From: Candidatus Binatia bacterium
Lineage (GTDB): Bacteria; Desulfobacterota; Binatia; UBA1149; CAITLU01
Assembly: GCA_036493895.1 (NCBI GenBank)
Contig: DASXOZ010000070.1
Location: 164,868-228,867 of the forward strand
Direction of reading: 5' to 3'
Length of the DNA stretch: 64,000 bases
In this document: positions 1 to 64,000 of the stretch, in pieces
Position numbering within the stretch: position 1 is the first letter of the stretch
Layout: each line of letters starts with the position of its first letter
Translations under genes and position numbers: made by a program
The notes under the pieces: model-generated
Seen by the model: the letters and a program-made list of their open reading frames with translations, nothing else
What the model was told of the DNA's origin: nothing
Database searches by the model: none

Positions 1-268
1 GTCGAGTGTCGAGCCCTGCGCGACGGCGATCATGAAGCAGCGCATCGACGCACCATAGGCCGGGCGAGAGCGCGAGGACAACTTCCCGCTCTGTGATCCG
101 CGATCGCTTCGCGGCCGGCGCGTGCGTCGCCGCTGTTGCCGATGCTGCCGATGCAGGGGAAAATCTGTTCCGCCGAGCCGCCGCCCTGCCGACCGGAAAC
201 GCGCCCGGTTGGAGACGAGCCCGCGCTGAGACGCGATCGACCGCGATCGAGAAGGAGAAGCCGAGCCC
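1..268. other. Left edge, no firm gene
   Basis: No convincing gene is visible here. A minus-strand frame could begin with an ATG at 45 and run off the left edge, but it has no ribosome binding site and only about 15 codons are visible. The end of the stretch carries the ribosome binding site (GAAGGAG, 251-257) of the acyl-CoA ligase at 269. Confidence 0.4.
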
Positions 269-1825
269 GTGTACCCAGGTCACCACGCGAAGAATTCCCC
301 CGACAAGCCGGCAGTGATCATGGCCGCAACCGGCCGGACGGTGACGTATCGCGAGCTCGACGAAGCCTCGTGCCGCTGCGCCCATCTCCTCGCTTCGCTC
401 GGGCTCCGTCCCGGCGACTCGATCGCGATCCTGATGGAGAACCATCCGCGCTTCTTCGAGATCTGCTGGGCAGCCCAGCGCTCGGGCCTGTACTACACGG
501 CCATCAGCACGCGGCTGACGCCGGGCGAAGTCGCGTACATCGTCGCTGACTGCGGCGCCAGGGCCCTGTTCACGACGACCGAGCGCGTCGAAGTCGCCGC
601 CGAGGCAGCCGCGTCGTGTCCGGCGCTGCTCGCAACGTTCGTCGCGGGCGCCGCATCCGATGCAGAGTTGCCTTCGGGGATGCGTTCCTGGGAAAGCACA
701 GTTGCTTCGATGCCGGCTGATGCGCGCGACGCGGAAACCGAAGGGCAGGACATGCTCTATTCGTCGGGAACGACCGGAAAACCCAAAGGCGTACGCGTCG
801 CGCTGAGCGGTGCCCCGGTCGGCTCGCCCAACCGCCTGACCGCGTTCATCGGCGGCCTCTACCGTCCCGATGCTGACAGCGTCTACCTGTCGCCGGCGCC
901 GCTCTACCACGCTGCGCCGCTGCGCTTCAACATGACGATGCAGCGCTTCGGCGCCACGTGCATCGTCATGGAGCACTTCGATCCGGTCGTTTCCCTCGAG
1001 CTGATCGAGCGCTACCGCGTCACGCACAGCCAGTGGGTGCCGACGATGTTCGTGCGCATGCTCAAGCTCGACGCGTCCGAGCGCAGCCGCTTCGACCTGT
1101 CGAGCCACCGCGTCGCCATCCACGCCGCTGCGCCGTGCCCGGTTGCCGTCAAGGACCAGATGATCGGCTGGTGGGGACCGATCGTCCACGAGTACTACGG
1201 GGGCACCGAAGGCAACGGCCTTTGCGCGATCGATTCGCCGGCGTGGCTCGAGCACCGCGGATCGGTCGGAAAGCCGATCCTCGGTATCGCACACATCGTC
1301 GACGACGACGGCAACGTGCTCGAGGCCGGCAGGGCCGGCAACGTCTATTTCGCCGACGGTCCGCGCTTCGAGTACCACAATGACCCCGACAAGACGCAAA
1401 AAGCCTACAACGCCAAAGGCTGGAGCACTCTGGGCGACGTCGGGTACCTGGACGCGGACGGCTTCCTGTTCCTCACCGACCGCAAGGCGTTCATGATCAT
1501 CTCCGGCGGAGTCAACATCTATCCGCAGGAAGCCGAAGACGTGCTCGTCACGCACCCGAAAGTCGCCGACGTCGCGGTGTTCGGCATTCCGAACGAGGAA
1601 TTCGGCGAGGAAGTGAAAGCGGTGGTGCAGCCGCTGTCCTTCGCCGATGCCGGCCCCGACCTCGAGCGCGAACTGCTCGAATGGTGTCGCGCCCGGCTCG
1701 CGCGCATCAAGTGCCCGCGCACGATCGACTTCGAGGCCGAGCTTCCGCGCCACCCCACCGGGAAGCTCTACAAGCGCCTGCTGCGCGACCGCTATTGGGC
1801 CGGCTTCACGACGCGCATCCACTGA
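269..1825 (+). CDS. Acyl-CoA synthetase (AMP-forming ligase)
   Basis: ANL-superfamily adenylating enzyme of 518 residues that would activate a carboxylic acid with ATP and CoA to an acyl-CoA in the cytoplasm. The P-loop YSSGTTGKPKG lies at about residues 164-174, the YYGGTEG acyl-adenylate motif is at about 310, and the C-terminal domain carries the PTGKL motif with the catalytic lysine near residue 502. The start is a GTG with GAAGGAG 11 bp upstream. Length is normal for fatty-acid or bile-acid type CoA ligases. The substrate cannot be read from the sequence; the P450 and acyl-CoA dehydrogenases about 10 kb away make a bulky lipid or isoprenoid acid possible. Convergent with the RNase H gene, 9 bp apart. 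Confidence 0.93.
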   Translation: MYPGHHAKNSPDKPAVIMAATGRTVTYRELDEASCRCAHLLASLGLRPGDSIAILMENHPRFFEICWAAQRSGLYYTAISTRLTPGEVAYIVADCGARALFTTTERVEVAAEAAASCPALLATFVAGAASDAELPSGMRSWESTVASMPADARDAETEGQDMLYSSGTTGKPKGVRVALSGAPVGSPNRLTAFIGGLYRPDADSVYLSPAPLYHAAPLRFNMTMQRFGATCIVMEHFDPVVSLELIERYRVTHSQWVPTMFVRMLKLDASERSRFDLSSHRVAIHAAAPCPVAVKDQMIGWWGPIVHEYYGGTEGNGLCAIDSPAWLEHRGSVGKPILGIAHIVDDDGNVLEAGRAGNVYFADGPRFEYHNDPDKTQKAYNAKGWSTLGDVGYLDADGFLFLTDRKAFMIISGGVNIYPQEAEDVLVTHPKVADVAVFGIPNEEFGEEVKAVVQPLSFADAGPDLERELLEWCRARLARIKCPRTIDFEAELPRHPTGKLYKRLLRDRYWAGFTTRIH

Positions 1826-1834
1826 CCGGAAATC

Positions 1835-2575
1835 TCAGCGGGCGGCGGCGTCCCATTCGGCGACGAGCGCTTTCTCTTCCGCCGCGCTTGCCGTCTTGCG
1901 ATAGCGTGCGCGGGAGCGGCCTTTCACGCGCTGCTCGCATTCGGCCCAAGTCCGGTGCGTCGCCACGACGCCGTCGACCATGCTCACGTACGAATACGCT
2001 TTCGAACCCTTCGTCGCCGATTTCTTCGATGCCGCGCGAATCGGTGCGTTGGCATCGGGAATACTGCCGAGATCGAAGTCGTACCCCGAATACGGGCCGC
2101 TGTAGAGACGAGGCGTCGCGGCCGTCGCGAAGGCCGATGCGATCTCGTCGGCCCTTTCGTTGCCTGGTACTCCCGCATGCCCCGGAACGTAGCGCCACGA
2201 GACTTTCGGGCAGGCCGCGACGAGGAGGTCCAGGCGCTCCCACAGGTCGCGGTTGGCGACGTCGCTGCCTTCGAGGGTCTTCCAGTTGCGCGCTTTCCAT
2301 TTCGTCAGCCACTCGCGCACTCCGCGCAGAAGGTAGCTCGAGTCGGTGACGATCGTGATGCGCGCAGTGTCGGCGGCGCCGGCCTCGGCGCACCACTGGA
2401 GGGCGGAGATCGCCGCGAGGACTTCCATGCGGTTGTTGGTCGTGCGTCCGCCGGCGCCGCCGAGCTCGCGCACCGCCGCGCCGCCGACGAGCAGCACGGC
2501 GCCCCACCCGCCAGGACCCGGGTTTCCCTTGGCGGCGCCGTCTGTGAAAGCGATCACATCGGTCGGATCGGTCAC
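1835..2575 (-). CDS. rnhA: Ribonuclease HI with C-terminal viroplasmin domain
   Basis: RNase HI of 246 residues that cuts the RNA strand of RNA-DNA hybrids. The catalytic carboxylates are visible as D12 (FTDGAAKG), E51 (NNRMEV), D78 (VTDSSY) and D143 (GNERADEIA). After the catalytic domain (about 1-152) there is a linker and then, at about 192-243, a module matching the caulimovirus viroplasmin/RNase H hybrid-binding fold (AYSYVSMVDGVVATHRTW then VKGRSRARYRK). In eukaryotic RNase H1 this module is N-terminal; here it is C-terminal. The GTG start overlaps the stop of the CbpM gene by 4 bp (GTGA), indicating translational coupling to the chaperone genes. Confidence 0.93.
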   Translation of the reverse strand: MTDPTDVIAFTDGAAKGNPGPGGWGAVLLVGGAAVRELGGAGGRTTNNRMEVLAAISALQWCAEAGAADTARITIVTDSSYLLRGVREWLTKWKARNWKTLEGSDVANRDLWERLDLLVAACPKVSWRYVPGHAGVPGNERADEIASAFATAATPRLYSGPYSGYDFDLGSIPDANAPIRAASKKSATKGSKAYSYVSMVDGVVATHRTWAECEQRVKGRSRARYRKTASAAEEKALVAEWDAAAR

Positions 2576-2862
2576 GTCTCCGGCTCGACGTCGACGGCGT
2601 CCGGTTCGCCAGCGTCCTCGCCGAGAAGCACGACGATCGCTTCGAGGCCCATGCCCTGGTAACGACCGAGGCGCACGACCTCCGCGACACGATCGAGGAC
2701 GGAGATGCGAAGCAGGATGCTTCCGGCGTGCACGATCCCCTCGCCGAACAGGCCGACGTCGTAAGCCTCGCGGATCCACGTCACTTCGCAGCCGTAGCAC
2801 CGGGAGACCGCCTCCAGTGTCAGGTAGCTGCGTCCTTCGATGCGGATCACGACGTCACTCAT
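2572..2862 (-). CDS. cbpM: CbpM-like chaperone modulator
   Basis: Small protein of 96 residues resembling the MerR-HTH-like CbpM family, which binds and inhibits the J-domain protein CbpA in Escherichia coli. An [28 protein letters not shown] segment, split here as [16 protein letters not shown] and [12 protein letters not shown], gives the helix-turn-helix-like core. It overlaps the upstream cbpA gene by 4 bp (ATGA) and the downstream rnhA by 4 bp, so three proteins are made from one coupled message. Assignment rests on size, motif and its position next to cbpA; a role in inhibiting the J-protein is inferred from the family. Confidence 0.82.
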
Positions 2863-3890
2863 CGCGCGGGCTCCTCGCGGGCTCCGCCCCGGAGCGTCGC
2901 GTTGCCGGCGCGCGCCATTTCGCGCATCAGCTCGCTCTGCTTCTCCGTCAGCTCCGGAAGCCCCAGGCGAACGATCGCGTAGAAATCGCCGCGGTGGCCA
3001 TGGGCGTCCTCGAATCCCTTGCTGCGCAGCCTCAGCCGCGTGCCGGCGCGCGTTCCGGCAGCGACCGTCATCGTGACCATGCCGTCGGGAGTCCTCACGC
3101 CGACTTTCGCGCCGAGCGCCGCCTCCCACGGTGCCACGGGAAGATCCGCTTCGACGTCGCCGCCGTCGATGCGGTAGATGTCGTCGGAGACGAGGCGGAT
3201 GGTGAGATAGAGATCGCCGTTCTCGCCGCCTTCCTCGCCGGCTTCGCCGAGGCCGGCAAGGCGCATCGTCATGCCGTCGCGCACGCGCGCGGGAATCGAC
3301 AGGTCGACCGTGCGACGGTCGTGGACGCGACCGACGCCGACGCAGCGGGGACAGACGTGCTCGTCGACGAATCCGACTCCGCCGCAGACCTCGCAAGGCC
3401 TGGTGGCCGGCACGTCGAAGCGCGAGCGTCCCCCGGCAATCGCCACTCCGATCGGAAGCTCGAGCTCGGCGCGCACGTCGCCGCCACGGTGACGGTAGCG
3501 CGGGTGGCGGCGGCCGCCTGCCTGCTGGCGCCGAAGATCCTCGCCGAAAGCCGCCTTGAAGAAGTCGGAAAATCCGCCGCCGCCTCCGCCGAAGATGTTC
3601 TCGAATTCTTCGGCGCTCATCCGCGAGCCCTGCTCCGGTGGAGGCCGGAACTCGTCGCCCTGCTGCCAGTCCTTGCCGAAGCGGTCGTAGCGGCTGCGCT
3701 TGTCGGGATCGGCGAGGACTTCGTACGCCTCGGCGATCTTCTTGAACTTCGTCTCCGCCTCCGCCCTTTCGCCCTCGGGGTGGCGGTCCGGGTGCCACTT
3801 GAGCGCCAGCTTGCGGTAGGCCTTCTTGATGTCGTCCGCGCTGGCGTCGCGGGCGATGCCGAGCACCGCGTAGTAGTCCTGGAACTCCAC
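2859..3890 (-). CDS. cbpA: CbpA/DnaJ-type co-chaperone with half zinc finger
   Basis: Hsp40 of 343 residues that would stimulate DnaK ATPase activity. The J domain occupies residues 4-70 with HPD at 33-35; a short G/F stretch ([13 protein letters not shown]) follows. Two CxxCxG-type repeats (CEVCGGVGF and CPRCVGVGR) lie near residue 170, so one zinc site could form, whereas canonical DnaJ has four repeats and two zinc sites and CbpA has none. Two beta-barrel client-binding domains and a dimerisation tail complete the protein. First gene of the cbpA-cbpM-rnhA coupled operon. It is intermediate between class A and class B J-proteins. Confidence 0.92.
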
Positions 3891-3960
3891 GGCGAGAGTC
3901 TAGCGGTTTCGGCGTTGCAACGCTCGCACCTCGCTCCCGGCGTGCGCTACCCGGCCGGCC

Positions 3961-5262
3961 TCAGTCCTCGTCGGGTGCGATTTCCTCGAGAACCCTGCCG
4001 GCAGTCTCCGGCACCAGTGCGAGAAGGATCACCGGCCCGGCAAGTGCGAAGCCCGCCATCGCAGTGATCGCGGCCGCATGACTGCCGAGCGCCGTGTACA
4101 GCAGGCCTTCGAATGCCAGGCCCGACGCGATGGCCAGCGTCGAGACGATGCTGCGCACGCCGGAGGCCGTCGAGCGCCACGACGTCGCGAACAGCTCGCT
4201 GCCGAGCGCGCTGAACAGCACGTCGACGCCGAACTGCGTGAAGATCGTGACGATCCACACCAGCGGCACGACGATCCCGTCCGCATTGTAGAACACGATC
4301 GTCGCCAGCGTATTGAACACGATCGCCGCAGCGAGCACCGGGCGCCTGCCGAAGCGGTCGCTCGCGCGCCCGAACAGCAGGCCGCCGGTCATGGCCAGCG
4401 GGCCTCCGCAGAGGAACAGCGCGCTGACCTGGGCGGGCGAATAGCCGTGGGTGGCCTGCAGGAACTTCGACTGGAACTGGATCGCGGTGCCGCTCGCGAA
4501 CGCAACCGGGATCAGCGCAGCCGAAATGGCGGCAACTCGGCCCGGATGCCTGGCCAGCAGGCGCACGAGGGGCCGGCCGAACGACGGCGGCTCCGTTCCT
4601 GCGCGCCGTGCCCGCGCGGCTTCGAATCGCTGAGTCTCGCGTACCGACCGGCGCAGCCACGCGACGATCAGCATCGGGAATGCCCCGAAGAAATACAGCG
4701 CGCGCCAGCCGAACGGCAGCAGCGTCACCAGCGAGAACATCAGAGCCGAGAACCCGTGGCCGAGAGCGCCGAAGGCGATCATCAGGCCGATTCCCCAGCC
4801 GCGCGCATGCGCATCGAGCTCTTCGGTGACGACGACGATCGCGAGCATGTCCTCGGCGTAGACGAAGGTACGCGCGAGGAACTGCAGCACCGCGAACTCG
4901 GCGGCGGTGCGCGTGAACGCAGTGAAGAACGTCGCCAGCGTGAAGCCGATGATCGTCATCAGCAGCAGGCGACGCCGGCCGATGCGGTCGGCCAGCACGC
5001 TGATCAGCAACGCCGGCAGCACGCCGAGGCGGACGATCGCCGCCAGGCGCCCGACCTGGTCCTCCGGCAGCGCGAACCCGGCCTGGATCTGCGGCAGCGC
5101 GAGGTTCAGGATCCCGAGATCGTAGGAATTGACGAGGTACGTCGCCCCGAGGGCGCCGAGCATCACCCACTGCGCGTGGGTGATCCCTTCGGGCACCGGC
5201 ACCCAGAAGAAGATCCACGACCACCACGGCCGGCGTCCTTGCTCGGGCGCCGGCGTCGGCAT
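3961..5262 (-). CDS. MFS transporter (sugar/aromatic-acid porter type)
   Basis: Inner-membrane major facilitator of 433 residues with about 12 hydrophobic helices. The signature between helices 2 and 3 is visible as ADRIGRRRLLL, and its second-half repeat as GRASDRFGRRPVLA. The N-terminal tail is Pro/Trp-rich and the C-terminus ends PETAGRVLEEIAPDED, typical of the sugar-porter and metabolite:H+ symporter groups. Its ATG overlaps the ilvD stop by one base (TGATG), so it is probably translated from the ilvD message. The transported compound is unknown; linkage to ilvD hints at a branched-chain keto acid or related metabolite, which is only inference. Confidence 0.88.
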   Translation of the reverse strand: MPTPAPEQGRRPWWSWIFFWVPVPEGITHAQWVMLGALGATYLVNSYDLGILNLALPQIQAGFALPEDQVGRLAAIVRLGVLPALLISVLADRIGRRRLLLMTIIGFTLATFFTAFTRTAAEFAVLQFLARTFVYAEDMLAIVVVTEELDAHARGWGIGLMIAFGALGHGFSALMFSLVTLLPFGWRALYFFGAFPMLIVAWLRRSVRETQRFEAARARRAGTEPPSFGRPLVRLLARHPGRVAAISAALIPVAFASGTAIQFQSKFLQATHGYSPAQVSALFLCGGPLAMTGGLLFGRASDRFGRRPVLAAAIVFNTLATIVFYNADGIVVPLVWIVTIFTQFGVDVLFSALGSELFATSWRSTASGVRSIVSTLAIASGLAFEGLLYTALGSHAAAITAMAGFALAGPVILLALVPETAGRVLEEIAPDED

Positions 5263-6947
5263 CAGTCGGTCACGGCGCCGAGCGAGGCGCTGGAAACCAG
5301 CTTCGCGTACTTGGCGAGCACACCGGTGGTGTAGCGCGGCGCAGGAGCCCGCCACGCGTTGCGGCGCTCGGCAAGCTCCTGTTCGCCGACGTGCAGCTCG
5401 AGCAGCGTGCGCTCGGCATCGATGGTGATCGTGTCGCCTTCGTGCACCAGCGCAATCGTCCCGCCGACAGCCGCTTCGGGTGCGACGTGCCCGACGACGA
5501 GCCCGAACGTTCCGCCGGAAAAGCGCCCGTCGGTGATCAGACCCACTGCGTCGCCGAGACCCTTTCCGATGATTGCAGAAGTCGGAGCGAGCATTTCGCG
5601 CATGCCGGGCCCGCCGCGCGGGCCCTCGTAACGGATCACGAGCACGTCGCCGCGGCGGATCCTGTCGTTGAGGATCGCACGCATCGCGTCTTCCTCGGAG
5701 TCGAACACGCGCGCGGGGCCGGTGATCTTCACACTGGCAAGCCCGCTGATCTTGGCGACCGCCCCTTCGCTGGCGAGGTTGCCGCGAAGCACCGCCAGGT
5801 GCCCCTGCGCGTAAATCGGATCGTCGAGCGAGACGACGATTTCCTGACCGGCAGGCGGAGCCGACGGCGCCAAAGCCAGGTTCTCGGCGATCGTCTTCCC
5901 GATGATCGTCATGCAGTCGCCGTGGATCAGTCCGCGGTCGAGCAACATGCGCATCACCAGCGGAATGCCGCCGACGCGGTGCAGGTCGGTGGCGACGTAG
6001 CGGCCCGAAGGCTTGAGGTCGGCGATGACCGGAACCTTGAGACGGATGCGCTCGAAATCGTCGAGAGCGAGATCGACGCCGGCAGCGTGGGCAATGGCGA
6101 GAAGGTGCAGCACGGCGTTGGTCGAGCCGCCGACGGCAAAGACCACCGCGATGGCATTCTCGAACGCCTTCTTCGTCATGATCTTTCGGGGCGTGAGCTG
6201 GCGGCGCACGCACTCGAGCAGCGCGATGCCGCTGGCTTCGGCGCTGTCGGCCTTTTCATCGTCCTCGGCCGCCATCGTCGAAGAACCGGGCAGGCTCATG
6301 CCGAGAGCCTCGAAGGCACTGCTCATCGTGTTGGCAGTGTACATTCCGCCGCAGGATCCCTTGCCTGGAATCGCTGCGCGCTCGACTGCGCCGAAACGCT
6401 CTCGCGAGATGCGGCCGGCGCCGAGCTCGCCGACGGCCTCGAACACGCTGACGACCGTGAGGTCACAGCCTTCGAGGTGGCCGGGCTTGATCGTGCCGCC
6501 GTAGACGAACACCGCAGGAATATCGAGGCGTGCCATCGCGATCATCGCGCCGGGCATGTTCTTGTCGCAGCCGCCGACCGCCAGGATTCCGTCCATCATC
6601 TGCGCCCGGCAGACCGTCTCGATCGAATCGGCGATCACCTCGCGGCTGACGAGGGAGCATTTCATTCCCTCGGTACCCATCGAGATGCCGTCGCTGACCG
6701 TGATCGTGCCGAAAGTCTGCGGCATTCCGCCGCTGGCGTGGATTCCCGATGCGGCGCGCACTGCCAGCTCGCCGAGGCCGGCGTTGCACGGCGTGATGTC
6801 GCTCTGGGCGCTGGCCACGCCGATGATCGGCTTGCCGAAATCCTCGTCGCGAAACCCGACGGCGCGCAGCATCGAGCGGTTGGGCGCCCGCTCGTCGCCG
6901 TCGGTGATCGTGCGGCTGTTCCTGTTCAGTCCAGTGGTCGTCGTCAT
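5262..6947 (-). CDS. ilvD: Dihydroxy-acid dehydratase
   Basis: IlvD/Edd family enzyme of 561 residues, converting 2,3-dihydroxy-isovalerate and 2,3-dihydroxy-3-methylvalerate to the 2-keto acids of valine and isoleucine synthesis. Cluster-ligand motifs are visible: TPCNAGL near residue 54, GGCDKNMPG near 125, and [12 protein letters not shown] near 198. The C-terminal part has the expected DGRFSGG motif. Length fits the short IlvD class. A GAGGA ribosome binding site precedes the ATG and a plausible promoter lies 27-54 bp upstream. An MFS gene follows with a one-base overlap. Confidence 0.96.
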
Positions 6948-6973
6948 GGCGTCCTCAGTGTCGGAAGCGGCGG

Positions 6974-7001
6974 ACTATAGCGCAGCCCCGTGCGGGTGGA
7001 A
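6974..7001 (-). promoter_or_regulatory. Putative sigma70 promoter of ilvD
   Basis: Read on the minus strand, TTCCAC (6996-7001), a 16-bp spacer and TATAGT (6974-6979) lie just upstream of ilvD, leaving a short 5' leader with a GAGGA ribosome binding site. The -10 is good and the -35 is weak. Confidence 0.4.
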
Positions 7002-7092
7002 CCGGGCAAAAGGCCCGGGGTGTTTCGTCGGCAAAATCGCGCGCCCGCGAAGACAAAGGTCCGGGTGCGGAGCGCGAGGAGAAGCGGCGGGG

Positions 7093-7455
7093 TCAGGCTA
7101 CGTCGGCTACGGCCTCGGTAGACTGGATGATCTCGTGGACTTCGAGCACGCTCGAGCCCGAGAACATGCCGGCCGGCGGGCGGTTGGAATGGGCGATGCG
7201 GAAGCTCTCGCTCTGCGTCCAGTCCCAGAAAGCCTGCTCGCTCTGCCAGTACGTCTGCACGAGGTAAAAGCCCCGCTCGGGCGACTCCACCATCTGGCCG
7301 GTCGCGTGATCGAAGCGGCGCCGCACCGGCTTCAGGATGAGGTTCTTGACGAAGCCCGGAGAGCGGTCGATCAGGTGCGTGCGCTTGCGGAAGCGCTCTT
7401 CGAAATCGGCTTCGAACCCTTCGGCAACGGGAATGCGGTTGGTCACGACGAACAT
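7093..7455 (-). CDS. Antibiotic-biosynthesis-monooxygenase (ABM) fold protein
   Basis: Protein of 120 residues with the ABM/IsdG dimeric alpha-beta barrel pattern: an N-terminal strand (MFVVTNRIPVAEG), a helix with FEERFRKR, a PGFVKNLILKPV strand, and a second YLVQTYWQSEQAFWDW unit. Relatives include cofactor-free quinone-forming monooxygenases and heme-degrading IsdG/HmoB enzymes; nothing here decides between them. The ATG follows an unusually long purine-rich tract (7461-7500 read on the minus strand) with several AGGA repeats. It lies between aroF and ilvD on the same strand but with gaps, so it is probably its own unit. Confidence 0.85.
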   Translation of the reverse strand: MFVVTNRIPVAEGFEADFEERFRKRTHLIDRSPGFVKNLILKPVRRRFDHATGQMVESPERGFYLVQTYWQSEQAFWDWTQSESFRIAHSNRPPAGMFSGSSVLEVHEIIQSTEAVADVA

Positions 7456-7551
7456 GCGTTCTCTCCCTTTTCCTTTTCCTGTTCCTGTTTCCTGTTCTGC
7501 TCGAGGCCCGCGCCGACAGTAGCCGCCCCGCCCTCGCGCGGCAATGCGGGC

Positions 7552-8634
<1,083 letters not shown>

Positions 8635-8688
8635 CGCGGTCTTCCTTTACGGTACGGCGTTGTTGCCGCCACGCCGCGCAAAACGAAA

Positions 8689-8718
8689 AAGGCCCCGGGA
8701 ATCGCTTCCCGGGGCCTT
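8689..8718 (-). terminator. Attenuator terminator upstream of aroF
   Basis: On the minus strand AAGGCCCCGGGAA (8706-8718), loop GCGA, TTCCCGGGGCCTT (8689-8701) forms a perfect 13-bp stem followed by TTTCGTTTT. It sits between the leader peptide stop and aroF, only about 55 bp before the aroF start. The GGCCCCGGG of its 5' arm is also complementary over 9 nt to CCCGGGGCC inside the leader peptide coding region (8769-8777), giving a mutually exclusive antiterminator. Confidence 0.88.
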
Positions 8719-8752
8719 GCGTCCGCTCGCGCGGTTCGAGGTTTTTATCCTT

Positions 8753-8827
8753 CTACGCGCACGTCGCCGGCCCCGGGTCCTGCCCGAAGATAAAATACCA
8801 GACGACGAAAACAGGGCTCTTGCGCAT
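8753..8827 (-). CDS. Aromatic-rich leader peptide of aroF
   Basis: A 24-codon frame starts with ATG at 8825-8827 and ends with TAG at 8753-8755. Residues 1-14 read MRKSPVFVVWYFIF, so five of eight codons in the FVVWYFIF core specify Phe, Trp or Tyr; the tail is GQDPGPATCA. The core lies just before the antiterminator segment, and the terminator follows the stop. This is the arrangement of classical ribosome-mediated attenuators (trp, pheA). No Shine-Dalgarno sequence is seen; the ATG lies about 3 nt after the predicted transcription start, so the message would be leaderless. Confidence 0.8.
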   Translation of the reverse strand: MRKSPVFVVWYFIFGQDPGPATCA

Positions 8828-8836
8828 GACGAAGCT

Positions 8837-8865
8837 ACTTTAGCGGCTCGGCCGGGTACTGGCAA
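8837..8865 (-). promoter_or_regulatory. Promoter of the aroF leader
   Basis: On the minus strand TTGCCA (8860-8865), a 17-bp spacer and TAAAGT (8837-8842) make a good sigma70-type promoter downstream of sufT. The -10 ends 9 bp before the leader-peptide ATG. Confidence 0.65.
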
Positions 8866-8883
8866 GCACTCTTCCGGGGTGAG

Positions 8884-9420
8884 CTAAATGCCGAGCTTGC
8901 GGCGTCCCTCGTCGGAGATCATGTGCGCCGTCCACGGTGGATCCCAGACGACGCGGACGCTGGCGTCGCGCACCGACGGGATCGAGCGAAGCTTGTCCTC
9001 GGCATCGCCGGCGATCGCGCCGCCCATTCCGCAGCCTTGCGCCGTCAGCGTCATCTTGACGTCGACGCGGTAGCCGCCTTCGGGAAGATCGCTGATGCGC
9101 GTGTCGTAGACGAGGCCGAGATCGACGATGTTGACCGGAATTTCCGGGTCGTAGCAGGTCTTGAGCGCAGCCTCGACGAGCGCATCGATGTCGCCTTCAC
9201 CCGACTCGAGCAGCTTTGCCTCGGCAGGCATTTCCTTTCCGAGCGCATCGGCATCGCGGCCGGCAATGCGGAACAGGCCGCCGTAGGCCGGCGCCTGCAC
9301 GGTGAAAGATCCGCCGAGCGACTGGCTGAGATAGATCTCGGTGCCGGCGGCCAGCGTCACCCGGTCTCCCTGGGGGATTTTGACTGCCTCGCACGCGCGA
9401 ATGAGCTCGATGTTTTCCAT
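8884..9420 (-). CDS. sufT: SufT-like Fe-S cluster assembly protein
   Basis: Protein of 178 residues matching SufT: an N-terminal region with an APAYGGLFRIAGRDADALG segment, followed by a MIP18/DUF59 domain (CYDPEIPVNIVDLGLVYD, then MTLTAQGCGMGGAIA and VRVVWDPPW). SufT proteins take part in maturation of iron-sulfur proteins under high Fe-S demand. No other suf gene is in the window. The ATG has no clear ribosome binding site, but TTGAGC-17-TAGGGA ends 7 bp before it, suggesting a leaderless message. Divergent from moaA, itself a 4Fe-4S enzyme. Confidence 0.9.
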   Translation of the reverse strand: MENIELIRACEAVKIPQGDRVTLAAGTEIYLSQSLGGSFTVQAPAYGGLFRIAGRDADALGKEMPAEAKLLESGEGDIDALVEAALKTCYDPEIPVNIVDLGLVYDTRISDLPEGGYRVDVKMTLTAQGCGMGGAIAGDAEDKLRSIPSVRDASVRVVWDPPWTAHMISDEGRRKLGI

Positions 9421-9427
9421 TGCGGTT

Positions 9428-9456
9428 TCCCTAGCGCGCTCCGGGAGGCCGCTCAA
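9428..9456 (-). promoter_or_regulatory. Putative sufT promoter (leaderless type)
   Basis: Minus strand TTGAGC (9451-9456), 17-bp spacer, TAGGGA (9428-9433), then 7 bp to the sufT ATG. The -10 is imperfect. Confidence 0.35.
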
Positions 9457-9565
9457 GCGGCTCGTATGATCGAACCGCCGCCGAACATTGGTCGCGCGAG
9501 GCCGGCTCGGCTGCGGCTTCACCCTTGTGGACAAGGGCGCCGCCTGCCGCAATGATCCGCGTTCG

Positions 9566-10594
9566 ATGTCTTCCCAGACCGCCAGCGACCCCCCGCGCGA
9601 CCTGTTCGCGCGGCCCCTGCGCGATCTTCGCATCTCGGTCACCGACCGCTGCAACTTCCGCTGCCCGTACTGCATGCCGGCCGAAATCTACGGAGAACGC
9701 TACGAGTTCCTGCCGCGCCCGGAGATCCTGACGTTCGAGGAGATCGAGCGCCTCGCGCGCCTGTTTGCGCAGCTGGGCGCCGAAAAGATCCGCCTGACCG
9801 GCGGGGAGCCCCTTCTGCGCTCCGAGCTCCACGAGCTGGTTCGCCGCCTGGCGGCGATCGAGTCGGTGCGCGACGTCACGCTGACCACCAACGGGGTGCT
9901 GCTGGCCGAGCAGGCCGCGCGCCTGCGCCGCGCGGGACTGAGGCGCGTGACCGTCAGCCTCGACAGCCTCGATCCGGAGGTCTTCCGCCGCATGAGCGGC
10001 AACCGCTCCGGTCCCGACGTCGTGCTCGCGGCAATCGATGCCGCGCGCGCTGCCGGGCTTGCGCCGATCAAGGTCAACTGCGTCGTGCAGCGCGGAATGA
10101 ACGACGACACCATCGTCGATCTTGCGTCGCACTTTCGCGGCAGCGGCACCATCGTGCGTTTCATCGAATACATGGACGTCGGGACGCTGAACCGGTGGGA
10201 TGCGGCCGATGTCGTCGGCGCACGCGAGATCGTCGAACGCATCGCCGCGGCGTTCCCTCTCGAGCCGGTGGCAGCGAACTATCGCGGCGAAGTCGCGCGC
10301 CGTTACCGTTACCTCGACGGCAGCGGCGAGATCGGGATCATCTCGTCGGTCACCCAGCCGTTCTGCGGCGACTGCTCGCGGGCGCGCCTTACCACCGACG
10401 GGCATTTCGTGACGTGCCTGTTCGCCGCCGGCGGCATCGACCTGAAGACGCCGCTTCGCCACGGCGCCACCGACAGCGACCTCGTCTCGCTGATGCGAAG
10501 CGTCTGGACCAGCCGCGGCGACCGTTACTCCGAAGAGCGCGCGACCCGGCGCCAGGGCGGACGCAAGATCCAGATGTTCCAGATCGGCGGGTGA
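9566..10594 (+). CDS. moaA: GTP 3',8-cyclase MoaA
   Basis: Radical-SAM enzyme of 342 residues catalysing the first step of molybdenum cofactor synthesis from GTP. The SAM cluster motif CNFRCPYC is at residues 29-36; the second cluster ligands are in CGDCSRARLTTDGHFVTC near the C-terminal third. The protein ends in IGG, the conserved MoaA Gly-Gly tail. The ATG at 9566 is chosen because it gives the usual distance to the Cys motif; an upstream in-frame start adds 26 unconserved residues. No moaC or moeA is nearby, and I saw no Moco riboswitch in the 145-bp gap upstream. Confidence 0.95.
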   Translation: MSSQTASDPPRDLFARPLRDLRISVTDRCNFRCPYCMPAEIYGERYEFLPRPEILTFEEIERLARLFAQLGAEKIRLTGGEPLLRSELHELVRRLAAIESVRDVTLTTNGVLLAEQAARLRRAGLRRVTVSLDSLDPEVFRRMSGNRSGPDVVLAAIDAARAAGLAPIKVNCVVQRGMNDDTIVDLASHFRGSGTIVRFIEYMDVGTLNRWDAADVVGAREIVERIAAAFPLEPVAANYRGEVARRYRYLDGSGEIGIISSVTQPFCGDCSRARLTTDGHFVTCLFAAGGIDLKTPLRHGATDSDLVSLMRSVWTSRGDRYSEERATRRQGGRKIQMFQIGG

Positions 10595-10790
10595 ACCGCC
10601 GCCCCCGCTCCGTCGAGGAGATCGATCCGACCGGCCTCGAGCCGCCCCTCGAGAAGGAACGGCGAGGTCGCCGAAGAGGTTGCGAACGTCGATCCGGACC
10701 GCGGCCGGTCAGCTTGCTCAGCCGACAGCGGCGGTAGTATGAGTGCTGCCGAGGTCGCCGCCACGGCCCCAGGAAGACAGGAGAGCTGCG

Positions 10791-12077
10791 ATGGAAAATC
10801 CCGATATCTTCAAGCCTCACGCCGATGCGCTCGAGGCGGCGCGGGCAGACGCCCGGCGGCAGTCGCTGGCCACGCTGAACGTTGCCAACCGCGACCTCTT
10901 TCTCACCGACACGGTGCTGCCGTATCTCGAGCGCCTGCGGCGCGAGGCGCCCATTCACCGTTGTCCCGAAAGCGAGTTCGGGCCGTACTGGTCGGTCACG
11001 CGCTTCGACGACATCAAGGCCATCGAGCTCGACTGGGAGCACTTCTCGTCCGAGCCGAGCATCGTGCTGTTCGACGGCCTCGAAGGTCGTTCCGACACGA
11101 TGAGGGAGCTCAGCAGCTTCATCACGATGGACCCGCCGCGGCACACCGTGCAGCGCAAGGCCGTACGACCGAGTGTCTCGCCTGCGCAGGTGCGACAGAT
11201 GGAAGACCTGATCCGCCAGCGCGCGGGAGCGGTGCTCGACTCGCTGCCGATCGGCGAAGAGTTCAACTGGGTGGAACGGGTGTCGATCGAGCTGACGACG
11301 CAGATGCTCGCGACGCTGTTTCGTTTTCCCTTCGAGGATCGCCACAAGCTGACGCGGTGGTCCGACGTCACGACGGCGGTCCCGGGCGACGGCATCATCG
11401 ATTCGTGGGACCAGCGCGAGGCCGAGCTCAACGACTGCCTGCAGACGTTCCTGCGCCTGTGGGACGAACGCGCGGCGGCGCCGCCGGATTTCGACCTTCT
11501 CTCGATGCTGGCGCACGCGCCGGCGACGGCGGACATGAACACGCGTCCCCTCGAGCTGCTCGGCAACCTCGTGCTGCTGATCGTCGGCGGCAACGATACG
11601 ACGCGCAATTCGATGACCGGTGGAGTGCTGGCCCTCAACGAGTTCCCCGGGGAGTACGCCAGGCTTCGAGCCAACCACGACCTCGTTCCCAACATGGTCG
11701 ACGAGATGGTCCGCTGGCAGACTCCGCTGGCCTACATGCGGCGAACCGTCACGAGCGACCTCGAGTACGGCGGTGCGAAGATGCGCCAGGGCGACAAGGT
11801 CGTGCTCTGGTATCTTTCGGCCAATCGCGACGAGTCCGTCTTCCCGAACGGCGATCTCCTCCAGATCGACCGGGAGAACGCCCGCGAACAGCTTTCGTTC
11901 GGAACGGGAATCCACTTCTGCGTCGGCGCACACCTCGGGCGCCTGCAGCTTCGCGTGCTCTGGGAAGAGATCCTCAAGCGCTTCTCCCGCGTCGAGGTCA
12001 CGGCAGCGCCCACGCGGATACGTTCGAACTTCGTGCGCGGCTACTCGAAGCTGCCCGTGCGGCTGCACGCAGCCTGA
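10791..12077 (+). CDS. Cytochrome P450
   Basis: Soluble bacterial P450 of 428 residues. The I-helix oxygen-activation motif is GGNDTT (266-271), the ExxR pair is E305/R308, and the heme loop is FGTGIHFCVG (370-379) with Cys377 as the axial ligand. The GGNDTTRN and HFCVGAHLGR forms resemble the CYP124/125/142 and CYP111 groups that hydroxylate steroid side chains, methyl-branched lipids or linalool, so a lipid or terpenoid substrate is plausible but not shown. AGGAAGACAGGAGAG precedes the ATG. No ferredoxin or reductase is adjacent. Three acyl-CoA dehydrogenases lie beyond it on the other strand. Confidence 0.93.
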   Translation: MENPDIFKPHADALEAARADARRQSLATLNVANRDLFLTDTVLPYLERLRREAPIHRCPESEFGPYWSVTRFDDIKAIELDWEHFSSEPSIVLFDGLEGRSDTMRELSSFITMDPPRHTVQRKAVRPSVSPAQVRQMEDLIRQRAGAVLDSLPIGEEFNWVERVSIELTTQMLATLFRFPFEDRHKLTRWSDVTTAVPGDGIIDSWDQREAELNDCLQTFLRLWDERAAAPPDFDLLSMLAHAPATADMNTRPLELLGNLVLLIVGGNDTTRNSMTGGVLALNEFPGEYARLRANHDLVPNMVDEMVRWQTPLAYMRRTVTSDLEYGGAKMRQGDKVVLWYLSANRDESVFPNGDLLQIDRENAREQLSFGTGIHFCVGAHLGRLQLRVLWEEILKRFSRVEVTAAPTRIRSNFVRGYSKLPVRLHAA

Positions 12078-12158
12078 CGAGACGGAGCCGGCTGGTAACG
12101 CGCGCCGAGCTCCGTCGGCAGAGGAAGCGAGCTCGACGACGACGGTGCCGCCGGTTCC

Positions 12159-12310
12159 TTGAATCCGAACAATCTGCGGGTAACTGCGACGTCCGTCCTG
12201 TTCCTGGTGACCATCGCGCCACCCGCTCCTGCCAACGCTGCGACGTCCGGCAACGGCGTGATCGAATCGACGAAGAGTGCGACGACGTGTCGCTGAGCTG
12301 TCCCGCGTAG
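12159..12310 (+). pseudogene. Decayed small secreted Cys-rich (DUF4215-like) fragment
   Basis: A frame from TTG at 12159 encodes a signal-peptide-like stretch (about VTATSVLFLVTIAPPAPANA) and then GNGVIES before a stop at 12294. If one base is restored after the GAATCG codons, the sequence continues DEECDDV-SLSCPA to a TAG at 12308, recreating the CGNGVIExGEECDD pattern of the Myxococcus Cys-rich repeat family (DUF4215). The fragment ends 4 bp before the convergent acyl-CoA dehydrogenase. I read it as a frameshifted, truncated remnant; a chance match is possible because it is short. Confidence 0.4.
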
Positions 12311-12314
12311 GCGC

Positions 12315-13994
12315 TCAGCCGGCCAGCGGCGTGGCCCTCTCGATGATTGCCGCGCAATCGACGCCGCGAGCGAGACTTCCGTAGTTGTGGTGCTCGCCGC
12401 CGCCGAGCCGCGACGCGCAGAACGCGTCGGCGACGAACGGCGGCGCGTGCTGCGCCAGCAAGGACGCCTGCAGCGCCAGCGCCATGCGCCCGACGAGATC
12501 GCGGGCGCGATACTCGATGTCGCCCATGTCCGAGAACTCGTCGCGAAGATCGGCCACGTAGCGGTCGAGCGTCGCATCCGCGCCGCGGGCGCGGCCGAGC
12601 TCGGCGAAGAACGCCTCGAGCACGTTCGGCGTGTTTTTCATCGCGCGCAGCACGTCCAGGCACTGGATGTTTCCGCTGCCTTCCCAGATCGCATTGATCG
12701 GGGATTCCCGCAGCAGGCGCGGCATCGGGCTGTCCTCCATGACGCCGCTGCCGCCGATGCACTCCATCGCCTCGTACGCGTGATTCGGCGTGCGCTTGCA
12801 GATCCAGTATTTTCCGACCGCGGTGACCACTCGCGCCAGCAGGTCCTCGTGCGGATCTTCGCGGTGGTCCAGCGCGCGGCCGATACGCATCGTCAGTGCA
12901 ATCGATCCCTCGCTTTCGAGCGCGAGGTCGGCAAGCACATTCTGCATCAGCGGCTGGCGGCTCAGCACCTGGCCGAACGCCGCGCGGTGGGCGCAGTGGT
13001 GCAGAGCCTGGGAGGCCGCAGCGCGCTGGCCGCCGGAGGATCCGATCATGCAGTCGAAGCGCGTCATCGCGACCATCTCGATGATCGTGCGAACTCCCCG
13101 GCCCTCTTCGCCGAGCATCCACGCCAGCGCACCGCGCAGCTCCGTTTCGCTGCTCGCGTTGGAGACGTTGCCCATCTTGCGCTTGAGGCGAATGACCTGC
13201 AGCGGGTTCTTCGTGCCGTCCGGCTTCCAGCGCGGCAGCAGGAAGCACGACAGGCCGCCCGGCGCCTGCGCGAGCACGAGGAAGGCATCGCACATCGGCG
13301 CGGAAACGAAATACTTGTGGCCGACGAGCTCGTACGGTTGTCCGGCGCCGGGCTGGCCGAGCGGATACGCGCGCGTCGTGTTCGCGCGCACGTCCGAGCC
13401 GCCCTGCTTCTCGGTCATCGCCATGCCGATCGTAAGGCCCTGCTTTTCGCGGTCCGGCACGTTTCGTGGATCGTAGACACGCGCCGTGATGCGCGGCTCC
13501 CACTCGCGTGCGACCTCGGGCGTCGTCCTGAGCGAAGGGATCGCCGCCGATGTCATCGTGATCGGGCAGCCGTGTCCGGCTTCGACCTGGCTCTGCATGT
13601 AGAATCCCGCGGCGCGCGCAACCTGGGCGCCCGCTCCCGGCCTCGTCCAGTGGGAAGAATGCAGCCCGTTCTCGATCGAGAAGCGCATGAGCGCGTGGTA
13701 CGCGGGATGAAAGCGGACGAGATCGACGCGGTTGCCGAAGCGATCGTGAGTGTCGAGCTCGGGAGGGTTGCGGTTGGCGAGAACGCCGAGCTCGAGGTGC
13801 TCGGCCGATCCGCACGTGGCGCCGAGCCGCGTAAGCTCCCCGTCGGCCCACGCGGCGCCCTCCCGCTTTACCGCTTCTTTGAGCGCGGCGTCCTGCAGGT
13901 ACATGTTGTAATCGGCCAGCTCGCACGAGACGTTCGTGACTTCGTGCGTGCTCGCCATGTACCGCGCTTCACTCGAGTTCTTCGGGGGTTCCAT
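12315..13994 (-). CDS. Acyl-CoA dehydrogenase, AidB-like
   Basis: Flavoprotein of 559 residues from the long AidB/isovaleryl-CoA-dehydrogenase-like branch. Motifs include GMAMTEKQGGSDVRANTT (FAD/substrate loop, ACADs signature 1 variant), an RLKRKMGNVSNASSE segment, and YECIGGSGVMED-type C-terminal signature (EAMECIGGSGVMEDS) with AIWEGSGNIQ. I chose the ATG at 13994 because GGAGG lies 9 bp upstream; the ATG at 13958 (MASTHEV) is closer to the family N-terminus but lacks a ribosome binding site. Substrate unknown. E. coli AidB also binds DNA, but nothing here shows that. Confidence 0.9.
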   Translation of the reverse strand: MEPPKNSSEARYMASTHEVTNVSCELADYNMYLQDAALKEAVKREGAAWADGELTRLGATCGSAEHLELGVLANRNPPELDTHDRFGNRVDLVRFHPAYHALMRFSIENGLHSSHWTRPGAGAQVARAAGFYMQSQVEAGHGCPITMTSAAIPSLRTTPEVAREWEPRITARVYDPRNVPDREKQGLTIGMAMTEKQGGSDVRANTTRAYPLGQPGAGQPYELVGHKYFVSAPMCDAFLVLAQAPGGLSCFLLPRWKPDGTKNPLQVIRLKRKMGNVSNASSETELRGALAWMLGEEGRGVRTIIEMVAMTRFDCMIGSSGGQRAAASQALHHCAHRAAFGQVLSRQPLMQNVLADLALESEGSIALTMRIGRALDHREDPHEDLLARVVTAVGKYWICKRTPNHAYEAMECIGGSGVMEDSPMPRLLRESPINAIWEGSGNIQCLDVLRAMKNTPNVLEAFFAELGRARGADATLDRYVADLRDEFSDMGDIEYRARDLVGRMALALQASLLAQHAPPFVADAFCASRLGGGEHHNYGSLARGVDCAAIIERATPLAG

Positions 13995-14034
13995 CCGGCT
14001 GTGCCTCCGTTGCGTTCGCGCCCGGAACATCGCC

Positions 14035-14068
14035 GGGGACAGGCGCCAGCTTTTCGTTGCCTGTCCCC
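14035..14068. repeat. Long inverted repeat upstream of the AidB-like gene
   Basis: GGGGACAGGC (14035-14044) and GCCTGTCCCC (14059-14068) are perfect 10-bp inverted arms around a 14-base loop. It lies between two minus-strand dehydrogenase genes and has no T-tract on either strand, so it looks more like a REP-type palindrome or a processing/attenuation hairpin than a terminator. Only one copy is seen in this window. Confidence 0.5.
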
Positions 14069-14205
14069 AGCGCAGTGGGATGCTGCCCGTGGCGCGGGGC
14101 CGCGGCAAGAGAGCAGCGGCGTCGCGCGGTTATTTCACGAGATCGGCGTTGCGCGTAACCAACACGCGCCGCCACGGTGAGGAAATGTTCGCGAGTGCTT
14201 GCCTG

Positions 14206-15324
14206 TCACCCGGCCGCGAGCATCGCCCCGACCCTGGCCAGGTGCTCCTGCGCGCCTCCGAGCGTCAGCTCGATGCGCTTGGACAGCAGGTAATAGCGGT
14301 GCAGCGGATAGTCCTTGTCGACGCCGATTCCGCCGTGCAGGTGCTGCGCGGCGTAGCAGGCGCGGTGGCCGCCCTCGCTCGCCCAATACTTCGCGATCGA
14401 GAGCTCGCGCCGGGCCGGGAGCTTCTCTGCGAGCCGCCATACGGCCTGCCACGTCGTCAGGCGGATCGCCTCGACGTCGATGTACGCGTCGGCCGCCCGC
14501 TGGGCGACGGCCTGGAACGTCGCGATGACTTTGCCGAACTGCTTGCGCTCGGACGTGTACTTCGCCGTCATTCGCAGCGCCCTTTCGGCCGCACCGAGCT
14601 CCATCGCGCAAAGTCCCGCGATCGCGTGATCGACGATCCACGCGAGCGCAGCCGCTCCACCGTCCGGTCCAACCAGCACGTCGTCGGCTGAAACTTTCAC
14701 AGCAGACAGCGCCACCCGGTACGCGATCTCACCCGTCGTCAGCTCCTGCGCCTCGAACGAAACACCGTCGGCTTCCGGAGAAACGAGCGCGAGGACGACC
14801 TGGCCGCCGGCCGTCGATGCCGGAACGAGGATGCGCGCGGCGGTCTTCGCCATCGGTACGCAGATCTTGACCCCGTCGAGCACGAAGCCGTCGCCGTCGG
14901 CGCGAGCCCGCGTCGATGGTTTTTCCGCGTCACGCGAGTCGGATTCGGCAATCGCCCCCGTCAGCAGAGTCTTTCCCGTCGCGACGTCAGGCAGCCAGCG
15001 GTCTTTCTGCGACGCGCTGCCGAACTGGACGACCGGCAGCGCACCGAGCAGCAGCACCGGAAACAGCGGAACCGGCGCCACGTAGCGTCCGGCCTGCTCG
15101 AGCAGGATCGCAAGCTCGGCGATGCCGAACCCCATGCCGCCGTGGCTCTCCGGAATCGCGACGCCGAGCAGCCCGGCGCGGGCCAGCTCCTTCCAAAGCT
15201 CCCTGTCGAAATGCTCGAGCGCACGCTCGCAATCGGGAAGCAGCTCCGGCTTGCACAGGTCGGCGAAAATCTTCTCGGCAGCCGTGCGTACGTCGTCCTG
15301 TTCGCTCGTGAAACCGAATTCCAT
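14206..15324 (-). CDS. Acyl-CoA dehydrogenase (second of a pair)
   Basis: ACAD of 372 residues: N-terminal helical domain, GAIAESDS middle-domain loop, and C-terminal helices with TSERKQFGKVIATFQAVAQRAADAYIDVE and LHGGIGVDKDYPLHRYYLLSK. Compared with the standard family the FAD/substrate loop is degenerate (lacking the usual TEPxAGSD), as in the partner subunits of steroid-degrading alpha2beta2 ACADs. The gene starts 11 bp after the end of the preceding dehydrogenase gene with GAGGAG upstream, so the two are cotranscribed and could form a heteromer. Confidence 0.92.
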   Translation of the reverse strand: MEFGFTSEQDDVRTAAEKIFADLCKPELLPDCERALEHFDRELWKELARAGLLGVAIPESHGGMGFGIAELAILLEQAGRYVAPVPLFPVLLLGALPVVQFGSASQKDRWLPDVATGKTLLTGAIAESDSRDAEKPSTRARADGDGFVLDGVKICVPMAKTAARILVPASTAGGQVVLALVSPEADGVSFEAQELTTGEIAYRVALSAVKVSADDVLVGPDGGAAALAWIVDHAIAGLCAMELGAAERALRMTAKYTSERKQFGKVIATFQAVAQRAADAYIDVEAIRLTTWQAVWRLAEKLPARRELSIAKYWASEGGHRACYAAQHLHGGIGVDKDYPLHRYYLLSKRIELTLGGAQEHLARVGAMLAAG

Positions 15325-15335
15325 CGTCGTTCTCC

Positions 15336-16511
15336 TCAGCGCAGCGAGCGCGGCATCTCGAGGCCGGCCATCGCGATGATGTCGCGCTGGATCTCGTTGG
15401 TCCCGCCTCCGAACGTCAGGATCAGCATCGAGCGGTACATGCGCTCGATGCGTCCTCCGATCAGCGACTCCGGAGAGTTGCGGCGGATCGCTCCCGCCGC
15501 GCCCAGCACTTCGAGCAGAAGCGAGTACGCTTCGATGTAGAATTCGCTGCCGAAGACTTTGACGGCCGACGCCTCGGCGAAGTGGAAGGTGCCGTGCTGC
15601 ATGTTCCAGGCCTGGCGCCAGTTGATCAGCCGCAGCACTTCGAGCTTGGCTTCGACGCGTGCCAGCGTGCTTTGCACCCACGGGATGTCGATGACGCGGG
15701 AGCCGCCGGAAAGCCGTTTTTCCCGCGCCCAGGCCGCGGTTTCCTCGAACAGCCGCCCGACGATGCCGGCCGACATCAGCGAGACGCGCTCGTGGTTGAG
15801 CTGGTTGACGATCAGGCTCCAGCCGTTGCCCTCGCCGCCGACCATCGACGCGGCCGGCACGCGCACGTTGTCGTAGTACGTCGCGTTGGTGCGAACGCCG
15901 CCGACCGTGCGGATCGGAGTAACGCTGAAGCCCGTGCTCCTGGTCGGAACGATGAACATGGAAATGCCCGCGTGCTTCGGAGCGTCCGGATTCGTACGCG
16001 CGGCAAGCCAGACGTAGTCGGCGAAATCGGCGAGGCTCGTCCACAGCTTCTGGCCGCTGATGACCCAGTCGTCGCCGTCGCGTACGGCTTTGGTCTTGAG
16101 CGACGCAAGATCGGTGCCGGCATCGGCCTCCGAATATCCGATGCAGAAGAACGCTTCGCCGGCCAGGATCTTCGAAAGATACGTCTGCCTCTGTTCCTCG
16201 CTGCCGTACTGCTGGATCGTCGGACCGACGGTGCTGATCGTCAGGAACGGAAACGGAAAGAACGCGCGCTGCGCTTCGTCGGCGAACAGGAACTGCTCGA
16301 TCGGTCCGAGGCCGCGACCGCCGAACTCGGTGGGCCACCCGATGCCGAGCCACTTGTCGCGGCCCATCTTCTTCATCGCTTCACGGAAAAGCGGCCCGCC
16401 GCCTTCGCTGGTGGCGACTTCGGCCGTCAGCTCCGGCGTCATCAGGTCGGCAAAATAGCGGCGAAGCTCGTCGCGCAGCCCGCGCTGCTCGGCAGTGAGG
16501 TCGAAATGCAT
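15336..16511 (-). CDS. Acyl-CoA dehydrogenase (first of a pair)
   Basis: ACAD of 391 residues with a well preserved active-site region: CIGYSEADAGTDLASLKTKA (FAD/substrate loop), GQKLWTSLADFADYVWLAART, and LTFGGGTNEIQRDIIAMAGL at the C-terminus. FGGGTNEIQ closely matches the FadE-type ACADs of actinobacterial steroid and isoprenoid catabolism. GGAGG lies 7 bp before the ATG. It is the first gene of a two-gene unit with the ACAD at 14206-15324; paired ACAD genes of this kind usually encode alpha2beta2 enzymes, which I infer here from gene order and the unequal loop conservation. Confidence 0.94.
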   Translation of the reverse strand: MHFDLTAEQRGLRDELRRYFADLMTPELTAEVATSEGGGPLFREAMKKMGRDKWLGIGWPTEFGGRGLGPIEQFLFADEAQRAFFPFPFLTISTVGPTIQQYGSEEQRQTYLSKILAGEAFFCIGYSEADAGTDLASLKTKAVRDGDDWVISGQKLWTSLADFADYVWLAARTNPDAPKHAGISMFIVPTRSTGFSVTPIRTVGGVRTNATYYDNVRVPAASMVGGEGNGWSLIVNQLNHERVSLMSAGIVGRLFEETAAWAREKRLSGGSRVIDIPWVQSTLARVEAKLEVLRLINWRQAWNMQHGTFHFAEASAVKVFGSEFYIEAYSLLLEVLGAAGAIRRNSPESLIGGRIERMYRSMLILTFGGGTNEIQRDIIAMAGLEMPRSLR

Positions 16512-16667
16512 GAAATGGCCTCCGCGCCGCGGGTTCTGCCCGAAACTAGAACTTGTTTCAATCCGGACCCGGGGGGCCATACCGCCACGGGTCGCGGGGG
16601 GAGTCCGACCGTGCCGGCGCCTGTCGGTTGCCACGGCAACCTTCCGCCAGCGACGCCAGGGCGGTAC

Positions 16668-17579
16668 TTACGGGCGGGATGAAGAAAGCGGCGCCGCGGC
16701 GCCGGAGCCAGTCGGCCTCGCGGTGGAACCGGACGCCGGCCGCGCAGCGTTGCTGCCGCTTGCCGGGGGACGGGAAGCCGTCGCCGCGGCCGCATCGGAC
16801 CTGGATCCCTTTGCCGCCCCGCTCTTCAACGTCGTCGTGGCGCCACCCGCCGCTGCAGCCTTCGCGCCGTTCTTTGGCGCGGAGGCGCTGCGGTCGCGAC
16901 AACACCGCACGCCCACCGTGCTCGACTTGAGACCCTTGTCGTTGCCCGCGCACACCTCGGCGCAACCGGCGAAGTGCTCGACCGGATCGTTGCCGACAAA
17001 AGCTGCGCCGCGGAACTTGCAGTAGTCTCCCTTGCAGTCGGAGATCCACTCGCTGACGTTGCCACTCATGTCGAAAAGGCCGTGAAGGCCGCCTTCGCAA
17101 TCCGGAACGCTGCCGACGGGAATCGTCGTGCGGCCTCCGGGGCCCGGCACGTCGTAGGTGCCGACGTGACAGCGCGACGGCTGGTACTCGCTGCCGTACG
17201 GAAACGCGCGACCGTCGCTGCCGTGGCAGGCAGCCAGCCATTCCTTGCTGCTGCACAGGCGGCCGCCGAGATAGTCGCACACGGCGATCGCACCGTCGTG
17301 ATCGATGCAGTTGATGGGATGGTCACCGCGCTTCGGGTCGCCGTAGTTGCATTCGGGATTGACGCTGGACGGCTCGCAGCGGCCCGCCGCGACGCAGGCG
17401 CGGAAATCCTTGACCGCAACTTCCGTCGCCTCGATGTCGAAGGGCTGGTCGGGGTGGGACACCCATTTCGGCCCGTGCGCACCTGCGGCGCAGGCGTCGC
17501 CGGCGACCAGCGCGACCAGGAGCGGAGCTGCCAAAGAACCCAGGAGCAAAACCAGGCTGGAAAATATTTTCATGTCCAT
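16668..17579 (-). CDS. Secreted SUMF1/FGE-like domain protein
   Basis: Protein of 303 residues with an N-terminal signal peptide (MDMKIFSSLVLLLGSLAAPL then an AGDACAA cleavage region). The central part (about 40-215) shows the formylglycine-generating-enzyme/sulfatase-modifying-factor pattern: EATEVAVKDFRACV, GGRLCSSKEWLAAC, FPYGSEYQPSRC, GLFDMSGNVSEWISD and VGVRCCRD. It has many paired cysteines, as expected for an exported protein. The last 80 residues are Ala/Ser/Lys/Pro-rich and probably disordered. Catalytic FGE cysteines cannot be assigned, and most bacterial members are not true FGEs. Divergent from the HEAT-like gene. Alternative ATG at 17573. Confidence 0.85.
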   Translation of the reverse strand: MDMKIFSSLVLLLGSLAAPLLVALVAGDACAAGAHGPKWVSHPDQPFDIEATEVAVKDFRACVAAGRCEPSSVNPECNYGDPKRGDHPINCIDHDGAIAVCDYLGGRLCSSKEWLAACHGSDGRAFPYGSEYQPSRCHVGTYDVPGPGGRTTIPVGSVPDCEGGLHGLFDMSGNVSEWISDCKGDYCKFRGAAFVGNDPVEHFAGCAEVCAGNDKGLKSSTVGVRCCRDRSASAPKNGAKAAAAGGATTTLKSGAAKGSRSDAAAATASRPPASGSNAARPASGSTARPTGSGAAAPLSSSRP

Positions 17580-17613
17580 CGCGCGCACCGACGGCCGGCC
17601 GCGAGTTCTACCC

Positions 17614-17641
17614 TTTGAACGATACGGCGAGGCGGTACAAT
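17614..17641 (+). promoter_or_regulatory. Promoter of the HEAT-like gene
   Basis: TTTGAA (17614-17619), 16-bp spacer and TACAAT (17636-17641), then only 7 bp to the ATG at 17649. No ribosome binding site is present, consistent with a leaderless message. Confidence 0.55.
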
Positions 17642-17648
17642 CCGGCCC

Positions 17649-19379
17649 ATGACCGTTCTGGACTGGATGCGCCGCAGGGCGCAGCGCCCCGCTGCCGTCA
17701 CCGACACTGCTGACGCCGGCGCCGATTCCGAAGCCAGCGCGCCGCCTCCGCCTGCGCGCGATGACACGGCGCCTGGCGAGGAGTTCCGCAACGACGCACC
17801 CGCGGCCGACTCGACATTCGACTTGCCCGTCACCGCTTCCCCGCAAACCCCAACAGCGGCGCCCGATCCTGACGAGCCCACCGCGTTGCCGAGCGCCGGT
17901 GATCGCTCGGTCGCGGTCGTGATTGCCGCGACGTCCCTGGCCGCCGTCAAGCGCGAGCTTGCGGCCATCACGGATGACGCGCTGCTGGCTCGCATCGCGT
18001 GCCAAGCCGGCGCGCTCGAGATCGCCAAGACTGCGCTGCGGCGCATCGCGGGCAGCGCCGATGTTGCCGTGGTGGCCGTTCACGCTCGCAGTCGCGACAT
18101 CGCCCATGCAGCCCTCGACCGGGTGCGCGAGGCGCCTCTTCTCGCGCGCATCGCGACGCAGGCCCGCGACCCGTTCATCGCGCGCGGCGCCGTCAAGGGT
18201 CTCACGGACGACGACGCGCTCGTCGAGCTCGCCCTCCACTGCAGCGACGACGTCGTCGCGCGTCTTGCGGCCCGCAAGATCCGCGGCCCCGCTGCGCTCG
18301 CGCGAGTCGCGGCCGACGCGGCGCGGGTCGACGTGCGCCGCGAGGCCGCCGAGCGCATTCGCGACTCCACTGCACTGCAGGCTCTCGTCGCCAGTGAGGA
18401 GGACGCCTCGATCCGCGCGGCTTCGCTCGGGCGCGTCGATGACGACCTCACGCTGACGCGGGCCGCCAGCTTCGATGCCGAGTCGTCGATTCGCGAACGC
18501 ACCCTCTCCCGCCTCGCCGATCCCGTCTCCGTCGGTGCAGTCGCGCTGCAGAGTCCCTACGCCGACACCAGGGGTGCGGCGATTTCGCGCATCGACGACT
18601 CCGACGTGCTGCTGGCAGTCGCGTGCCGCGACGACGACGCGGCGGTCAGGCGTGCGGCGTTTGCACGCCTTCGCGGCAAGAACGCTTCGTTCGACGTACT
18701 GCGCGACGGAGAGCACGAAGACGTGCGCGCGTTGGCAGCGCGCCGCATCCACGACCAGGACCATCTCGAGGCCCTGCTACTCGGCGACCGCCACTGGCAA
18801 GTGCGCGCCGTGGCCGCACGCAAGGTGCGCGACCGGCAGATCGTCGCGAAAGCTGCTTTCCAGGACACGGCGTGGCAGGTGCGGGAGGCCGCGACCGGGT
18901 GCCTGCACGACGAGATCGCGCTGGCATCGATCGCACGCGACGACGATGCGTGGCAGGTGCGCCGCGCGGCCGTCGACGCGACGAAGGACGCATCGCTGCT
19001 TTCGCTGCGGGCGCGCTGGGACAAGGCCTGGCAGGTGAGGAAAGCTGCGATTGCCCGTGTCGAGGACGAGGCCGTGCTCGCCAACCGTGCGAAGAACGAC
19101 GAAGACTGGGGCGTGCGGCGCCAGGCGGTGCGGCGACTTGCCGACCAGGACCTGCTCGCCAACCGCGCACGCTGGGACGATTCCGCGCGCGTGCGCGAGG
19201 CGGCCGTGCTGCGCGTCGACTCGGTGCCCGTGCTTCGCGAAGTCGCCTCCCGCGATGTCGACGAGGCAGTGCGCCGCGCGGCGCAGGCCAGGCTCGAGAC
19301 GCCGCGCGCCGATTCAGGCGTGCTCGACGCGCCCGGCGATGGGGATCGTGGCACCGCCGCGGAGCGATCGGGCAGCTGA
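17649..19379 (+). CDS. HEAT-like repeat protein with WQVR repeats
   Basis: Protein of 576 residues without signal peptide. Residues 1-90 are Ala/Pro/Asp-rich and probably disordered. From about 90 to 550 it consists of roughly 20 tandem units of about 22-23 residues with the pattern D-x-x-L-L-x-x-x-A-x-x-D-x-x-x-x-V-R-x-A-A-x-x-R-I, an alpha-solenoid fold. Units in the second half carry a conserved W at the start of the second helix (HWQVRAVAA, AWQVREAA, AWQVRRAAV, AWQVRKAAI, DWGVRRQAV). Such solenoids act as protein-binding scaffolds; the partner is unknown. The promoter is leaderless-type. No conserved neighbour explains it. Confidence 0.85.
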   Translation: MTVLDWMRRRAQRPAAVTDTADAGADSEASAPPPPARDDTAPGEEFRNDAPAADSTFDLPVTASPQTPTAAPDPDEPTALPSAGDRSVAVVIAATSLAAVKRELAAITDDALLARIACQAGALEIAKTALRRIAGSADVAVVAVHARSRDIAHAALDRVREAPLLARIATQARDPFIARGAVKGLTDDDALVELALHCSDDVVARLAARKIRGPAALARVAADAARVDVRREAAERIRDSTALQALVASEEDASIRAASLGRVDDDLTLTRAASFDAESSIRERTLSRLADPVSVGAVALQSPYADTRGAAISRIDDSDVLLAVACRDDDAAVRRAAFARLRGKNASFDVLRDGEHEDVRALAARRIHDQDHLEALLLGDRHWQVRAVAARKVRDRQIVAKAAFQDTAWQVREAATGCLHDEIALASIARDDDAWQVRRAAVDATKDASLLSLRARWDKAWQVRKAAIARVEDEAVLANRAKNDEDWGVRRQAVRRLADQDLLANRARWDDSARVREAAVLRVDSVPVLREVASRDVDEAVRRAAQARLETPRADSGVLDAPGDGDRGTAAERSGS

Positions 19380-19430
19380 GCGCCCGGACTGCCGGCAGCC
19401 GGAGTGCGTCTCAGCGTTTCGCCCCGGCGA

Positions 19431-20147
19431 TCAATCCTCCGCAGGCGAGACGACGTCGATCCCGAGAATACGCGACATCGCCGCGACCGTTGCAGCCGCA
19501 TAGCGCTCCCGCGCGTGAGCAAGCCCCGAAAGCATCCAGCCCCGCAGCGCCGCTTCCATGATCCCGAACAGCAGGTCGGCAGTCACCGGCGGATCCAGGC
19601 CCGACAACAACCGCTGCCGCTGCCACTGCTCGAGAACGCTCTCGACCCGGCGCGTGACCGCAACACGGTTGGCGCTGCGGGCAAGCGGCGCGCTCGTCGA
19701 GCCCGAAGCATCGCCCTTTTCCGCCGCCGCCTGGCTGTCGGCGAGCAGGAAGTGGCCGAACCCGGGCCACTGGCCTGCCACGAAATCGAACGCGCGCTCG
19801 ACGATCGCCGTCACCGTCGCCTGCGCGGCCACGGGATCGAGCCCCGCGAACATCGCTGCCGCGAATTGCTCGCCGTAGTGCTCCGCCACCGCGCCTAGCA
19901 GCGCCGACTTGGAGCCGAAGTAGTGAAAGACCGTCCCCTCGGCGACTCCCGCCGCTCTTGCGATGTCGGCAGTGGAGACGTTCGCGTAGCCGTGCTGCAA
20001 GAACAGCCGCGTCGCCTCCTCGACGACGCGATCGCGTCGCCCCTGCGGATCCTGTTTCCACGCTTTCGTGCGCGGCGAGCCGCGAGGCTTGCGTGGTGCA
20101 GCGCGAGCGCTGCGCGAACGCGCGACCGGGTCCCCGCCGCTGCTCAC
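19431..20147 (-). CDS. TetR-family transcriptional regulator
   Basis: Regulator of 238 residues. A basic N-terminal tail (about 1-30) precedes the TetR DNA-binding domain (ATRLFLQHGYANVSTADIA then VAEGTVFHYFGSKSALL, about 38-85). The C-terminal ligand domain is not recognisable to a subfamily. The GTG start overlaps the stop of the upstream Fe-S/SCP2 gene by 4 bp (GTGA), so regulator and enzyme are made together. A perfect palindrome of TetR-operator type sits directly before the start of that upstream gene (21828-21850), suggesting autoregulation of the two-gene operon. Confidence 0.92.
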   Translation of the reverse strand: MSSGGDPVARSRSARAAPRKPRGSPRTKAWKQDPQGRRDRVVEEATRLFLQHGYANVSTADIARAAGVAEGTVFHYFGSKSALLGAVAEHYGEQFAAAMFAGLDPVAAQATVTAIVERAFDFVAGQWPGFGHFLLADSQAAAEKGDASGSTSAPLARSANRVAVTRRVESVLEQWQRQRLLSGLDPPVTADLLFGIMEAALRGWMLSGLAHARERYAAATVAAMSRILGIDVVSPAED

Positions 20148-21826
20148 GACGACGACGACTCGCCCGCGCCCGAGCCGCGCATCCAGTGCAGTCGCCTGCG
20201 CAGCCACCTGCGAAAATGCCACAACGCGCGGTGCGCGGCGCTTTCGCCGCCGCCAAGCGCGAACAAGGCCGGGAAGCGGAGAAACAGTCGCCGGTCCCCC
20301 GAAAGCCGGATCCTTCCCGTCACCAGGGCCCACGGTGCGCTGCGGATTCCCTGCTGGATCTCGAGAAAGAGGCGTCCGGAGCAGCGGATGACAAGATCGG
20401 CGTGCGACCCGGTTCCAGTGCGAACCTCGGCGCGGCCGCGCTGCACGCGCAGCAACCAGTCGCCGCGCCCTTGGCCGTCGAAGTGGAACTGCACCGCAAA
20501 ATCCAGGTTCGCCGCTTCCTCGGGACGAAGGAAGTGCGGCATCTTGCGCATCATGGCATCGACGTCGAGAGAGCAGATGCGCGACAGCGGCACCAGGCGC
20601 ACGGTGCGCGAGGCCGGAGAGCCGGCGTCGCTGCGAGTTCGCCATCGTCCCGGCGCAATGCCGAGCCGCTGCCTGGCCGCAGGCGTGTCGATGACGAACT
20701 GCTCGTCTTCGAGCGAGCGCGTGTGTGTCAGCGGCTTCAGGGTTTCGTCGAGATAGCGGCGGCGCACGCCGCGGTCTGCGTGAAAATCACCGTGGATCTC
20801 GGCCGGGCACGTCGCGACGCAGTTGAAGCAGCGGTACTCGACCTTGAACGACAGCGCCTGCCAGAGCCCGACGATCTCGGCGTTCGTCCATTTTTCGCGA
20901 AAACGACCGGGTTTTCCTTCCGAAAGATCGTGCACGAGGTCGAGGAAGCCGGGGATGGAGTCGCGGTAGGTGTGGTTGTAGCAGGCGAAGAAATCGAAAT
21001 CGCCGTCGGGCTTGATCGCCTCGGTGGGGCACGACGCGACGCATAGGTTGCACGACAGGCACGGGTTCCACTGGATCGGGGAATCGTGCGCGTCGAACTC
21101 GAGGTTGGTCACGACGGTGTCGATCAGGCAGTAGGCGCCGAAGCGGCGGTGCAGGAAGTTGCGGCTCGTGCCGATCACGCCGAGGCCGGCCGCCTGCGCG
21201 ACGAGCTTGTGCGACAGCGGCCAGATCTTGTCGGCCCAGCGCTGGCTCACTTCCTGCGGCCACCCGATCGTCGTCGTCAGCGACTCCCCTCCGAGCGAGC
21301 GGATGTACGCGATCGTGCGGCGGCCCATCTCGAAGATGCGCTCCTCGCAGCTGTAGAGCTCGTGGTTGGCAGTGGGCAGGTAGCGCGACTGCATCGACGG
21401 CTTGTTCTCTTCGCCGATCAGGCAAACCAGAGAGCGCGCGTGCGGATAGACGTAGAGGATCTCGTCCACTTCGTGCGCGATGGCCGGATCGTCGATCGAG
21501 ATCACGCCGACGTCCTCCGCCCACGCACCGACCGCCTGCTTGAATTCTTCGAGCGAGACGGGGCTTCGCACACCGCGCGACGGGAGCACCTCGCTGTCGA
21601 TCTGGCGGTACGGCCACAGCCACGCGGTGCGCGGCGCAATGCGATCCGGATCCTCGCGGCGAGGCTTGCCGGGAGCGGGGAACGGAAAGGCCCAGTCGGT
21701 GTGGGCGCCCGGGCCGTTCCTGCGACGAGGTGGAGTTGCGGGCGCGCCGCCCGCGTCCGGCTCGAAGATCGGAGCGGCCGGAGCGGCTGTCGCGGCGGCG
21801 GCAGATGGCGGGGAGAGCGGCTTCAT
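20144..21826 (-). CDS. Fe-S reductase-like protein fused to an SCP2 lipid-binding domain
   Basis: Cytoplasmic protein of 560 residues. The first 400 resemble reductive-dehalogenase/QueG-like Fe-S proteins: a cobalamin-domain-like region (about 80-250) and ferredoxin motifs CLSCNLCVASCP (a full CxxCxxCxxxCP) and CFNCVATCP (one ligand short; nearby FFACYNH could supply it). No Tat signal is seen, unlike respiratory dehalogenases. Residues about 430-550 look like an SCP2 sterol-carrier domain (FAVQFHFDGQGRGDWLL, ADLVIRCSGRLFLEIQQG, GRIRLSGDRRLFLRF). This suggests reduction of a hydrophobic substrate held by the SCP2 module. Coupled to the TetR gene downstream. Confidence 0.8.
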   Translation of the reverse strand: MKPLSPPSAAAATAAPAAPIFEPDAGGAPATPPRRRNGPGAHTDWAFPFPAPGKPRREDPDRIAPRTAWLWPYRQIDSEVLPSRGVRSPVSLEEFKQAVGAWAEDVGVISIDDPAIAHEVDEILYVYPHARSLVCLIGEENKPSMQSRYLPTANHELYSCEERIFEMGRRTIAYIRSLGGESLTTTIGWPQEVSQRWADKIWPLSHKLVAQAAGLGVIGTSRNFLHRRFGAYCLIDTVVTNLEFDAHDSPIQWNPCLSCNLCVASCPTEAIKPDGDFDFFACYNHTYRDSIPGFLDLVHDLSEGKPGRFREKWTNAEIVGLWQALSFKVEYRCFNCVATCPAEIHGDFHADRGVRRRYLDETLKPLTHTRSLEDEQFVIDTPAARQRLGIAPGRWRTRSDAGSPASRTVRLVPLSRICSLDVDAMMRKMPHFLRPEEAANLDFAVQFHFDGQGRGDWLLRVQRGRAEVRTGTGSHADLVIRCSGRLFLEIQQGIRSAPWALVTGRIRLSGDRRLFLRFPALFALGGGESAAHRALWHFRRWLRRRLHWMRGSGAGESSSS

Positions 21827-21827
21827 G

Positions 21828-21850
21828 GGAATTGAGTGCCACTCAATTCC
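21828..21850. promoter_or_regulatory. TetR-type operator palindrome
   Basis: Perfect inverted repeat GGAATTGAGTG-C-CACTCAATTCC, 11-bp arms around one base. It ends 1 bp before the ATG of the Fe-S/SCP2 gene. Symmetry and size fit a TetR-family operator, and its regulator is probably the coupled TetR at 19431-20147. Confidence 0.7.
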
Positions 21851-21862
21851 TAGCCCATCCTT

Positions 21863-21916
21863 CAGCCCGCCGTCAATGGCCTGCGGTTGCAGCCCGCCGT
21901 CAATGGCCTGCGGTTG
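21863..21916. repeat. Tandem duplication, 2 x 27 bp
   Basis: Two exact adjacent copies (21863-21889 and 21890-21916) of a 27-bp unit beginning CAGCCCGCCGTCAATGG. It lies in the 311-bp intergenic stretch upstream of the TetR operon, 13 bp from the operator. Confidence 0.9.
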
Positions 21917-21977
21917 GGTTGAGCGGACCGGAACGGACGGGGCACCCTGGCTGCTTTCGGGGGGAGACCGCGTCCGC

Positions 21978-22015
21978 GCAAAAGAAAACGGGGCCGGGCT
22001 TTCGCGCGACCCCGT
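21978..22015 (-). terminator. Rho-independent terminator after the DUF1329 gene
   Basis: Minus strand: ACGGGG, a 16-base partly paired loop, CCCCGT, then TTTCTTTTGC. It lies about 120 bp after the stop of the DUF1329 gene and 140 bp before the Fe-S/SCP2 gene, separating the two units. Confidence 0.65.
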
Positions 22016-22053
22016 CTTTCCTTTCCGACTGAGGCTGCGTCGCCGGGTCGCGT

Positions 22054-22140
22054 CAGCGCCCGACCGCCATGGGGCCGCGCGTCAGCGTCCCGCGGCCAGA
22101 GGGCCGCGCGTCAGCGTCCCGCCGCCATAGGGCCGCGTTA
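22054..22140. repeat. 29-bp tandem repeats at the 3' end of the DUF1329 gene
   Basis: Three near-identical 29-bp units (22054-22082, 22083-22111, 22112-22140), each beginning CAGCG(T/C)CCCG or its variant and ending GGGCCGCG(C/T)(G/T)T. The last unit contains the TAA stop codon of the DUF1329 gene, and a partial degenerate unit (22141-22156) encodes its C-terminal IAAGR residues, so the array appears to be a serial duplication of the gene end. Confidence 0.85.
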
Positions 22141-23421
22141 GCGGCCCGCCGCAATGATCGCCGACAGCTCGAACTGAGCCTCGACCGTACCTTCCTTGTC
22201 GCCGACGTCGATGTACCAGCCCTGCTCGCCCGGGAAGCGGCTGCTCGGCAGCGAGCAGTACGTCGCGTGCTCGAGCTGCATGTCGATCATCGTGATCGAC
22301 GGGAAGAAGCGCCTCTCGAACGAGCTCTCGTAGGCGGCCTCGTCGCGCGGCTTCTTCGAGATCTTGAACTCGTTGACCCACATCTTCCACAGCTCGCCGG
22401 CCGTGTCGTAGATGTCGCTGTAGGCGATGAAGTAGCTCTCTTGGTCGAGGTACATCACGCGCTTGCTGTACGCGTACTGCGGCAGCTTGGAAACGCCTTC
22501 GATCATCCAGACCTTGCGCGGCTCCCAGAGGTCGGCGTGCATGAAGTCGCCGGAGGGCTGGCCCCAGACGACGGGGAGCTTCTTGGCGTGGAACGAAGAC
22601 AGCACGGTCTTCTCGCCGAGGTACTTCCAGTCCATCCACGCGATGTTGCCGGCGTAGCCGCCGTAGCTGTCCTGGTCGGGGTCCTGGCCGAAGAGAGCGT
22701 CCGAACGCTGCGCGGACGACAAGCGGCGCACGCGGCGAAGCTGAGGCAGGTACAGCCAGCTGTCGTCCTGCTTCGAGTTGTCGAGGTAGCGGTTGTACGT
22801 AAAACCGGTGCCCTTCAGATCGAACGGCTCGATCAGCGGATAGAGCGATTCCTTGTAGCGAACCGCATCGCGGTTCGGATCCATCGCCGGCTTCGGCGGG
22901 ACCTCGAGACGGCCGGTGAAGTACAGGCGGCGGAAGTGATCGATCAGGAAGTGGCGCTCGACCTTGACGGGGTCGCCGTTCTTGCCGACCGCACCGGTGT
23001 CGCAGTCGAAGTTGCGCACGTCGAGGTCATCGACCTCGATGGCCGCCTCGTAGTTGAACATGTGCTTGATGGCCTTGTCCGCGTCACCGTCGGCGATGGC
23101 CGGGAACGGGAGGCCGGCAACGTAGTTGTCGACGTGGATCTTGTCGGCGCCGAGCTTGACCTGTGCCGAGTACTTCTCCGTCGCTTCCGTCTCGGGCTTG
23201 GGCGGCTCGATCTTCTGGTAGGGGCCGACGTTGATCTTGACGCCGCGGTCGATCGACCAGATCATCGCCGGGCCGAAGAATTCCTTGTACTTGTCGACGT
23301 TCGAGCGGTCGATGACCGTCCCCACCGGCGGGTTCTGATCGGCCCGGGCCGGCGCCGGCATCATCGATGCGGCAGCGGCTACGGCACCGATGGCCAACCA
23401 GGTTGCGCGGGTCGCTTTCAT
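22138..23421 (-). CDS. DUF1329 outer-membrane/periplasmic protein
   Basis: Exported protein of 427 residues with a signal peptide (MKATRATWLAIGAVAAAASM then APARA). It matches the DUF1329 family: the GTVIDRSNVDKYKEFFGPAMIWS N-terminal segment (quoted here as GTVIDRSNVDKYKE and FFGPAMIW), YLPQLRRVRRLSSAQRSDAL, MDWKYLGEKTV and KRVMYLDQESYFIAYSDIYD. The family has a LolB/LppX-like beta-sandwich expected to carry lipid-like molecules and is frequent next to hydrocarbon, terpene and steroid catabolic genes. AGGAGG lies 5-6 bp before the ATG. A downstream terminator suggests a single-gene unit. Confidence 0.9.
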   Translation of the reverse strand: MKATRATWLAIGAVAAAASMMPAPARADQNPPVGTVIDRSNVDKYKEFFGPAMIWSIDRGVKINVGPYQKIEPPKPETEATEKYSAQVKLGADKIHVDNYVAGLPFPAIADGDADKAIKHMFNYEAAIEVDDLDVRNFDCDTGAVGKNGDPVKVERHFLIDHFRRLYFTGRLEVPPKPAMDPNRDAVRYKESLYPLIEPFDLKGTGFTYNRYLDNSKQDDSWLYLPQLRRVRRLSSAQRSDALFGQDPDQDSYGGYAGNIAWMDWKYLGEKTVLSSFHAKKLPVVWGQPSGDFMHADLWEPRKVWMIEGVSKLPQYAYSKRVMYLDQESYFIAYSDIYDTAGELWKMWVNEFKISKKPRDEAAYESSFERRFFPSITMIDMQLEHATYCSLPSSRFPGEQGWYIDVGDKEGTVEAQFELSAIIAAGR

Positions 23422-23614
23422 ACAGAGTCCTCCTCGAAGTTCGTGGTCGCCCAGCGACGCGGCCGCCGAGTCTCGCCCAATCCGGTCGCGCCGGCGATTA
23501 TGCCTGATTGCAGGGTTGCGTCCAGCCATCCGGAGGCGAAAGCGCCTGCCCCATTTGCGCGCACGAGGCACCGCGCGCGTCCTGCGGCGAAAGGGATGTC
23601 CGGTGGAAGAAAAA

Positions 23615-23691
23615 TGGGTGCGGGGGGAGGATTTGAACCTCCGACCTGCGGGTTATGAGCCCGCCGAGCTACCAGACTGCTCCACCCCGCG
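23615..23691 (-). tRNA. Initiator tRNA-Met (CAU)
   Basis: 77-nt cloverleaf including encoded CCA. The first base C1 faces A72, the mismatch that marks bacterial initiator tRNA, and the anticodon stem has the initiator GGG/CCC pairs around CTCATAA. D-arm GAGCAGTCTGGTAGCTC and T-arm GGAGG-TTCAAAT-CCTCC are intact. The discriminator base 73 reads C (bases 23618-23621 give GCAC before CCA), whereas initiator tRNAs normally have A73. Confidence 0.96.
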
Positions 23692-23696
23692 GCGGC

Positions 23697-23725
23697 GGTC
23701 TATGGAGCACGACCCGGGATGTCAA
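23697..23725 (-). promoter_or_regulatory. Promoter of the initiator tRNA
   Basis: Minus strand TTGACA (23720-23725), 17-bp spacer and TAGACC (23697-23702). The -10 ends only 5 bp before the mature tRNA 5' end, so transcription could begin at or within a base of tRNA position 1. Confidence 0.6.
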
Positions 23726-23780
23726 GGCGCCGGCGGATTGAACGGGCCCACAATTGCGGCGAGGGCCGCACGCGCAAGCA

Positions 23781-24680
23781 TCAGCGCTTGCGCGTTGGAT
23801 TCGCGCGAGCGCCACGACCGGCAGCGCCGCGAACCGATGCGGCAGGCCGCGGCTCGGCAGCGGCCTCCATCGCGGCCTCGAGCGCCGCTCGCTCGCGCGC
23901 GGCCAGCGTCCTTGCATCTCCCGGCGCCAGGTCGCCGAGCCCGACCGGACCGATCGCGTCGCGGCGCAGCTTCTCGACGCGGCAGCCGATGGCTTCCATC
24001 ATGCGGCGGATCTGCTGGTTGCGCCCCTCGGCGATGCGCACGTCGAGCCAGCTCTTTCCGCCGGCGTGACGAATTTCACGTACGAACGCCGGCGCCGTGG
24101 CCGCGCGGCCGATGCGCACGCCCCGGCGCAACTCCTCGATGGCCTCGCGCGTCGGCCGCGGGGAGACCTTGACGGCATAGCGCTTCTCGACGTGGAATCG
24201 CGGGTGCATCAGGCGTTCGGCCAGGTCTCCATCGTTGGTCAGAAGGATCAGCCCCGAGCTGTGGAAATCGAGGCGGCCGACCGGGAAGACCCCGCGCGCG
24301 CCAAGAGCCTCGACGACGTCGCCGATGCAGAAACGGCCTTCAGGATCGCGAAGAGTCGACACGCAACCGACGGGCTTGTGGTAGACGAAGCTGCGCTGCG
24401 GCGCCGCGCGTCCGACGAGCTTTCCGTCGACGCGAACATGATCGAATCCTTCGCGAGCGCGCGTGCCCGGCTCGGTGACGACCTTGCCGTTGAGCTGCAC
24501 GAGTCCGGCGGCGATCAGGCGTTCGGCCTCGCGCCGCGACGCGACGCCGGCGCGTGCGATCAGCGACTGGAGGCGGATGCCCGTCGCACCGGCGCGTTCA
24601 GTCGCCGGCTTCGTCTTCTTCGCCGGTGTTCGGCCCGGCCGCGGATTCGGTGCCACCGGCTGCCGCGATCGTCGCTGCAT
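23781..24680 (-). CDS. rluB: rRNA pseudouridine synthase, RluB/RsuA family
   Basis: Protein of 299 residues. An S4 RNA-binding domain (IRLQSLIARAGVASRREAER, about 44-100) precedes the RsuA-type catalytic domain with PVGRLDFHSSGLILLTNDG, whose Asp is the catalytic residue, and EGRNQQIRRMMEAIG. It probably converts a uridine of 23S rRNA helix 89-90 region (RluB) to pseudouridine. The ATG has GGAGG 6 bp upstream and lies inside scpB, giving an unusually long 83-bp overlap. The C-terminal tail is Ala/Arg-rich. Last gene of the M50-trpS-scpA-scpB-rluB operon; scpB-rluB adjacency is common in bacteria. Confidence 0.93.
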   Translation of the reverse strand: MQRRSRQPVAPNPRPGRTPAKKTKPATERAGATGIRLQSLIARAGVASRREAERLIAAGLVQLNGKVVTEPGTRAREGFDHVRVDGKLVGRAAPQRSFVYHKPVGCVSTLRDPEGRFCIGDVVEALGARGVFPVGRLDFHSSGLILLTNDGDLAERLMHPRFHVEKRYAVKVSPRPTREAIEELRRGVRIGRAATAPAFVREIRHAGGKSWLDVRIAEGRNQQIRRMMEAIGCRVEKLRRDAIGPVGLGDLAPGDARTLAARERAALEAAMEAAAEPRPAASVRGAAGRGARANPTRKR

Positions 24681-25335
24681 CGTCTTCCTCCAGCGGCAGG
24701 ATCGCCGCATCGTCGCTTTCGCCGAAACCGCCCTGCTCCGAAAGCCTCTCGAACTCGTTGCCGAGCTCCGGAAGCGTCGGCAGGTCGCGGATGTTGGCCA
24801 GTCCGAACAGCTCGAGGAACTCGGGGGTCGTCGCGTAGACCAGAGGACGGCCGGGCACGTCCTTGCGCCCGAGGACCTTGGCCAGGCGTCGCTCGATCAG
24901 CGACTCGATCGCGCTTGCGCTGTCGACGCCGCGCACCGCATCGATCTCCAGGCGCGTCACCGGCTGCTTGTACGCGATGATCGCGATCGTCTCTGTTGCC
25001 GCGCGCGTCAGGCGCTGCGGTCTTTCCCGGAACAGCTTGCGAACGTAGCGCTGGTGCTCGGGCGCCGTGCGCATCTGCCAGCCGCCGGCGACCTCCACCA
25101 GCCGCACTCCGCGCGTCAGGTATTCGATCGACAGCTCGACCAGCGTCGCCTTGACCTCATCGAGCGTCGAGCCCTCGATGCAGTCGACGATCTTCCTTGC
25201 CGCCAGCGGATCGGCCGCTGCGAACAGCAGCGCCTCGACCAGCGGCCTCAGGCGTTCCACCGGCCACAGGCCGGATTCGGCGGACGACTGCTGCGGACCC
25301 TTGTCCTCGCCGGCGCTCGTTTCGTCTTCGCTCAC
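24598..25335 (-). CDS. scpB: Segregation and condensation protein B
   Basis: ScpB of 245 residues, the winged-helix kleisin-associated subunit of the SMC-ScpAB chromosome condensation complex. Two winged-helix domains lie at about 28-105 and 106-185 (PLVEALLFAAADPL; ATETIAIIAYKQPVTRLEID; RGVDSASAIESLIERRLAKV). The N-terminal 25 and C-terminal 50 residues are acidic and disordered. ATG overlaps the scpA stop by 4 bp. Confidence 0.95.
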   Translation of the reverse strand: MSEDETSAGEDKGPQQSSAESGLWPVERLRPLVEALLFAAADPLAARKIVDCIEGSTLDEVKATLVELSIEYLTRGVRLVEVAGGWQMRTAPEHQRYVRKLFRERPQRLTRAATETIAIIAYKQPVTRLEIDAVRGVDSASAIESLIERRLAKVLGRKDVPGRPLVYATTPEFLELFGLANIRDLPTLPELGNEFERLSEQGGFGESDDAAILPLEEDDAATIAAAGGTESAAGPNTGEEDEAGD

Positions 25336-26192
25336 GGCCTTGTCTTCTCCACTTCGTTCGGCGACGAGCGGTCTTCTTCTTCGCGAAGGAGATCCGGCTC
25401 TCCGCCGAGGTCCGGCTCGGCGCCGGCGCTGCGCGGGCCGTACATTTCGGTGAGGCCCGCGACCGATTCGTCGACATCCTCGTCGACCAGTCGCAGCCAG
25501 ATCGGGCCGAAGCGGCCCTCCTGCTCGGCGGCAATGACGCCGATCTTGACCATCTCCAGCAGCCCGAGGAACGTCGCGATGATGAGGCCGCGCGGCGACT
25601 CGTCGGCGAACAGTTCGCCGAACTCGAGGCGGCCGGCACTCTTGAGCCTTGCGATCATCGAGCGCACGGCGTCCGAAACGCGATATTCCTCGCCGGAGAC
25701 GGTGTGCGGCCGGCGCGTTGCCGCGCGCACGAGCACGCGGCGCAGGGCCTCGAACAGGGCGCCCATGTCGAGACGGCGAAGCGGCGCCTCCTCGGCCTCT
25801 CCTTCGGGAGGAGTGGGCGCGCGGCGAAACACGTCGCGATCGAGCAGCAGGCGGTCGCGCAGCACGTCCGCGGCTTCGCGATAACGCTGGTACTCGGCGA
25901 GCTGGCGCACGAGGTCGGCGACCGACTCGTCTTCTTCTTCCTCTTCCTCGTCGTCGCGCGGCAGCAGCAGCCGCGACTTCATGTACATCAGAGACGCTGC
26001 CATCAGAAGGTACTCGCCGGCGACGTCGAGGCTCAGCTCCTCGAACATGTTGATGTAGGCGACGTACTGGTCGGTGATCTGCGCGATCGGAAGATGGTAG
26101 ATGTCGAGCTCGTTCGTGCGCACGAGGTGGAGCAGAAGATCCAGCGGACCTTCGAACGCGGTGAGCCTGACGGTGTAGGCCGGCGTCGCCAC
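25332..26192 (-). CDS. scpA: Segregation and condensation protein A
   Basis: Kleisin subunit ScpA of 286 residues. The N-terminal SMC-binding domain starts FEGPLDLLLHLVRTNELDIYHLPIAQITDQY, quoted here in part as FEGPLDLLLHLVR and DIYHLPIAQITDQY; an acidic linker (DDEEEEEEDESV) follows, and the C-terminal winged helix ends near residue 255. It bridges the SMC heads with ScpB. Overlaps trpS by one base and scpB by four. The smc gene is not in the window. Confidence 0.95.
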   Translation of the reverse strand: MATPAYTVRLTAFEGPLDLLLHLVRTNELDIYHLPIAQITDQYVAYINMFEELSLDVAGEYLLMAASLMYMKSRLLLPRDDEEEEEEDESVADLVRQLAEYQRYREAADVLRDRLLLDRDVFRRAPTPPEGEAEEAPLRRLDMGALFEALRRVLVRAATRRPHTVSGEEYRVSDAVRSMIARLKSAGRLEFGELFADESPRGLIIATFLGLLEMVKIGVIAAEQEGRFGPIWLRLVDEDVDESVAGLTEMYGPRSAGAEPDLGGEPDLLREEEDRSSPNEVEKTRP

Positions 26193-27196
26193 TAGAGACC
26201 CATCGCCGCGCGTACCTCGGTCATCGTCGCTTCGGCCGCTTCGACCGCGCGACGCTTGCCGTCGGCGAGCACCTCGGCTGCGACGTCGCCGCGGGCGGCG
26301 AGCTCACGGCGGCGGCTCTGGATCGGCTCGAGCTCGGCCTGCACGTGGCGGATCATCACCTTCTTGCAGTCCACGCAGCCGATCGACGCCGTCCGGCAGC
26401 CTTCCGACAGCTCGGCGCGCTCCTCGGCAGTGCAGTAGATCTCGTGCAAGCGGAATGCCGGGCAGTCTTTCGGATCACCGGGATCGGTGCGCCGCACGCG
26501 GCGCGGGTCGGTGACCATGCGCACCAGCTTTTCGTAGACGGTTGTCGCGTCGTCGGTCAGCGCAACGGCGTTGCCGTAGCTCTTGCTCATCTTGCGGCCG
26601 TCGGTACCCGGCACCCGCGCGGCCTCGACGACGAGGCCTTTCGGCTCGGGAAACACGTTGCCGTAGAGCCGGTTGAAGCGTCTTGCCACCTCGCGCGTCA
26701 GCTCGACGTGCGGAAGCTGGTCTTCGCCGACCGGTACTGCCGAGGCCTTGTAGATGAGGATGTCGGCTGCCTGCAGCAGCGGGTACCCGAGGAACCCGTA
26801 CGTCGAAAGATCGCGGCCTTCGAGCTGTTCCTGCTGCTCCTTGTAGGACGGCACCCGCTCCAGCCAGGGCAGCGGGATGATCATCGAGAACAACAGGTGC
26901 AGCTCGGCATGCTCGGCGACATCCGACTGGCGGAAGATCACCGAGCGCGACGGGTCGAGCCCTACGGCAAGCCAGTCGAGCACCATGTCGTGGGTGCTTG
27001 CGGCGATGCCCGAAGGGTTGGCGTAGTCGGTCGTCAGCGCGTGCCAGTCGGCGACGAAGAAATAGCAGCGCGATGCATCCTGCAGTCGCACCCAGTTCTT
27101 GAGCGCACCGTTGAGATGGCCGAGGTGCAATGCACCGGTCGGGCGCGTTCCGGAGACGACGACGGGAGCGGCGCCGGTCCTGGCGGGAGTCGTCAC
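26192..27196 (-). CDS. trpS: Tryptophan--tRNA ligase
   Basis: Class I aminoacyl-tRNA synthetase of 334 residues charging tRNA-Trp. The HIGH-type motif is seen in SGTRPTGALHLGHLNGALKN (about residues 15-34), and the KMSKS loop as GRKMSKSYGNAV (about 200). Length is normal. Starts 4 bp after the M50 protease gene ends and runs into scpA with a one-base overlap; a trpS-scpA-scpB arrangement is common. No T-box or leader element is upstream. Confidence 0.97.
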   Translation of the reverse strand: MTTPARTGAAPVVVSGTRPTGALHLGHLNGALKNWVRLQDASRCYFFVADWHALTTDYANPSGIAASTHDMVLDWLAVGLDPSRSVIFRQSDVAEHAELHLLFSMIIPLPWLERVPSYKEQQEQLEGRDLSTYGFLGYPLLQAADILIYKASAVPVGEDQLPHVELTREVARRFNRLYGNVFPEPKGLVVEAARVPGTDGRKMSKSYGNAVALTDDATTVYEKLVRMVTDPRRVRRTDPGDPKDCPAFRLHEIYCTAEERAELSEGCRTASIGCVDCKKVMIRHVQAELEPIQSRRRELAARGDVAAEVLADGKRRAVEAAEATMTEVRAAMGL

Positions 27197-27200
27197 CGCG

Positions 27201-27854
27201 TCACACCAGGACGCCGAGAAGGCGCACGATCGCGTGCATCGCGGGCGCGAGCACGAAGTCGAGGACGTGGGTGACGAGCAGCATCATGACGATCATGAAG
27301 CCGTACGGCTCCAGCCGCGCCAGCTGCCACGCCAGGTCGCGCGGCAGCAGCCCGACGGCCACGCGTCCGCCGTCCAGAGGCGGGATCGGCAGCATGTTGA
27401 ACACCGCCAGCACGACGTTCAGCTGAAGGCTCATGTTGCACATGATCGCCAGCGGCTGCGCGACCTGGAATCCACCGCCATCCGGCGCACCGCGGCGCTG
27501 CATGTAGCCGAGAAGCAGCGCGCTCGCCGCCGCCAGCGCGAGGTTCATCGCAGGACCGGCCGCGGCCACCAGCACCATGTCGCGGCGCGGGTTTCGAAGG
27601 CGTCCGAACGAGATCGGCACCGGCTTGGCCCAGCCGAACATGAACGGGGCGCCGGTGAGCATCAGCAGCGCCGGCAGCGCCAGCGTTCCGATGGGGTCGA
27701 TGTGGGCCAGCGGATTGAGCGTCAGGCGCCCGAGCACCGAGGCGGTGTCATCGCCGAGGGTCTTGGCAACGTAGCCGTGGGCCCATTCGTGAAACACGAC
27801 CGCAATCAGGAACGGGAGGACCCAAAGCGCGAAGATGGCAGGATTGAAATTCAT
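27201..27854 (-). CDS. Site-2 protease family (M50) membrane metalloprotease
   Basis: Integral membrane protein of 217 residues with about six hydrophobic segments. The zinc-binding HEWAHG motif (HExxH) is in the first helix region at about 22-27, and NMLPIPPLDGGRV supplies the third ligand (NxxPxxxLDG). This is the short FtsH-independent M50 subgroup lacking PDZ domains, common next to scpA and trpS. Substrate unknown; RseP-type anti-sigma cleavage is not implied. First gene of the operon running to rluB. Confidence 0.93.
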   Translation of the reverse strand: MNFNPAIFALWVLPFLIAVVFHEWAHGYVAKTLGDDTASVLGRLTLNPLAHIDPIGTLALPALLMLTGAPFMFGWAKPVPISFGRLRNPRRDMVLVAAAGPAMNLALAAASALLLGYMQRRGAPDGGGFQVAQPLAIMCNMSLQLNVVLAVFNMLPIPPLDGGRVAVGLLPRDLAWQLARLEPYGFMIVMMLLVTHVLDFVLAPAMHAIVRLLGVLV

Positions 27855-27875
27855 CGCAGGTTGGCCAACCGGCCA

Positions 27876-27904
27876 CGCATACCAGCGCTACTTCCGGCGG
27901 GCAA
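27876..27904 (-). promoter_or_regulatory. Possible promoter of the M50-trpS-scpAB-rluB operon
   Basis: Minus strand TTGCCC (27899-27904), 17-bp spacer and TATGCG (27876-27881), between xerD and the M50 gene. The -10 matches poorly beyond its first three bases. Confidence 0.3.
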
Positions 27905-27925
27905 CCGCGCGAAGCTGCGTATCTC

Positions 27926-28894
27926 CTAGACTTTCGCGCGGCCTTTCGCGCTTTTGGCCGGCGCGGCGTCACCCGAAGCTTTCACCTTCATTCTGGCGCG
28001 CGGGTGATGGCGGCGATGCACCTCGGCCAGGCGGCCGGTGGCAACGTGGGTGTAGATCTGCGTCGTGGTGATGTCCGCGTGCCCGAGCATCATCTGGACC
28101 GAGCGCAGGTCGGCGCCGCCTTCGACGAGGTGAGTCGCGAACGAGTGACGCAGCACATGAGGAGAAAGGTGGGCATCAAGGCCCGCGCGAACAGCCAGCG
28201 TACGCAGCCTTTTCCAGAAACCCTGCCGCGTCAGCTTGCGTCCGCGCCGGCCGAGGAAAAGGGCGCGGCTGCGACCGCCCGGGTCGAGGATCGCGCGGGG
28301 GCCGGCCAGGTAGTCGCGCAGCGCCTGGTCGGCCTTGCTTCCGATCGGCACGGCCCTTTCCTTGGATCCCTTGCCGATGACGGTGAGATAGCCGCGGTCC
28401 AGGTGAAGGCCTGAGGCCGCCAGCTCCACCGCTTCGCTGACGCGCAACCCGCAACCGTAGATCAGCTCGAGCATCGCGCGGTCGCGCGCGGCCAGCGCAT
28501 CGTCGGCGCCGGCCGCGGCCAGCAGCGTGACGACTTCGTCGACGGACAGGAACTTCGGCAGCGGCCGGCTGCGGCGCCCCGCCTTGAGATCGCGCACGGG
28601 CGACGTCGCCAGGCGTCCCTCGCGGACGAGGTGCTTGAAGAATCCGCGCACCGCCGACAGCGCGCGCGCCCGCGACGACGGCGCCAGTCCTTCTTCACCG
28701 AGTTTTTCGAGGAACGTCACCAGGTCGGCGCGCTCGACAAGGGCCGAGCGCACGCGGCGGCGCGTTTTCATCGCCGCAGCGAAGCGGCCGAGGTCGATCG
28801 CGTACGCGTCGACGGAATGGCGCGAAAGCCCGCGTTCGGTCGCGAGGTGGTCGAGATAGGCGTCGACGTCCTGGTCGAGCGTCGCGGCAGACAT
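27926..28894 (-). CDS. xerD: Tyrosine recombinase XerD
   Basis: Site-specific recombinase of 322 residues. The SAM-like N-terminal core-binding domain covers 1-100. Catalytic residues: Arg in GCGLRVSEA, Lys in GKGSKERAVP, His-x-x-Arg in HVLRHSFATH, His in LGHADITTTQ, and the nucleophilic Tyr in IYTHVA. Length and full core fit chromosome-dimer resolution at dif with XerC rather than a phage integrase; no attachment-site repeats or phage genes are nearby. A basic tail of 25 residues follows the active Tyr region. Located 6 bp after glnD. Confidence 0.93.
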   Translation of the reverse strand: MSAATLDQDVDAYLDHLATERGLSRHSVDAYAIDLGRFAAAMKTRRRVRSALVERADLVTFLEKLGEEGLAPSSRARALSAVRGFFKHLVREGRLATSPVRDLKAGRRSRPLPKFLSVDEVVTLLAAAGADDALAARDRAMLELIYGCGLRVSEAVELAASGLHLDRGYLTVIGKGSKERAVPIGSKADQALRDYLAGPRAILDPGGRSRALFLGRRGRKLTRQGFWKRLRTLAVRAGLDAHLSPHVLRHSFATHLVEGGADLRSVQMMLGHADITTTQIYTHVATGRLAEVHRRHHPRARMKVKASGDAAPAKSAKGRAKV

Positions 28895-28900
28895 CGCGGC

Positions 28901-31681
28901 TCAGAACGTCAGCGACGTGGGGGAAGCCGCCGGCTGCTCGTCGGACGGGTCGAGCGCGCCGATGATTGCACGGCGGATCTGGTCGATGCGGGTCGGGTCC
29001 TCGATCTTGGAGCGGCCGGCGTCGGTCACGTAGAACACGTCGAGCACCGCCGCCAGGTGCGTCGTGATCTTGGCGATGTGGATGTCCAGGCCGAGCGCGT
29101 ACATCGCGTCGACGACGAGGAACAGCAGGCCGGGGCGGTCGGACGCGTAGATGTCGATGACGGTGAATTCGCGAGATAGCCGGTTGTCGACCTCCACGCG
29201 CGTCGGGCTGCGCCGCGGCAGCGCTTTCTCGCCGATGCGGCGCGTGCGCTCGAGCAGCGCGCTTCGCACCAGCGCTGCGGCGTCGACGTCCCCGGCAAAG
29301 ATCGCCTCGAGCGTCTTCGCGACGGCTTCCCAGATCTCCGCGCCGGCGGCGTCGACGTCTCCTTCCTTGTGCTCGACCCGGAACACGTCCAGCGCCCAGC
29401 CCGTCGACGTCGTCACGAGCCGGACGTTGAGGATGTTGAAACGATGCGACGACAGCGCGCTGACGATGTCGCGGAACAGCCCGAGGCGGTCGCGCGCGCA
29501 GATCGTGAACTCGGTGAAGCCGCGCTCGGGGTACGACTCGACGCCGTGGCGGAACACCGAGCTGCCGACCGACTCGAACAGGCGCCAGTGGTCGATGATC
29601 CTTTCGTCGGGATTGCCGAGGAAGTAGGAAGTGGGCAGCGACTCGAGGAACCAGTGCAGCCGCGACCGCTCGGCACCGCCGGCAGCCCGCTCGAGAAGGC
29701 GCTGGCGAGTCCTTTCGGCGCGGCTCTCCATGTCCGCCTCGGTCACAATGCCGGTCTCGAACGCTTCGCTCGCACGGCGGTACAGCTCGGCCAGCAGGTG
29801 GTCCTTCCAGCCGTTCCAGATCTGCGGGCCCACGGCCCTCATGTCGGCGAACGTCAGCAGGTACAGCAGCGTCAGGTTCTCGGCCGTGCCGACCTCCGAG
29901 ACGAAGTCGAGCACGAGCGCCGGGTCTTCGATGTCGCGGGTCTGCGCGAGCATCGACATCAGCAGGTGGTTGCGCACGAGGAACTCGAGCGTGGCGCGGT
30001 CGTCCTCGTGCATCGCAAGGCGCTCGCTGACGTCGCGCACCATGATCGCGCCGCGCTCGTCGTGGTCGCCGCCGTAGCCCTTGCCGAGGTCGTGGAACAT
30101 CATCGCGAGGAACAGCAGCTCGGGCCGGTCGCACTCCCGCATCGTCTGCGTGAGGAACGGGCTCTGATGGTATTCGCCCTGGCGCAGCGCCTCGAGCTCG
30201 CGGATTCCCACCAGCGAGTGCTCGTCGACGGTGTAAACATGGTAGTAGTCGTGCTGCACCATGCAGAACAGGCGGCCGAACTCGGGGACCAGCCGCCCGA
30301 GCACGCCGAGCCGGTTCATCTGCGCAAGCGTACGGTAGACGCCGTCCTTGGCGCGCAGGATCTCGAAGAACAGGTCGATCGCCGCTTTCGACGACGCCAC
30401 GTCGGGCGTCAGCAATTCCACTTTCTGGCGCACGAGCTCGCGCGCCGGCGTCGACAGCCGCACGTCCAGTCGCTGGCAGTCGCGAAATACGCCGATCAGG
30501 TTGGACGGCTCGGCGTCGAGCGCCTTGTCGTCGATGTTCAAACGGTCGCCGACGATCGTGATGCCCGGCCGCACGTTGCGACGCTTGACCAGGCGCTCGA
30601 TGAGGCCGGTCTTGTCGGGCGGCGCGAGCAGGCGGTCGACGATGTCGTCGGTGGATCGCGAAACCACCGCGGCGTGGTGGTAGTAGTCGCGCATGAACAT
30701 GTCGCCGACCGAGTTGTTGCCCTCGGCGCGGTAGCCGAGACGCGCGCCGATGGAGTCCTGGCGCTCGAACGTGAACTGCTCGGTCTTGGCGCGGGTATGG
30801 AAATGCAGCGCCACTCGGGCGCGGAAAAGGAACTCGCGCGCCGCGGCCAGCTCCTCGTACTCGTGCTGCGTGACGATCTCGTGCTCGCGCAAGGCTTCGA
30901 GGTCGGCGGCGTCGCCCTTGACGCGCGCGATCCACAGCGCGTGGTTGAGGTCGCGCAGTGCGCCCTGCCCCTCCTTGACGTTCGGCTCGAGGATGAACAC
31001 CGATCCGCCCTGCTTCTCGTGGCGCGAGCGGGCCTCTTCCATCTTCGCGGCAATGAAGACTTCGACGTCGGAAGTCGCCAGCTTGCGGCGAACCTGGCTC
31101 TCGTATTCGCCGGCAAGCTCAGGGCTTCCGCATAGATAGCGGCCGTCGAGAAGAGCGGTCTTGATCGTCAGGTCGCCGGCGCCGAGGCTGACGCATTCCG
31201 AGGCGTTGCGCACCGCGTGGCCCACCTGCAGGCGCGCGTCCCACAGCGTGTACAGCAACGACTCCGTTACCGTCTCGACGAACGGGGTGACGGCACCCGA
31301 GTGCAGCACGAGCAGATCGACGTCCGACTGGGGGCACTGCTCGCGGCGTCCGTAGCCGCCGAGCGCGAACACGGCGCAGTGCTGGCGCGTGCGCGCGTAG
31401 CGGCGTCCGTAACGCTCGATCGAGCTGTCGAACAGGAAGCGCACGAGGTTATCGAGGCACGCGGCCAGGCGGGTCACGGTGTCGGTGCCGCTGGCGCCCG
31501 CCCAGTGGGCCGTCTCCAGCTCGTCGCGCACCGCTTCGAAGTAGTCGCGCGCGGTATCGGAAAGCTTTCCGGTGACGCTGCCGGGCGCCGGCAGGATCAT
31601 CGAGCGCGTCGGCCCCTGTCCGTTCGTCGACAACGACTCAGGTTCCAGGGAACCGGCGGCAGCCGGCGGAGCGAGGCTCAA
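28901..31681 (-). CDS. glnD: Bifunctional PII uridylyltransferase/uridylyl-removing enzyme
   Basis: Nitrogen-sensing enzyme of 926 residues. Domains in order: nucleotidyltransferase (GGYGRREQCPQSDVDLLVL, about 107-125), GlnD middle region, HD hydrolase (HDLGKGYGGDHDERGA, about 520), and two ACT domains (FTEFTICARDRLGLFRDIVS; FTVIDIYASDRPGLLFLVVD). It uridylylates PII when glutamine is low and reverses this when glutamine is high. No PII gene is in the window. The start is uncertain: a TTG at 31681 overlaps the amidase stop by 4 bp (TTGA), while the first ATG is at 31600; neither has a good ribosome binding site. Confidence 0.95.
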   Translation of the reverse strand: MSLAPPAAAGSLEPESLSTNGQGPTRSMILPAPGSVTGKLSDTARDYFEAVRDELETAHWAGASGTDTVTRLAACLDNLVRFLFDSSIERYGRRYARTRQHCAVFALGGYGRREQCPQSDVDLLVLHSGAVTPFVETVTESLLYTLWDARLQVGHAVRNASECVSLGAGDLTIKTALLDGRYLCGSPELAGEYESQVRRKLATSDVEVFIAAKMEEARSRHEKQGGSVFILEPNVKEGQGALRDLNHALWIARVKGDAADLEALREHEIVTQHEYEELAAAREFLFRARVALHFHTRAKTEQFTFERQDSIGARLGYRAEGNNSVGDMFMRDYYHHAAVVSRSTDDIVDRLLAPPDKTGLIERLVKRRNVRPGITIVGDRLNIDDKALDAEPSNLIGVFRDCQRLDVRLSTPARELVRQKVELLTPDVASSKAAIDLFFEILRAKDGVYRTLAQMNRLGVLGRLVPEFGRLFCMVQHDYYHVYTVDEHSLVGIRELEALRQGEYHQSPFLTQTMRECDRPELLFLAMMFHDLGKGYGGDHDERGAIMVRDVSERLAMHEDDRATLEFLVRNHLLMSMLAQTRDIEDPALVLDFVSEVGTAENLTLLYLLTFADMRAVGPQIWNGWKDHLLAELYRRASEAFETGIVTEADMESRAERTRQRLLERAAGGAERSRLHWFLESLPTSYFLGNPDERIIDHWRLFESVGSSVFRHGVESYPERGFTEFTICARDRLGLFRDIVSALSSHRFNILNVRLVTTSTGWALDVFRVEHKEGDVDAAGAEIWEAVAKTLEAIFAGDVDAAALVRSALLERTRRIGEKALPRRSPTRVEVDNRLSREFTVIDIYASDRPGLLFLVVDAMYALGLDIHIAKITTHLAAVLDVFYVTDAGRSKIEDPTRIDQIRRAIIGALDPSDEQPAASPTSLTF

Positions 31682-33084
31682 AGGGTGCCGGGCAGGTGCT
31701 GCTGGTCGAGGAAGAGCACGATCCCGCGGGCGATGCCCTCCGCGATCTGCTCGCGGTAGACTTCGGACTGCATGCGAACGCCTTCTTCACGGTGGGTGAG
31801 GAACGCAGCCTCGACGAGCACGCTCGGGGCCGCGTTGTAATCGATGACGAAGAAAGGACCTTCCCTGGCTCCGAGATCGCGGACGGCCTCATAGCGCATC
31901 CCGAGCTGACTCACCAGTTGGCCCTGCACGAGCCCGGCCAGGCGTGCCGACTCGGCGTGATGATCGAGCACCGGCGAAGCGGCGCCCGCCGACGCCCTTG
32001 TGATCGCGGCCGCGTCATTGTCGCCGCCTCGCCTTCCTTCGCGGCCGTTCTCGGCACGGGCCAGGCGGCGAACGACGGCATCCGGCTGGGGCGAGGCCTG
32101 GCGCGTGTGGTAGTACGTCTCGAAACCACGCGCGGCGGCGCTGCGGCTCGCGTTGGCGTGGATGGAAATGAAGGCGTCGGCGCCGGCCCGGCGCGAGGCG
32201 TCGCGGCGGTCGGCGAGGCTGACGAATTCGTCCGAGGTTCGCGTCATCACGACCTCGATGTCGCCGCGACTTTTCAGGCGCCGCGCGACGCGCTCGGCGA
32301 CGTCGAGGACGATGTCCTTCTCGTACTCGCCGGTCCACGCGCTGGCCCCGGGATCCTTGCCGCCGTGGCCGGGGTCGAGGACGACGATTTTCTTTTCCAG
32401 AAGCGATCTTGTCGCGTGGGCCCGCGAGCTTGCGACGGGGCCGCGGCGCCGCGCTTCTGCTCCGGACGCGCGGACGTCGTCCCCCGCTCTGGTCGCGCGG
32501 ACATAGTTCCCCGCTCTGGACGCGCGGACGTCCCGCGTCTCCTTTTCCGGGGTTGCATCGCTGCCTGCTGCCAGGCGCTCGGCCCTCTCGCGCGCAAGCC
32601 TCTTCGTCCGCGCATCCGGCTCCGCCGGATCGCCGCCGCTCACCGACGCCGAAGTGTGTGCCGCCGGCCCGTCGTCCGACGATGCGTCGACGAGGTCGAT
32701 GAGGAGCCGATTGCCGTCGATACGCGCGTGAAGATGCGGTGCCACCCGGCCCGCGACGTCGACCGAAAGGCGAACGATGCGCGCGTCCTCGTCGTGGAGC
32801 ACGAGCACGCCGTCTACGCGGCGGTCGGACACCGGCAGCAGTCGCGGCACCTGCGAAGTGACGACCGCGTCGGGGATGTCGATGAGGATGGACGAGCCGT
32901 CATCGCTGGCGCGGGAGCGGTATCGAAAAGGACCGTCGACGTCGACGACGATGCGGGTCGCGGACGTGGAGGTCGCCGCGCGCACTTGTTGAACGACGGC
33001 GGCGTAGGCCGGCAGCGTGGCAAAGCTCTGCGCCGACGCCGCGAGCGCCAACAACGTCATCGCCTGCCAAGGACGAAGCCGCAC
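31678..33084 (-). CDS. amiC: N-acetylmuramoyl-L-alanine amidase, AMIN + Amidase_3
   Basis: Exported cell-wall hydrolase of 468 residues. A signal peptide (PWQAMTLLALAASAQSF, then AYAA), an AMIN septal-targeting domain (about 30-125), a long Arg/Ala-rich linker with repeated DVRASRAG-like units, and the zinc amidase domain (about 235-468) are visible. Zinc and catalytic residues lie in VVLDPGHGGKDPGA, EYEKDIVLDVA, FISIHANAS and SVLVEAAFLTH. It would cut the peptide stem from septal peptidoglycan during division. GGAGGTGAG precedes two consecutive GTG codons; I use the second (33084). Confidence 0.93.
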   Translation of the reverse strand: MRLRPWQAMTLLALAASAQSFATLPAYAAVVQQVRAATSTSATRIVVDVDGPFRYRSRASDDGSSILIDIPDAVVTSQVPRLLPVSDRRVDGVLVLHDEDARIVRLSVDVAGRVAPHLHARIDGNRLLIDLVDASSDDGPAAHTSASVSGGDPAEPDARTKRLARERAERLAAGSDATPEKETRDVRASRAGNYVRATRAGDDVRASGAEARRRGPVASSRAHATRSLLEKKIVVLDPGHGGKDPGASAWTGEYEKDIVLDVAERVARRLKSRGDIEVVMTRTSDEFVSLADRRDASRRAGADAFISIHANASRSAAARGFETYYHTRQASPQPDAVVRRLARAENGREGRRGGDNDAAAITRASAGAASPVLDHHAESARLAGLVQGQLVSQLGMRYEAVRDLGAREGPFFVIDYNAAPSVLVEAAFLTHREEGVRMQSEVYREQIAEGIARGIVLFLDQQHLPGTL

Positions 33085-33240
33085 CACCTCACCTCCACAC
33101 CGGTCCGCACGCGGCAGGAGCCGCCGGGACCCATGATTATGGCCCTTCGCGACCGTCGGCCTCAAGGATCGCGCCCGGAGCTTCCCGCCGCCGGCGGGCG
33201 CCACTGCGGAGCAGCATCGACGGCTTTGAGGATCGAGTTC

Positions 33241-33263
33241 AAAAAACCTCAGCGAATCCGAGG
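33241..33263 (-). terminator. Possible terminator after mutS
   Basis: Minus strand CCTC-GGATTCGCT-GAGG followed by six T residues (33241-33246), 63 bp after the mutS stop. The stem is short (4 bp), so it is only a weak candidate. Confidence 0.35.
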
Positions 33264-33325
33264 ATCAGCGAGACGTTCGAGAAGCACCGCTTGACGGTTT
33301 GCGTGCAGACCAGATCGCAGGCTGG

Positions 33326-36157
33326 TCAGCGCCTGCGCCCGACGCGGGCTTCCTCGACCAGTCGCGCGAGAAAATTGAGCGCTTCCAGGGGCGTCATCGT
33401 CTCGGGTGCCAGCGCGGCCAGGCGGGCACCGAGTGCGTCCTCCGCTTCTTCTTCTTCGCGCCGGCTCTCGCTGCGCGCCGCTGCCCCGAAGAGGCTCATC
33501 TGTCCGGCGCCGGCCGCGCCGATCCCCTCGCCGCTTTCGAAGCGCGCGAGGATCGCTCGCGCCTTGTCGATGACGGCCTCGGGCACGCCGGCAAGACGCG
33601 CAACCTCGATGCCGTAGCTCCCGCTCGTCGGCCCTTCGGCGATGCGGTAGAGGAAGACCACGCTTCCCTTGTAGCGCCGCACCGCGACCGAGAAGTTCTC
33701 GGCAAGGTCGTGCTCGGCCTCCAGCGCCGCAAGCTCGTGGTAATGCGTCGCGAACAGCGTCTTCACGCGCCGCGCGAGCATCGCTTCGGCCACCGCCCAC
33801 GCTATCGAAATGCCGTCGAACGTCGAGGTGCCGCGGCCGATCTCGTCGAGCACGACCAGGCTGCGGCCGGTCATCCCGTGAAGGATCGCTGCAGTCTCCG
33901 ACATCTCGACCATGAACGTGGACTGCCCCGCAGCAAGATTGTCGCTGGCGCCGATGCGCGTGAAGATGCGATCGACGAGCGGGATCCTCGCGCGCGCGGC
34001 CGGTACGAAGCAGCCGCAGTGCGCGAGCAGCACGATGAGAGCGGTCTGCCGCAGGTACGTCGATTTGCCGGCCATGTTCGGGCCGGTAATGACCATCAGA
34101 AGACGGCTGTCGGGGCCGAGCCTCGTATCGTTGGCGACGAACGAGCTTCCGAGGCGCGCTTCGACGACCGGATGGCGTCCCCCTTCGATGTCGAGCTCGA
34201 GGCCTTCGTGCACTTCGGGCCTGACGTACCCGCGCCGCTGCGCCGTCTCGGCCAGACCGGCCAGCGTGTCGAGCGCCGCCAGCGCGCCGGCGCTGCGCCC
34301 GAGCGAAGGCTGGTCCGGCTGCAGGGAAGCCAGCAGCGCATCGAAAAGCTGGCGCTCTCGCGCCGCGAGGCGCTCTTCGGCGCCGAGCACCTCGTTCTCG
34401 CGCACTTTGAGCTCGGGAGTGATGTAACGCTCGGCGTTGGCGATGGTCTGCTTGCGCGTGTAACTGGCCGGCACCAGCGCCTGGTGCGTATGGGTGACCT
34501 CGATGTAGTAGCCGAACACGCGGTTGAACCCGACTTTGAGGGAAGGGATCCCGGTGCGCGCCCTTTCCTCGGCTTCGAACGCGAGGATCCATCCCTTGCC
34601 GTCGCGCGAGATCGCGCGCAGGCGGTCGATTTCCGCATCGAAACCGTCGCGGATGACGGCGCCCTTGCCGAGCATGGCAGCCGGCTCGGCGGTGAGCGTC
34701 GCTGCGATGCGCGTGCGCGTGTGCGCGAGGCCGTCGAGGCAGCGTGCGTGGCGCGCGAGTGCTTCTTCGGTCGAGCCGGTTTCCCGTGTCAGGTCTGCCG
34801 CGCCCGCTTCGCTCGCGTCGGCTGCCGCGCCCGCCTCGCGGCCGCGCGAGTCGCCGTCGGCCAGCCGCGCACGCAGCGTGTCGATCTCCGCGAGCGAATC
34901 GGCCAGCTTGGTGACGTCGCGCGGCGACGCCGAACCCGCACCGATGCGGCCGACGAGGCGCTCGAGGTCTCCGATTCTTCTCAGGCTCTCGCGCAGGTCG
35001 CTGCGCAGCGAAAAGTCGCCGGCCAGCACCTCGACGGCATCGAGCCTCTGGCCGATCGCCGCCGCGTCGGCCAGCGGCCGCGTGATCCACGCGCGCAGCA
35101 GGCGCTTTCCCATTCCGGTCGAGCAGCAGTCGAGGACGCTGACGAGCGCTCCGCGCGTGGTGCCGTCGTAGGCCTGCAGGAGCTCGAGGTTGCGGCGCGT
35201 CGACGCATCGAGCTGCAAGTAGGCCGCCGCATCGTAGAACACCGGCTCGCGCAGGTGATCGATGCGACCGCCCTGGGTTGCGCTCGCGTAGGAGCGCAGC
35301 ACTTCGCAGGCTTCGCGGGCCAGCGGACCAGCGCCGGATGCGAGCGATTCGCCGCCGGCCGATGCCGCGGGGCCGGCGCCTGCCACCCGCTCCCGGCCGG
35401 GGCTGCCCGCGCGCCGCGGCGCCTGCGTTTCGCTGATGAGGCAGTGCGGCAACAGCGAAGAGACGCGTTTTCGCAGCGCCTGCGGAGCATCGGGCCGCAG
35501 CACGATCTCGGTCGGCGCGATCGTCTTCAGCTCTTCGTCGAGGCGGCCGTCGGAGACGATCTCGGTCGCGCGGATCTCGCCGGTCGAAAAATCGCTGACG
35601 GCCAGCCCCCACGCGCCGCTCTTTTCGACGACGGCAGCGAGGTAAGCTGCACGATCCGGTGCGAGGGTCTCTTCGTCGAGGTTCGTGCCCGGCGAGATGA
35701 CGCGCGTGACCTGGCGGCGCGCGATGCCCTTTTCCGGCAGCTCGAGCTGTTCGCAGACGGCGACTTTTCGTCCCGCTTCCATCAGCCTTGCGACGTAGGG
35801 CCGCAGCGCGTGGTACGGAATGCCGCACATCGGGATCGGGTTCTCGTCGTTGCGATTGCGGGACGTCAGCGTGAGGTCGAGAAGCTCGGCGGCGATTTCG
35901 GCGTCCTCGAAGAACAGCTCGTAGAAATCCCCCATGCGGAAGAACAGCAGCGCGTCGGCGTGCTGGTCCTTGAACTCGAGGTACTGCTGCATCGCCGGCG
36001 TGAGGCGAGATGTGATGCGCGCGCGGGAGCCGGCCGTGGACGGCGCACCCGGCGTATCCGCGGTATCCTGCGCAATTTGCGCATTCGAGGCGGAACCGGG
36101 CACAGCAGCGCCCGCGCGGGCCGGCGGCCCGCCTTCGACGACGTTCGCCCGGCTCAC
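33326..36157 (-). CDS. mutS: DNA mismatch repair protein MutS
   Basis: MutS of 943 residues. The mismatch-reading domain has MGDFYELFFEDA (the F-x-E motif) about 60 residues in; the ATPase domain has GPNMAGKSTYLRQ (Walker A), and the dimer/Walker B region SLVVLDEIGRGTSTFDG. QMSLFG near the C-terminus matches the beta-clamp-binding motif. Two low-complexity Ala/Gly/Arg insertions interrupt the connector and lever regions (about residues 245-270 and 405-435). The GTG start overlaps the vWA gene stop by 4 bp; about 45 extra residues precede the usual MutS start (near MQQYLEFK), so initiation further in is possible. mutL is not nearby. Confidence 0.96.
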   Translation of the reverse strand: MSRANVVEGGPPARAGAAVPGSASNAQIAQDTADTPGAPSTAGSRARITSRLTPAMQQYLEFKDQHADALLFFRMGDFYELFFEDAEIAAELLDLTLTSRNRNDENPIPMCGIPYHALRPYVARLMEAGRKVAVCEQLELPEKGIARRQVTRVISPGTNLDEETLAPDRAAYLAAVVEKSGAWGLAVSDFSTGEIRATEIVSDGRLDEELKTIAPTEIVLRPDAPQALRKRVSSLLPHCLISETQAPRRAGSPGRERVAGAGPAASAGGESLASGAGPLAREACEVLRSYASATQGGRIDHLREPVFYDAAAYLQLDASTRRNLELLQAYDGTTRGALVSVLDCCSTGMGKRLLRAWITRPLADAAAIGQRLDAVEVLAGDFSLRSDLRESLRRIGDLERLVGRIGAGSASPRDVTKLADSLAEIDTLRARLADGDSRGREAGAAADASEAGAADLTRETGSTEEALARHARCLDGLAHTRTRIAATLTAEPAAMLGKGAVIRDGFDAEIDRLRAISRDGKGWILAFEAEERARTGIPSLKVGFNRVFGYYIEVTHTHQALVPASYTRKQTIANAERYITPELKVRENEVLGAEERLAARERQLFDALLASLQPDQPSLGRSAGALAALDTLAGLAETAQRRGYVRPEVHEGLELDIEGGRHPVVEARLGSSFVANDTRLGPDSRLLMVITGPNMAGKSTYLRQTALIVLLAHCGCFVPAARARIPLVDRIFTRIGASDNLAAGQSTFMVEMSETAAILHGMTGRSLVVLDEIGRGTSTFDGISIAWAVAEAMLARRVKTLFATHYHELAALEAEHDLAENFSVAVRRYKGSVVFLYRIAEGPTSGSYGIEVARLAGVPEAVIDKARAILARFESGEGIGAAGAGQMSLFGAAARSESRREEEEAEDALGARLAALAPETMTPLEALNFLARLVEEARVGRRR

Positions 36158-37917
36158 AGGACCTTGCGCCTCTTGCCGACGTGGTCGACGAGCACGAAGT
36201 GCCCGAGCTGCTCGGGCGTCGTGTAGAACGCCCTGCCACGGTTGATCGCCGTCATGCGTTGCACGAAGGCTCGCAGCAGAGGGCTGTCGTCGAGCATGAA
36301 CGTGTTGATGCGCATCCCGCGACGCGTGACGCGCTCGACTTCCTTCAGCGTCTCGATGGTCGCGCGCGACGAGATGCCGCCGACGCTCATCGGCCATTCG
36401 CAGAACAGGCGCCCTTCGCTGAAGTACGCGGTCGGCTGCCCGTCGGTGATCACGATCATCTGCCGCGTGCTCGCAGGGTGGCGATCGAGCAGCCGCGAGG
36501 CCACGCGCAGGCCGTCCTGAAGGTTCGTGAACGGATCGCCCATGTTCCACGTGACTTCGGCCAGGTCGGCGGGCCTCAGCTCCACCGCGCGCGTGAAGAA
36601 CCCGACCATGCCGAAGTAATCGCGCGGGTAGCGCGTCCGCATCAGCGTTTCCATCGCCAGCGCGACCTTCTTCGCGGCGGCAAAACGCCCTTCCCAGCTC
36701 ATCGACCAGCTCATGTCGAGCAGCAGCACCGTCGAGGTGCGCGTGCTGCGCAGGCTTTCCTTGACGTGGAGGTCGGCAGGCTCGAGTTGGACTCTGCCGC
36801 GCAAGCCTTCGCGGCCGGGCAATTGGCCGCGGCCGACTTCGCGGCCGCGCAATTGGCCGCGGCCGACTTCGCGGCCGCGCAATTGGCCGGCGCCGGGTCC
36901 GCCGTCGCGCAAGTTGCCGGGCCGGTGTTCGGGGCTGCGCAAGTCGGCGCGCGAGGATGCTGTCGAAGCGGCTTCGCCGGCGCGGCGCACCATCGCGGCC
37001 TTCAGCGTGGCTGCTACGTCGATCGTCATCGGGTCGCCGTATTCGTACGCACGCGCCTGTTCGAGCATCGTCTCGCTGGCACCGCGCCGGCTGGTCTCGT
37101 GGCGGCCCGCCGCATCCGGCAGCAGTTCGGCGAGCATTTCCTTCAGTGCAAGCCGGCCGAGGCGGCGCGCCGCCTTCGGCGTCAGCGTCGTGCGGCCCTC
37201 GCGAGAGATGAGGTAGCCGGCATCGACGAGCAGCCGCATCATCTGGCGCAGCCGGCCGATCGCCTCGGCAAAATCTTCGCCGAGCAGCTCACGCAGCGAA
37301 GCTTCGTCGAGCGAGTCGAGGTCTTTTTCGCGAAGCGCCCGCTCCAGGTCGCGCAGCTTTTCGAAACGGTCGATCAGCGACAGGGTTGCGTCGAAATCGA
37401 GGCTCTCCGGACCCTGGAACTGGTCGCGATATCGGCGCTGGAAACGCTCGACGCGGCTGATGTCCCCCTCGCGCTCGCGCAGCCGCTCGAAAGCGTCGGC
37501 CGCATCGCTGTCGGCCATCGGCGACTGTGCCAGCTGCGACATCCTCTCCTCGAGAATGCGCGAAAGCCTGGCCAGCTCGGCCGCGCGCCTCTCGCGCTCC
37601 TCGGCCGACGGGTTGCGCGATGCGGCGTCTTCTTCGGCAGCGACGATATCGTCGGCGTCGTTCCAGGGCTCTTCGAGCGAGCGCGACAGGTTGAACTTGT
37701 CGTACAGCTCGCGGATCGCCTCGCGCACGCGGTCGGCCAACTCGTCGAGGCCGACGGCCTCGAACTCCTCGCCGCGGATTCCTTCGCGCAGCAGGCGGCT
37801 CAGCGCTTCGGAGAGATCGTCGGTGGCCGAAAGATGCTCGGCAAGGCGGTCGAACAGCCGCTCGGCATCCAGCGCCAGCTTCTGGGATCCGTCCCAGATC
37901 GTGTAGCGGCTTCGCAC
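36154..37917 (-). CDS. vWA-domain protein partner of a MoxR/ChlI-type ATPase
   Basis: Cytoplasmic protein of 587 residues. Residues 1-300 are helical and acidic; a Gly/Arg linker at about 335-370 contains a tandem decapeptide repeat (GQLRGREVGR); the von Willebrand A domain covers about 385-587 with the metal site DMSWSMS, and MIVITDGQPTAYF later. This resembles the ChlD-like half of AAA/vWA pairs whose activity is metal insertion or protein remodelling. The GTG start lies 18 bp after the ATPase gene, and the stop overlaps mutS by 4 bp. Substrate unknown. Confidence 0.88.
   Translation of the reverse strand: MRSRYTIWDGSQKLALDAERLFDRLAEHLSATDDLSEALSRLLREGIRGEEFEAVGLDELADRVREAIRELYDKFNLSRSLEEPWNDADDIVAAEEDAASRNPSAEERERRAAELARLSRILEERMSQLAQSPMADSDAADAFERLREREGDISRVERFQRRYRDQFQGPESLDFDATLSLIDRFEKLRDLERALREKDLDSLDEASLRELLGEDFAEAIGRLRQMMRLLVDAGYLISREGRTTLTPKAARRLGRLALKEMLAELLPDAAGRHETSRRGASETMLEQARAYEYGDPMTIDVAATLKAAMVRRAGEAASTASSRADLRSPEHRPGNLRDGGPGAGQLRGREVGRGQLRGREVGRGQLPGREGLRGRVQLEPADLHVKESLRSTRTSTVLLLDMSWSMSWEGRFAAAKKVALAMETLMRTRYPRDYFGMVGFFTRAVELRPADLAEVTWNMGDPFTNLQDGLRVASRLLDRHPASTRQMIVITDGQPTAYFSEGRLFCEWPMSVGGISSRATIETLKEVERVTRRGMRINTFMLDDSPLLRAFVQRMTAINRGRAFYTTPEQLGHFVLVDHVGKRRKVL
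36811..36890. repeat. 30-bp in-frame tandem repeat inside the vWA gene
   Basis: Units at 36811-36840, 36841-36870 and a partial 36871-36890, sharing GCGGCCGCGCAATTGGCCGC with one mismatch in the first; degenerate copies flank them (36791-36930). Being a multiple of three, the array adds ten-residue steps to the linker before the vWA domain. Confidence 0.9.
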
Positions 37918-37935
37918 GGCAGACCCCGCCGCACC

Positions 37936-39348
37936 TCAGGCCGCGTACGAAAGCCGTCCGCCGTCGCGCTCGCGGTTGAGCTTCTTCATGAGGTGCAGGC
38001 CTTCGAAGACGAACTCGACGGCGGCGGCCGCAAGACCCGGGCTTTCGAACGGCCCGAGGCGCTCGACGACTTCGCGAAGGCCGGGAATCGAGGCGAGGGC
38101 CTCGGCGTAATCGGACGACGGCATCGTGTCGGATACCGCGACTCCCCAGCCCCGACCCAGGTACTCGACGACCGGCGCCAGCTCGGCCGCCGTAATCCGC
38201 GCCTCGAACGCGCCCTTGATCGCGAGCGAGAGCAGCCGGTCGATGACGGCCGTCTCCTTGGCGCCGTCCATGCCGTATTCGAGCTCGATCTTGCCGTTGC
38301 TGGAGGCGAACAGCGCGTGCAGGTCGCTCAGGCGCGGCGCAATCTCCGGCTCGCGGCAGCGAAGCGCGCGCTTTTCCGCGTTCGCCAGCAGCGTCTCGTA
38401 GTTGTTGACGCTGACGCGCACGCTGACGCCGGATGCCTGGTTCACCTCGGGCGCCTTGCGCGCCTCCATCGTGAAACGCGCGACGATCTCCTTGAGGAAG
38501 TCGGCGATGCGAAGCGGCCGTCCGGAGCGAGTCGCCGGTCCCACTTCCTGCTCCATGATCGCGACTTCTTCGGCGATCGTGCGCGGATAGTGCGTGCGGA
38601 TCTGCACGTCGAAGCGGTCCTTGAGCGGAGTGACGATGCGGCCGCGGCTCGTGTAGTCCTCGGGGTTGGCCGTTGCGACGACGAGCACGTCCACGGGCAG
38701 GCGGACCTTGAACCCTTTGATCTGCAGGTCGCGCTCTTCCATCAGGTTGAACAGGCCCACCTGTACTTTTTCGGCGAGGTCGGGAAGCTCGTTGATCGCG
38801 AAGATGCCGCGATGGCTGCGCGCGGCCAGCCCGAAGTGGATCGCTTCCTCGTCCGAAAGATAGCGGCCTTCGGCGACGCGCACCGGATCCACTTCGCCGA
38901 TGAGGTCGGCGATGGTGACGTCCGGCGTCGCGAGTTTTTCGGCGTAGCGCGCATCGCGCGCGATCCACGCAACGGTAAGCTCGTCGCCTTCGGCGGCGGC
39001 GCGGCGGCGGCACGCGGCGCAGATCGGGCGCATCGGATCGTCGTGGATCTCGCAGCCTTCGACGACGGGCACGCGCTCGTCGAGAAGGCGCGCCAGCGCG
39101 CGCACCAGGCGCGTCTTGGCCTGCCCTCGTTCGCCGAGCAGCACGATGTGGTGCCCGGCAAGAACCGCGTTCTCCAATTCGGGAATCACGCTGTCCTGGT
39201 AGCCGATCACGCCGGAGAAAATCTTCGATGTGTCGCCGTCGCTCTCGAGGACGCGAACGAGGTTGGCGCGGATCTCTTCGCGCACGGTGCGAGGCTGGTA
39301 TCCGGATGCGCGAAGCTCCGCGAGCGTCGTGGCCTCGGCCGTCCTCAT
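37936..39348 (-). CDS. AAA+ ATPase, MoxR/magnesium-chelatase ChlI-like
   Basis: ATPase of 470 residues. Walker A is LLGERGQAKTRLVRAL (about 69-84), Walker B is GIFAINELPDLAEK, sensor 1 is VVATANPEDY, and the arginine-finger region DRFDVQIRTHYPR follows. Between Walker A and B lies an insert with CEIHDDPMRPICAAC, three Cys that could bind zinc. Paired with the vWA protein 18 bp downstream, as in MoxR-vWA and ChlI-ChlD systems, so the two probably form one machine. It is led by a good promoter only 8 bp before the ATG, which has no ribosome binding site. Confidence 0.9.
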   Translation of the reverse strand: MRTAEATTLAELRASGYQPRTVREEIRANLVRVLESDGDTSKIFSGVIGYQDSVIPELENAVLAGHHIVLLGERGQAKTRLVRALARLLDERVPVVEGCEIHDDPMRPICAACRRRAAAEGDELTVAWIARDARYAEKLATPDVTIADLIGEVDPVRVAEGRYLSDEEAIHFGLAARSHRGIFAINELPDLAEKVQVGLFNLMEERDLQIKGFKVRLPVDVLVVATANPEDYTSRGRIVTPLKDRFDVQIRTHYPRTIAEEVAIMEQEVGPATRSGRPLRIADFLKEIVARFTMEARKAPEVNQASGVSVRVSVNNYETLLANAEKRALRCREPEIAPRLSDLHALFASSNGKIELEYGMDGAKETAVIDRLLSLAIKGAFEARITAAELAPVVEYLGRGWGVAVSDTMPSSDYAEALASIPGLREVVERLGPFESPGLAAAAVEFVFEGLHLMKKLNRERDGGRLSYAA

Positions 39349-39356
39349 GAAACGGC

Positions 39357-39387
39357 ACTATAGAAGCCGTTGCCGGGCCCGGCAACG
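39357..39387 (-). promoter_or_regulatory. Promoter with embedded palindrome, AAA/vWA/mutS operon
   Basis: Minus strand TTGCCG (39380-39385), 17-bp spacer and TATAGT (39357-39362), 8 bp before the ATPase ATG. A perfect 20-bp palindrome, CGTTGCCGGGCCCGGCAACG (39368-39387), covers the -35 and most of the spacer and could be an operator. An alternative is a hairpin ending the lapA message, but no T-tract follows. Confidence 0.65.
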
Positions 39388-39429
39388 CCGCATCTGCAAC
39401 CGGGTGTGCGGGAAAATACCCGGGCGGGT

Positions 39430-39909
39430 TCAGGCTCCGGGCGGGGGCGCGAGCTGGTGGGCCACGTCGTCGGCCGAGGCCACCCCGAGAGCTGCGCTGT
39501 GCTCGGCCGCCTCACGAGCCTTTGCTTCGGCCTCTTCGGCGCGCCGCGCCCGGGCTTGCTCACCGGCCAGCTCGGCTTCGCGCGTCGCGAGCGCCTGCTC
39601 GGCCGTCTCCAGCGCGGCGCGGGTCTTGTCGAGATCGGCGCGCAGGCCCTTGACCACTTTGGCGTTGCGCCGCACGAGGAAGCGCAGCCGCACGTGCTCG
39701 ACGAAGGTGCCGGTGCCCGCGACGAGCGCACCGGCCAGCAGGAACGCCAGCAGCAGCAGCGCCAGCGGTACCTCGGTCTCGGCCGGCTGCAGTTTGAGGA
39801 ACGGCAGCGACGGCACGTACAGGAATTCCACCGGCTTCATGTTCGCACTCGCCAGGATGATGCCGGCGACGATGATGACGATGTAGAGGAGGTTTCGAAG
39901 GATCCTCAC
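39430..39909 (-). CDS. lapA: LapA/DUF1049 membrane protein
   Basis: Inner-membrane protein of 159 residues: two hydrophobic segments (about 5-23 and 46-66) around a short periplasmic loop, then a cytoplasmic coiled coil (about 80-140, LRADLDKTRAALETAEQALA). It resembles LapA (YciS), which works with LapB in lipopolysaccharide assembly control; lapB is not adjacent here. The gene follows ihfB and the HIT gene, a neighbourhood (rpsA-ihfB-lapA) conserved in many Proteobacteria. Start overlaps the HIT stop by 4 bp. Confidence 0.88.
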   Translation of the reverse strand: MRILRNLLYIVIIVAGIILASANMKPVEFLYVPSLPFLKLQPAETEVPLALLLLAFLLAGALVAGTGTFVEHVRLRFLVRRNAKVVKGLRADLDKTRAALETAEQALATREAELAGEQARARRAEEAEAKAREAAEHSAALGVASADDVAHQLAPPPGA

Positions 39910-40448
39910 GCCTGCCTCCCGGCTGCCGCGACGCCGGCAGCCGATTCCTGTTCCACGTCCTCGGCAAAATACGGCAGCAGCCTTTCGTAAGTGACCAGAA
40001 GGTGCTCGGGCATCACGCGCGTATCGGCGAGCACCGGCATGAAATTGGTGTCTCCCGCCCAGCGCGGGACGACGTGCCAGTGCAGGTGATCGTCGATGCC
40101 GGCGCCGGCCTGGCGCCCGAGGTTCATTCCGACGTTGAAGCCGGCCGGCGAAAACGCGCGGGTAAGCACGCGCACGACCCGTTGAAGCTCGGCCTGCAGG
40201 TGCGCCGAAACAGCAGCATCCAGGCGGCCAAAGTCGCTGACGTGGACACGCGGTGCGACCAGGAGGTGACCGTTGGCGTAGGGGAAAAGGTTCATCAGCA
40301 CGCTGGCATGCTCGGTGACCCGCAGGACCAGCTCGCCGCGACGCGCCTCGCGCGTGACCAGCAGCGGCTTGTCACAGAAGATGCATCCGCCGCGCTCGTC
40401 AGGCTTCTCGACGTAGGCGAGCCGCCACGGTGCCCAAAGGACTCGCAC
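39906..40448 (-). CDS. HIT-family nucleotide hydrolase/AP4A phosphorylase-like
   Basis: HIT protein of 180 residues starting VLWAPWRLAYVEK. A zinc-type CIFC motif near residue 24 and the histidine triad HLHWHVVP near 118 (catalytic His in HxHxH) mark the bacterial AP4A-phosphorylase/Fhit-like group that cleaves dinucleoside polyphosphates or related nucleotides. The GTG start lies 16 bp after ihfB with no clear ribosome binding site; upstream in-frame codons overlap ihfB and are unconserved. Overlaps lapA by 4 bp. Confidence 0.9.
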   Translation of the reverse strand: MRVLWAPWRLAYVEKPDERGGCIFCDKPLLVTREARRGELVLRVTEHASVLMNLFPYANGHLLVAPRVHVSDFGRLDAAVSAHLQAELQRVVRVLTRAFSPAGFNVGMNLGRQAGAGIDDHLHWHVVPRWAGDTNFMPVLADTRVMPEHLLVTYERLLPYFAEDVEQESAAGVAAAGRQA

Positions 40449-40464
40449 GCCGCGGCAGGGGCCG

Positions 40465-40797
<333 letters not shown>

Positions 40798-40825
40798 CGG
40801 CGAACAGCCTCCCAGAAGCCGGTGC

Positions 40826-42562
40826 TCAGCTGTCGCGGCCGCGGCGCCGGGCGAGCTTTTCTTGGATCATGTCGCCAAGGGTAACGCTACCACCCCGGCC
40901 GCTCCCACTTGTGTCGGAGGCCATGTAGGCCCGCATCTCTTCTTTCTCCGCCGACTGGAGCAGGGAGCGGATGCTGAGCGAGATGCGCCGTTCGCGCACG
41001 TCCACCTGGGTGACCTCGGCCTCCAGCTCCTGTCCGACCTGGAACAGATCGCGGGGGTTGTCGACCCTGTCGCGGCCGAGCTGGGAGACGTGGACGAGGC
41101 CTTCGACGCCGTCCTCGATCGCGAGGAACAGGCCGAAGTCGGCGATGTTCGTGATCTTGCCGTGGACCCTGGCGCCGACCGGGTAGCGGTCGGACATGCG
41201 CCGCCACGGGTCTTCCTCGAGTTGCTTGATGCCGAGCGACAGGCGCTCGTTGGGGATGTCGATGCCGAGCACGGCGCAGCGCACCTCGTCACCCTTCTTC
41301 AGGAGCTCGGACGGGTGATGGATCTTGCGCGTCCAGTGCATGTCGGAGATGTGGACCAGGCCGTCGATCCCTTCCTTGACGTTCACGAAGGCGCCGAAGT
41401 CCGTGACACTGGTCACTTTGCCGGTGACCTGGGTTCCGACCGGGTGCTCGATCGGCAGCATCTCCCAGGGGTTGGGCGTCACCTGCTTGAGACCGAGCGA
41501 AATGCGGCGGTTTTCGGGGTCCAGCGACAGCACCATGACGTCGACGTCGTCCCCCACCGAGACGACCTGCGACGGGTGCGTCACGCGACGGGTCCACGAC
41601 ATTTCGGAAACGTGGACCAGGCCCTCGATGCCTTCCTCGATCTCGACGAACGCGCCGTAATCGGTGAGGCTGACGACCTTGCCGCGCACGCGGCTTCCCG
41701 GGAACAGGCGGTCGGCAACGGTGACCCAGGGGTCGTCGTGCAGCTGCTTGAGACCGAGCGAGATGCGGTGCGAGGTCGAATCGTACTTGAGCACGACGAC
41801 CTTGATCGTGTCGCCGGGCTTGACGACCTTGGACGGATGCGAGACGCGGCCCCACGACATGTCGGTGACGTGCAGCAGCCCGTCGATGCCACCGAGGTCG
41901 ACGAATGCGCCGTAGTCGGTGACGTTCTTGACGATGCCTTCGAGGATGACTCCTTCCTCGAGAATCTTCAGAGTTTCACCGCGCACGGCCTCCTGCTCTT
42001 TTTCGAGCAGCGCCTTGCGCGAGACGACGACGTTGCCGCGCGCGCGGTTGAACTTGAGGATCGTGAACTTTCCGACTTCGCCGATGTAGCGATCGAGACT
42101 GCGCGTCGGGCGTGTGTCGACGTGAGAGCCGGGAAGAAACGCGGCCACCCCGACGTCGACCTTGAGGCCACCCTTGACGCGACCTGTAATGGTGCCGGTG
42201 ATCGGGCTGCCCGCGTTGTACGCGTCCTCGATCACCTTCCAGACGATGTTCTGGCGCGCGCGCTGGTAAGACAGGCGCAGCTCGCCGTTGTCGCCACCGG
42301 TGGACTCGACGTAGACGTCCACCTCCTGGCCTTCCTGCACGAGCATGGTTCCGTCGCGATCGCGGAACTCCCAGGCAGGGATGATCCCTTCCGACTTGTA
42401 CCCGATGTCGACGGTGACCACTTCCTGGTCGATCGACACGATGCGGCCCTTGACGACTTCTCCCGACTGGACAGAACGAAGCGAAGCTTCGAACAGGTCT
42501 GAAAAACTCTCGGAACCGCTACCGGACTGGCTCAGCTCATTGGCCGCCTTCTCCTGTTGCAT
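40826..42562 (-). CDS. rpsA: 30S ribosomal protein S1
   Basis: S1 of 578 residues with six OB-fold S1 repeats; each of the last four has the G-x-V-x-x-x-x-x-x-G-A-F-V/L core (for instance VKNVTDYGAFVDLGGIDGLLH, quoted as VKNVTDYGAFVDLGG). It helps mRNA bind the ribosome. The ATG at 42562 follows GGAGGATTC and a run of seven T, a U-rich stretch of the kind S1 binds; a TTG one codon earlier is also possible. Downstream of cmk and upstream of ihfB, the classical cmk-rpsA-ihfB order. Confidence 0.97.
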   Translation of the reverse strand: MQQEKAANELSQSGSGSESFSDLFEASLRSVQSGEVVKGRIVSIDQEVVTVDIGYKSEGIIPAWEFRDRDGTMLVQEGQEVDVYVESTGGDNGELRLSYQRARQNIVWKVIEDAYNAGSPITGTITGRVKGGLKVDVGVAAFLPGSHVDTRPTRSLDRYIGEVGKFTILKFNRARGNVVVSRKALLEKEQEAVRGETLKILEEGVILEGIVKNVTDYGAFVDLGGIDGLLHVTDMSWGRVSHPSKVVKPGDTIKVVVLKYDSTSHRISLGLKQLHDDPWVTVADRLFPGSRVRGKVVSLTDYGAFVEIEEGIEGLVHVSEMSWTRRVTHPSQVVSVGDDVDVMVLSLDPENRRISLGLKQVTPNPWEMLPIEHPVGTQVTGKVTSVTDFGAFVNVKEGIDGLVHISDMHWTRKIHHPSELLKKGDEVRCAVLGIDIPNERLSLGIKQLEEDPWRRMSDRYPVGARVHGKITNIADFGLFLAIEDGVEGLVHVSQLGRDRVDNPRDLFQVGQELEAEVTQVDVRERRISLSIRSLLQSAEKEEMRAYMASDTSGSGRGGSVTLGDMIQEKLARRRGRDS

Positions 42563-42693
42563 CAAAAAAAGAATCCTCCGTGGTGTGGCGCCCGAACGGG
42601 CAGCCTCTTGAGATAACGCGGCACGTCCGCGAGAGCAAGGGCGTCGGACGATCCGGAAGCGGGGGCAAGATCCGGGAAAGACTCGAATTCCGA

Positions 42694-43374
42694 CTACGTC
42701 GAGTTGCGCCGGCGGCGGTCGACTTCATCGACGATGCGCGCGACGACTTCGTCGAGCGTGAGAAACGTGGTGTCCAACACCAGTGCATCGGCAGCCCTGG
42801 CAAGGGGCGCGATCGAGCGAGTCGTGTCGCGCCGGTCCCTCTCGGCCATCTCGTCTCGCACGCGCGCGACAGCCTCGGGCGCTGCCGCTTTTGCGGTCAG
42901 TTCGAGCTCCCGCCTCCTGGCGCGCTCGGGCGGATCCGCGTCGAGGAATACCTTGAGGTCGGCGTCAGGAAAGATGACCGTGCCGATGTCGCGGCCTTCG
43001 GCCACGGTCCCCGGTGGCGAGACCGCGCCCCTCTGGATACCCACGAGAGCCCGGCGCACGGACGGGCAGGCCGAGCTCTTCGACGCGGCCTGGCTGACCT
43101 CCGGGCTGCGGATGCGGCCGCTGACGTCCTGGCCCCCCAGAAGGAAGCGGCCGGCGGCGGTCTGACGGATCTCGAGGCCGGTGGCCAGCGCCCCAAGAGC
43201 CGCGTCGTCGTCGGTAGCGACTCCCTGTTCGAGGGCCGCGAGAGCCACGCAGCGGTAAAGTGCCCCCGAATCGAGGTACGAAAAGCCGAGCGCGGAGGCC
43301 ACGGCGCGCGCCGTCGTCGACTTGCCGGCGCCAGCCGGTCCGTCGATCGCCAGGATGAAGGGTCTCCGGCTCAT
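42694..43374 (-). CDS. cmk: Cytidylate kinase
   Basis: CMP/dCMP kinase of 226 residues. P-loop IDGPAGAGKSTTAR at about 9-22; SYLDSGALYRCVAL forms the NMP-binding start; GRDIGTVIFPDADLKVFLDA is the conserved CMP-binding segment; ARVRDEMAERDRRDTTRSIAPL is the lid (quoted ARVRDEMAERDRRDTTRS). ATG overlaps the aroA stop by 4 bp. The upstream aroA and downstream rpsA give the aroA-cmk-rpsA arrangement. Confidence 0.96.
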   Translation of the reverse strand: MSRRPFILAIDGPAGAGKSTTARAVASALGFSYLDSGALYRCVALAALEQGVATDDDAALGALATGLEIRQTAAGRFLLGGQDVSGRIRSPEVSQAASKSSACPSVRRALVGIQRGAVSPPGTVAEGRDIGTVIFPDADLKVFLDADPPERARRRELELTAKAAAPEAVARVRDEMAERDRRDTTRSIAPLARAADALVLDTTFLTLDEVVARIVDEVDRRRRNST

Positions 43375-44663
43375 GCGCCGAGCCTTTGCAGGCTGTCGAA
43401 GAATTCCGGGAACGAGACGGCAACCGGCCCGTCGTTGTCGAGCGTAACGCCGTCGCCTCGCGCGGCCAGCGCCGCCACTGCGGCCGACATCGCGATGCGG
43501 TGATCGTGGCGGGTTTCGACCCGACCTCCGCCGCGCGGTGCTCCGCCGGCAATCACCATGCCATCGTCCTTTTCTTCCACTTCCGTACCGAAAGCCCTCA
43601 GGATTGCTGCAGTAGTGGAGATCCTGTCGCTTTCCTTGACGCGTAGCTCGCCGGCTCCCGAGATCACCGATTCGCCGTCGGCGAACGCTGCGGCGACGGC
43701 CAGCAACGGAAGCTCGTCGATGGTTGCCGGCACTTCGGCTGCGCCGATCTCAAATCCGCGAAGACCGGAGGCCCGGCAGCGGATGCTCCCGACCGGCTCG
43801 CCGCCGCTCGTGCCCTGGACGGCAGCCTGGATGTCGGCACCCATCCGGATGAGGACATCGAGGAACCCGAGGCGGGTCGGATTGAGACAGACCCCGTCGA
43901 TCGTGACGTCCGAACCCTCGACCAACGCTGCGGCGACCAGCAGGAACGCGGCCGATGACGGATCCCCCGGCACGCGGACGTCCACGCAGCGGGGGATGGC
44001 CCTTCCCGTCACGCTCGCCACCGAGCCCTGGACCGTTACCGGGACGTCCATTGCCGCCAGCAGCTTCTCGGTGTGATCGCGGGTCGCCGTCGGCTCGATG
44101 ACAGTCGTCGTTCCTTCGGCCTGGAGACCGGCCAGGAGGATGGCGGTTTTTACCTGGGCGCTCGCAACGGCGAGCTCAATCGTGGCCGGCGACAGCTCAC
44201 GGCCGCGGATCATCAGGGGGGCATGGCCGTCGTCGGTCTCAATGCTTGCCCCCATCCGCGCCAGAGGCTCGGCAACGCGTCTCATCGGGCGGCGCGTAAG
44301 CGACGGGTCGCCGCTCAGCACCGCTTCCAGATCGCGCTGCCCGCACAAGAGTCCCGACAGCAGGCGCATCGTCGTACCGGAGTTCTCGCAATCGATCGTG
44401 CCGGGCCGCGCTACCGCCTGCATCGCCATTCCGCGGATGCGCGCCGTGCCTGGCGAGACGATCGCGACGACGGCGCCAAGGCGGCGCATCGCAGCGACGG
44501 TCGAGGCAACGTCGCGGCCCGATGGCAGCCCGTCGATTCGCGCCTCGCCGGATCCGGCTGCGTTGAACATGACGGCGCGGTGCGCGATCGACTTGTCTCC
44601 CGGAACGACGATCGTCCCGCGCAGCGGCCCGCGGGCGCGGGCAACCTGACGCGGCGCGCTCAC
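43371..44663 (-). CDS. aroA: 3-phosphoshikimate 1-carboxyvinyltransferase (EPSP synthase)
   Basis: EPSP synthase of 430 residues, joining shikimate 3-phosphate and PEP. The N-terminal motif is VPGDKSIAHRAVMF and the PEP loop is ENSGTTMRLLSGLL. SGDPSLTRRPMRRV and SAQVKTAILLAGLQ followed by ATRDHTEKLL match the class II (CP4-like) branch, which carries RDHTEKM/L; the loop has Gly rather than the CP4 Ala, so glyphosate insensitivity is not implied. GTG at 44663 is chosen because GGAG lies 7 bp upstream; a GTG at 44678 adds five residues. Between tyrA and cmk. Confidence 0.96.
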   Translation of the reverse strand: MSAPRQVARARGPLRGTIVVPGDKSIAHRAVMFNAAGSGEARIDGLPSGRDVASTVAAMRRLGAVVAIVSPGTARIRGMAMQAVARPGTIDCENSGTTMRLLSGLLCGQRDLEAVLSGDPSLTRRPMRRVAEPLARMGASIETDDGHAPLMIRGRELSPATIELAVASAQVKTAILLAGLQAEGTTTVIEPTATRDHTEKLLAAMDVPVTVQGSVASVTGRAIPRCVDVRVPGDPSSAAFLLVAAALVEGSDVTIDGVCLNPTRLGFLDVLIRMGADIQAAVQGTSGGEPVGSIRCRASGLRGFEIGAAEVPATIDELPLLAVAAAFADGESVISGAGELRVKESDRISTTAAILRAFGTEVEEKDDGMVIAGGAPRGGGRVETRHDHRIAMSAAVAALAARGDGVTLDNDGPVAVSFPEFFDSLQRLGA

Positions 44664-44697
44664 CGCGGCGCTCCGCACTTGCGACCGGGACCGGCCG

Positions 44698-45558
44698 TCA
44701 CGACGAAACGATCCCCCTGCGCAGCTTGTGCGACGCCGCGATGATCGTGCGGATCACCCCTTCGTCGCGATCGGCGATCGCATCGCGAAGATCGTCCCAG
44801 CAGGCGCTGAACTCGTCCATCGCATCGACGATCGCTTCGCGATTGAGCCTGGCGATGTCGATCCACATCGCAGCGTCGCTTGCCGCAAGGCGCGTCGTGT
44901 CGCGAAACCCTCCGGCGATGAGATCGACGACGTCCTGGCGCCGCTTCGCGCCGTCGGCGGTGGCAGCCAGCGCGAAGGCGACCATCTGCGGCAGATGGCT
45001 CGAGGTCGCGATCGCGCTGTCGTGCGCGTCGGCATCCATCACGGAAACCTCGCAGCCGACGGCGCTCCAAAGCTCGCGCATGTCGTCGACGAGAGATGCC
45101 GGCGTGTCCTTCGCAGGCGTCAGCACGCAGCGACGACCGCGGAAAATCGCCGGATCGGCGCTGCCCGCGCCCGTTTCGGCCTTGCCGGCAAGCGGATGCG
45201 CGCCGAGAAATCGGTCGACGAGGCCCCGCCTTCCCGCTTCGATCACGATCGGACCCTTGACGCTGCCGACGTCCGTGAAGACCGCCGTCTTCGGCGCATG
45301 CTCGGCAAGCTCGTGGAGCTGGGAGACGGCGGTGAACACCGGCGTCGCGACGACGACCAGGTCGGCGCCGGCCAGCGACGGGAAAAGATCGGTGCGCGCC
45401 TCGTCGATGAGCCCGCGCGACAGCGCGATGTCGAGGTTCGCCTTCGACCTTCCGGCGCCGACGACGTGGCCGAAAGCGCCGCAGGCCTTTGCTGCGCCCG
45501 CCAACGATGCGCCGATCAGGCCCGTGCCGACGATGACGCAGCGATCCCAGGACTTCAT
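44698..45558 (-). CDS. tyrA: Prephenate dehydrogenase
   Basis: NAD(P)-dependent enzyme of 286 residues oxidising prephenate to 4-hydroxyphenylpyruvate (or arogenate to tyrosine). The Rossmann motif CVIVGTGLIGASLAGAAK is at about 7-24; VVVATPVFT, DVGSVKG and GAHPLAGKAETGAG mark the active site; a C-terminal helical dimer domain has SHLPQMVAFALA. No ACT or chorismate mutase domain is fused. ATG overlaps hisC by 4 bp; aroA follows 34 bp later. Confidence 0.95.
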   Translation of the reverse strand: MKSWDRCVIVGTGLIGASLAGAAKACGAFGHVVGAGRSKANLDIALSRGLIDEARTDLFPSLAGADLVVVATPVFTAVSQLHELAEHAPKTAVFTDVGSVKGPIVIEAGRRGLVDRFLGAHPLAGKAETGAGSADPAIFRGRRCVLTPAKDTPASLVDDMRELWSAVGCEVSVMDADAHDSAIATSSHLPQMVAFALAATADGAKRRQDVVDLIAGGFRDTTRLAASDAAMWIDIARLNREAIVDAMDEFSACWDDLRDAIADRDEGVIRTIIAASHKLRRGIVSS

Positions 45559-46697
45559 CGCGCGGTTCCGCCCGAACGTACTGCGGACGCGCGCCGGGCC
45601 GCAAGGTCGCCGGCGAGCACCTGCTCGAGCGCCGCGATCGCGCGCCGGTCTTCTTCTTCGGTCGAGTACGTGATGCGGATGTGGTCGGGAAACCCGTAAG
45701 CATCCATCGGACGCACGATCACGCCGAGGCGAAGCAGCGCATCGGTAACTGCCGCGCCTTTACCAGTGCGCACGAGGAAGAAATTCGCGTGGCTGGCAAC
45801 GGCATCGATGCCGAGGCGCTCGCAGGCCTTTGCCCAGCGCACGCGGCTCGAGCGCACCAGCGCGCGCGAGGCCTCGACGTGCGCGTCGTCGTCGAGAGCG
45901 GCCGCAGCGGCAACCTGCGCGAGCAGGTTGACGTTGAACGGCTGGCGAAGCCGTGCCATCGCGTCGGCGATCTCGAGGGATGCCACGCCGTAACCGATGC
46001 GAAGACCGGCCAGGCCGTGGATCTTCGAGAACGTGCGCGTGACGATGAGCCCCGGGTGCCGGTCGATGTACGCCAAGCCGTCGGGATAGAGCTCGTCGTC
46101 GACGAATTCGAAGTACGCTTCGTCGAGCACCACCGCGACGGCGTCGGGTACCTTCGCGAGGAACCTCTCCCACTCCTGGCGGCGGAAAATCGTGCCTGTC
46201 GGATTGTTGGGGTTGGCAACGAAGACGACGCGCGTCCTGCCGGTGACGCGCTCGGCGATGGCCTCGAGGTCGTGCTCGAAGCCGCGCGGCGGAGCCTTGA
46301 CCGGAGTCGCACCGACGGCGATCGAAACCAGCGGATAGACCAGGAACGCGTCTGCCGAGAACAGCACTTCATCGCCGGGGCCGGCCAGCAGGCGACAGGC
46401 CAGCTCGAGGATCTCGTTGGACCCGTTGCCGAGGATGATGCGACGAGAATCGACGCCGAGGCGGGTCGCGAGCTTTTCGGTCAGTACGACCGCTCCGCCG
46501 TCGGGGTAGCGGTGGACCGACGCGAGGGCGTCCGCCATTGCCGCCAGTGCCTTCGGCGACGGCCCGAGCGCGTTCTCGTTGGATGCGATCTTGATCGAGC
46601 CGCGGATGCCGAGCTCGCGCTCGACTTCTTCGATCGGGCGCCCGGGCTTGTACGGCGTCAATGAGCGGATCCGCTCTGGAATCGGGGGGCCGGCCAT
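45555..46697 (-). CDS. hisC: Histidinol-phosphate/aromatic aminotransferase
   Basis: PLP-dependent aminotransferase, fold type I, 380 residues. ASNENALGPSPKA, NGSNEILELACRLL, VFVANPNNPTGT and the PLP lysine in RTFSKIHGLAGLRIGYG are visible. Located before tyrA and aroA rather than with his genes, it probably acts as the aromatic aminotransferase of phenylalanine and tyrosine synthesis, while HisC activity is also possible. It is the first gene of the hisC-tyrA-aroA-cmk-rpsA-ihfB-HIT-lapA block. No promoter was identified confidently in the 188-bp gap upstream. Confidence 0.93.
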   Translation of the reverse strand: MAGPPIPERIRSLTPYKPGRPIEEVERELGIRGSIKIASNENALGPSPKALAAMADALASVHRYPDGGAVVLTEKLATRLGVDSRRIILGNGSNEILELACRLLAGPGDEVLFSADAFLVYPLVSIAVGATPVKAPPRGFEHDLEAIAERVTGRTRVVFVANPNNPTGTIFRRQEWERFLAKVPDAVAVVLDEAYFEFVDDELYPDGLAYIDRHPGLIVTRTFSKIHGLAGLRIGYGVASLEIADAMARLRQPFNVNLLAQVAAAAALDDDAHVEASRALVRSSRVRWAKACERLGIDAVASHANFFLVRTGKGAAVTDALLRLGVIVRPMDAYGFPDHIRITYSTEEEDRRAIAALEQVLAGDLAARRASAVRSGGTAR

Positions 46698-46885
46698 CTG
46701 CGGTGACTAGCGCGAAAACGCCGCCATGGCACGCGGGCGGGGAAACTTGCGGCAACAAGGCACGGGCGGCGGGCGGCGATGCGCTGCGGGCGGCGGCGTG
46801 GATTTGTGCACGGCCGACTGGTCTCCGCCGACGACAGGAGTAGCGTGCTCGGCGTCTTGCGCGCTTGCCGCGCCCGGAGGTTTCC

Positions 46886-47890
46886 GTGTCATCGATTCGT
46901 GCCGCTTCGATCCGCCGCCGCCTCCGCATCGCTCCCGCCGCGACGATGGCGCTGGCGATCCTACTGTCAGGATTGGCCGCGGCATCGGTCGCAGCGGCGG
47001 CGCAGAAGTGCGGCGATCGCGACAACAGCGGCACCGTGACGGCCAGCGATGCGCTCGGCGTGCTCAAGGTGTCGGTTGGCGCGGCCCAGTGCGACCCTTG
47101 CGTCTGCGACGTCAATCACTCGGGAACCGTCACGGCATCGGACGCACTCGTCGTCCTCAAGTTCGCCGTCGGCCAGCCGGTGACGCTGTCGTGCAATTCG
47201 TGCACGCCCCTCTGCCAGTCCTCTCAGCCTCCGCAATGCGGAGGAACCTGCAACAACGGGCTGGTGTGCGCCGAAACGCCGGATACCAATGGCATGTGCG
47301 ATTGCGTGCCCGCGTGCACCATTTCTGCTGTCCCGGCCTGCGGAGGAAGCTGCGAGGGGGCGGATGCCGCCGACTCGCTATGCAACGACGTCACGTTCGC
47401 GGCCGGCAACCATTCCATCGATCGCTGCGTGTGCCTGCCGCCGGGTGCGAAAGCCTGCGGCGACTCGAGCGCACCGACCTGCGGCGGCGTCTGCCAGCCC
47501 GGGCACGCGTGCACGAACCACAGCGGCAAGTGCCAGTGCGATTCGGTCGCGGCTCCGGTCGTGGCCTGCGGCCAGTCGAGCACGCCCACTTGCGGCGGGA
47601 CCTGTCCGGACGGCTTCATCTGCACGTTCGCCGACAGCATCTGCGAGTGCATTCAATCGGACGGAAGCCAGAATGCCTGCGAGAGCGCCGAGGCTCCGGT
47701 ATGCGGCGCCGCGTGCCCGGACACGAAGACCTGCGCGCGCGATTTCCTCGTCGGATGCAAGTGCTTCCATCCGTGCGAGATCAGCAACGCCCCGGCCTGC
47801 GGCGGCTCGTGCAATAGCGGAACCTGCACGCACGCGACCGCGACGATCAAGGGCGCGAACTCGACGGTCGACTACTGCCTCTGCTTGTAA
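46886..47890 (+). CDS. Secreted protein: dockerin-like calcium repeats plus Cys-rich modules
   Basis: Exported protein of 334 residues with a signal peptide (about 1-38, ending SVAAAA). Residues about 40-100 hold two dockerin-type EF-hand repeats, GDRDNSGTVTASDALGVLK and DVNHSGTVTASDALVVLK, each followed by a Cys pair (CDPCVC, CNSC). Then come about six short Cys modules of the form P-x-CGG-x-C-x(n)-C-x-C (PQCGGTCNNGLVC, PACGGSCEG, PTCGGVCQPGHAC, PTCGGTCPDGFIC, PVCGAACPDTKTC, PACGGSCNSGTC). The GTG start has GGAGG 5 bp upstream. Possible extracellular calcium-binding structural protein. Convergent with a second dockerin-like gene. Confidence 0.87.
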   Translation: MSSIRAASIRRRLRIAPAATMALAILLSGLAAASVAAAAQKCGDRDNSGTVTASDALGVLKVSVGAAQCDPCVCDVNHSGTVTASDALVVLKFAVGQPVTLSCNSCTPLCQSSQPPQCGGTCNNGLVCAETPDTNGMCDCVPACTISAVPACGGSCEGADAADSLCNDVTFAAGNHSIDRCVCLPPGAKACGDSSAPTCGGVCQPGHACTNHSGKCQCDSVAAPVVACGQSSTPTCGGTCPDGFICTFADSICECIQSDGSQNACESAEAPVCGAACPDTKTCARDFLVGCKCFHPCEISNAPACGGSCNSGTCTHATATIKGANSTVDYCLCL

Positions 47891-47905
47891 CCTGGCACGC
47901 GGGCG

Positions 47906-48664
47906 CTACAGGCAGACCGGACACGCAAGCGAGCCGCTCACTCCGACGGCGAAGCGCAGGGTCTTGAGCGCGTCGCTCGCGGTGACCGCGTGACTGCCGT
48001 CGACGTCGCAGACGCAAGGCAGGCAGCTCTTCGACCCTACCGACACCTTGAGGATCTGCAGCGCATCGGCGGCCGTCACGCCGCCGCCGCCGCTGGCATC
48101 CCCGCACGCCACTTCGGTCGCGCCGGTGAACTGCAGCAGCATCTCGCCGTGGTCGTCCTTGAGCGTGAACGTGTGCGGCGTGCCGAGAAATCCGAAAGTG
48201 TACTGCGGAAACGGGTCGATCAACGCGTCGGAGGCGAACACGTCCTTCGTGATCGCGACGAAGAGCTGGATGTCGGCGGCCGCATTGCCGTTGAATGACA
48301 TCGTGCCGCCCTCGGGACCCAAGTCGCGCGGGCCGTCGTAGATGCGAAACGTATTGCCCGCCAGATCGACCTGGTAGAACGCAGCGTGCGAGCCGGTGAC
48401 TTCCTGGCCGAGGAAATCGGCGTGGAACGCGGAGTGTCCGTTCTGCTGGTAGGCGCCGTTGGACGGGCTCGGGTCGCCGTCGGCTACCGACGTGTCGAAC
48501 GTGAAGTAGCCCGTGACATCGGTATTCAGCGGAACCGAAACTCCGAAAGGCTGGTTGACGACGGTCGCGGCCTTCGCCGTCCAGGCCACCGTCTTGATGC
48601 CCGCGTGTGCATCGGCCGCAACCAGAACCGCAAGGGCCGTCGCGATCCCGTAAAATCTTCCCAT
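47906..48664 (-). CDS. Secreted protein with C-terminal dockerin-like repeats
   Basis: Exported protein of 252 residues with a signal peptide (MGRFYGIATALAVLVAADAHA). The middle 150 residues form a beta-rich domain (VTGYFTFDTSVADG, YQVDLAGNTFRIYDG, FGFLGTPHTFTLKDD) similar to PEP-CTERM-type exported beta proteins. The C-terminus carries two dockerin-type repeats, GGGGVTAADALQILK and DGSHAVTASDALKTLRFAVG, with the same CxxCxC spacer seen in the convergent neighbour. GAGGGGAG precedes the ATG. The two genes end 15 bp apart, so they share the module but not a promoter. Confidence 0.83.
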   Translation of the reverse strand: MGRFYGIATALAVLVAADAHAGIKTVAWTAKAATVVNQPFGVSVPLNTDVTGYFTFDTSVADGDPSPSNGAYQQNGHSAFHADFLGQEVTGSHAAFYQVDLAGNTFRIYDGPRDLGPEGGTMSFNGNAAADIQLFVAITKDVFASDALIDPFPQYTFGFLGTPHTFTLKDDHGEMLLQFTGATEVACGDASGGGGVTAADALQILKVSVGSKSCLPCVCDVDGSHAVTASDALKTLRFAVGVSGSLACPVCL

Positions 48665-48830
48665 GACTCCCCTCCTCGACCGGAACAAGCGGCGCCCCCG
48701 CCACCGGTTCCGTCCTCCGTGCCGATCCTTCTAGCGCTTTGCGTGCCGCTTGTCGTGCAAAGCGTAGGGTCGGCGGCGCCCAGCAGGCCGCTGCGCGCGC
48801 GCCGGCCCGTCCAATACGCAGCACCGGGTT

Positions 48831-48859
48831 TTCGCTCCCGGCGGGCGCCCGGCTAGAAT
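48831..48859 (+). promoter_or_regulatory. Promoter of cstA (leaderless type)
   Basis: TTCGCT (48831-48836), 17-bp spacer, TAGAAT (48854-48859), then 8 bp to the cstA ATG. No ribosome binding site is present. Confidence 0.45.
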
Positions 48860-48867
48860 CGGCCGCC

Positions 48868-50934
48868 ATGAACGGGACCGCCGCGACGACGCGCGGCAGC
48901 CTTGCCGGCGCCGTCGCGTGGCTGGCCGTCGCCCTGCTAGGAGCTTCGGCCCTGGCCGCCATCGCGCTCCACCGCGGCGAAACCATTTCGAGCACCTGGT
49001 TCCTCGTCGCGGGGCTCTGCACCTACGCGATCGGTTACCGCTTCTACTCGGCGTTTCTCGCCAGTCGTGCGCTCGCCCTCGACGACCAAAGGCCCACCCC
49101 TGCGCACACTCGCCGCGACGGCCGCGACTTCGTCCCGACCAACCGCTGGGTGGTCTTCGGCCACCACTTCGCGGCCATCGCCGGGCCCGGGCCGCTGGTC
49201 GGACCGATTCTCGCCGCGCAGTTCGGCTATCTTCCTGCATCGCTCTACATCGTCGTCGGCGTCGTGCTCGGCGGCGCCGTGCAGGACTTCACCGTCCTCG
49301 TGGGCTCGATGCGCCGCGGCGGGATGAGTCTCGGGCAGATCGTCCGCGAAGAAATCGGCCCGGTCGGAGGCGCAGCGGCCACGGTCGCCGTGCTCGCGAT
49401 CATGGTGATCCTGATCGGCGTGCTCGGCCTCGTGGTCACCAACGCGATGTTCGGCAGCCCGTGGGGAACGTTCACGATCGCGGCGACGATTCCGATCGCG
49501 CTGCTGATGGGTGTCTGGATGACGCAGCTGCGGCCGGGCCACGTGATGGAAGCGTCCATCGGCGGTCTTGCGCTCGTGCTGCTGGCCGTATGGGGCGGCG
49601 GCTACGTGCACGATCACGAATCGCTTCGAGTCTGGTTCGATCTCGGCAAGCCCGCCATTGCGCGCTGCCTGATCATTTACGGGTTTACCGCCAGCGTGCT
49701 GCCGGTGTGGCTGCTGCTGGCGCCGCGCGACTACCTCTCGGCGTTCATCAAGATCGGAACGATCGCGCTATTGGCCGCGGGCCTTCTGCTGGTCAGGCCC
49801 GACGTGCAGATGCCGGCTCTTACCCGCTTCATCGACGGCACCGGCCCGGTGTTCGCAGGAAAGCTGTTCCCGTTCTGCTTCATCACGATCGCGTGCGGCG
49901 CGATCTCGGGATTTCATGCGCTGATCTCGAGCGGCACGACGCCGAAGCTTCTGGATCGCGAGAGCGACGCCCGCTTCATCGGTTACGGCGCGATGCTGAT
50001 GGAGAGCTTCGTCGCGCTGATGGCGCTGATGGCCGCTACCGTGATGGAGCCCGGCACTTATTTTGCGATGAACGCGCCGGCGAGCCTGATCGGCACGACT
50101 GCCGCGGAGGCCGCAGCGAAGATCTCGCAATGGGGCTTTACGCTCGACCCCGCATCGTTCGAAGCGCTGACTCGCCACGTCGGCGAGAACACGCTGCTGT
50201 CGCGAACCGGAGGAGCGCCGACGCTGGCCGTCGGCATGGCCGAGATCTTCTCGCGCGCGCTCGGCGGCGACGCGATGAAAGCGCTGTGGTACCACTTCGC
50301 GATCATGTTCGAAGCGCTGTTCATCCTGACCACGCTCGATGCCGGCACCCGTGTCGGGCGCTTCATGATGCAGGACCTGCTCGGCGGCTTCTGGGAGCCT
50401 CTCGGACGCACCGCCTCGCTGCCGGCCAACGTATTTTCTTCGGCGCTGATCGTCGGCGGCTGGGGCTATTTCCTTTACCAGGGCGTCATCGATCCTCTCG
50501 GCGGCATCAATTCGCTGTGGCCGCTGTTCGGGATCGCCAACCAGTTGCTCGCGGCCACGGCGCTCACGGCCGTGACGACGCTGTTCGTCAAGTCCGACCG
50601 GCCGCGCTACGCGCTGACGACGTTCGCGCCCCTCGTCTGGCTGCTCGTCGTGACGATGACAGCAGGGTGGCAGAAGATCTTTTCGCCCGACTTGCGCATC
50701 GGCTTCCTGGCCATGGCGGACAGCCTGGCCGCGCAGGCCGGCGCGGGACAGATCGCGGCGGACAAGCTGTCGCAGACGGCGCACGTGATCTTCAATAACC
50801 GGCTCGATGCTGCCGTCACCGCGGTCTTCATGCTTCTCGTCGCGGTCGTCGTGCTGGATGCCGCGCGGATCTGGTGGAAGACGCTCTCCGGGCGCCGCGG
50901 CCACGGCCTGGCCGTCGCGGAGGTGAGCCTGTGA
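48868..50934 (+). CDS. cstA: CstA-family pyruvate/peptide transporter
   Basis: Carbon-starvation protein CstA/BtsT family, 688 residues with about 16-18 membrane segments. Family motifs include HFAAIAGPGPLVGPILAAQFG near the N-terminus (quoted HFAAIAGPGPLVGPILAAQF), GGAVQDFTVLVGSMRRGG, SGFHALISSGTTPKLL and LDAGTRVGRFMMQDLLGG. E. coli CstA and BtsT are pyruvate transporters that also affect peptide use. The GTGA overlap with the next gene couples it to a YbdD-like partner, as in E. coli. Leaderless-type promoter immediately upstream. Confidence 0.94.
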   Translation: MNGTAATTRGSLAGAVAWLAVALLGASALAAIALHRGETISSTWFLVAGLCTYAIGYRFYSAFLASRALALDDQRPTPAHTRRDGRDFVPTNRWVVFGHHFAAIAGPGPLVGPILAAQFGYLPASLYIVVGVVLGGAVQDFTVLVGSMRRGGMSLGQIVREEIGPVGGAAATVAVLAIMVILIGVLGLVVTNAMFGSPWGTFTIAATIPIALLMGVWMTQLRPGHVMEASIGGLALVLLAVWGGGYVHDHESLRVWFDLGKPAIARCLIIYGFTASVLPVWLLLAPRDYLSAFIKIGTIALLAAGLLLVRPDVQMPALTRFIDGTGPVFAGKLFPFCFITIACGAISGFHALISSGTTPKLLDRESDARFIGYGAMLMESFVALMALMAATVMEPGTYFAMNAPASLIGTTAAEAAAKISQWGFTLDPASFEALTRHVGENTLLSRTGGAPTLAVGMAEIFSRALGGDAMKALWYHFAIMFEALFILTTLDAGTRVGRFMMQDLLGGFWEPLGRTASLPANVFSSALIVGGWGYFLYQGVIDPLGGINSLWPLFGIANQLLAATALTAVTTLFVKSDRPRYALTTFAPLVWLLVVTMTAGWQKIFSPDLRIGFLAMADSLAAQAGAGQIAADKLSQTAHVIFNNRLDAAVTAVFMLLVAVVVLDAARIWWKTLSGRRGHGLAVAEVSL

Positions 50935-51128
50935 ACGTCGCGCGTCGAGTGCTTGCGGCAACGCGTGGATTTCTTCGCGGGTTTCTGGGAATCACCGAGG
51001 CCGACGACGAGCGGCGTCCCGAGCCGTCCTGCACGCATCACGACGATTGCTCGCCAGACCGGGCAGCACCGTCGCTTGCGCGGGCCGCGCTGGTCGAAAG
51101 AGCGCGCCACCGCGCGTCCTGCTGCTGA
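50931..51128 (+). CDS. YbdD/YjiX-like small partner of CstA
   Basis: A 65-residue protein starting with a GTG that overlaps the cstA stop by 4 bp. E. coli YbdD/YjiX are also about 65-67 residues, end in Cys-Cys and are needed for CstA/BtsT transport. Here the N-terminal helix (RVLAATRGFLRGFLGI), a central THHDDCSPD segment (aligning to the family HxxHPD region), and the SCC tail fit, but the rest is divergent. Recognition depends largely on position, size and the CC end. Confidence 0.7.
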   Translation: MNVARRVLAATRGFLRGFLGITEADDERRPEPSCTHHDDCSPDRAAPSLARAALVERARHRASCC

Positions 51129-51135
51129 GCATTCG

Positions 51136-52215
51136 ATGCCATCGCAAAGCCGATACGATCCCGAAGAGCTTCGCCTGCGCCTCGAGCCGTGGTTTCGCGA
51201 CCGGCTCGGAGGCGCGAAGGACCTGCACCTGGACGAGATCACCGCGCCGGGCCTGACCGGGTTTTCCAGCGAGACGATGCTCGTCGACGGGCATTGGAGC
51301 GACAACGGCCGCGAAGTGTCCGGCCGCTGGGTCGTGCGCTCGCGTCCCACCGAGCATCCGGTGTTCCCCGAATACGACCTGCACGCGCAGTTTCGCTGCA
51401 TGCAGATCGTTGCCGACGCGAGCGACGTGCCGGTGCCGCGCGTGCGCTGGTGGGAGCCGGATGCGCAGGTGATCGGCGAGCCGTTCTACGTGATGGATCG
51501 CATCGACGGCGAGGCGCCGAGCGACAATCCTCCGTACACGGTGATGGGCTTTCTTGCCGAGGCGGCGCCCGCGCAGCAGCGCGCGCTCTACGAGAAAGAG
51601 ATTTCGATCCTGGCGCGCCTCCACGCGATCGACTGGAAGAAGGCCGGCCTGGATTTCCTCGATCGGCGCCGCTTCGGACCGGCGGGATTCACGCAACAGC
51701 TCGCGTACTACCGCGATTTCCTCGCGTGGGCCTCCGAGGGCCGTCCCCAGCCTACGGTCGAGGCGGCGTTCGATTTCCTCGAAGCGAACGTTCCGCCGGG
51801 CCGCGACGTGGTCGTGCTGAACTGGGGCGACGCAAGACCGTCGAACATCATGGTCCGCGATTTCGAGCCCGTCGCGGTGCTCGACTGGGAGATGGCCACG
51901 CTCGGGCCGCCCGAATGCGACGTTGCGTGGTTTCTGTATCTCAATCGCTTTCTCAGCGAAGGAGTCGGTGCGCCTGCCCTGCCGGGATTTCCGCTGGATG
52001 AAGAGACCGCGTCGCTGTACCGCTCGTTCGGCGGCCGCGAGCTGCACGACCTGCACTATTACCAGGTGTGGGCCGGACTTCGCTTCAGCGTGATTTTCAT
52101 CCGCATCATCCAGCGGATGCAGAAGCAGGGCGTGCTGGTGCCGGGGTGGAGCGAGCAGAACAATATCTGTACGCAGTTCCTGGCGAAGGTTGGCGGGTTT
52201 GCGCTGCCGGCGTGA
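51136..52215 (+). CDS. Aminoglycoside-phosphotransferase-fold kinase (ACAD10-like)
   Basis: APH-family protein of 359 residues. The catalytic loop is NWGDARPSNIMV, with Asp in place of the common H-G-D context, and the metal-binding motif is VLDWEMATLG. FYVMDRIDGEAPSDNPPY and DVAWFLYLNRF match the group annotated as ACAD10-like or uncharacterised phosphotransferases found with acyl-CoA dehydrogenases, thought to act on hydroxy-acyl substrates. Antibiotic resistance is not implied. It starts 7 bp after the YbdD-like gene; the same strand suggests cotranscription. Confidence 0.86.
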   Translation: MPSQSRYDPEELRLRLEPWFRDRLGGAKDLHLDEITAPGLTGFSSETMLVDGHWSDNGREVSGRWVVRSRPTEHPVFPEYDLHAQFRCMQIVADASDVPVPRVRWWEPDAQVIGEPFYVMDRIDGEAPSDNPPYTVMGFLAEAAPAQQRALYEKEISILARLHAIDWKKAGLDFLDRRRFGPAGFTQQLAYYRDFLAWASEGRPQPTVEAAFDFLEANVPPGRDVVVLNWGDARPSNIMVRDFEPVAVLDWEMATLGPPECDVAWFLYLNRFLSEGVGAPALPGFPLDEETASLYRSFGGRELHDLHYYQVWAGLRFSVIFIRIIQRMQKQGVLVPGWSEQNNICTQFLAKVGGFALPA

Positions 52216-52239
52216 GCACGATTCCTCAGGCGCACCGCT

Positions 52240-52635
52240 CTATTCTGCCGCGATCGTTCCAACGTCGGTCTGGGAGAAATCGTCGCCCTTGTAAAGGAGA
52301 GGCTCACCCAGCGTCATGGCGAGGGCGTAGGAGAAACAGTCTCCATAGTTGAGCCCGGCTGGATGTCGCCCCTTTCCGAAGCGGAGGAACGCATCGCGGG
52401 CGGCATGGGCCTGCTCGGCGTCGACCGGCACCAGTACGATCTCCGCCTTGGCCACGAACAGGTCGAGATCACGCAACCCGTCGCCACCGTACCGCGCGCC
52501 GATCACGATCGACGTTTCGACGAAGGTGGCCGTGGAGATGGAGCGTGAAGCCGCGGCCTCGATGGCTGCGTTGAACGAGCGCCGCTCCGGTTCGTCCTGC
52601 AGGATCGCGAGAAGCGCCGAGGTGTCGAGAATCAC
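52240..52635 (-). CDS. vapC: VapC-type PIN-domain toxin
   Basis: PIN ribonuclease of 131 residues. Acidic residues of the active site appear as D4 (LDTSALLAIL), E40 (TFVETSIVIG), D in NYGDCFSYALA (about 99) and D in YKGDDF (about 117). It resembles VapC30-type toxins. GTG start overlaps the vapB stop by 4 bp. Complete, with no sign of decay. Confidence 0.94.
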   Translation of the reverse strand: MILDTSALLAILQDEPERRSFNAAIEAAASRSISTATFVETSIVIGARYGGDGLRDLDLFVAKAEIVLVPVDAEQAHAARDAFLRFGKGRHPAGLNYGDCFSYALAMTLGEPLLYKGDDFSQTDVGTIAAE

Positions 52636-52895
52636 CCGCGCGGCAGTCCGTTGTCGTCGTAGCCGAGAATGTCCTCGGCCGATCTGCTGTCGAGGACCGG
52701 CAGCGACGCGCAGTGCGTTGCGATCCGGTCGAGTTCCTCAGCGAGGGGGCGACGGGAGCGTTCGCGTCGAACGCGGGCGAGTCGATCGCGAAGAGCCTTG
52801 GTGACCGCTTCGGTCTTGGTCTCGCCCGCCAGCTTCGCCAGGTCTTCCGCCAGACGTTCCGTTTCCGGGTTTCGGATGTTCAGTGCCATTTTCAT
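52632..52895 (-). CDS. vapB: VapB-type antitoxin
   Basis: Antitoxin of 87 residues of the PSK/VapB transcription-factor-like family: ALNIRNPETERLAEDLAKLA then TKTEAVTKALRDRLARVRRE form the ribbon-helix-helix-type DNA-binding part, and the C-terminal acidic part binds the toxin. The start ATG (MKMALN) lies at the edge of an inverted repeat, fitting autoregulation. It forms a coupled module with vapC. Confidence 0.92.
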   Translation of the reverse strand: MKMALNIRNPETERLAEDLAKLAGETKTEAVTKALRDRLARVRRERSRRPLAEELDRIATHCASLPVLDSRSAEDILGYDDNGLPRG

Positions 52896-52923
52896 TACAC
52901 CTACACTACATACTACACGTAAT
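52894..52923. promoter_or_regulatory. Probable vapBC operator
   Basis: ATTAC (52894-52898) and GTAAT (52919-52923) are inverted around a TACAC-repeat core (ACACTACATACTACAC) immediately upstream of and overlapping the vapB start. AT-rich for this genome. Operator role inferred from position; the core contains GTGTAG direct repeats on the minus strand. Confidence 0.45.
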
Positions 52924-53071
52924 GACTGAGCAGGCAAGCCATCATGAGCTGGTTCAGCCAACGACTGGGACCTATTGCAAAAGCGCGACCCGAGTGCGCG
53001 GGCAAGGCACCGAATCGAAAGGCTTTCTCAGGTCGTCGCGAGTTTTTCTCAGAACATCCTGCGACCTCGCC

Positions 53072-53962
53072 TCACCGTCGTTCCGATTTCTCCTGCTCGA
53101 TCGCGTTGCGAAGGTTCCCACCCACGGCTCGCAGCAATGTCGCGCCTTGCTGCGGGCTTCTCCCAAGGGCAATCAGCACCGCCAGCTTGATGTCGCTCCC
53201 CGCCTGTTCGAGAGCGCTCGCTGCGACCGAATCTTCGACAGCGGCGGCGTGCGATACCATCTTCACGGCACGATCGCGCAGCTTCCGGCTCGATAGCCGC
53301 ATGTTGATCATCAGGCCCATGTGGACGCGCCCGAGGCGCAGCATCACCGCGGTCGAGAAAAGATTCAGGGCGATCTTCTGCGCCGTTCCGGCTTTCATCC
53401 GTGTGGAACCGGCGATGACCTCGGCGCCCGTATCGAGCAGGATGGGATGATCGACTGCCTCGAGCAGCGGCGTTCCCGCGTTGCTCGCAAGACCGACAGT
53501 CAGCGCGCCCGTCGCCGCCGCCGTTCGAACGGCGGCCAGAGTGTAAGCGGTGCGCCCGCTGGCGGCGACGCCAACCACCACATCCCAGGAGGTCGGCGCG
53601 AGAGCATGCGTCGCCGCCTCGGCAGCCGCCATGTCATCCTCCGCGCCTTCGACACTGGACCGCAGCGCATCCGGGCCGCCGGCGAGCAGGTAGGCTACGC
53701 GGTCCCAATCGTAAGTCGGACCCAGCTCCACCCCATCCTGCACCGCAATTCGCCCCGAGGTGCCGGCACCGACGTAGATGAGTCGTCCCTGCGAGCCGCT
53801 GAGCCGCTCCGCTGCGTCTTCGGCCGCTTCGGCGATCGTTGAGGACTGCGACTGCACGGCGGCTACAGCGGCAAGCTGGTCTTCGAGCATCGCCTGCACT
53901 GCGTCATGGGTCGTCCAGAGGTCGAGATCGGCAAATCGGGCGCTGATATCTTCGGTCGGCAA
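53072..53962 (-). CDS. murQ: N-acetylmuramic acid 6-phosphate etherase
   Basis: MurQ of 296 residues, removing lactate from MurNAc-6-phosphate to give GlcNAc-6-phosphate in cell-wall recycling. SIS-domain motifs: LIYVGAGTSGRIAVQDGVEL (about 61-80), GVAASGRTAYTLAAVR and AEVIAGSTRMKAGTAQKIALN, the last diagnostic for MurQ. TTG start with GAGGAG 8 bp upstream. Divergent from the amino-sugar kinase gene. Confidence 0.95.
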   Translation of the reverse strand: MPTEDISARFADLDLWTTHDAVQAMLEDQLAAVAAVQSQSSTIAEAAEDAAERLSGSQGRLIYVGAGTSGRIAVQDGVELGPTYDWDRVAYLLAGGPDALRSSVEGAEDDMAAAEAATHALAPTSWDVVVGVAASGRTAYTLAAVRTAAATGALTVGLASNAGTPLLEAVDHPILLDTGAEVIAGSTRMKAGTAQKIALNLFSTAVMLRLGRVHMGLMINMRLSSRKLRDRAVKMVSHAAAVEDSVAASALEQAGSDIKLAVLIALGRSPQQGATLLRAVGGNLRNAIEQEKSERR

Positions 53963-53984
53963 GTCAGCGTCTCCTCACGGATGT

Positions 53985-54012
53985 TTGTCCTGCTATCATC
54001 ATTGCTCACTAT
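53985..54012 (+). promoter_or_regulatory. Possible promoter of the amino-sugar kinase
   Basis: TTGTCC (53985-53990), 16-bp spacer, CACTAT (54007-54012), 8 bp before the ATG at 54021. The -10 is weak. Confidence 0.3.
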
Positions 54013-54020
54013 CCGAGCGG

Positions 54021-54893
54021 ATGATGCCACTCTACCTGGGAATAGACGCCGGCGGCACCCACACGCGCGCACGGTTGGTCTCGGACAGCGGAGACGTTCT
54101 CGGCGCCGGCGAAACCGAAGCCGCCAATACGCCGGCCGGTCTGCCGCACGCACTGCAGGTCATCGAGGAAGCTTACAGCCATGCTGCCCGCCAGGCAGGA
54201 ATCGCAGAGACCGGGCTCTCGTCGATTCACGCAGGCATCGGCATGGCCGGACTGAACCGGCGCGGAGTTCTCGACGGTCTCAAGGCACATTCCTTCCCAT
54301 TCAAGTCCACCGCCTTCGCAAGCGACGCTGCGATTGCCAATCTCGGCGCCCATGCAGGACAGGATGGTGCGATCGTCGTTGTCGGAACGGGAAGCATCGG
54401 CTTCGCCCGTATCGGCGATGAGATCGTCACGGTAGGCGGCTATGGATTTGCGGTCTCGGACGAAGGCAGCGGCGCCGAATTGGGTCTGCGCGCGATCCGC
54501 CGCGCACTGTGGGCGCGCGACGGACGCATCCCGCACACGGCACTCACCCGGGAATTGCTCGATCACTTCCATGGCTCTGCAGGCGAGATCGTCGATTGGA
54601 CCGCGCGAGCGACTCCCCGCGACTATGCGGCGTTCGCACCGATGGTCATGCAACACGCAAACCAGGGCGATGCCACGGCCGAGCTGATCGTGCAGGAAGC
54701 GGCGCAACGAATCGGAGCGGTGATCCGCACCATGCTGGAACGCGGCGCTCCGCATTGCTGCCTGATGGGCGGCCTGGCCCCGCACTTGCGCGACTGGCTC
54801 GCCCCCAGCATCAGGGCGCGCCTGCGCGAGCCGCTCGGCGACGCGTTGGATGGCGCGGTCCTGCTCGCCCGCACGCGCGCTGCGCAGACATAA
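54021..54893 (+). CDS. N-acetylhexosamine kinase (BadF/BadG family, NagK/MurK-like)
   Basis: ASKHA-type kinase of 290 residues. The phosphate-1 loop is LGIDAGGTHTRARLV, a second loop is VVGTGSIGFARIGDE, and SDEGSGAELGLRAI follows; this is the NAGK/GspK pattern of GlcNAc or glucosamine kinases. Next to murQ it most likely phosphorylates GlcNAc and/or MurNAc from recycled peptidoglycan (MurK-like). ATG at 54021 or 54024. A leaderless-type promoter lies just upstream. Confidence 0.87.
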   Translation: MMPLYLGIDAGGTHTRARLVSDSGDVLGAGETEAANTPAGLPHALQVIEEAYSHAARQAGIAETGLSSIHAGIGMAGLNRRGVLDGLKAHSFPFKSTAFASDAAIANLGAHAGQDGAIVVVGTGSIGFARIGDEIVTVGGYGFAVSDEGSGAELGLRAIRRALWARDGRIPHTALTRELLDHFHGSAGEIVDWTARATPRDYAAFAPMVMQHANQGDATAELIVQEAAQRIGAVIRTMLERGAPHCCLMGGLAPHLRDWLAPSIRARLREPLGDALDGAVLLARTRAAQT

Positions 54894-54918
54894 AGCAGAA
54901 AATGGAGATGAACCCCCC

Positions 54919-55008
54919 ATGGCCGTGCAAGTGGAGCCGGCACCCGACCTTGCGTCGGAACCCCTGCGCGAGATCGCGTGGAACCGCCACGGCCTCGTGA
55001 TGACCTGA
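54919..55008 (+). CDS. Small unknown frame, possible remnant
   Basis: A 29-codon frame (starting MAVQVEPAPDLASEPLREIA) 25 bp after the kinase gene, with GGAG upstream and a TGA at 55006. It looks like the N-terminus of a longer protein and ends abruptly, in a cluster where nagA is also deleted. It may be a decayed gene or chance. No function is recognised. Confidence 0.25.
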   Translation: MAVQVEPAPDLASEPLREIAWNRHGLVMT

Positions 55009-55057
55009 CCCGCACGTCGAACGGCCGAACCGCCGAGGCGATTGCGGACCTGCGGCG

Positions 55058-55987
55058 TCAGCCCGGGGAGTCGAGAACCCGGACGACGGACTTCCCGCGC
55101 AATGGCTTCGCCTCGAAGGCCTCACGCGCGCGGGCGAGCGGAAAGACTCGATCGACATCAGGCCTGAGGATGCCTTCGTCGATCCACTTCGCGAGATCTT
55201 CGAGCTGGATCCGGTCGGGCTCGACGATGAAGAAAGCCGATCGTACGCGCGGATCCTTGGATGTCGTCCCGTCGTTGCTGATCGTCACGAGGCGGCCGCT
55301 CGGACCGAGCACTTGCCAGGAGCGATCGAGCGTTTCGCCGCCCACGGTATCGAACACGAGATCGACGTCGCTGACGGCGCTCTCGAAGGCCACCGCCCGA
55401 TAGTCGATCGTCTCTTGAGCGCCGAGTTCACGCACGAGTGCTTCATTGGCGGCGGAGCAGGTCGCGATCACGTGGGCGCCGCGCCAGCGGGCGATCTGCA
55501 CGACGAACTGCCCGACCGCTCCGGCGCCTCCATGAACCAGCACCCGGTTGCCTTTGGCGAGACGACCGCGGTGGATGAGGCCCTGCCAGGCCGTCAGCGC
55601 GGAAATGGGAGTGACCGCGGCGGACAGCTCGTCGAGCGAATCGGGCCTGGGAACGACGAAGTCGGGCCGCGTGACGCAGTACTCCGCGAAAGCGCCGTCG
55701 CAAAACCAGTCGTTCAGCCCGAACACCCGGTCACCGACCGATACACCTTCGGACCTCCCGCCGACTTCGACGACTTCACCGGAGAATTCGTGCCCGGGAA
55801 TGATGGGAAACGGCCGGGGCTGCGTGAGGCGCGTGAACCAGGTCGGAAACCATTCGAGCTCGCCCGGCGTCACGCCCGCCGCATGGACGCGAACGAGGAT
55901 CTCCCCGGCGCCAGGCTTCGGAACCGGCGCGACCTCGTAGCGGAACATTTCGGGACCGCTCCGCTCGTGAATTCGAATCGCCTTCAT
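55058..55987 (-). CDS. Zinc-independent NADP alcohol dehydrogenase/quinone oxidoreductase
   Basis: MDR-family reductase of 309 residues. N-terminal GroES-like domain (ILVRVHAAGVTPGELEWF, FPIIPGHEFSGEVVEVG, VGDRVFGL) and Rossmann domain with RVLVHGGAGAVGQFVVQIAR (about 147-166). No zinc ligands are seen. It would reduce quinones or enals with NADPH. The ATG at 55987 is chosen; a GTG two codons upstream is possible. It is not an obvious part of the recycling pathway. Confidence 0.9.
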   Translation of the reverse strand: MKAIRIHERSGPEMFRYEVAPVPKPGAGEILVRVHAAGVTPGELEWFPTWFTRLTQPRPFPIIPGHEFSGEVVEVGGRSEGVSVGDRVFGLNDWFCDGAFAEYCVTRPDFVVPRPDSLDELSAAVTPISALTAWQGLIHRGRLAKGNRVLVHGGAGAVGQFVVQIARWRGAHVIATCSAANEALVRELGAQETIDYRAVAFESAVSDVDLVFDTVGGETLDRSWQVLGPSGRLVTISNDGTTSKDPRVRSAFFIVEPDRIQLEDLAKWIDEGILRPDVDRVFPLARAREAFEAKPLRGKSVVRVLDSPG

Positions 55988-56093
55988 CTGCACCCGCTGT
56001 GGTGTGTCCCGGGCAATCGCCCGTGGTCTCTATACGTGCCTGGTCCAGAACGATTCAAGAGCGAACGCGAGGCTTGGCCGGCCTCTGCAGGGG

Positions 56094-56471
56094 TCAGAGC
56101 TCGCCCGCTATCCACGTTTCGACGACATTGTTGTCCACATCGAGCAGCACGAGATCCGCGCGAAGTCCGGGCCTGATCGCGCCCCTTTGCTGCGAGAGCC
56201 CGAGTATGTCGGCAGGCACCGCGCTCGCCATCCGCACGGCGGTCGCGGTATCCACGCCCATCAGGCGCTCGGCATTGCGAACCGCCGCGGCCATGGTCAG
56301 GTGCGATCCGGCCAGCGTTCCATCGGAGGTGACGCAGCGGGCACCCTCGTCCGGGCACTCGCGCGACGGGAGCACATCGAGGACGCGGCCGCTCTCCACC
56401 ACCACGCAGCAATCCTGCCGAAACCCGTCGGGTGTCAGCACGCGCGAAGGATGAAGTGCGACCTGGCTCAT
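56094..56471 (-). pseudogene. nagA: nagA with catalytic core deleted in frame
   Basis: A 125-residue frame joins the N-terminal strand region of N-acetylglucosamine-6-phosphate deacetylase (ALHPSRVLTPDGF...VVVESGRVLDVLPSREC) directly to its C-terminus (TSDGTLAGSHLTMAAAVRN, VRMASAVPADILGL, RADLVLLDVDNN). About 250 residues of the amidohydrolase barrel, with the metal-binding Glu/His and catalytic Asp, are missing, yet start, stop, frame and a GGAG ribosome binding site remain. It cannot deacetylate. The surrounding murQ, kinase and epimerase genes confirm what it derived from. Confidence 0.8.
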
Positions 56472-56567
56472 TCTATTGCTTCTCCACCCGGTGGCTTATC
56501 GATCTTCGATGAGGGATGTCGAGATCGCCAGCTACCCGATCGAGACTGCGTTCCAACGGATTCAGCG

Positions 56568-57590
56568 ATGATCGAAGACACGTTCCGACTAAGCAGCGCC
56601 CGCGCGTATCGCGAGACCTGGCCGCTCGCGACACCTTTCGTCATTTCCCGCGCCCGAGCGGATACGACCGACCTGCTCGTCGTCGAGGTCCAAGAGGGCC
56701 AGTGGGACGGCCGCTGCAGGGGACGCGGCGAGGCCTGTCCGATCCGGCGCTTTGGGCAGGGTATGGAGAAGGCGGTTGCCGAGGCCGAAGCGATGCTCGC
56801 CGCACTGCGGGGCGGAGCCGACTGGTCGAAGCTGTACGACCTTTCTTCCCCCGGCGCCGCGCGCAACGCGGTCGACTGCGCCCTGTGGGACTTGAGGGCC
56901 AAGCGTGCCGGCAAGCCGATCTGGGAACTGCTCGAGTTGCCGGAGTGGCAACCGGTGGAAACGGTGTTCACGATCAGCGTCGCCGCGCCCGAGGTCATGG
57001 CTGCAGCGGCGCGCGACGCCGGCCCCTACCCCATCCTCAAGATCAAGCTTGGCGGAAGCGACGACGATTCGCGCATCCGCGCAATTCGCGACGCCGTACC
57101 GGACAAACGGCTGATCGTCGACGTCAACGAGGGTTGGACTCTCGCCGAGCTTCGGCGATGCCTTCCCGCAATGATCGACGCAGGCGTCGAGCTGATCGAA
57201 CAGCCGCTCCCGGCCGGGCGTGATCAGGAGCTCGCCCAGCTACCCCGCGCGGCGCGGGCGCTTCCGATCGGCGCGGATGAATCCTGCCATGTCGCTTCGG
57301 ACGTCGATCGGCTGGTCGAGCTTTACGACGTGGTCAATATCAAGCTGGACAAGGCGGGCGGGCTCACCGAAGCATTGCGCATGCTCGATCGCGCGCGCTG
57401 CGCCGGGCTCGACGTCATGGTCGGCTGCATGCTCGGAACGTCGCTCGCGATGGCGCCGGCGATGATCCTCGCGCAATCGAGCCGCTTCGTCGACCTCGAT
57501 GCACCGCTGCTGATCGGGACCGACCGCACTCCCGCAATGGTCTACAAGGACGGCATCGTCTTCCCGCCCTCGCCGGAGGTTTGGGGCTGA
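56568..57590 (+). CDS. Dipeptide epimerase (L-Ala-D/L-Glu type), enolase superfamily
   Basis: Mandelate-racemase/muconate-lactonizing subgroup enzyme of 340 residues. The catalytic Lys-x-Lys is ILKIKLGG (about 161-168), metal ligands lie in IVDVNEGW, LIEQPLP and GADESCH, and the second catalytic Lys is in VNIKLDKAGGLTEA. VGCMLGTSLAMA resembles L-Ala-D/L-Glu epimerases (YcjG/YkfB) of murein peptide recycling. The ATG gives a short N-terminus and no strong ribosome binding site is seen; a 20-codon frame ending in ATGA overlaps its start. Confidence 0.88.
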   Translation: MIEDTFRLSSARAYRETWPLATPFVISRARADTTDLLVVEVQEGQWDGRCRGRGEACPIRRFGQGMEKAVAEAEAMLAALRGGADWSKLYDLSSPGAARNAVDCALWDLRAKRAGKPIWELLELPEWQPVETVFTISVAAPEVMAAAARDAGPYPILKIKLGGSDDDSRIRAIRDAVPDKRLIVDVNEGWTLAELRRCLPAMIDAGVELIEQPLPAGRDQELAQLPRAARALPIGADESCHVASDVDRLVELYDVVNIKLDKAGGLTEALRMLDRARCAGLDVMVGCMLGTSLAMAPAMILAQSSRFVDLDAPLLIGTDRTPAMVYKDGIVFPPSPEVWG

Positions 57591-57867
57591 ATGAAGTTGA
57601 CATTGGCGCTCGCGCGCCGTTGCTGACCATCGATACAGAGCGCACGTCACCCCAAGGAACTTCAGCCAGCGAGACGAACAATGACACGTTCGTCTCTGTC
57701 AGGTCTGGCGCGAGCCGGCGCCGCGCCTCTGACCGCGAAGCTGAACGCGAACGAATTGCGCATTCGTTCCCGGAGGAGGCACAACGGTCGCGTGGAGTAC
57801 GACTGCGAGAACTGCGAATAAGCCGCGCTTTTGACTCGTCGCGGCGCCCAAGTCTGGGCCCCGTCAT

Positions 57868-58734
57868 TCAGTCCTGACCGCAGACGTGCCAGCTCGGTGC
57901 CGCGGGATCGTCAGTGAACCGAGCGCTCGTCCCACAACTCGAAGTCCGCAGTCGAGGGCGATGGACGCCCTGGATATCGGCGCAAGGCTCTCCGTATGGT
58001 GCGATGCAACTTCCGGTGATCGACGAACCAGACGCCACCAGCTTGCCAGCGAACATGCCCAGGTAATTGCTCCCCGAGATTGTGGAGTTGACGAAATTGA
58101 TCCGGCCGAGCGCGTAAACCGCGTCATAGTTGTTCCCGTCGAAGGTCGAGTTGCTGATCGTTCCGCGCCCCACGTGCGCGCCTTCGCCGGTGTTGTTCGT
58201 CACGAAGCAGGTGTCCATCGTAAGCTGCCACCACACCACGACGCCGTAGTCGTTGCCTGCTACTGTGCAGTTGCTCAGGTTGGCGGAGCCGGTTCCGAAG
58301 AGTCCCATGCCGGTCCAACCGGTGATGTGCGCGTCGGTGATCGTGATGGTATCGGTCTTCAGCGACGTATCGCTGTAGACGCCGGTATTGTACCAGGTTT
58401 CCGCCGGCAGACCGGGCGACGATACGATCGCTCCCCCACTACCGGTTATCGTGCAATTTCCCTGGCAGTGGATCCCGCCGCCAAACGCGTACCCCGAACC
58501 GGATGTTCCCCGCGAAGGCGTGCCAGTCAGAATGTGGCCTGCCAGGTCGAGACTCCCGCCGGGCGTGATCGTCACGGCCCAGCCCGAGCTTGAGCTGCAA
58601 TCGAGGTCGGCCGCCAACACGGCGTTGCTCACCGTGCTGCCGCAGGTCGTGAGCGTGTCCGGGCTGGCCTGCGCAGCGCGCGAGCCGGCGACCAGGACGA
58701 TTGCGACAAGAATGGCGAGAATGGCACGTTGCAT
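57868..58734 (-). CDS. Secreted right-handed beta-helix protein
   Basis: Exported protein of 288 residues with a signal peptide (MQRAILAILVAIVLVAGSRA then QAS). The rest shows short repeated rungs of the parallel beta-helix type (SLDLAGHILTG, NCTITGSGGAIVS, TITITDAHITGWT, LSNCTVAGNDYGVVVW, TISNSTFDGNNYDAVYALG, NFVNSTISGSNYLGMFAG). The last 45 residues are Cys-containing (CIAPYGEPC, CGTSARF, WHVCGQD), a C-terminal cap. The fold is used for polysaccharide binding or cleavage, but no catalytic residues are recognised. GGAGG lies 5 bp before the ATG. Confidence 0.85.
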   Translation of the reverse strand: MQRAILAILVAIVLVAGSRAAQASPDTLTTCGSTVSNAVLAADLDCSSSSGWAVTITPGGSLDLAGHILTGTPSRGTSGSGYAFGGGIHCQGNCTITGSGGAIVSSPGLPAETWYNTGVYSDTSLKTDTITITDAHITGWTGMGLFGTGSANLSNCTVAGNDYGVVVWWQLTMDTCFVTNNTGEGAHVGRGTISNSTFDGNNYDAVYALGRINFVNSTISGSNYLGMFAGKLVASGSSITGSCIAPYGEPCADIQGVHRPRLRTSSCGTSARFTDDPAAPSWHVCGQD

Positions 58735-59081
58735 AGAATCCTCCGGACCGGTTGCCTCAGCCTAGCACTGTGCCGCGGCTGCTGGCGAGGGCGGGGGCTT
58801 CATCCCAGCCAACTCAGCTCGGGCACACAGCGCCGGTCCGACCAAGGCCAACCAGGGATGATCGGCAGCGTGCGCGCTGGCTCTGGGAATCGGTGCAACG
58901 AACGATTGGGGACCCCATCATCCCGGAAAACTCCGGTTGGCCGGCCGTCCGTCGTGGACCGGATCAGCCGCTTGCCGCGCTATTCGACAGTGCCCGAGGC
59001 CATGCGCCTGAAGCGGTCACTCGCGCAGCCGTCGCCGCGCCGCAGTTCGCTCCTGGTCGCCGCAACGTTGTAGATTCGCAG
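58735..59081. other. Gap between the beta-helix and UPF0178 genes
   Basis: 347 bp without a supported gene. The left part is the upstream region of the beta-helix gene. A TAGATT box at 59071-59076 lies 5 bp before the next gene. Plus-strand frames here lack start sites and family matches. Confidence 0.4.
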
Positions 59082-59531
59082 GTGCTGGAAATCTTCGTCG
59101 ATGCCGACGCGTGCCCGGTCAAAGAAGAGATTTACCGGGTAGCCAGGCGCTGCGCGCTGCCGGTGAGCCTGGTCGCCAACAGTTTCGTCGCGACTCCGCC
59201 CGACGGGTTGGTTCGCCTTGTCACCGTTGGCGCGGGCGATGACGTGGCCGACGACTGGATCGCCGGTCGCGCCGGCCGCGGCGACATCGTGATCACGGCC
59301 GACGTGCTGCTGGCGGCCCGCTGCCTGAAGGCCGGCGCACGCGTCGTCGATCCGAAGGGGCGCGAGTTCACCGACGATTCGATCGGCAGCCAGGTGGCCG
59401 GTCGCGAGCTGTCGCGCCGCCTGCGCGAGTCCGGCGTGAAAACCGACGGCCCGGCGCCGATGACGGGCAAGGACCGCGGCAGGTTCCTGAACACGCTGGA
59501 CACCGTGATCCAGTCGATCCGCCGCCAGTAG
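59082..59531 (+). CDS. UPF0178 (YaiI/YqxD) family protein
   Basis: Protein of 149 residues with the family pattern IFVDADACPVKEEIYRVA (about 4-21), LVANSFV, ADDWIAGRAGRGDIVITADV and GREFTDDSIG. Members have a PIN-like nuclease fold of unknown role. The GTG at 59082 is chosen by homology; no ribosome binding site is seen. Confidence 0.93.
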   Translation: MLEIFVDADACPVKEEIYRVARRCALPVSLVANSFVATPPDGLVRLVTVGAGDDVADDWIAGRAGRGDIVITADVLLAARCLKAGARVVDPKGREFTDDSIGSQVAGRELSRRLRESGVKTDGPAPMTGKDRGRFLNTLDTVIQSIRRQ

Positions 59532-59617
59532 TCGCGATGAGTGCAGCGCCGATGCCGACGCGATTGCAGCTGGACCCACGCGTGCGACGCAACTGACGCG
59601 CGCGCGACGGAGATGCA

Positions 59618-60169
59618 GTGGCAATCAAGGCAACGATCTTCAAAGTCGATCTCAGCGTCGCGGACATGGACCGCGGCTACTACGGGTCACACGCGCTGAC
59701 GATCGCCCGGCATCCGTCGGAGACCAGCGAGCGAATGATGATCCGCGTGCTCGCCTTTGCGCTGTGCGCCGGCGAGCGCCTGGAATTCGGCGGCGGAGTC
59801 TCCACGGCCGACGAGCCGGACTTGTGGGAGCGAAGCCTCGACGGCCAGATCGAACGGTGGATCGAGCTGGGTCAGCCCGACCCACGCAGGATTCACAAGG
59901 CTTGCGGACGCGCCGGGCGTGTCGCTGTCTATCTGTACGGAGGCAACAAGGCTGCAACCTGGTGGGAACAGGAACGTACTGGGCTCGAGCGCCACGACAA
60001 CCTGAGCGTCACTCTGCTCGCGGCTGAGCAGACCGCAAGGCTGGCCGAGCTTGCCGACCGCGGCATCTCGCTGCAGTGCAACATCCAGGACGCCGAAGTG
60101 TGGATCATGCGCGAAGCGCAGACGGTCCACCTCACGCCGCGGCTGCTCTTCGGCAGCGCCGCTGTCTGA
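59618..60169 (+). CDS. YaeQ-family protein
   Basis: YaeQ of 183 residues, matching the family N-terminus IKATIFKVDLSVADMDRGYY and the HPSETSERMMIRVLAFA, DEPDLWERSLDG, WIELGQPDPRRI and GGNKAATWW segments. Has a PD-(D/E)XK-like nuclease fold; once thought to act in hemolysin transcription, its role is unclear. GTG start with GGAG upstream. Confidence 0.95.
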   Translation: MAIKATIFKVDLSVADMDRGYYGSHALTIARHPSETSERMMIRVLAFALCAGERLEFGGGVSTADEPDLWERSLDGQIERWIELGQPDPRRIHKACGRAGRVAVYLYGGNKAATWWEQERTGLERHDNLSVTLLAAEQTARLAELADRGISLQCNIQDAEVWIMREAQTVHLTPRLLFGSAAV

Positions 60170-60370
60170 GCGAGCGCGTGGTGTGCCAATATTGCGCCGA
60201 ACGCTACGCAGCCTCTCGATAGAAACTTTCGGCGCACCACCGCGCCGGTCGCGGGACGCGACCCGGCCGGACTTCCCGCGCTCGGGAGCGGGCTCGAGTC
60301 CGTTACCAGCAAGATCCCGTTGATCGTATTCCTTCGGCCGCGCCCGCCACTTTGCAATCCAGCGATCAGC

Positions 60371-62749
60371 TCACGGTATGCATTCCGACTGCCCGCCGTT
60401 ATCGATCAGTGAGTAGCCGGAGTCGCAGTAGGCGCACTGCGAGTTCAAGGCGTTCGTGCAGGTGACCACGCTCGCACAATGGTCGACGGTCGTGCACGAC
60501 GGGCAACTACTCGGCAGCCCCGGCCCCGCCGCGAGATAATGACCGAGCTGGCAGGTGGCGCACAGGGAGTTCGTCGAAGTGGTGCAGGAACTTACCGAGA
60601 GGCACCAGGCAATAGCCGAGCAGGTCGGGCAGGTATCGGTGGTCAGCCCTCTGTCGAGATAGCGACCCGCCTGGCAAAGCGGACATCGCGAGTTGCTCGC
60701 GCTGCTGCACGTGGGCTGGGCCTCGCAACCGCTGATGGACGTACAGGCCACACAAGCCGATGCGCCGCCGGACGAGTCGAGATAGTATCCGATTTGGCAC
60801 TGCGAACATTTCGAGTCCGAAGCCGTCGTGCAGTCGATGCTGGAGACGCAGTGGTCTACGCCCGTGCACTCCTGGCACACGTCGCTCGCACCCGAGGAAT
60901 CCTTCCAGAACCCCGATTCGCAAGTCGGGCACCTCGAGTCGGAAGCGCTGTCGCAGGTTGCCTGCGCCGCGCAGTTCTCGACATCCGTGCATGCGACGCA
61001 CACGCTATGGCCGGAAACCTGGGCCGGGTAGTACCCATCCTCGCAGGCCGAGCACTGCGAGTCGCCGGCCGTCGTGCAGGTGATGGGCGTCTGGCAGAAA
61101 TCAACCGGCGTGCACGCGTCGCAATGGTCGGACGCGCCGCTGGAATCTCTCCAATAGCCGGCGTCGCACGTCGAGCACCGCGAATCGGTCGCGCTCGAAC
61201 ACGTCTCCATCCCCACGCAGTTCGCGACGTCCGTACAGGGAACGCAGGTTCCGCCGGACGGGAAGTAGCCCGGGTCGCACCCCGTACACTGCGAGTCCAG
61301 CGCGTTGGTGCACGTCTCACTCGCACAGTGATTGACAGGTGTGCACGACGGACAGGCGTCGGCCGGGCCGGACTCGTCGAGGTAGCGACCCGCCTGACAC
61401 GATGCGCACTGCGAGTTGGATGGATCGGTACAGACAGCAGTCGTGGCGCAACCCACGATGGACGTGCACGTCGGGCAGCGATCCGCCATTCCGGACTGGT
61501 CGAGATAGCGACCGGACTGGCAACTGGTGCACTGGGAGTCGGTCGCAGTCGTACAGGAGGTTGGCGAGACGCAGCCGGGAATCCCCGTACAGGCCGGACA
61601 AGACGATGCGCCGCCGGACGACGTGAGATAGTACCCGGTTTCGCACTGCGCACAGTTCGAGTCCGAGGCCGTCGTGCAATCGATGGCGGAGACGCAGTGA
61701 TTCACGCCGGTGCACTCCGGGCACGCGTCGCTCGCACCCGAGGAATCCTTCCAGAATCCCGGATCGCAGCTTGGACACCTCGAATCGGCAGCACCGCTGC
61801 AGCTTTCCTGCGCCGCGCAATGAACGACGTCTGCGCAAGGAACGCACGACCCGCCGGACGCGAAGTAGCCGGAGGTGCACTCGATCGTCGTCGTGGTCGT
61901 CGTCGTCGTAGTCGTCGGCGCGCTGCAGCTCGCATTGAGGACACCATCGTCGAATGCATCGCAATCGGCGTCCAGGAGATCGACGGCGCGAAGCGAGAGG
62001 CACACACGGCAGTTCACTCTTGCGTGAATACAATCAGCCAGCGGCTCACCGCCAAGTCCGCTGCACCCGCCGGGGAACGCACCCGAGGTCACACCACCGG
62101 CATCGCATCCAGCGCCAATGGCCGTGGCCAGCCTGGTGGCGAGCTTGCCCAGTTTGCCGTCCGGCGCGCTCTCGGCCGCAATCGAGTGGTGCGCCGTGAC
62201 ATCGCTGATACAGCGAACGATGTCGGCAGCCGTCGCTGCCGTGCCGAGCACCGTCTTCTCGCACGAGACAAACGATTTGCGCTCGCCATCGGCAAGTTTC
62301 TCCGCCTGCACGAGCACGTTCATCTGACACTTGCACTGGGCCTTGTGGACGCTGCAATCGGGAAGAGCAGCATCGAGATTGCCGCCGAACACGTCACGGA
62401 GCATCTCGATCTCGCCCATTTGCGACGCCGAGTTGGTCGCATCGGGTCCCGAGTACCCGAATGCGGGAGTCGGCGAAGTGCAGAACTTGAGATCGTCCGC
62501 CGTCGTGTCGGCTTGTTTTGACGACACTTTCCCGCCCGCGTCGGCCGTGAGGCAGGACTGTGCAGTGCCAGGGAGCTTTCCCGCCTGGGCCGCCACGACG
62601 CACGCCAACTGATCCTTGCCCTGCGCGAGCGCCACCGCCGCGCCCGACCTGTTCATTGCGGCGACACACGATTGCTGGGTTGTAGTGAGCTGTGCCTCAG
62701 CTGAAGCGGCCAGCGACAGCTGCAGCAAAACCATCGCGACTCGCTTCAC
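60371..62749 (-). CDS. Large secreted protein with TNFR/furin-like Cys repeats
   Basis: Exported protein of 792 residues. Signal peptide (MKRVAMVLLQLSLAASAEA), an N-terminal Cys-containing helical domain (about 20-280), a poly-Thr linker, then about 12 units of 37-41 residues and a partial thirteenth. Each unit follows G-(Y/F)-x-x-x-x-S-G-x-x-x-x-C-x-x-C-x-x-(V/I)-x-x-C-x-x-x-x-x-C-x-x-A-x-(D/N)-S-x-C-x-x-C, like eukaryotic growth-factor-receptor/TNFR disulfide modules. Units 2-4 and 9-11 are near-duplicates (GFWKDSSGASD then CTGVNHCVS or CTGVDHCVS), showing higher-order duplication. Extracellular or surface structural/adhesive role is inferred. Confidence 0.88.
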   Translation of the reverse strand: MKRVAMVLLQLSLAASAEAQLTTTQQSCVAAMNRSGAAVALAQGKDQLACVVAAQAGKLPGTAQSCLTADAGGKVSSKQADTTADDLKFCTSPTPAFGYSGPDATNSASQMGEIEMLRDVFGGNLDAALPDCSVHKAQCKCQMNVLVQAEKLADGERKSFVSCEKTVLGTAATAADIVRCISDVTAHHSIAAESAPDGKLGKLATRLATAIGAGCDAGGVTSGAFPGGCSGLGGEPLADCIHARVNCRVCLSLRAVDLLDADCDAFDDGVLNASCSAPTTTTTTTTTTIECTSGYFASGGSCVPCADVVHCAAQESCSGAADSRCPSCDPGFWKDSSGASDACPECTGVNHCVSAIDCTTASDSNCAQCETGYYLTSSGGASSCPACTGIPGCVSPTSCTTATDSQCTSCQSGRYLDQSGMADRCPTCTSIVGCATTAVCTDPSNSQCASCQAGRYLDESGPADACPSCTPVNHCASETCTNALDSQCTGCDPGYFPSGGTCVPCTDVANCVGMETCSSATDSRCSTCDAGYWRDSSGASDHCDACTPVDFCQTPITCTTAGDSQCSACEDGYYPAQVSGHSVCVACTDVENCAAQATCDSASDSRCPTCESGFWKDSSGASDVCQECTGVDHCVSSIDCTTASDSKCSQCQIGYYLDSSGGASACVACTSISGCEAQPTCSSASNSRCPLCQAGRYLDRGLTTDTCPTCSAIAWCLSVSSCTTSTNSLCATCQLGHYLAAGPGLPSSCPSCTTVDHCASVVTCTNALNSQCAYCDSGYSLIDNGGQSECIP

Positions 62750-63171
62750 GAAACACCCCCCGTCCGCGGCTTCCCCGGTGTCGCAAAGCCGATGGCAACG
62801 AGCCTTATCAACACGTCAGGTTCAATTCTGTCAATACCTGATTGAGCGTCGCTCTACCTCGCGCTGCTCGCCGCCACGCAGATGGGCCTGCGTGCCGGAG
62901 GAAGGCCGGAACACCGCGATAGACGGGCCGCTTGTCAGGCCGTCGCGGATGTTCGGGATGATCCCAGTCGGGGGGAGTCAGCACCTTTCCGGAGCCAGGG
63001 GCTTCGGTGAAAGCGTTGCGGCCGCCAGCCCGCCAAGCGGAGTTCCGACGGCTGCATCGCGCGGTTTTCGTGCGCGCCAAGCTCGAATGCGCGGCGTCCG
63101 TTCCGGCCAATCGACGAAAACCCCGACCTCCGGACTCTTTGCGCTGCCGCATCCTCGACGACGGGGCAACT
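62750..63171. other. Gap before the DUF6496 gene
   Basis: 422 bp without a supported gene. It contains the upstream region of the Cys-repeat gene and no recognised coding, RNA or mobile element. Open frames on both strands lack initiation signals and similarity. Confidence 0.4.
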
Positions 63172-63627
63172 TCAGCCTTTCGACTTTTTCCTCGTACGCG
63201 CCGCCTTGCGGGCTGCCGCAGAACGGTCGCTCTTGCTCCGCGAGGCCGCTGCCGATTTCGCCTGCTTCGATAGCGCCGCCGCGGAGGCGGTCTTTCGCGG
63301 CTCGCGCTGAAGAGCTTTGGTAACCGCACGGGCACGCTTCGGTGAGGCGCTCTTGCCGGCCGCCTTCTGGCCCTTCTCCACATCGCGCTCGGCGTGCTCA
63401 CGAGTGTCTTCCGAGGCTTCACCTGCTTGCGGAGCCGGCAATTTCACTCCCGCGCGCCGCGCTTTCGAAAGGCCGATCGCAATGGCCTGCTTCGCGGATC
63501 GCGCGCCGTGTTTGCCTTCGCGCACATGATGGATTTCCTCGCGTACGAATTCGCCGGCCTGCGTTGACGGGGACTTGCCGCTGGCCTTGTCTTTTCGTGC
63601 GCGCTCGATTGTCTTTTTTTCGGGCAC
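63172..63627 (-). CDS. DUF6496 basic protein
   Basis: Protein of 151 residues, starting at a GTG with AGGAGG about 8 bp upstream. The N-terminal part (PEKKTIERARKDKASG, AGEFVREEIHHVREGKHGAR, SAKQAIAIGLSKARRAG) matches the DUF6496 family; the C-terminal 80 residues are Lys/Ala/Arg-rich, like histone-H1 tails. Probably binds nucleic acid, though no role is established for the family. Confidence 0.85.
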   Translation of the reverse strand: MPEKKTIERARKDKASGKSPSTQAGEFVREEIHHVREGKHGARSAKQAIAIGLSKARRAGVKLPAPQAGEASEDTREHAERDVEKGQKAAGKSASPKRARAVTKALQREPRKTASAAALSKQAKSAAASRSKSDRSAAARKAARTRKKSKG

Positions 63628-63654
63628 GGCTGTGACCTCCTGTAACGTCACGCC

Positions 63655-63684
63655 TGTGTCAGCCCGCGAAGGCGGGCTGACACA
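63655..63684. repeat. Long hairpin before the DUF6496 gene
   Basis: TGTGTCAGCCCGC (63655-63667), loop GAAG, GCGGGCTGACACA (63672-63684): a perfect 13-bp stem. On the plus strand it is followed 10 bases later by a run of five T. It lies between a minus-strand gene and an open edge frame, so it may be a terminator of something to the right or a REP-like element. Confidence 0.6.
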
Positions 63685-63711
63685 CTTCGCAAAATTTTTG
63701 TCTGGTTGCGG

Positions 63712-64000
63712 TCACCACAGATCCCGCCTCGATTGTGCGACGAAACGTGAGCGGCTTTGTTCGCGGCGCGTGAATTCTCTGAATCGGGACGTTCCCTCTC
63801 CTTGGGGAACGACGCGATTGCGCGCTGGTGGCAGCATGCAACCTTCCGCAACCAGCGCGCTCGCGAGCATCACCTGGTCGATGTCCTGATGGTCGCGCCA
63901 GGTGCGCTGGCGCCGGTGCTCCGCATCGAGCCGGAACGGGACGATCTTGTCGGAAAGTGATGCGTACGCGGACAAAGCAGCCGCACGTTCACAAAACTCC
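63712..64000 (-). CDS. Edge frame, partial, unknown
   Basis: A minus-strand frame without stops runs from the right edge to a TGA at 63712 (about 96 codons visible), including EFCERAAALSAYASLSDKIV and RQRTWRDHQDIDQVMLASAL. It could be the C-terminus of a gene starting beyond the window, or a chance frame. No family is recognised. Confidence 0.25.
   Translation of the reverse strand, partial: EFCERAAALSAYASLSDKIVPFRLDAEHRRQRTWRDHQDIDQVMLASALVAEGCMLPPARNRVVPQGEGTSRFREFTRREQSRSRFVAQSRRDLW

Follow-up and report, generated by a model that had tools for sequence, protein, structure and literature searches.

The aroF-type DAHP synthase (3-deoxy-7-phosphoheptulonate synthase) gene of an uncultured member of the class Binatia (Binatota) is preceded by an element that is very probably a ribosome-mediated transcription attenuator. 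A leader open reading frame (ORF) with a run of codons for the product amino acids Phe, Trp, and Tyr stands before the gene, an intrinsic terminator lies between this ORF and the structural gene, and an antiterminator shares the 5' arm of the terminator. The ORF, the terminator, and the complementarity between them are conserved and covary among relatives. Such an element would connect the first reaction of aromatic biosynthesis with the amino acids that the pathway yields. Sequence comparison thus supports the initial annotation, which had proposed an attenuator with an aromatic leader peptide, as right in kind. The type of switch is classical, while its location, its occurrence in several phyla, and its predicted nearly leaderless start look undescribed.

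The leader region upstream of aroF

The window (the whole stretch of DNA analysed, 64,000 nucleotides) carries aroF on the minus strand, with its start at position 8634. A sufT-like gene upstream on the same strand ends at 8884, and the leader lies in the intergenic region of 249 nt. Its parts, with the gene, are as follows.

7552..8634, minus strand: aroF-type DAHP synthase, the putatively controlled gene (TIGR00034 aroFGH, 471 bits; PF00793)
8837..8865, minus strand: sigma70-like promoter of the leader transcript, the best-scoring site within 110 nt upstream
8753..8827, minus strand: leader peptide ORF MRKSPVFVVWYFIFGQDPGPATCA, 24 codons; an aromatic leader is kept in 13/23 Binatia orthologues
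8786..8809, minus strand: candidate control codons Phe7..Trp10 Tyr11 Phe12 Ile13 Phe14, as read in the leader ORF
8791..8794, minus strand: conserved TTT Phe codon, then A (12/12 leaders)
8783..8789, minus strand: segment 1 (CTTCGGG), 5' arm of a possible hairpin 1:2 (RNAalifold)
8769..8777, minus strand: segment 2 (CCCGGGGCC), antiterminator 5' arm of 9 nt within the leader ORF, from its pairing with segment 3
8706..8718, minus strand: segment 3 (AAGGCCCCGGGAA), terminator 5' arm that doubles as antiterminator 3' arm, from pairing and covariation
8689..8701, minus strand: segment 4 (TTCCCGGGGCCTT), terminator 3' arm, from pairing and covariation
8690-8686, minus strand: T run after the terminator, read in the sequence

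The promoter consists of a -35 element TTGCCA (8865-8860) and a -10 element TAAAGT (8842-8837) separated by a 17-bp spacer, and the terminator is a perfect 13-bp hairpin with the loop GCGA, followed by T's. The promoter, the 24-codon ORF, the 13-bp terminator, and the 9-nt antiterminator segment of the initial annotation are all found in place on the minus strand. It had overlooked the short distance of 9 nt between the end of the -10 element and the ATG, the possible segment 1, and the conserved TTT-A.

The 653 small ORFs of the 64-kb window include no second ORF of this aromatic type, and a comparable one (12-40 amino acids, ATG or GTG start, at least 5 Phe/Tyr/Trp within 9 residues) arose in 8/4000 dinucleotide shuffles of the 249-nt intergenic region. 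The terminator score was equalled in 0/400 such shuffles. Given the peptide, the 2:3 complementarity of the window by itself is unremarkable (p=0.13); the significance of the 9-nt complementarity comes from the relatives rather than from the window alone.

None of the leader families in Rfam (Trp_leader, Phe_leader, His_leader, etc.) matches at gathering score, and the matches at relaxed thresholds are chance only (His_leader, 19 of 49 bits). Nor was any T-box or riboswitch covariance-model match found at this locus. The same genome has a DAHP synthase paralogue on another contig (51% identical to the window aroF), upstream of which no aromatic leader was found.

Alternative pairings and distribution among relatives

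Both stems, terminator and antiterminator, carry the compensatory changes that the initial annotation had suggested as a check. In the terminator (3:4) and 1:2 helices, we counted 19 cells changed on both sides, versus 6.0 in shuffles, and the consensus structure outscores all slid versions of itself. Segment 2 sits over Pro-Gly codons of the leader ORF and pairs with segment 3 more strongly than do synonymous recodings of the same peptides (combined p=2.5e-9, 17 loci); likewise, exchanging terminators among the leaders weakens the pairing with the leader tails (permutation p<1e-5). Segments 2, 3, and 4 change together in L089/L125/L131 (CCAGGGC-GCCCTG-CAGGGC) and in L166 (GGGGT-ACCCC-GGGGT), while the pairing in L171 has a wholly different sequence (GGAGTCG with CGACTCC). 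The two alternative hairpins expected of a ribosome-mediated attenuator are thus borne out by the recoding and partner-swap tests of 2:3 and by the covariation of the terminator.

RNAalifold detected hairpin 1:2, in which 2/5 pairs have changed at both positions, and a version of it can be drawn for the majority of leaders. Because it is no stronger than the peptide and codon usage predict when compared with synonymous recodings (p=0.60), it is treated here as putative. In a folding snapshot, a ribosome at the stop codon leaves most of the 2:3 pairing possible, which counts against an attenuator.

The orthologue set comprises 23 sequences at ≥61% identity in 148 Binatia genomes, one further short fragment having been set aside. 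An aromatic leader with a terminator is present in 13 of the 23 (the window, L083, L084, L085, L086, L087, L089, L091, L093, L094, L115, L118, and L088, the last of which is counted although it is cut by a contig edge), belonging to families f1, f9, f13, f15, and f16. The aromatic codons are thus conserved in relatives, another point on which the original proposal could be checked. The other 10 orthologues (nine of family f7 and one of f8) have no leader, which counts against the attenuator, and where the upstream region of a more distant Binatia copy was read, it contained no aromatic leader with a terminator.

Outside Binatia, leaders occur in Myxococcota (L125, L131, L138, and L128), in Latescibacterota and its class (L126, L159, L160, L162, L165, L166, and L171, mostly Phe/Tyr), and in one genome of Chloroflexota (L127). 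Leaders of this kind accompany related DAHP synthases in four or more phyla. Nitrospirota orthologues are close in the enzyme, yet showed no convincing leader with a terminator. On a FastTree phylogeny of 150 DAHP synthases, leader presence requires 8 changes, versus 23.6 with shuffled labels. As judged from this tree, the leader is old within the Binatia branch, with losses, and in the other branches it probably arose or was kept separately.

Apart from the aromatic run and the Pro-Gly codons, the sequences of the leader peptides diverge strongly. Five Latescibacterota leaders (L126, L159, L160, L162, and L165) have 9 Phe/Tyr codons in 10 (e.g., RYFYFFYFYAF), and most of them have a Shine-Dalgarno-like site and a normal 5' untranslated region (UTR). 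In L088 (1-143; G003), of the same family as the window, the leader stop codon TGA seems to lie upstream of segment 2 (CACACCGGGGCAG), as in Escherichia coli pheL; the contig end cuts this leader.

Transcript start, control codons, and proposed mechanism

The -10 element ends 9 nt before the ATG in the window. In each of the 16 Binatia and Myxococcota leaders tested, the best promoter within the 110 nt searched upstream has its end 7-18 nt from the start codon; the distance is 25-52 nt in the Latescibacterota leaders. In sigma70 promoters, the -10 element is usually followed by the transcription start after 6-8 nt. Taken together, these distances suggest that the leader mRNA is leaderless or nearly so, with a predicted start near 8830 and a 5' UTR of ~3 nt in the window.

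The Phe codon immediately before segment 1 is TTT in 12/12 leaders, compared with 7/21 of the other leader Phe codons, which are mostly TTC (p=1.6e-4), and 8/53 of the Phe codons in the aroF genes (p=3e-8). The following base is A in 12/12 leaders. Since the codon to which it belongs encodes Thr, Ser, or Ile, and the first base A is all that these codons have in common, TTT-A seems to be conserved for the sake of the RNA and not of the peptide.

In the mechanism that the sequence predicts, transcription would begin a few bases upstream of the leader ATG, and the peptide would be read from a nearly leaderless mRNA. When the cell is short of charged tRNAs for Phe, Tyr, and probably Trp, the ribosome would stall at Trp10-Tyr11-Phe12-Phe14. 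Segment 2 would remain available for pairing with segment 3, which is the 5' arm of the terminator, and RNA polymerase would read through into aroF. With a good supply, the ribosome would cross segment 2 and reach the stop codon during the synthesis of segment 3. Segment 2 would then be either masked or paired with segment 1, segments 3 and 4 would form the 13-bp terminator, and transcription would end before aroF.

A terminator is natural behind the sufT-like gene, which lies on the same strand, and the hairpin could be merely that, the aromatic ORF being a chance occurrence. We regard this as extremely improbable: the promoter is located after the upstream gene and ahead of the hairpin, covariation accompanies the conservation of both the ORF and the antiterminator segment, and leaders are conserved in 13 Binatia genomes and persist despite different upstream sequence. 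It is also very unlikely that the leader peptide or the terminated leader RNA works in trans, as a small protein or sRNA, besides or instead of attenuation. There is a precedent for this in the peTrpL/rnTrpL of Sinorhizobium meliloti, a leaderless leader peptide with trans functions (PMC7298713), but the strong divergence of the peptides outside the aromatic run and the Pro-Gly codons argues against it, as does the finding that the strong covariance-model matches (see below) all lie in cis before DAHP synthase.

Which amino acids a cis-acting attenuator of aroF would sense depends on the position of its control codons. We modelled the stalled ribosome with a footprint that reaches from 15 nt upstream to 12 nt downstream of the A-site. 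A ribosome halted at the conserved TTT does not block segment 2 in any of the 13 leaders, whereas one halted at the late Trp codons of f9, f13, f15, f16, and Myxococcota, which lie in segment 1, covers most of segment 2. It is quite conceivable, if somewhat short of probable, that only Phe (and Tyr) is sensed and that the Trp codons are there by chance or because the TGG of segment 1 pairs with CCA/CCG of segment 2. The mostly Phe/Tyr leaders of Latescibacterota are in line with this, as is the AroR leader of Corynebacterium glutamicum (Phe-Tyr-Phe), which is reported to respond to Phe and not to Tyr (PMC11802643). However, hairpin 1:2, the would-be reason for TGG, is without statistical support, and the leaders of the window's family (L001, L083, and L084) carry Trp as codon 10, ahead of both Tyr and TTT, a position at which a stalled ribosome does not block segment 2. 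This geometry gives good support to the sensing of Phe (and Tyr); Trp sensing is plausible for the window's own family but doubtful for the others. The earlier claim that one leader senses all three aromatic amino acids is consequently supported only in part: well for Phe and Tyr, plausibly for Trp10 of the window, and doubtfully for the late Trp codons of most relatives, at which a stalled ribosome would cover the antiterminator segment.

Known systems and further leaders in Binatia

Aromatic leaders before DAHP synthase genes have precedents. In C. glutamicum, as summarised for Neshat et al. 2014 in PMC11802643 (see also PMC4046766), aroF is under ribosome-mediated attenuation through AroR; this system resembles that of the window in having an aromatic leader upstream of a DAHP synthase gene but belongs to an actinobacterium and has Phe-Tyr-Phe only, and we liken the two leaders by description, not by homology. 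In Acholeplasma, a Mycoplasma relative, the predicted motif uORFC-13-1 places an upstream ORF with at least one Phe codon and a terminator before aroF (PMC8632094), as in the window, although it has a ribosome binding site. An attenuator was also hypothesised for E. coli aroF. In the open-licence papers searched, we found no aroF leader attenuator described for Binatota, Myxococcota, or Latescibacterota. The initial annotation, which knew of no such leader for aroF in this kind of lineage, was therefore right in that the lineage appears undescribed, and aroF leaders as such are reported for C. glutamicum and predicted for Acholeplasma.

The E. coli pheL-pheA system (and pheM-pheST) shares with the window a Phe-rich leader, segments 1-4, and a terminator with a U tail, and pheL, like the Binatia leaders, has a TTT Phe codon followed by A directly before segment 1. 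In contrast, these systems control prephenate dehydratase or a tRNA synthetase, and in pheL segment 2 follows the stop codon, whereas it lies inside the ORF in the window; pheL also has a Shine-Dalgarno-like site (AAGGAAAC). A stretch of 15 bases (TTTTACCTTCCCCTG) is identical between E. coli pheL (L187 1100-1147) and L093, the f15 Binatia leader. In both it occupies the equivalent functional position, the last TTT Phe codon and segment 1, and may reflect convergence or shared constraint; E. coli pheM also carries TAC TTT AGC. The trpL leader-peptide mRNA of S. meliloti begins at its ATG (PMC7298713), as is predicted approximately for the window, but its leader contains Trp only and controls trpE(G). 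Some features of the Binatia leader are unusual, namely, the predicted nearly leaderless start, the fixed UUU-A, and three aromatic amino acids in one leader. The leaders form a clean comparative set for examining the influence of codon position, of codon choice (UUU), and of leaderless initiation on attenuation.

A covariance model built from 13 leaders recovered all 12 complete Binatia aroF leaders in the 148 Binatia genomes at E <1e-16 and nothing else at that level. Because eleven Binatia leaders were training sequences, this result is a measure of specificity and not an independent discovery. The window's own genome gives matches with E between 1e-5 and 1e-2, which are ends of porin genes and other terminators.

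Among its weak matches, the model reveals further attenuator-like leaders in this uncultured phylum. They include Leu leaders before leuA in family f12 (LGLLLILAL; L201-L209). Besides these matches, Leu-rich leaders with a terminator lie upstream of leuA in the order of the window's genome (L229-L234), and that genome itself has the Leu leader MFFAADTLASLLLLRGPSGAQAAV with a terminator upstream of leuA (2-isopropylmalate synthase; L235, G000:C30). A further weak match is a Trp leader, MNCRRISVGWMTWRWHADASACAPVL (..VGWMTWRW..), which precedes trpE together with a terminator in another genome (L216, G101); no trpE leader was seen in the window's genome. Given these Leu, Trp, and Cys leaders (the last described below) besides those of aroF, attenuation would be a common device in the class Binatia. 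Tentatively, one might go further and suppose that Binatota run amino acid genes largely by attenuation from nearly leaderless leaders (Phe/Tyr/Trp for aroF, Leu for leuA, Trp for trpE, and Cys-Cys-Cys for sulfate uptake), and that in the window's family the aroF leader combines the signals of Phe, Tyr, and Trp by the order Trp-Tyr-Phe before the antiterminator, with the fixed UUU as the key stall site.

Cys-Cys-Cys leaders with a terminator, also among the weak matches, precede sulfate-binding-protein-like genes in four genomes (G118, G005, G016, and G056) and look like cysteine attenuators; the copy of this gene in the window's genome (L242) has no Cys leader. At the loci L206, L221, L223, and L224, a promoter-like site lies about 7-9 nt before the ATG.
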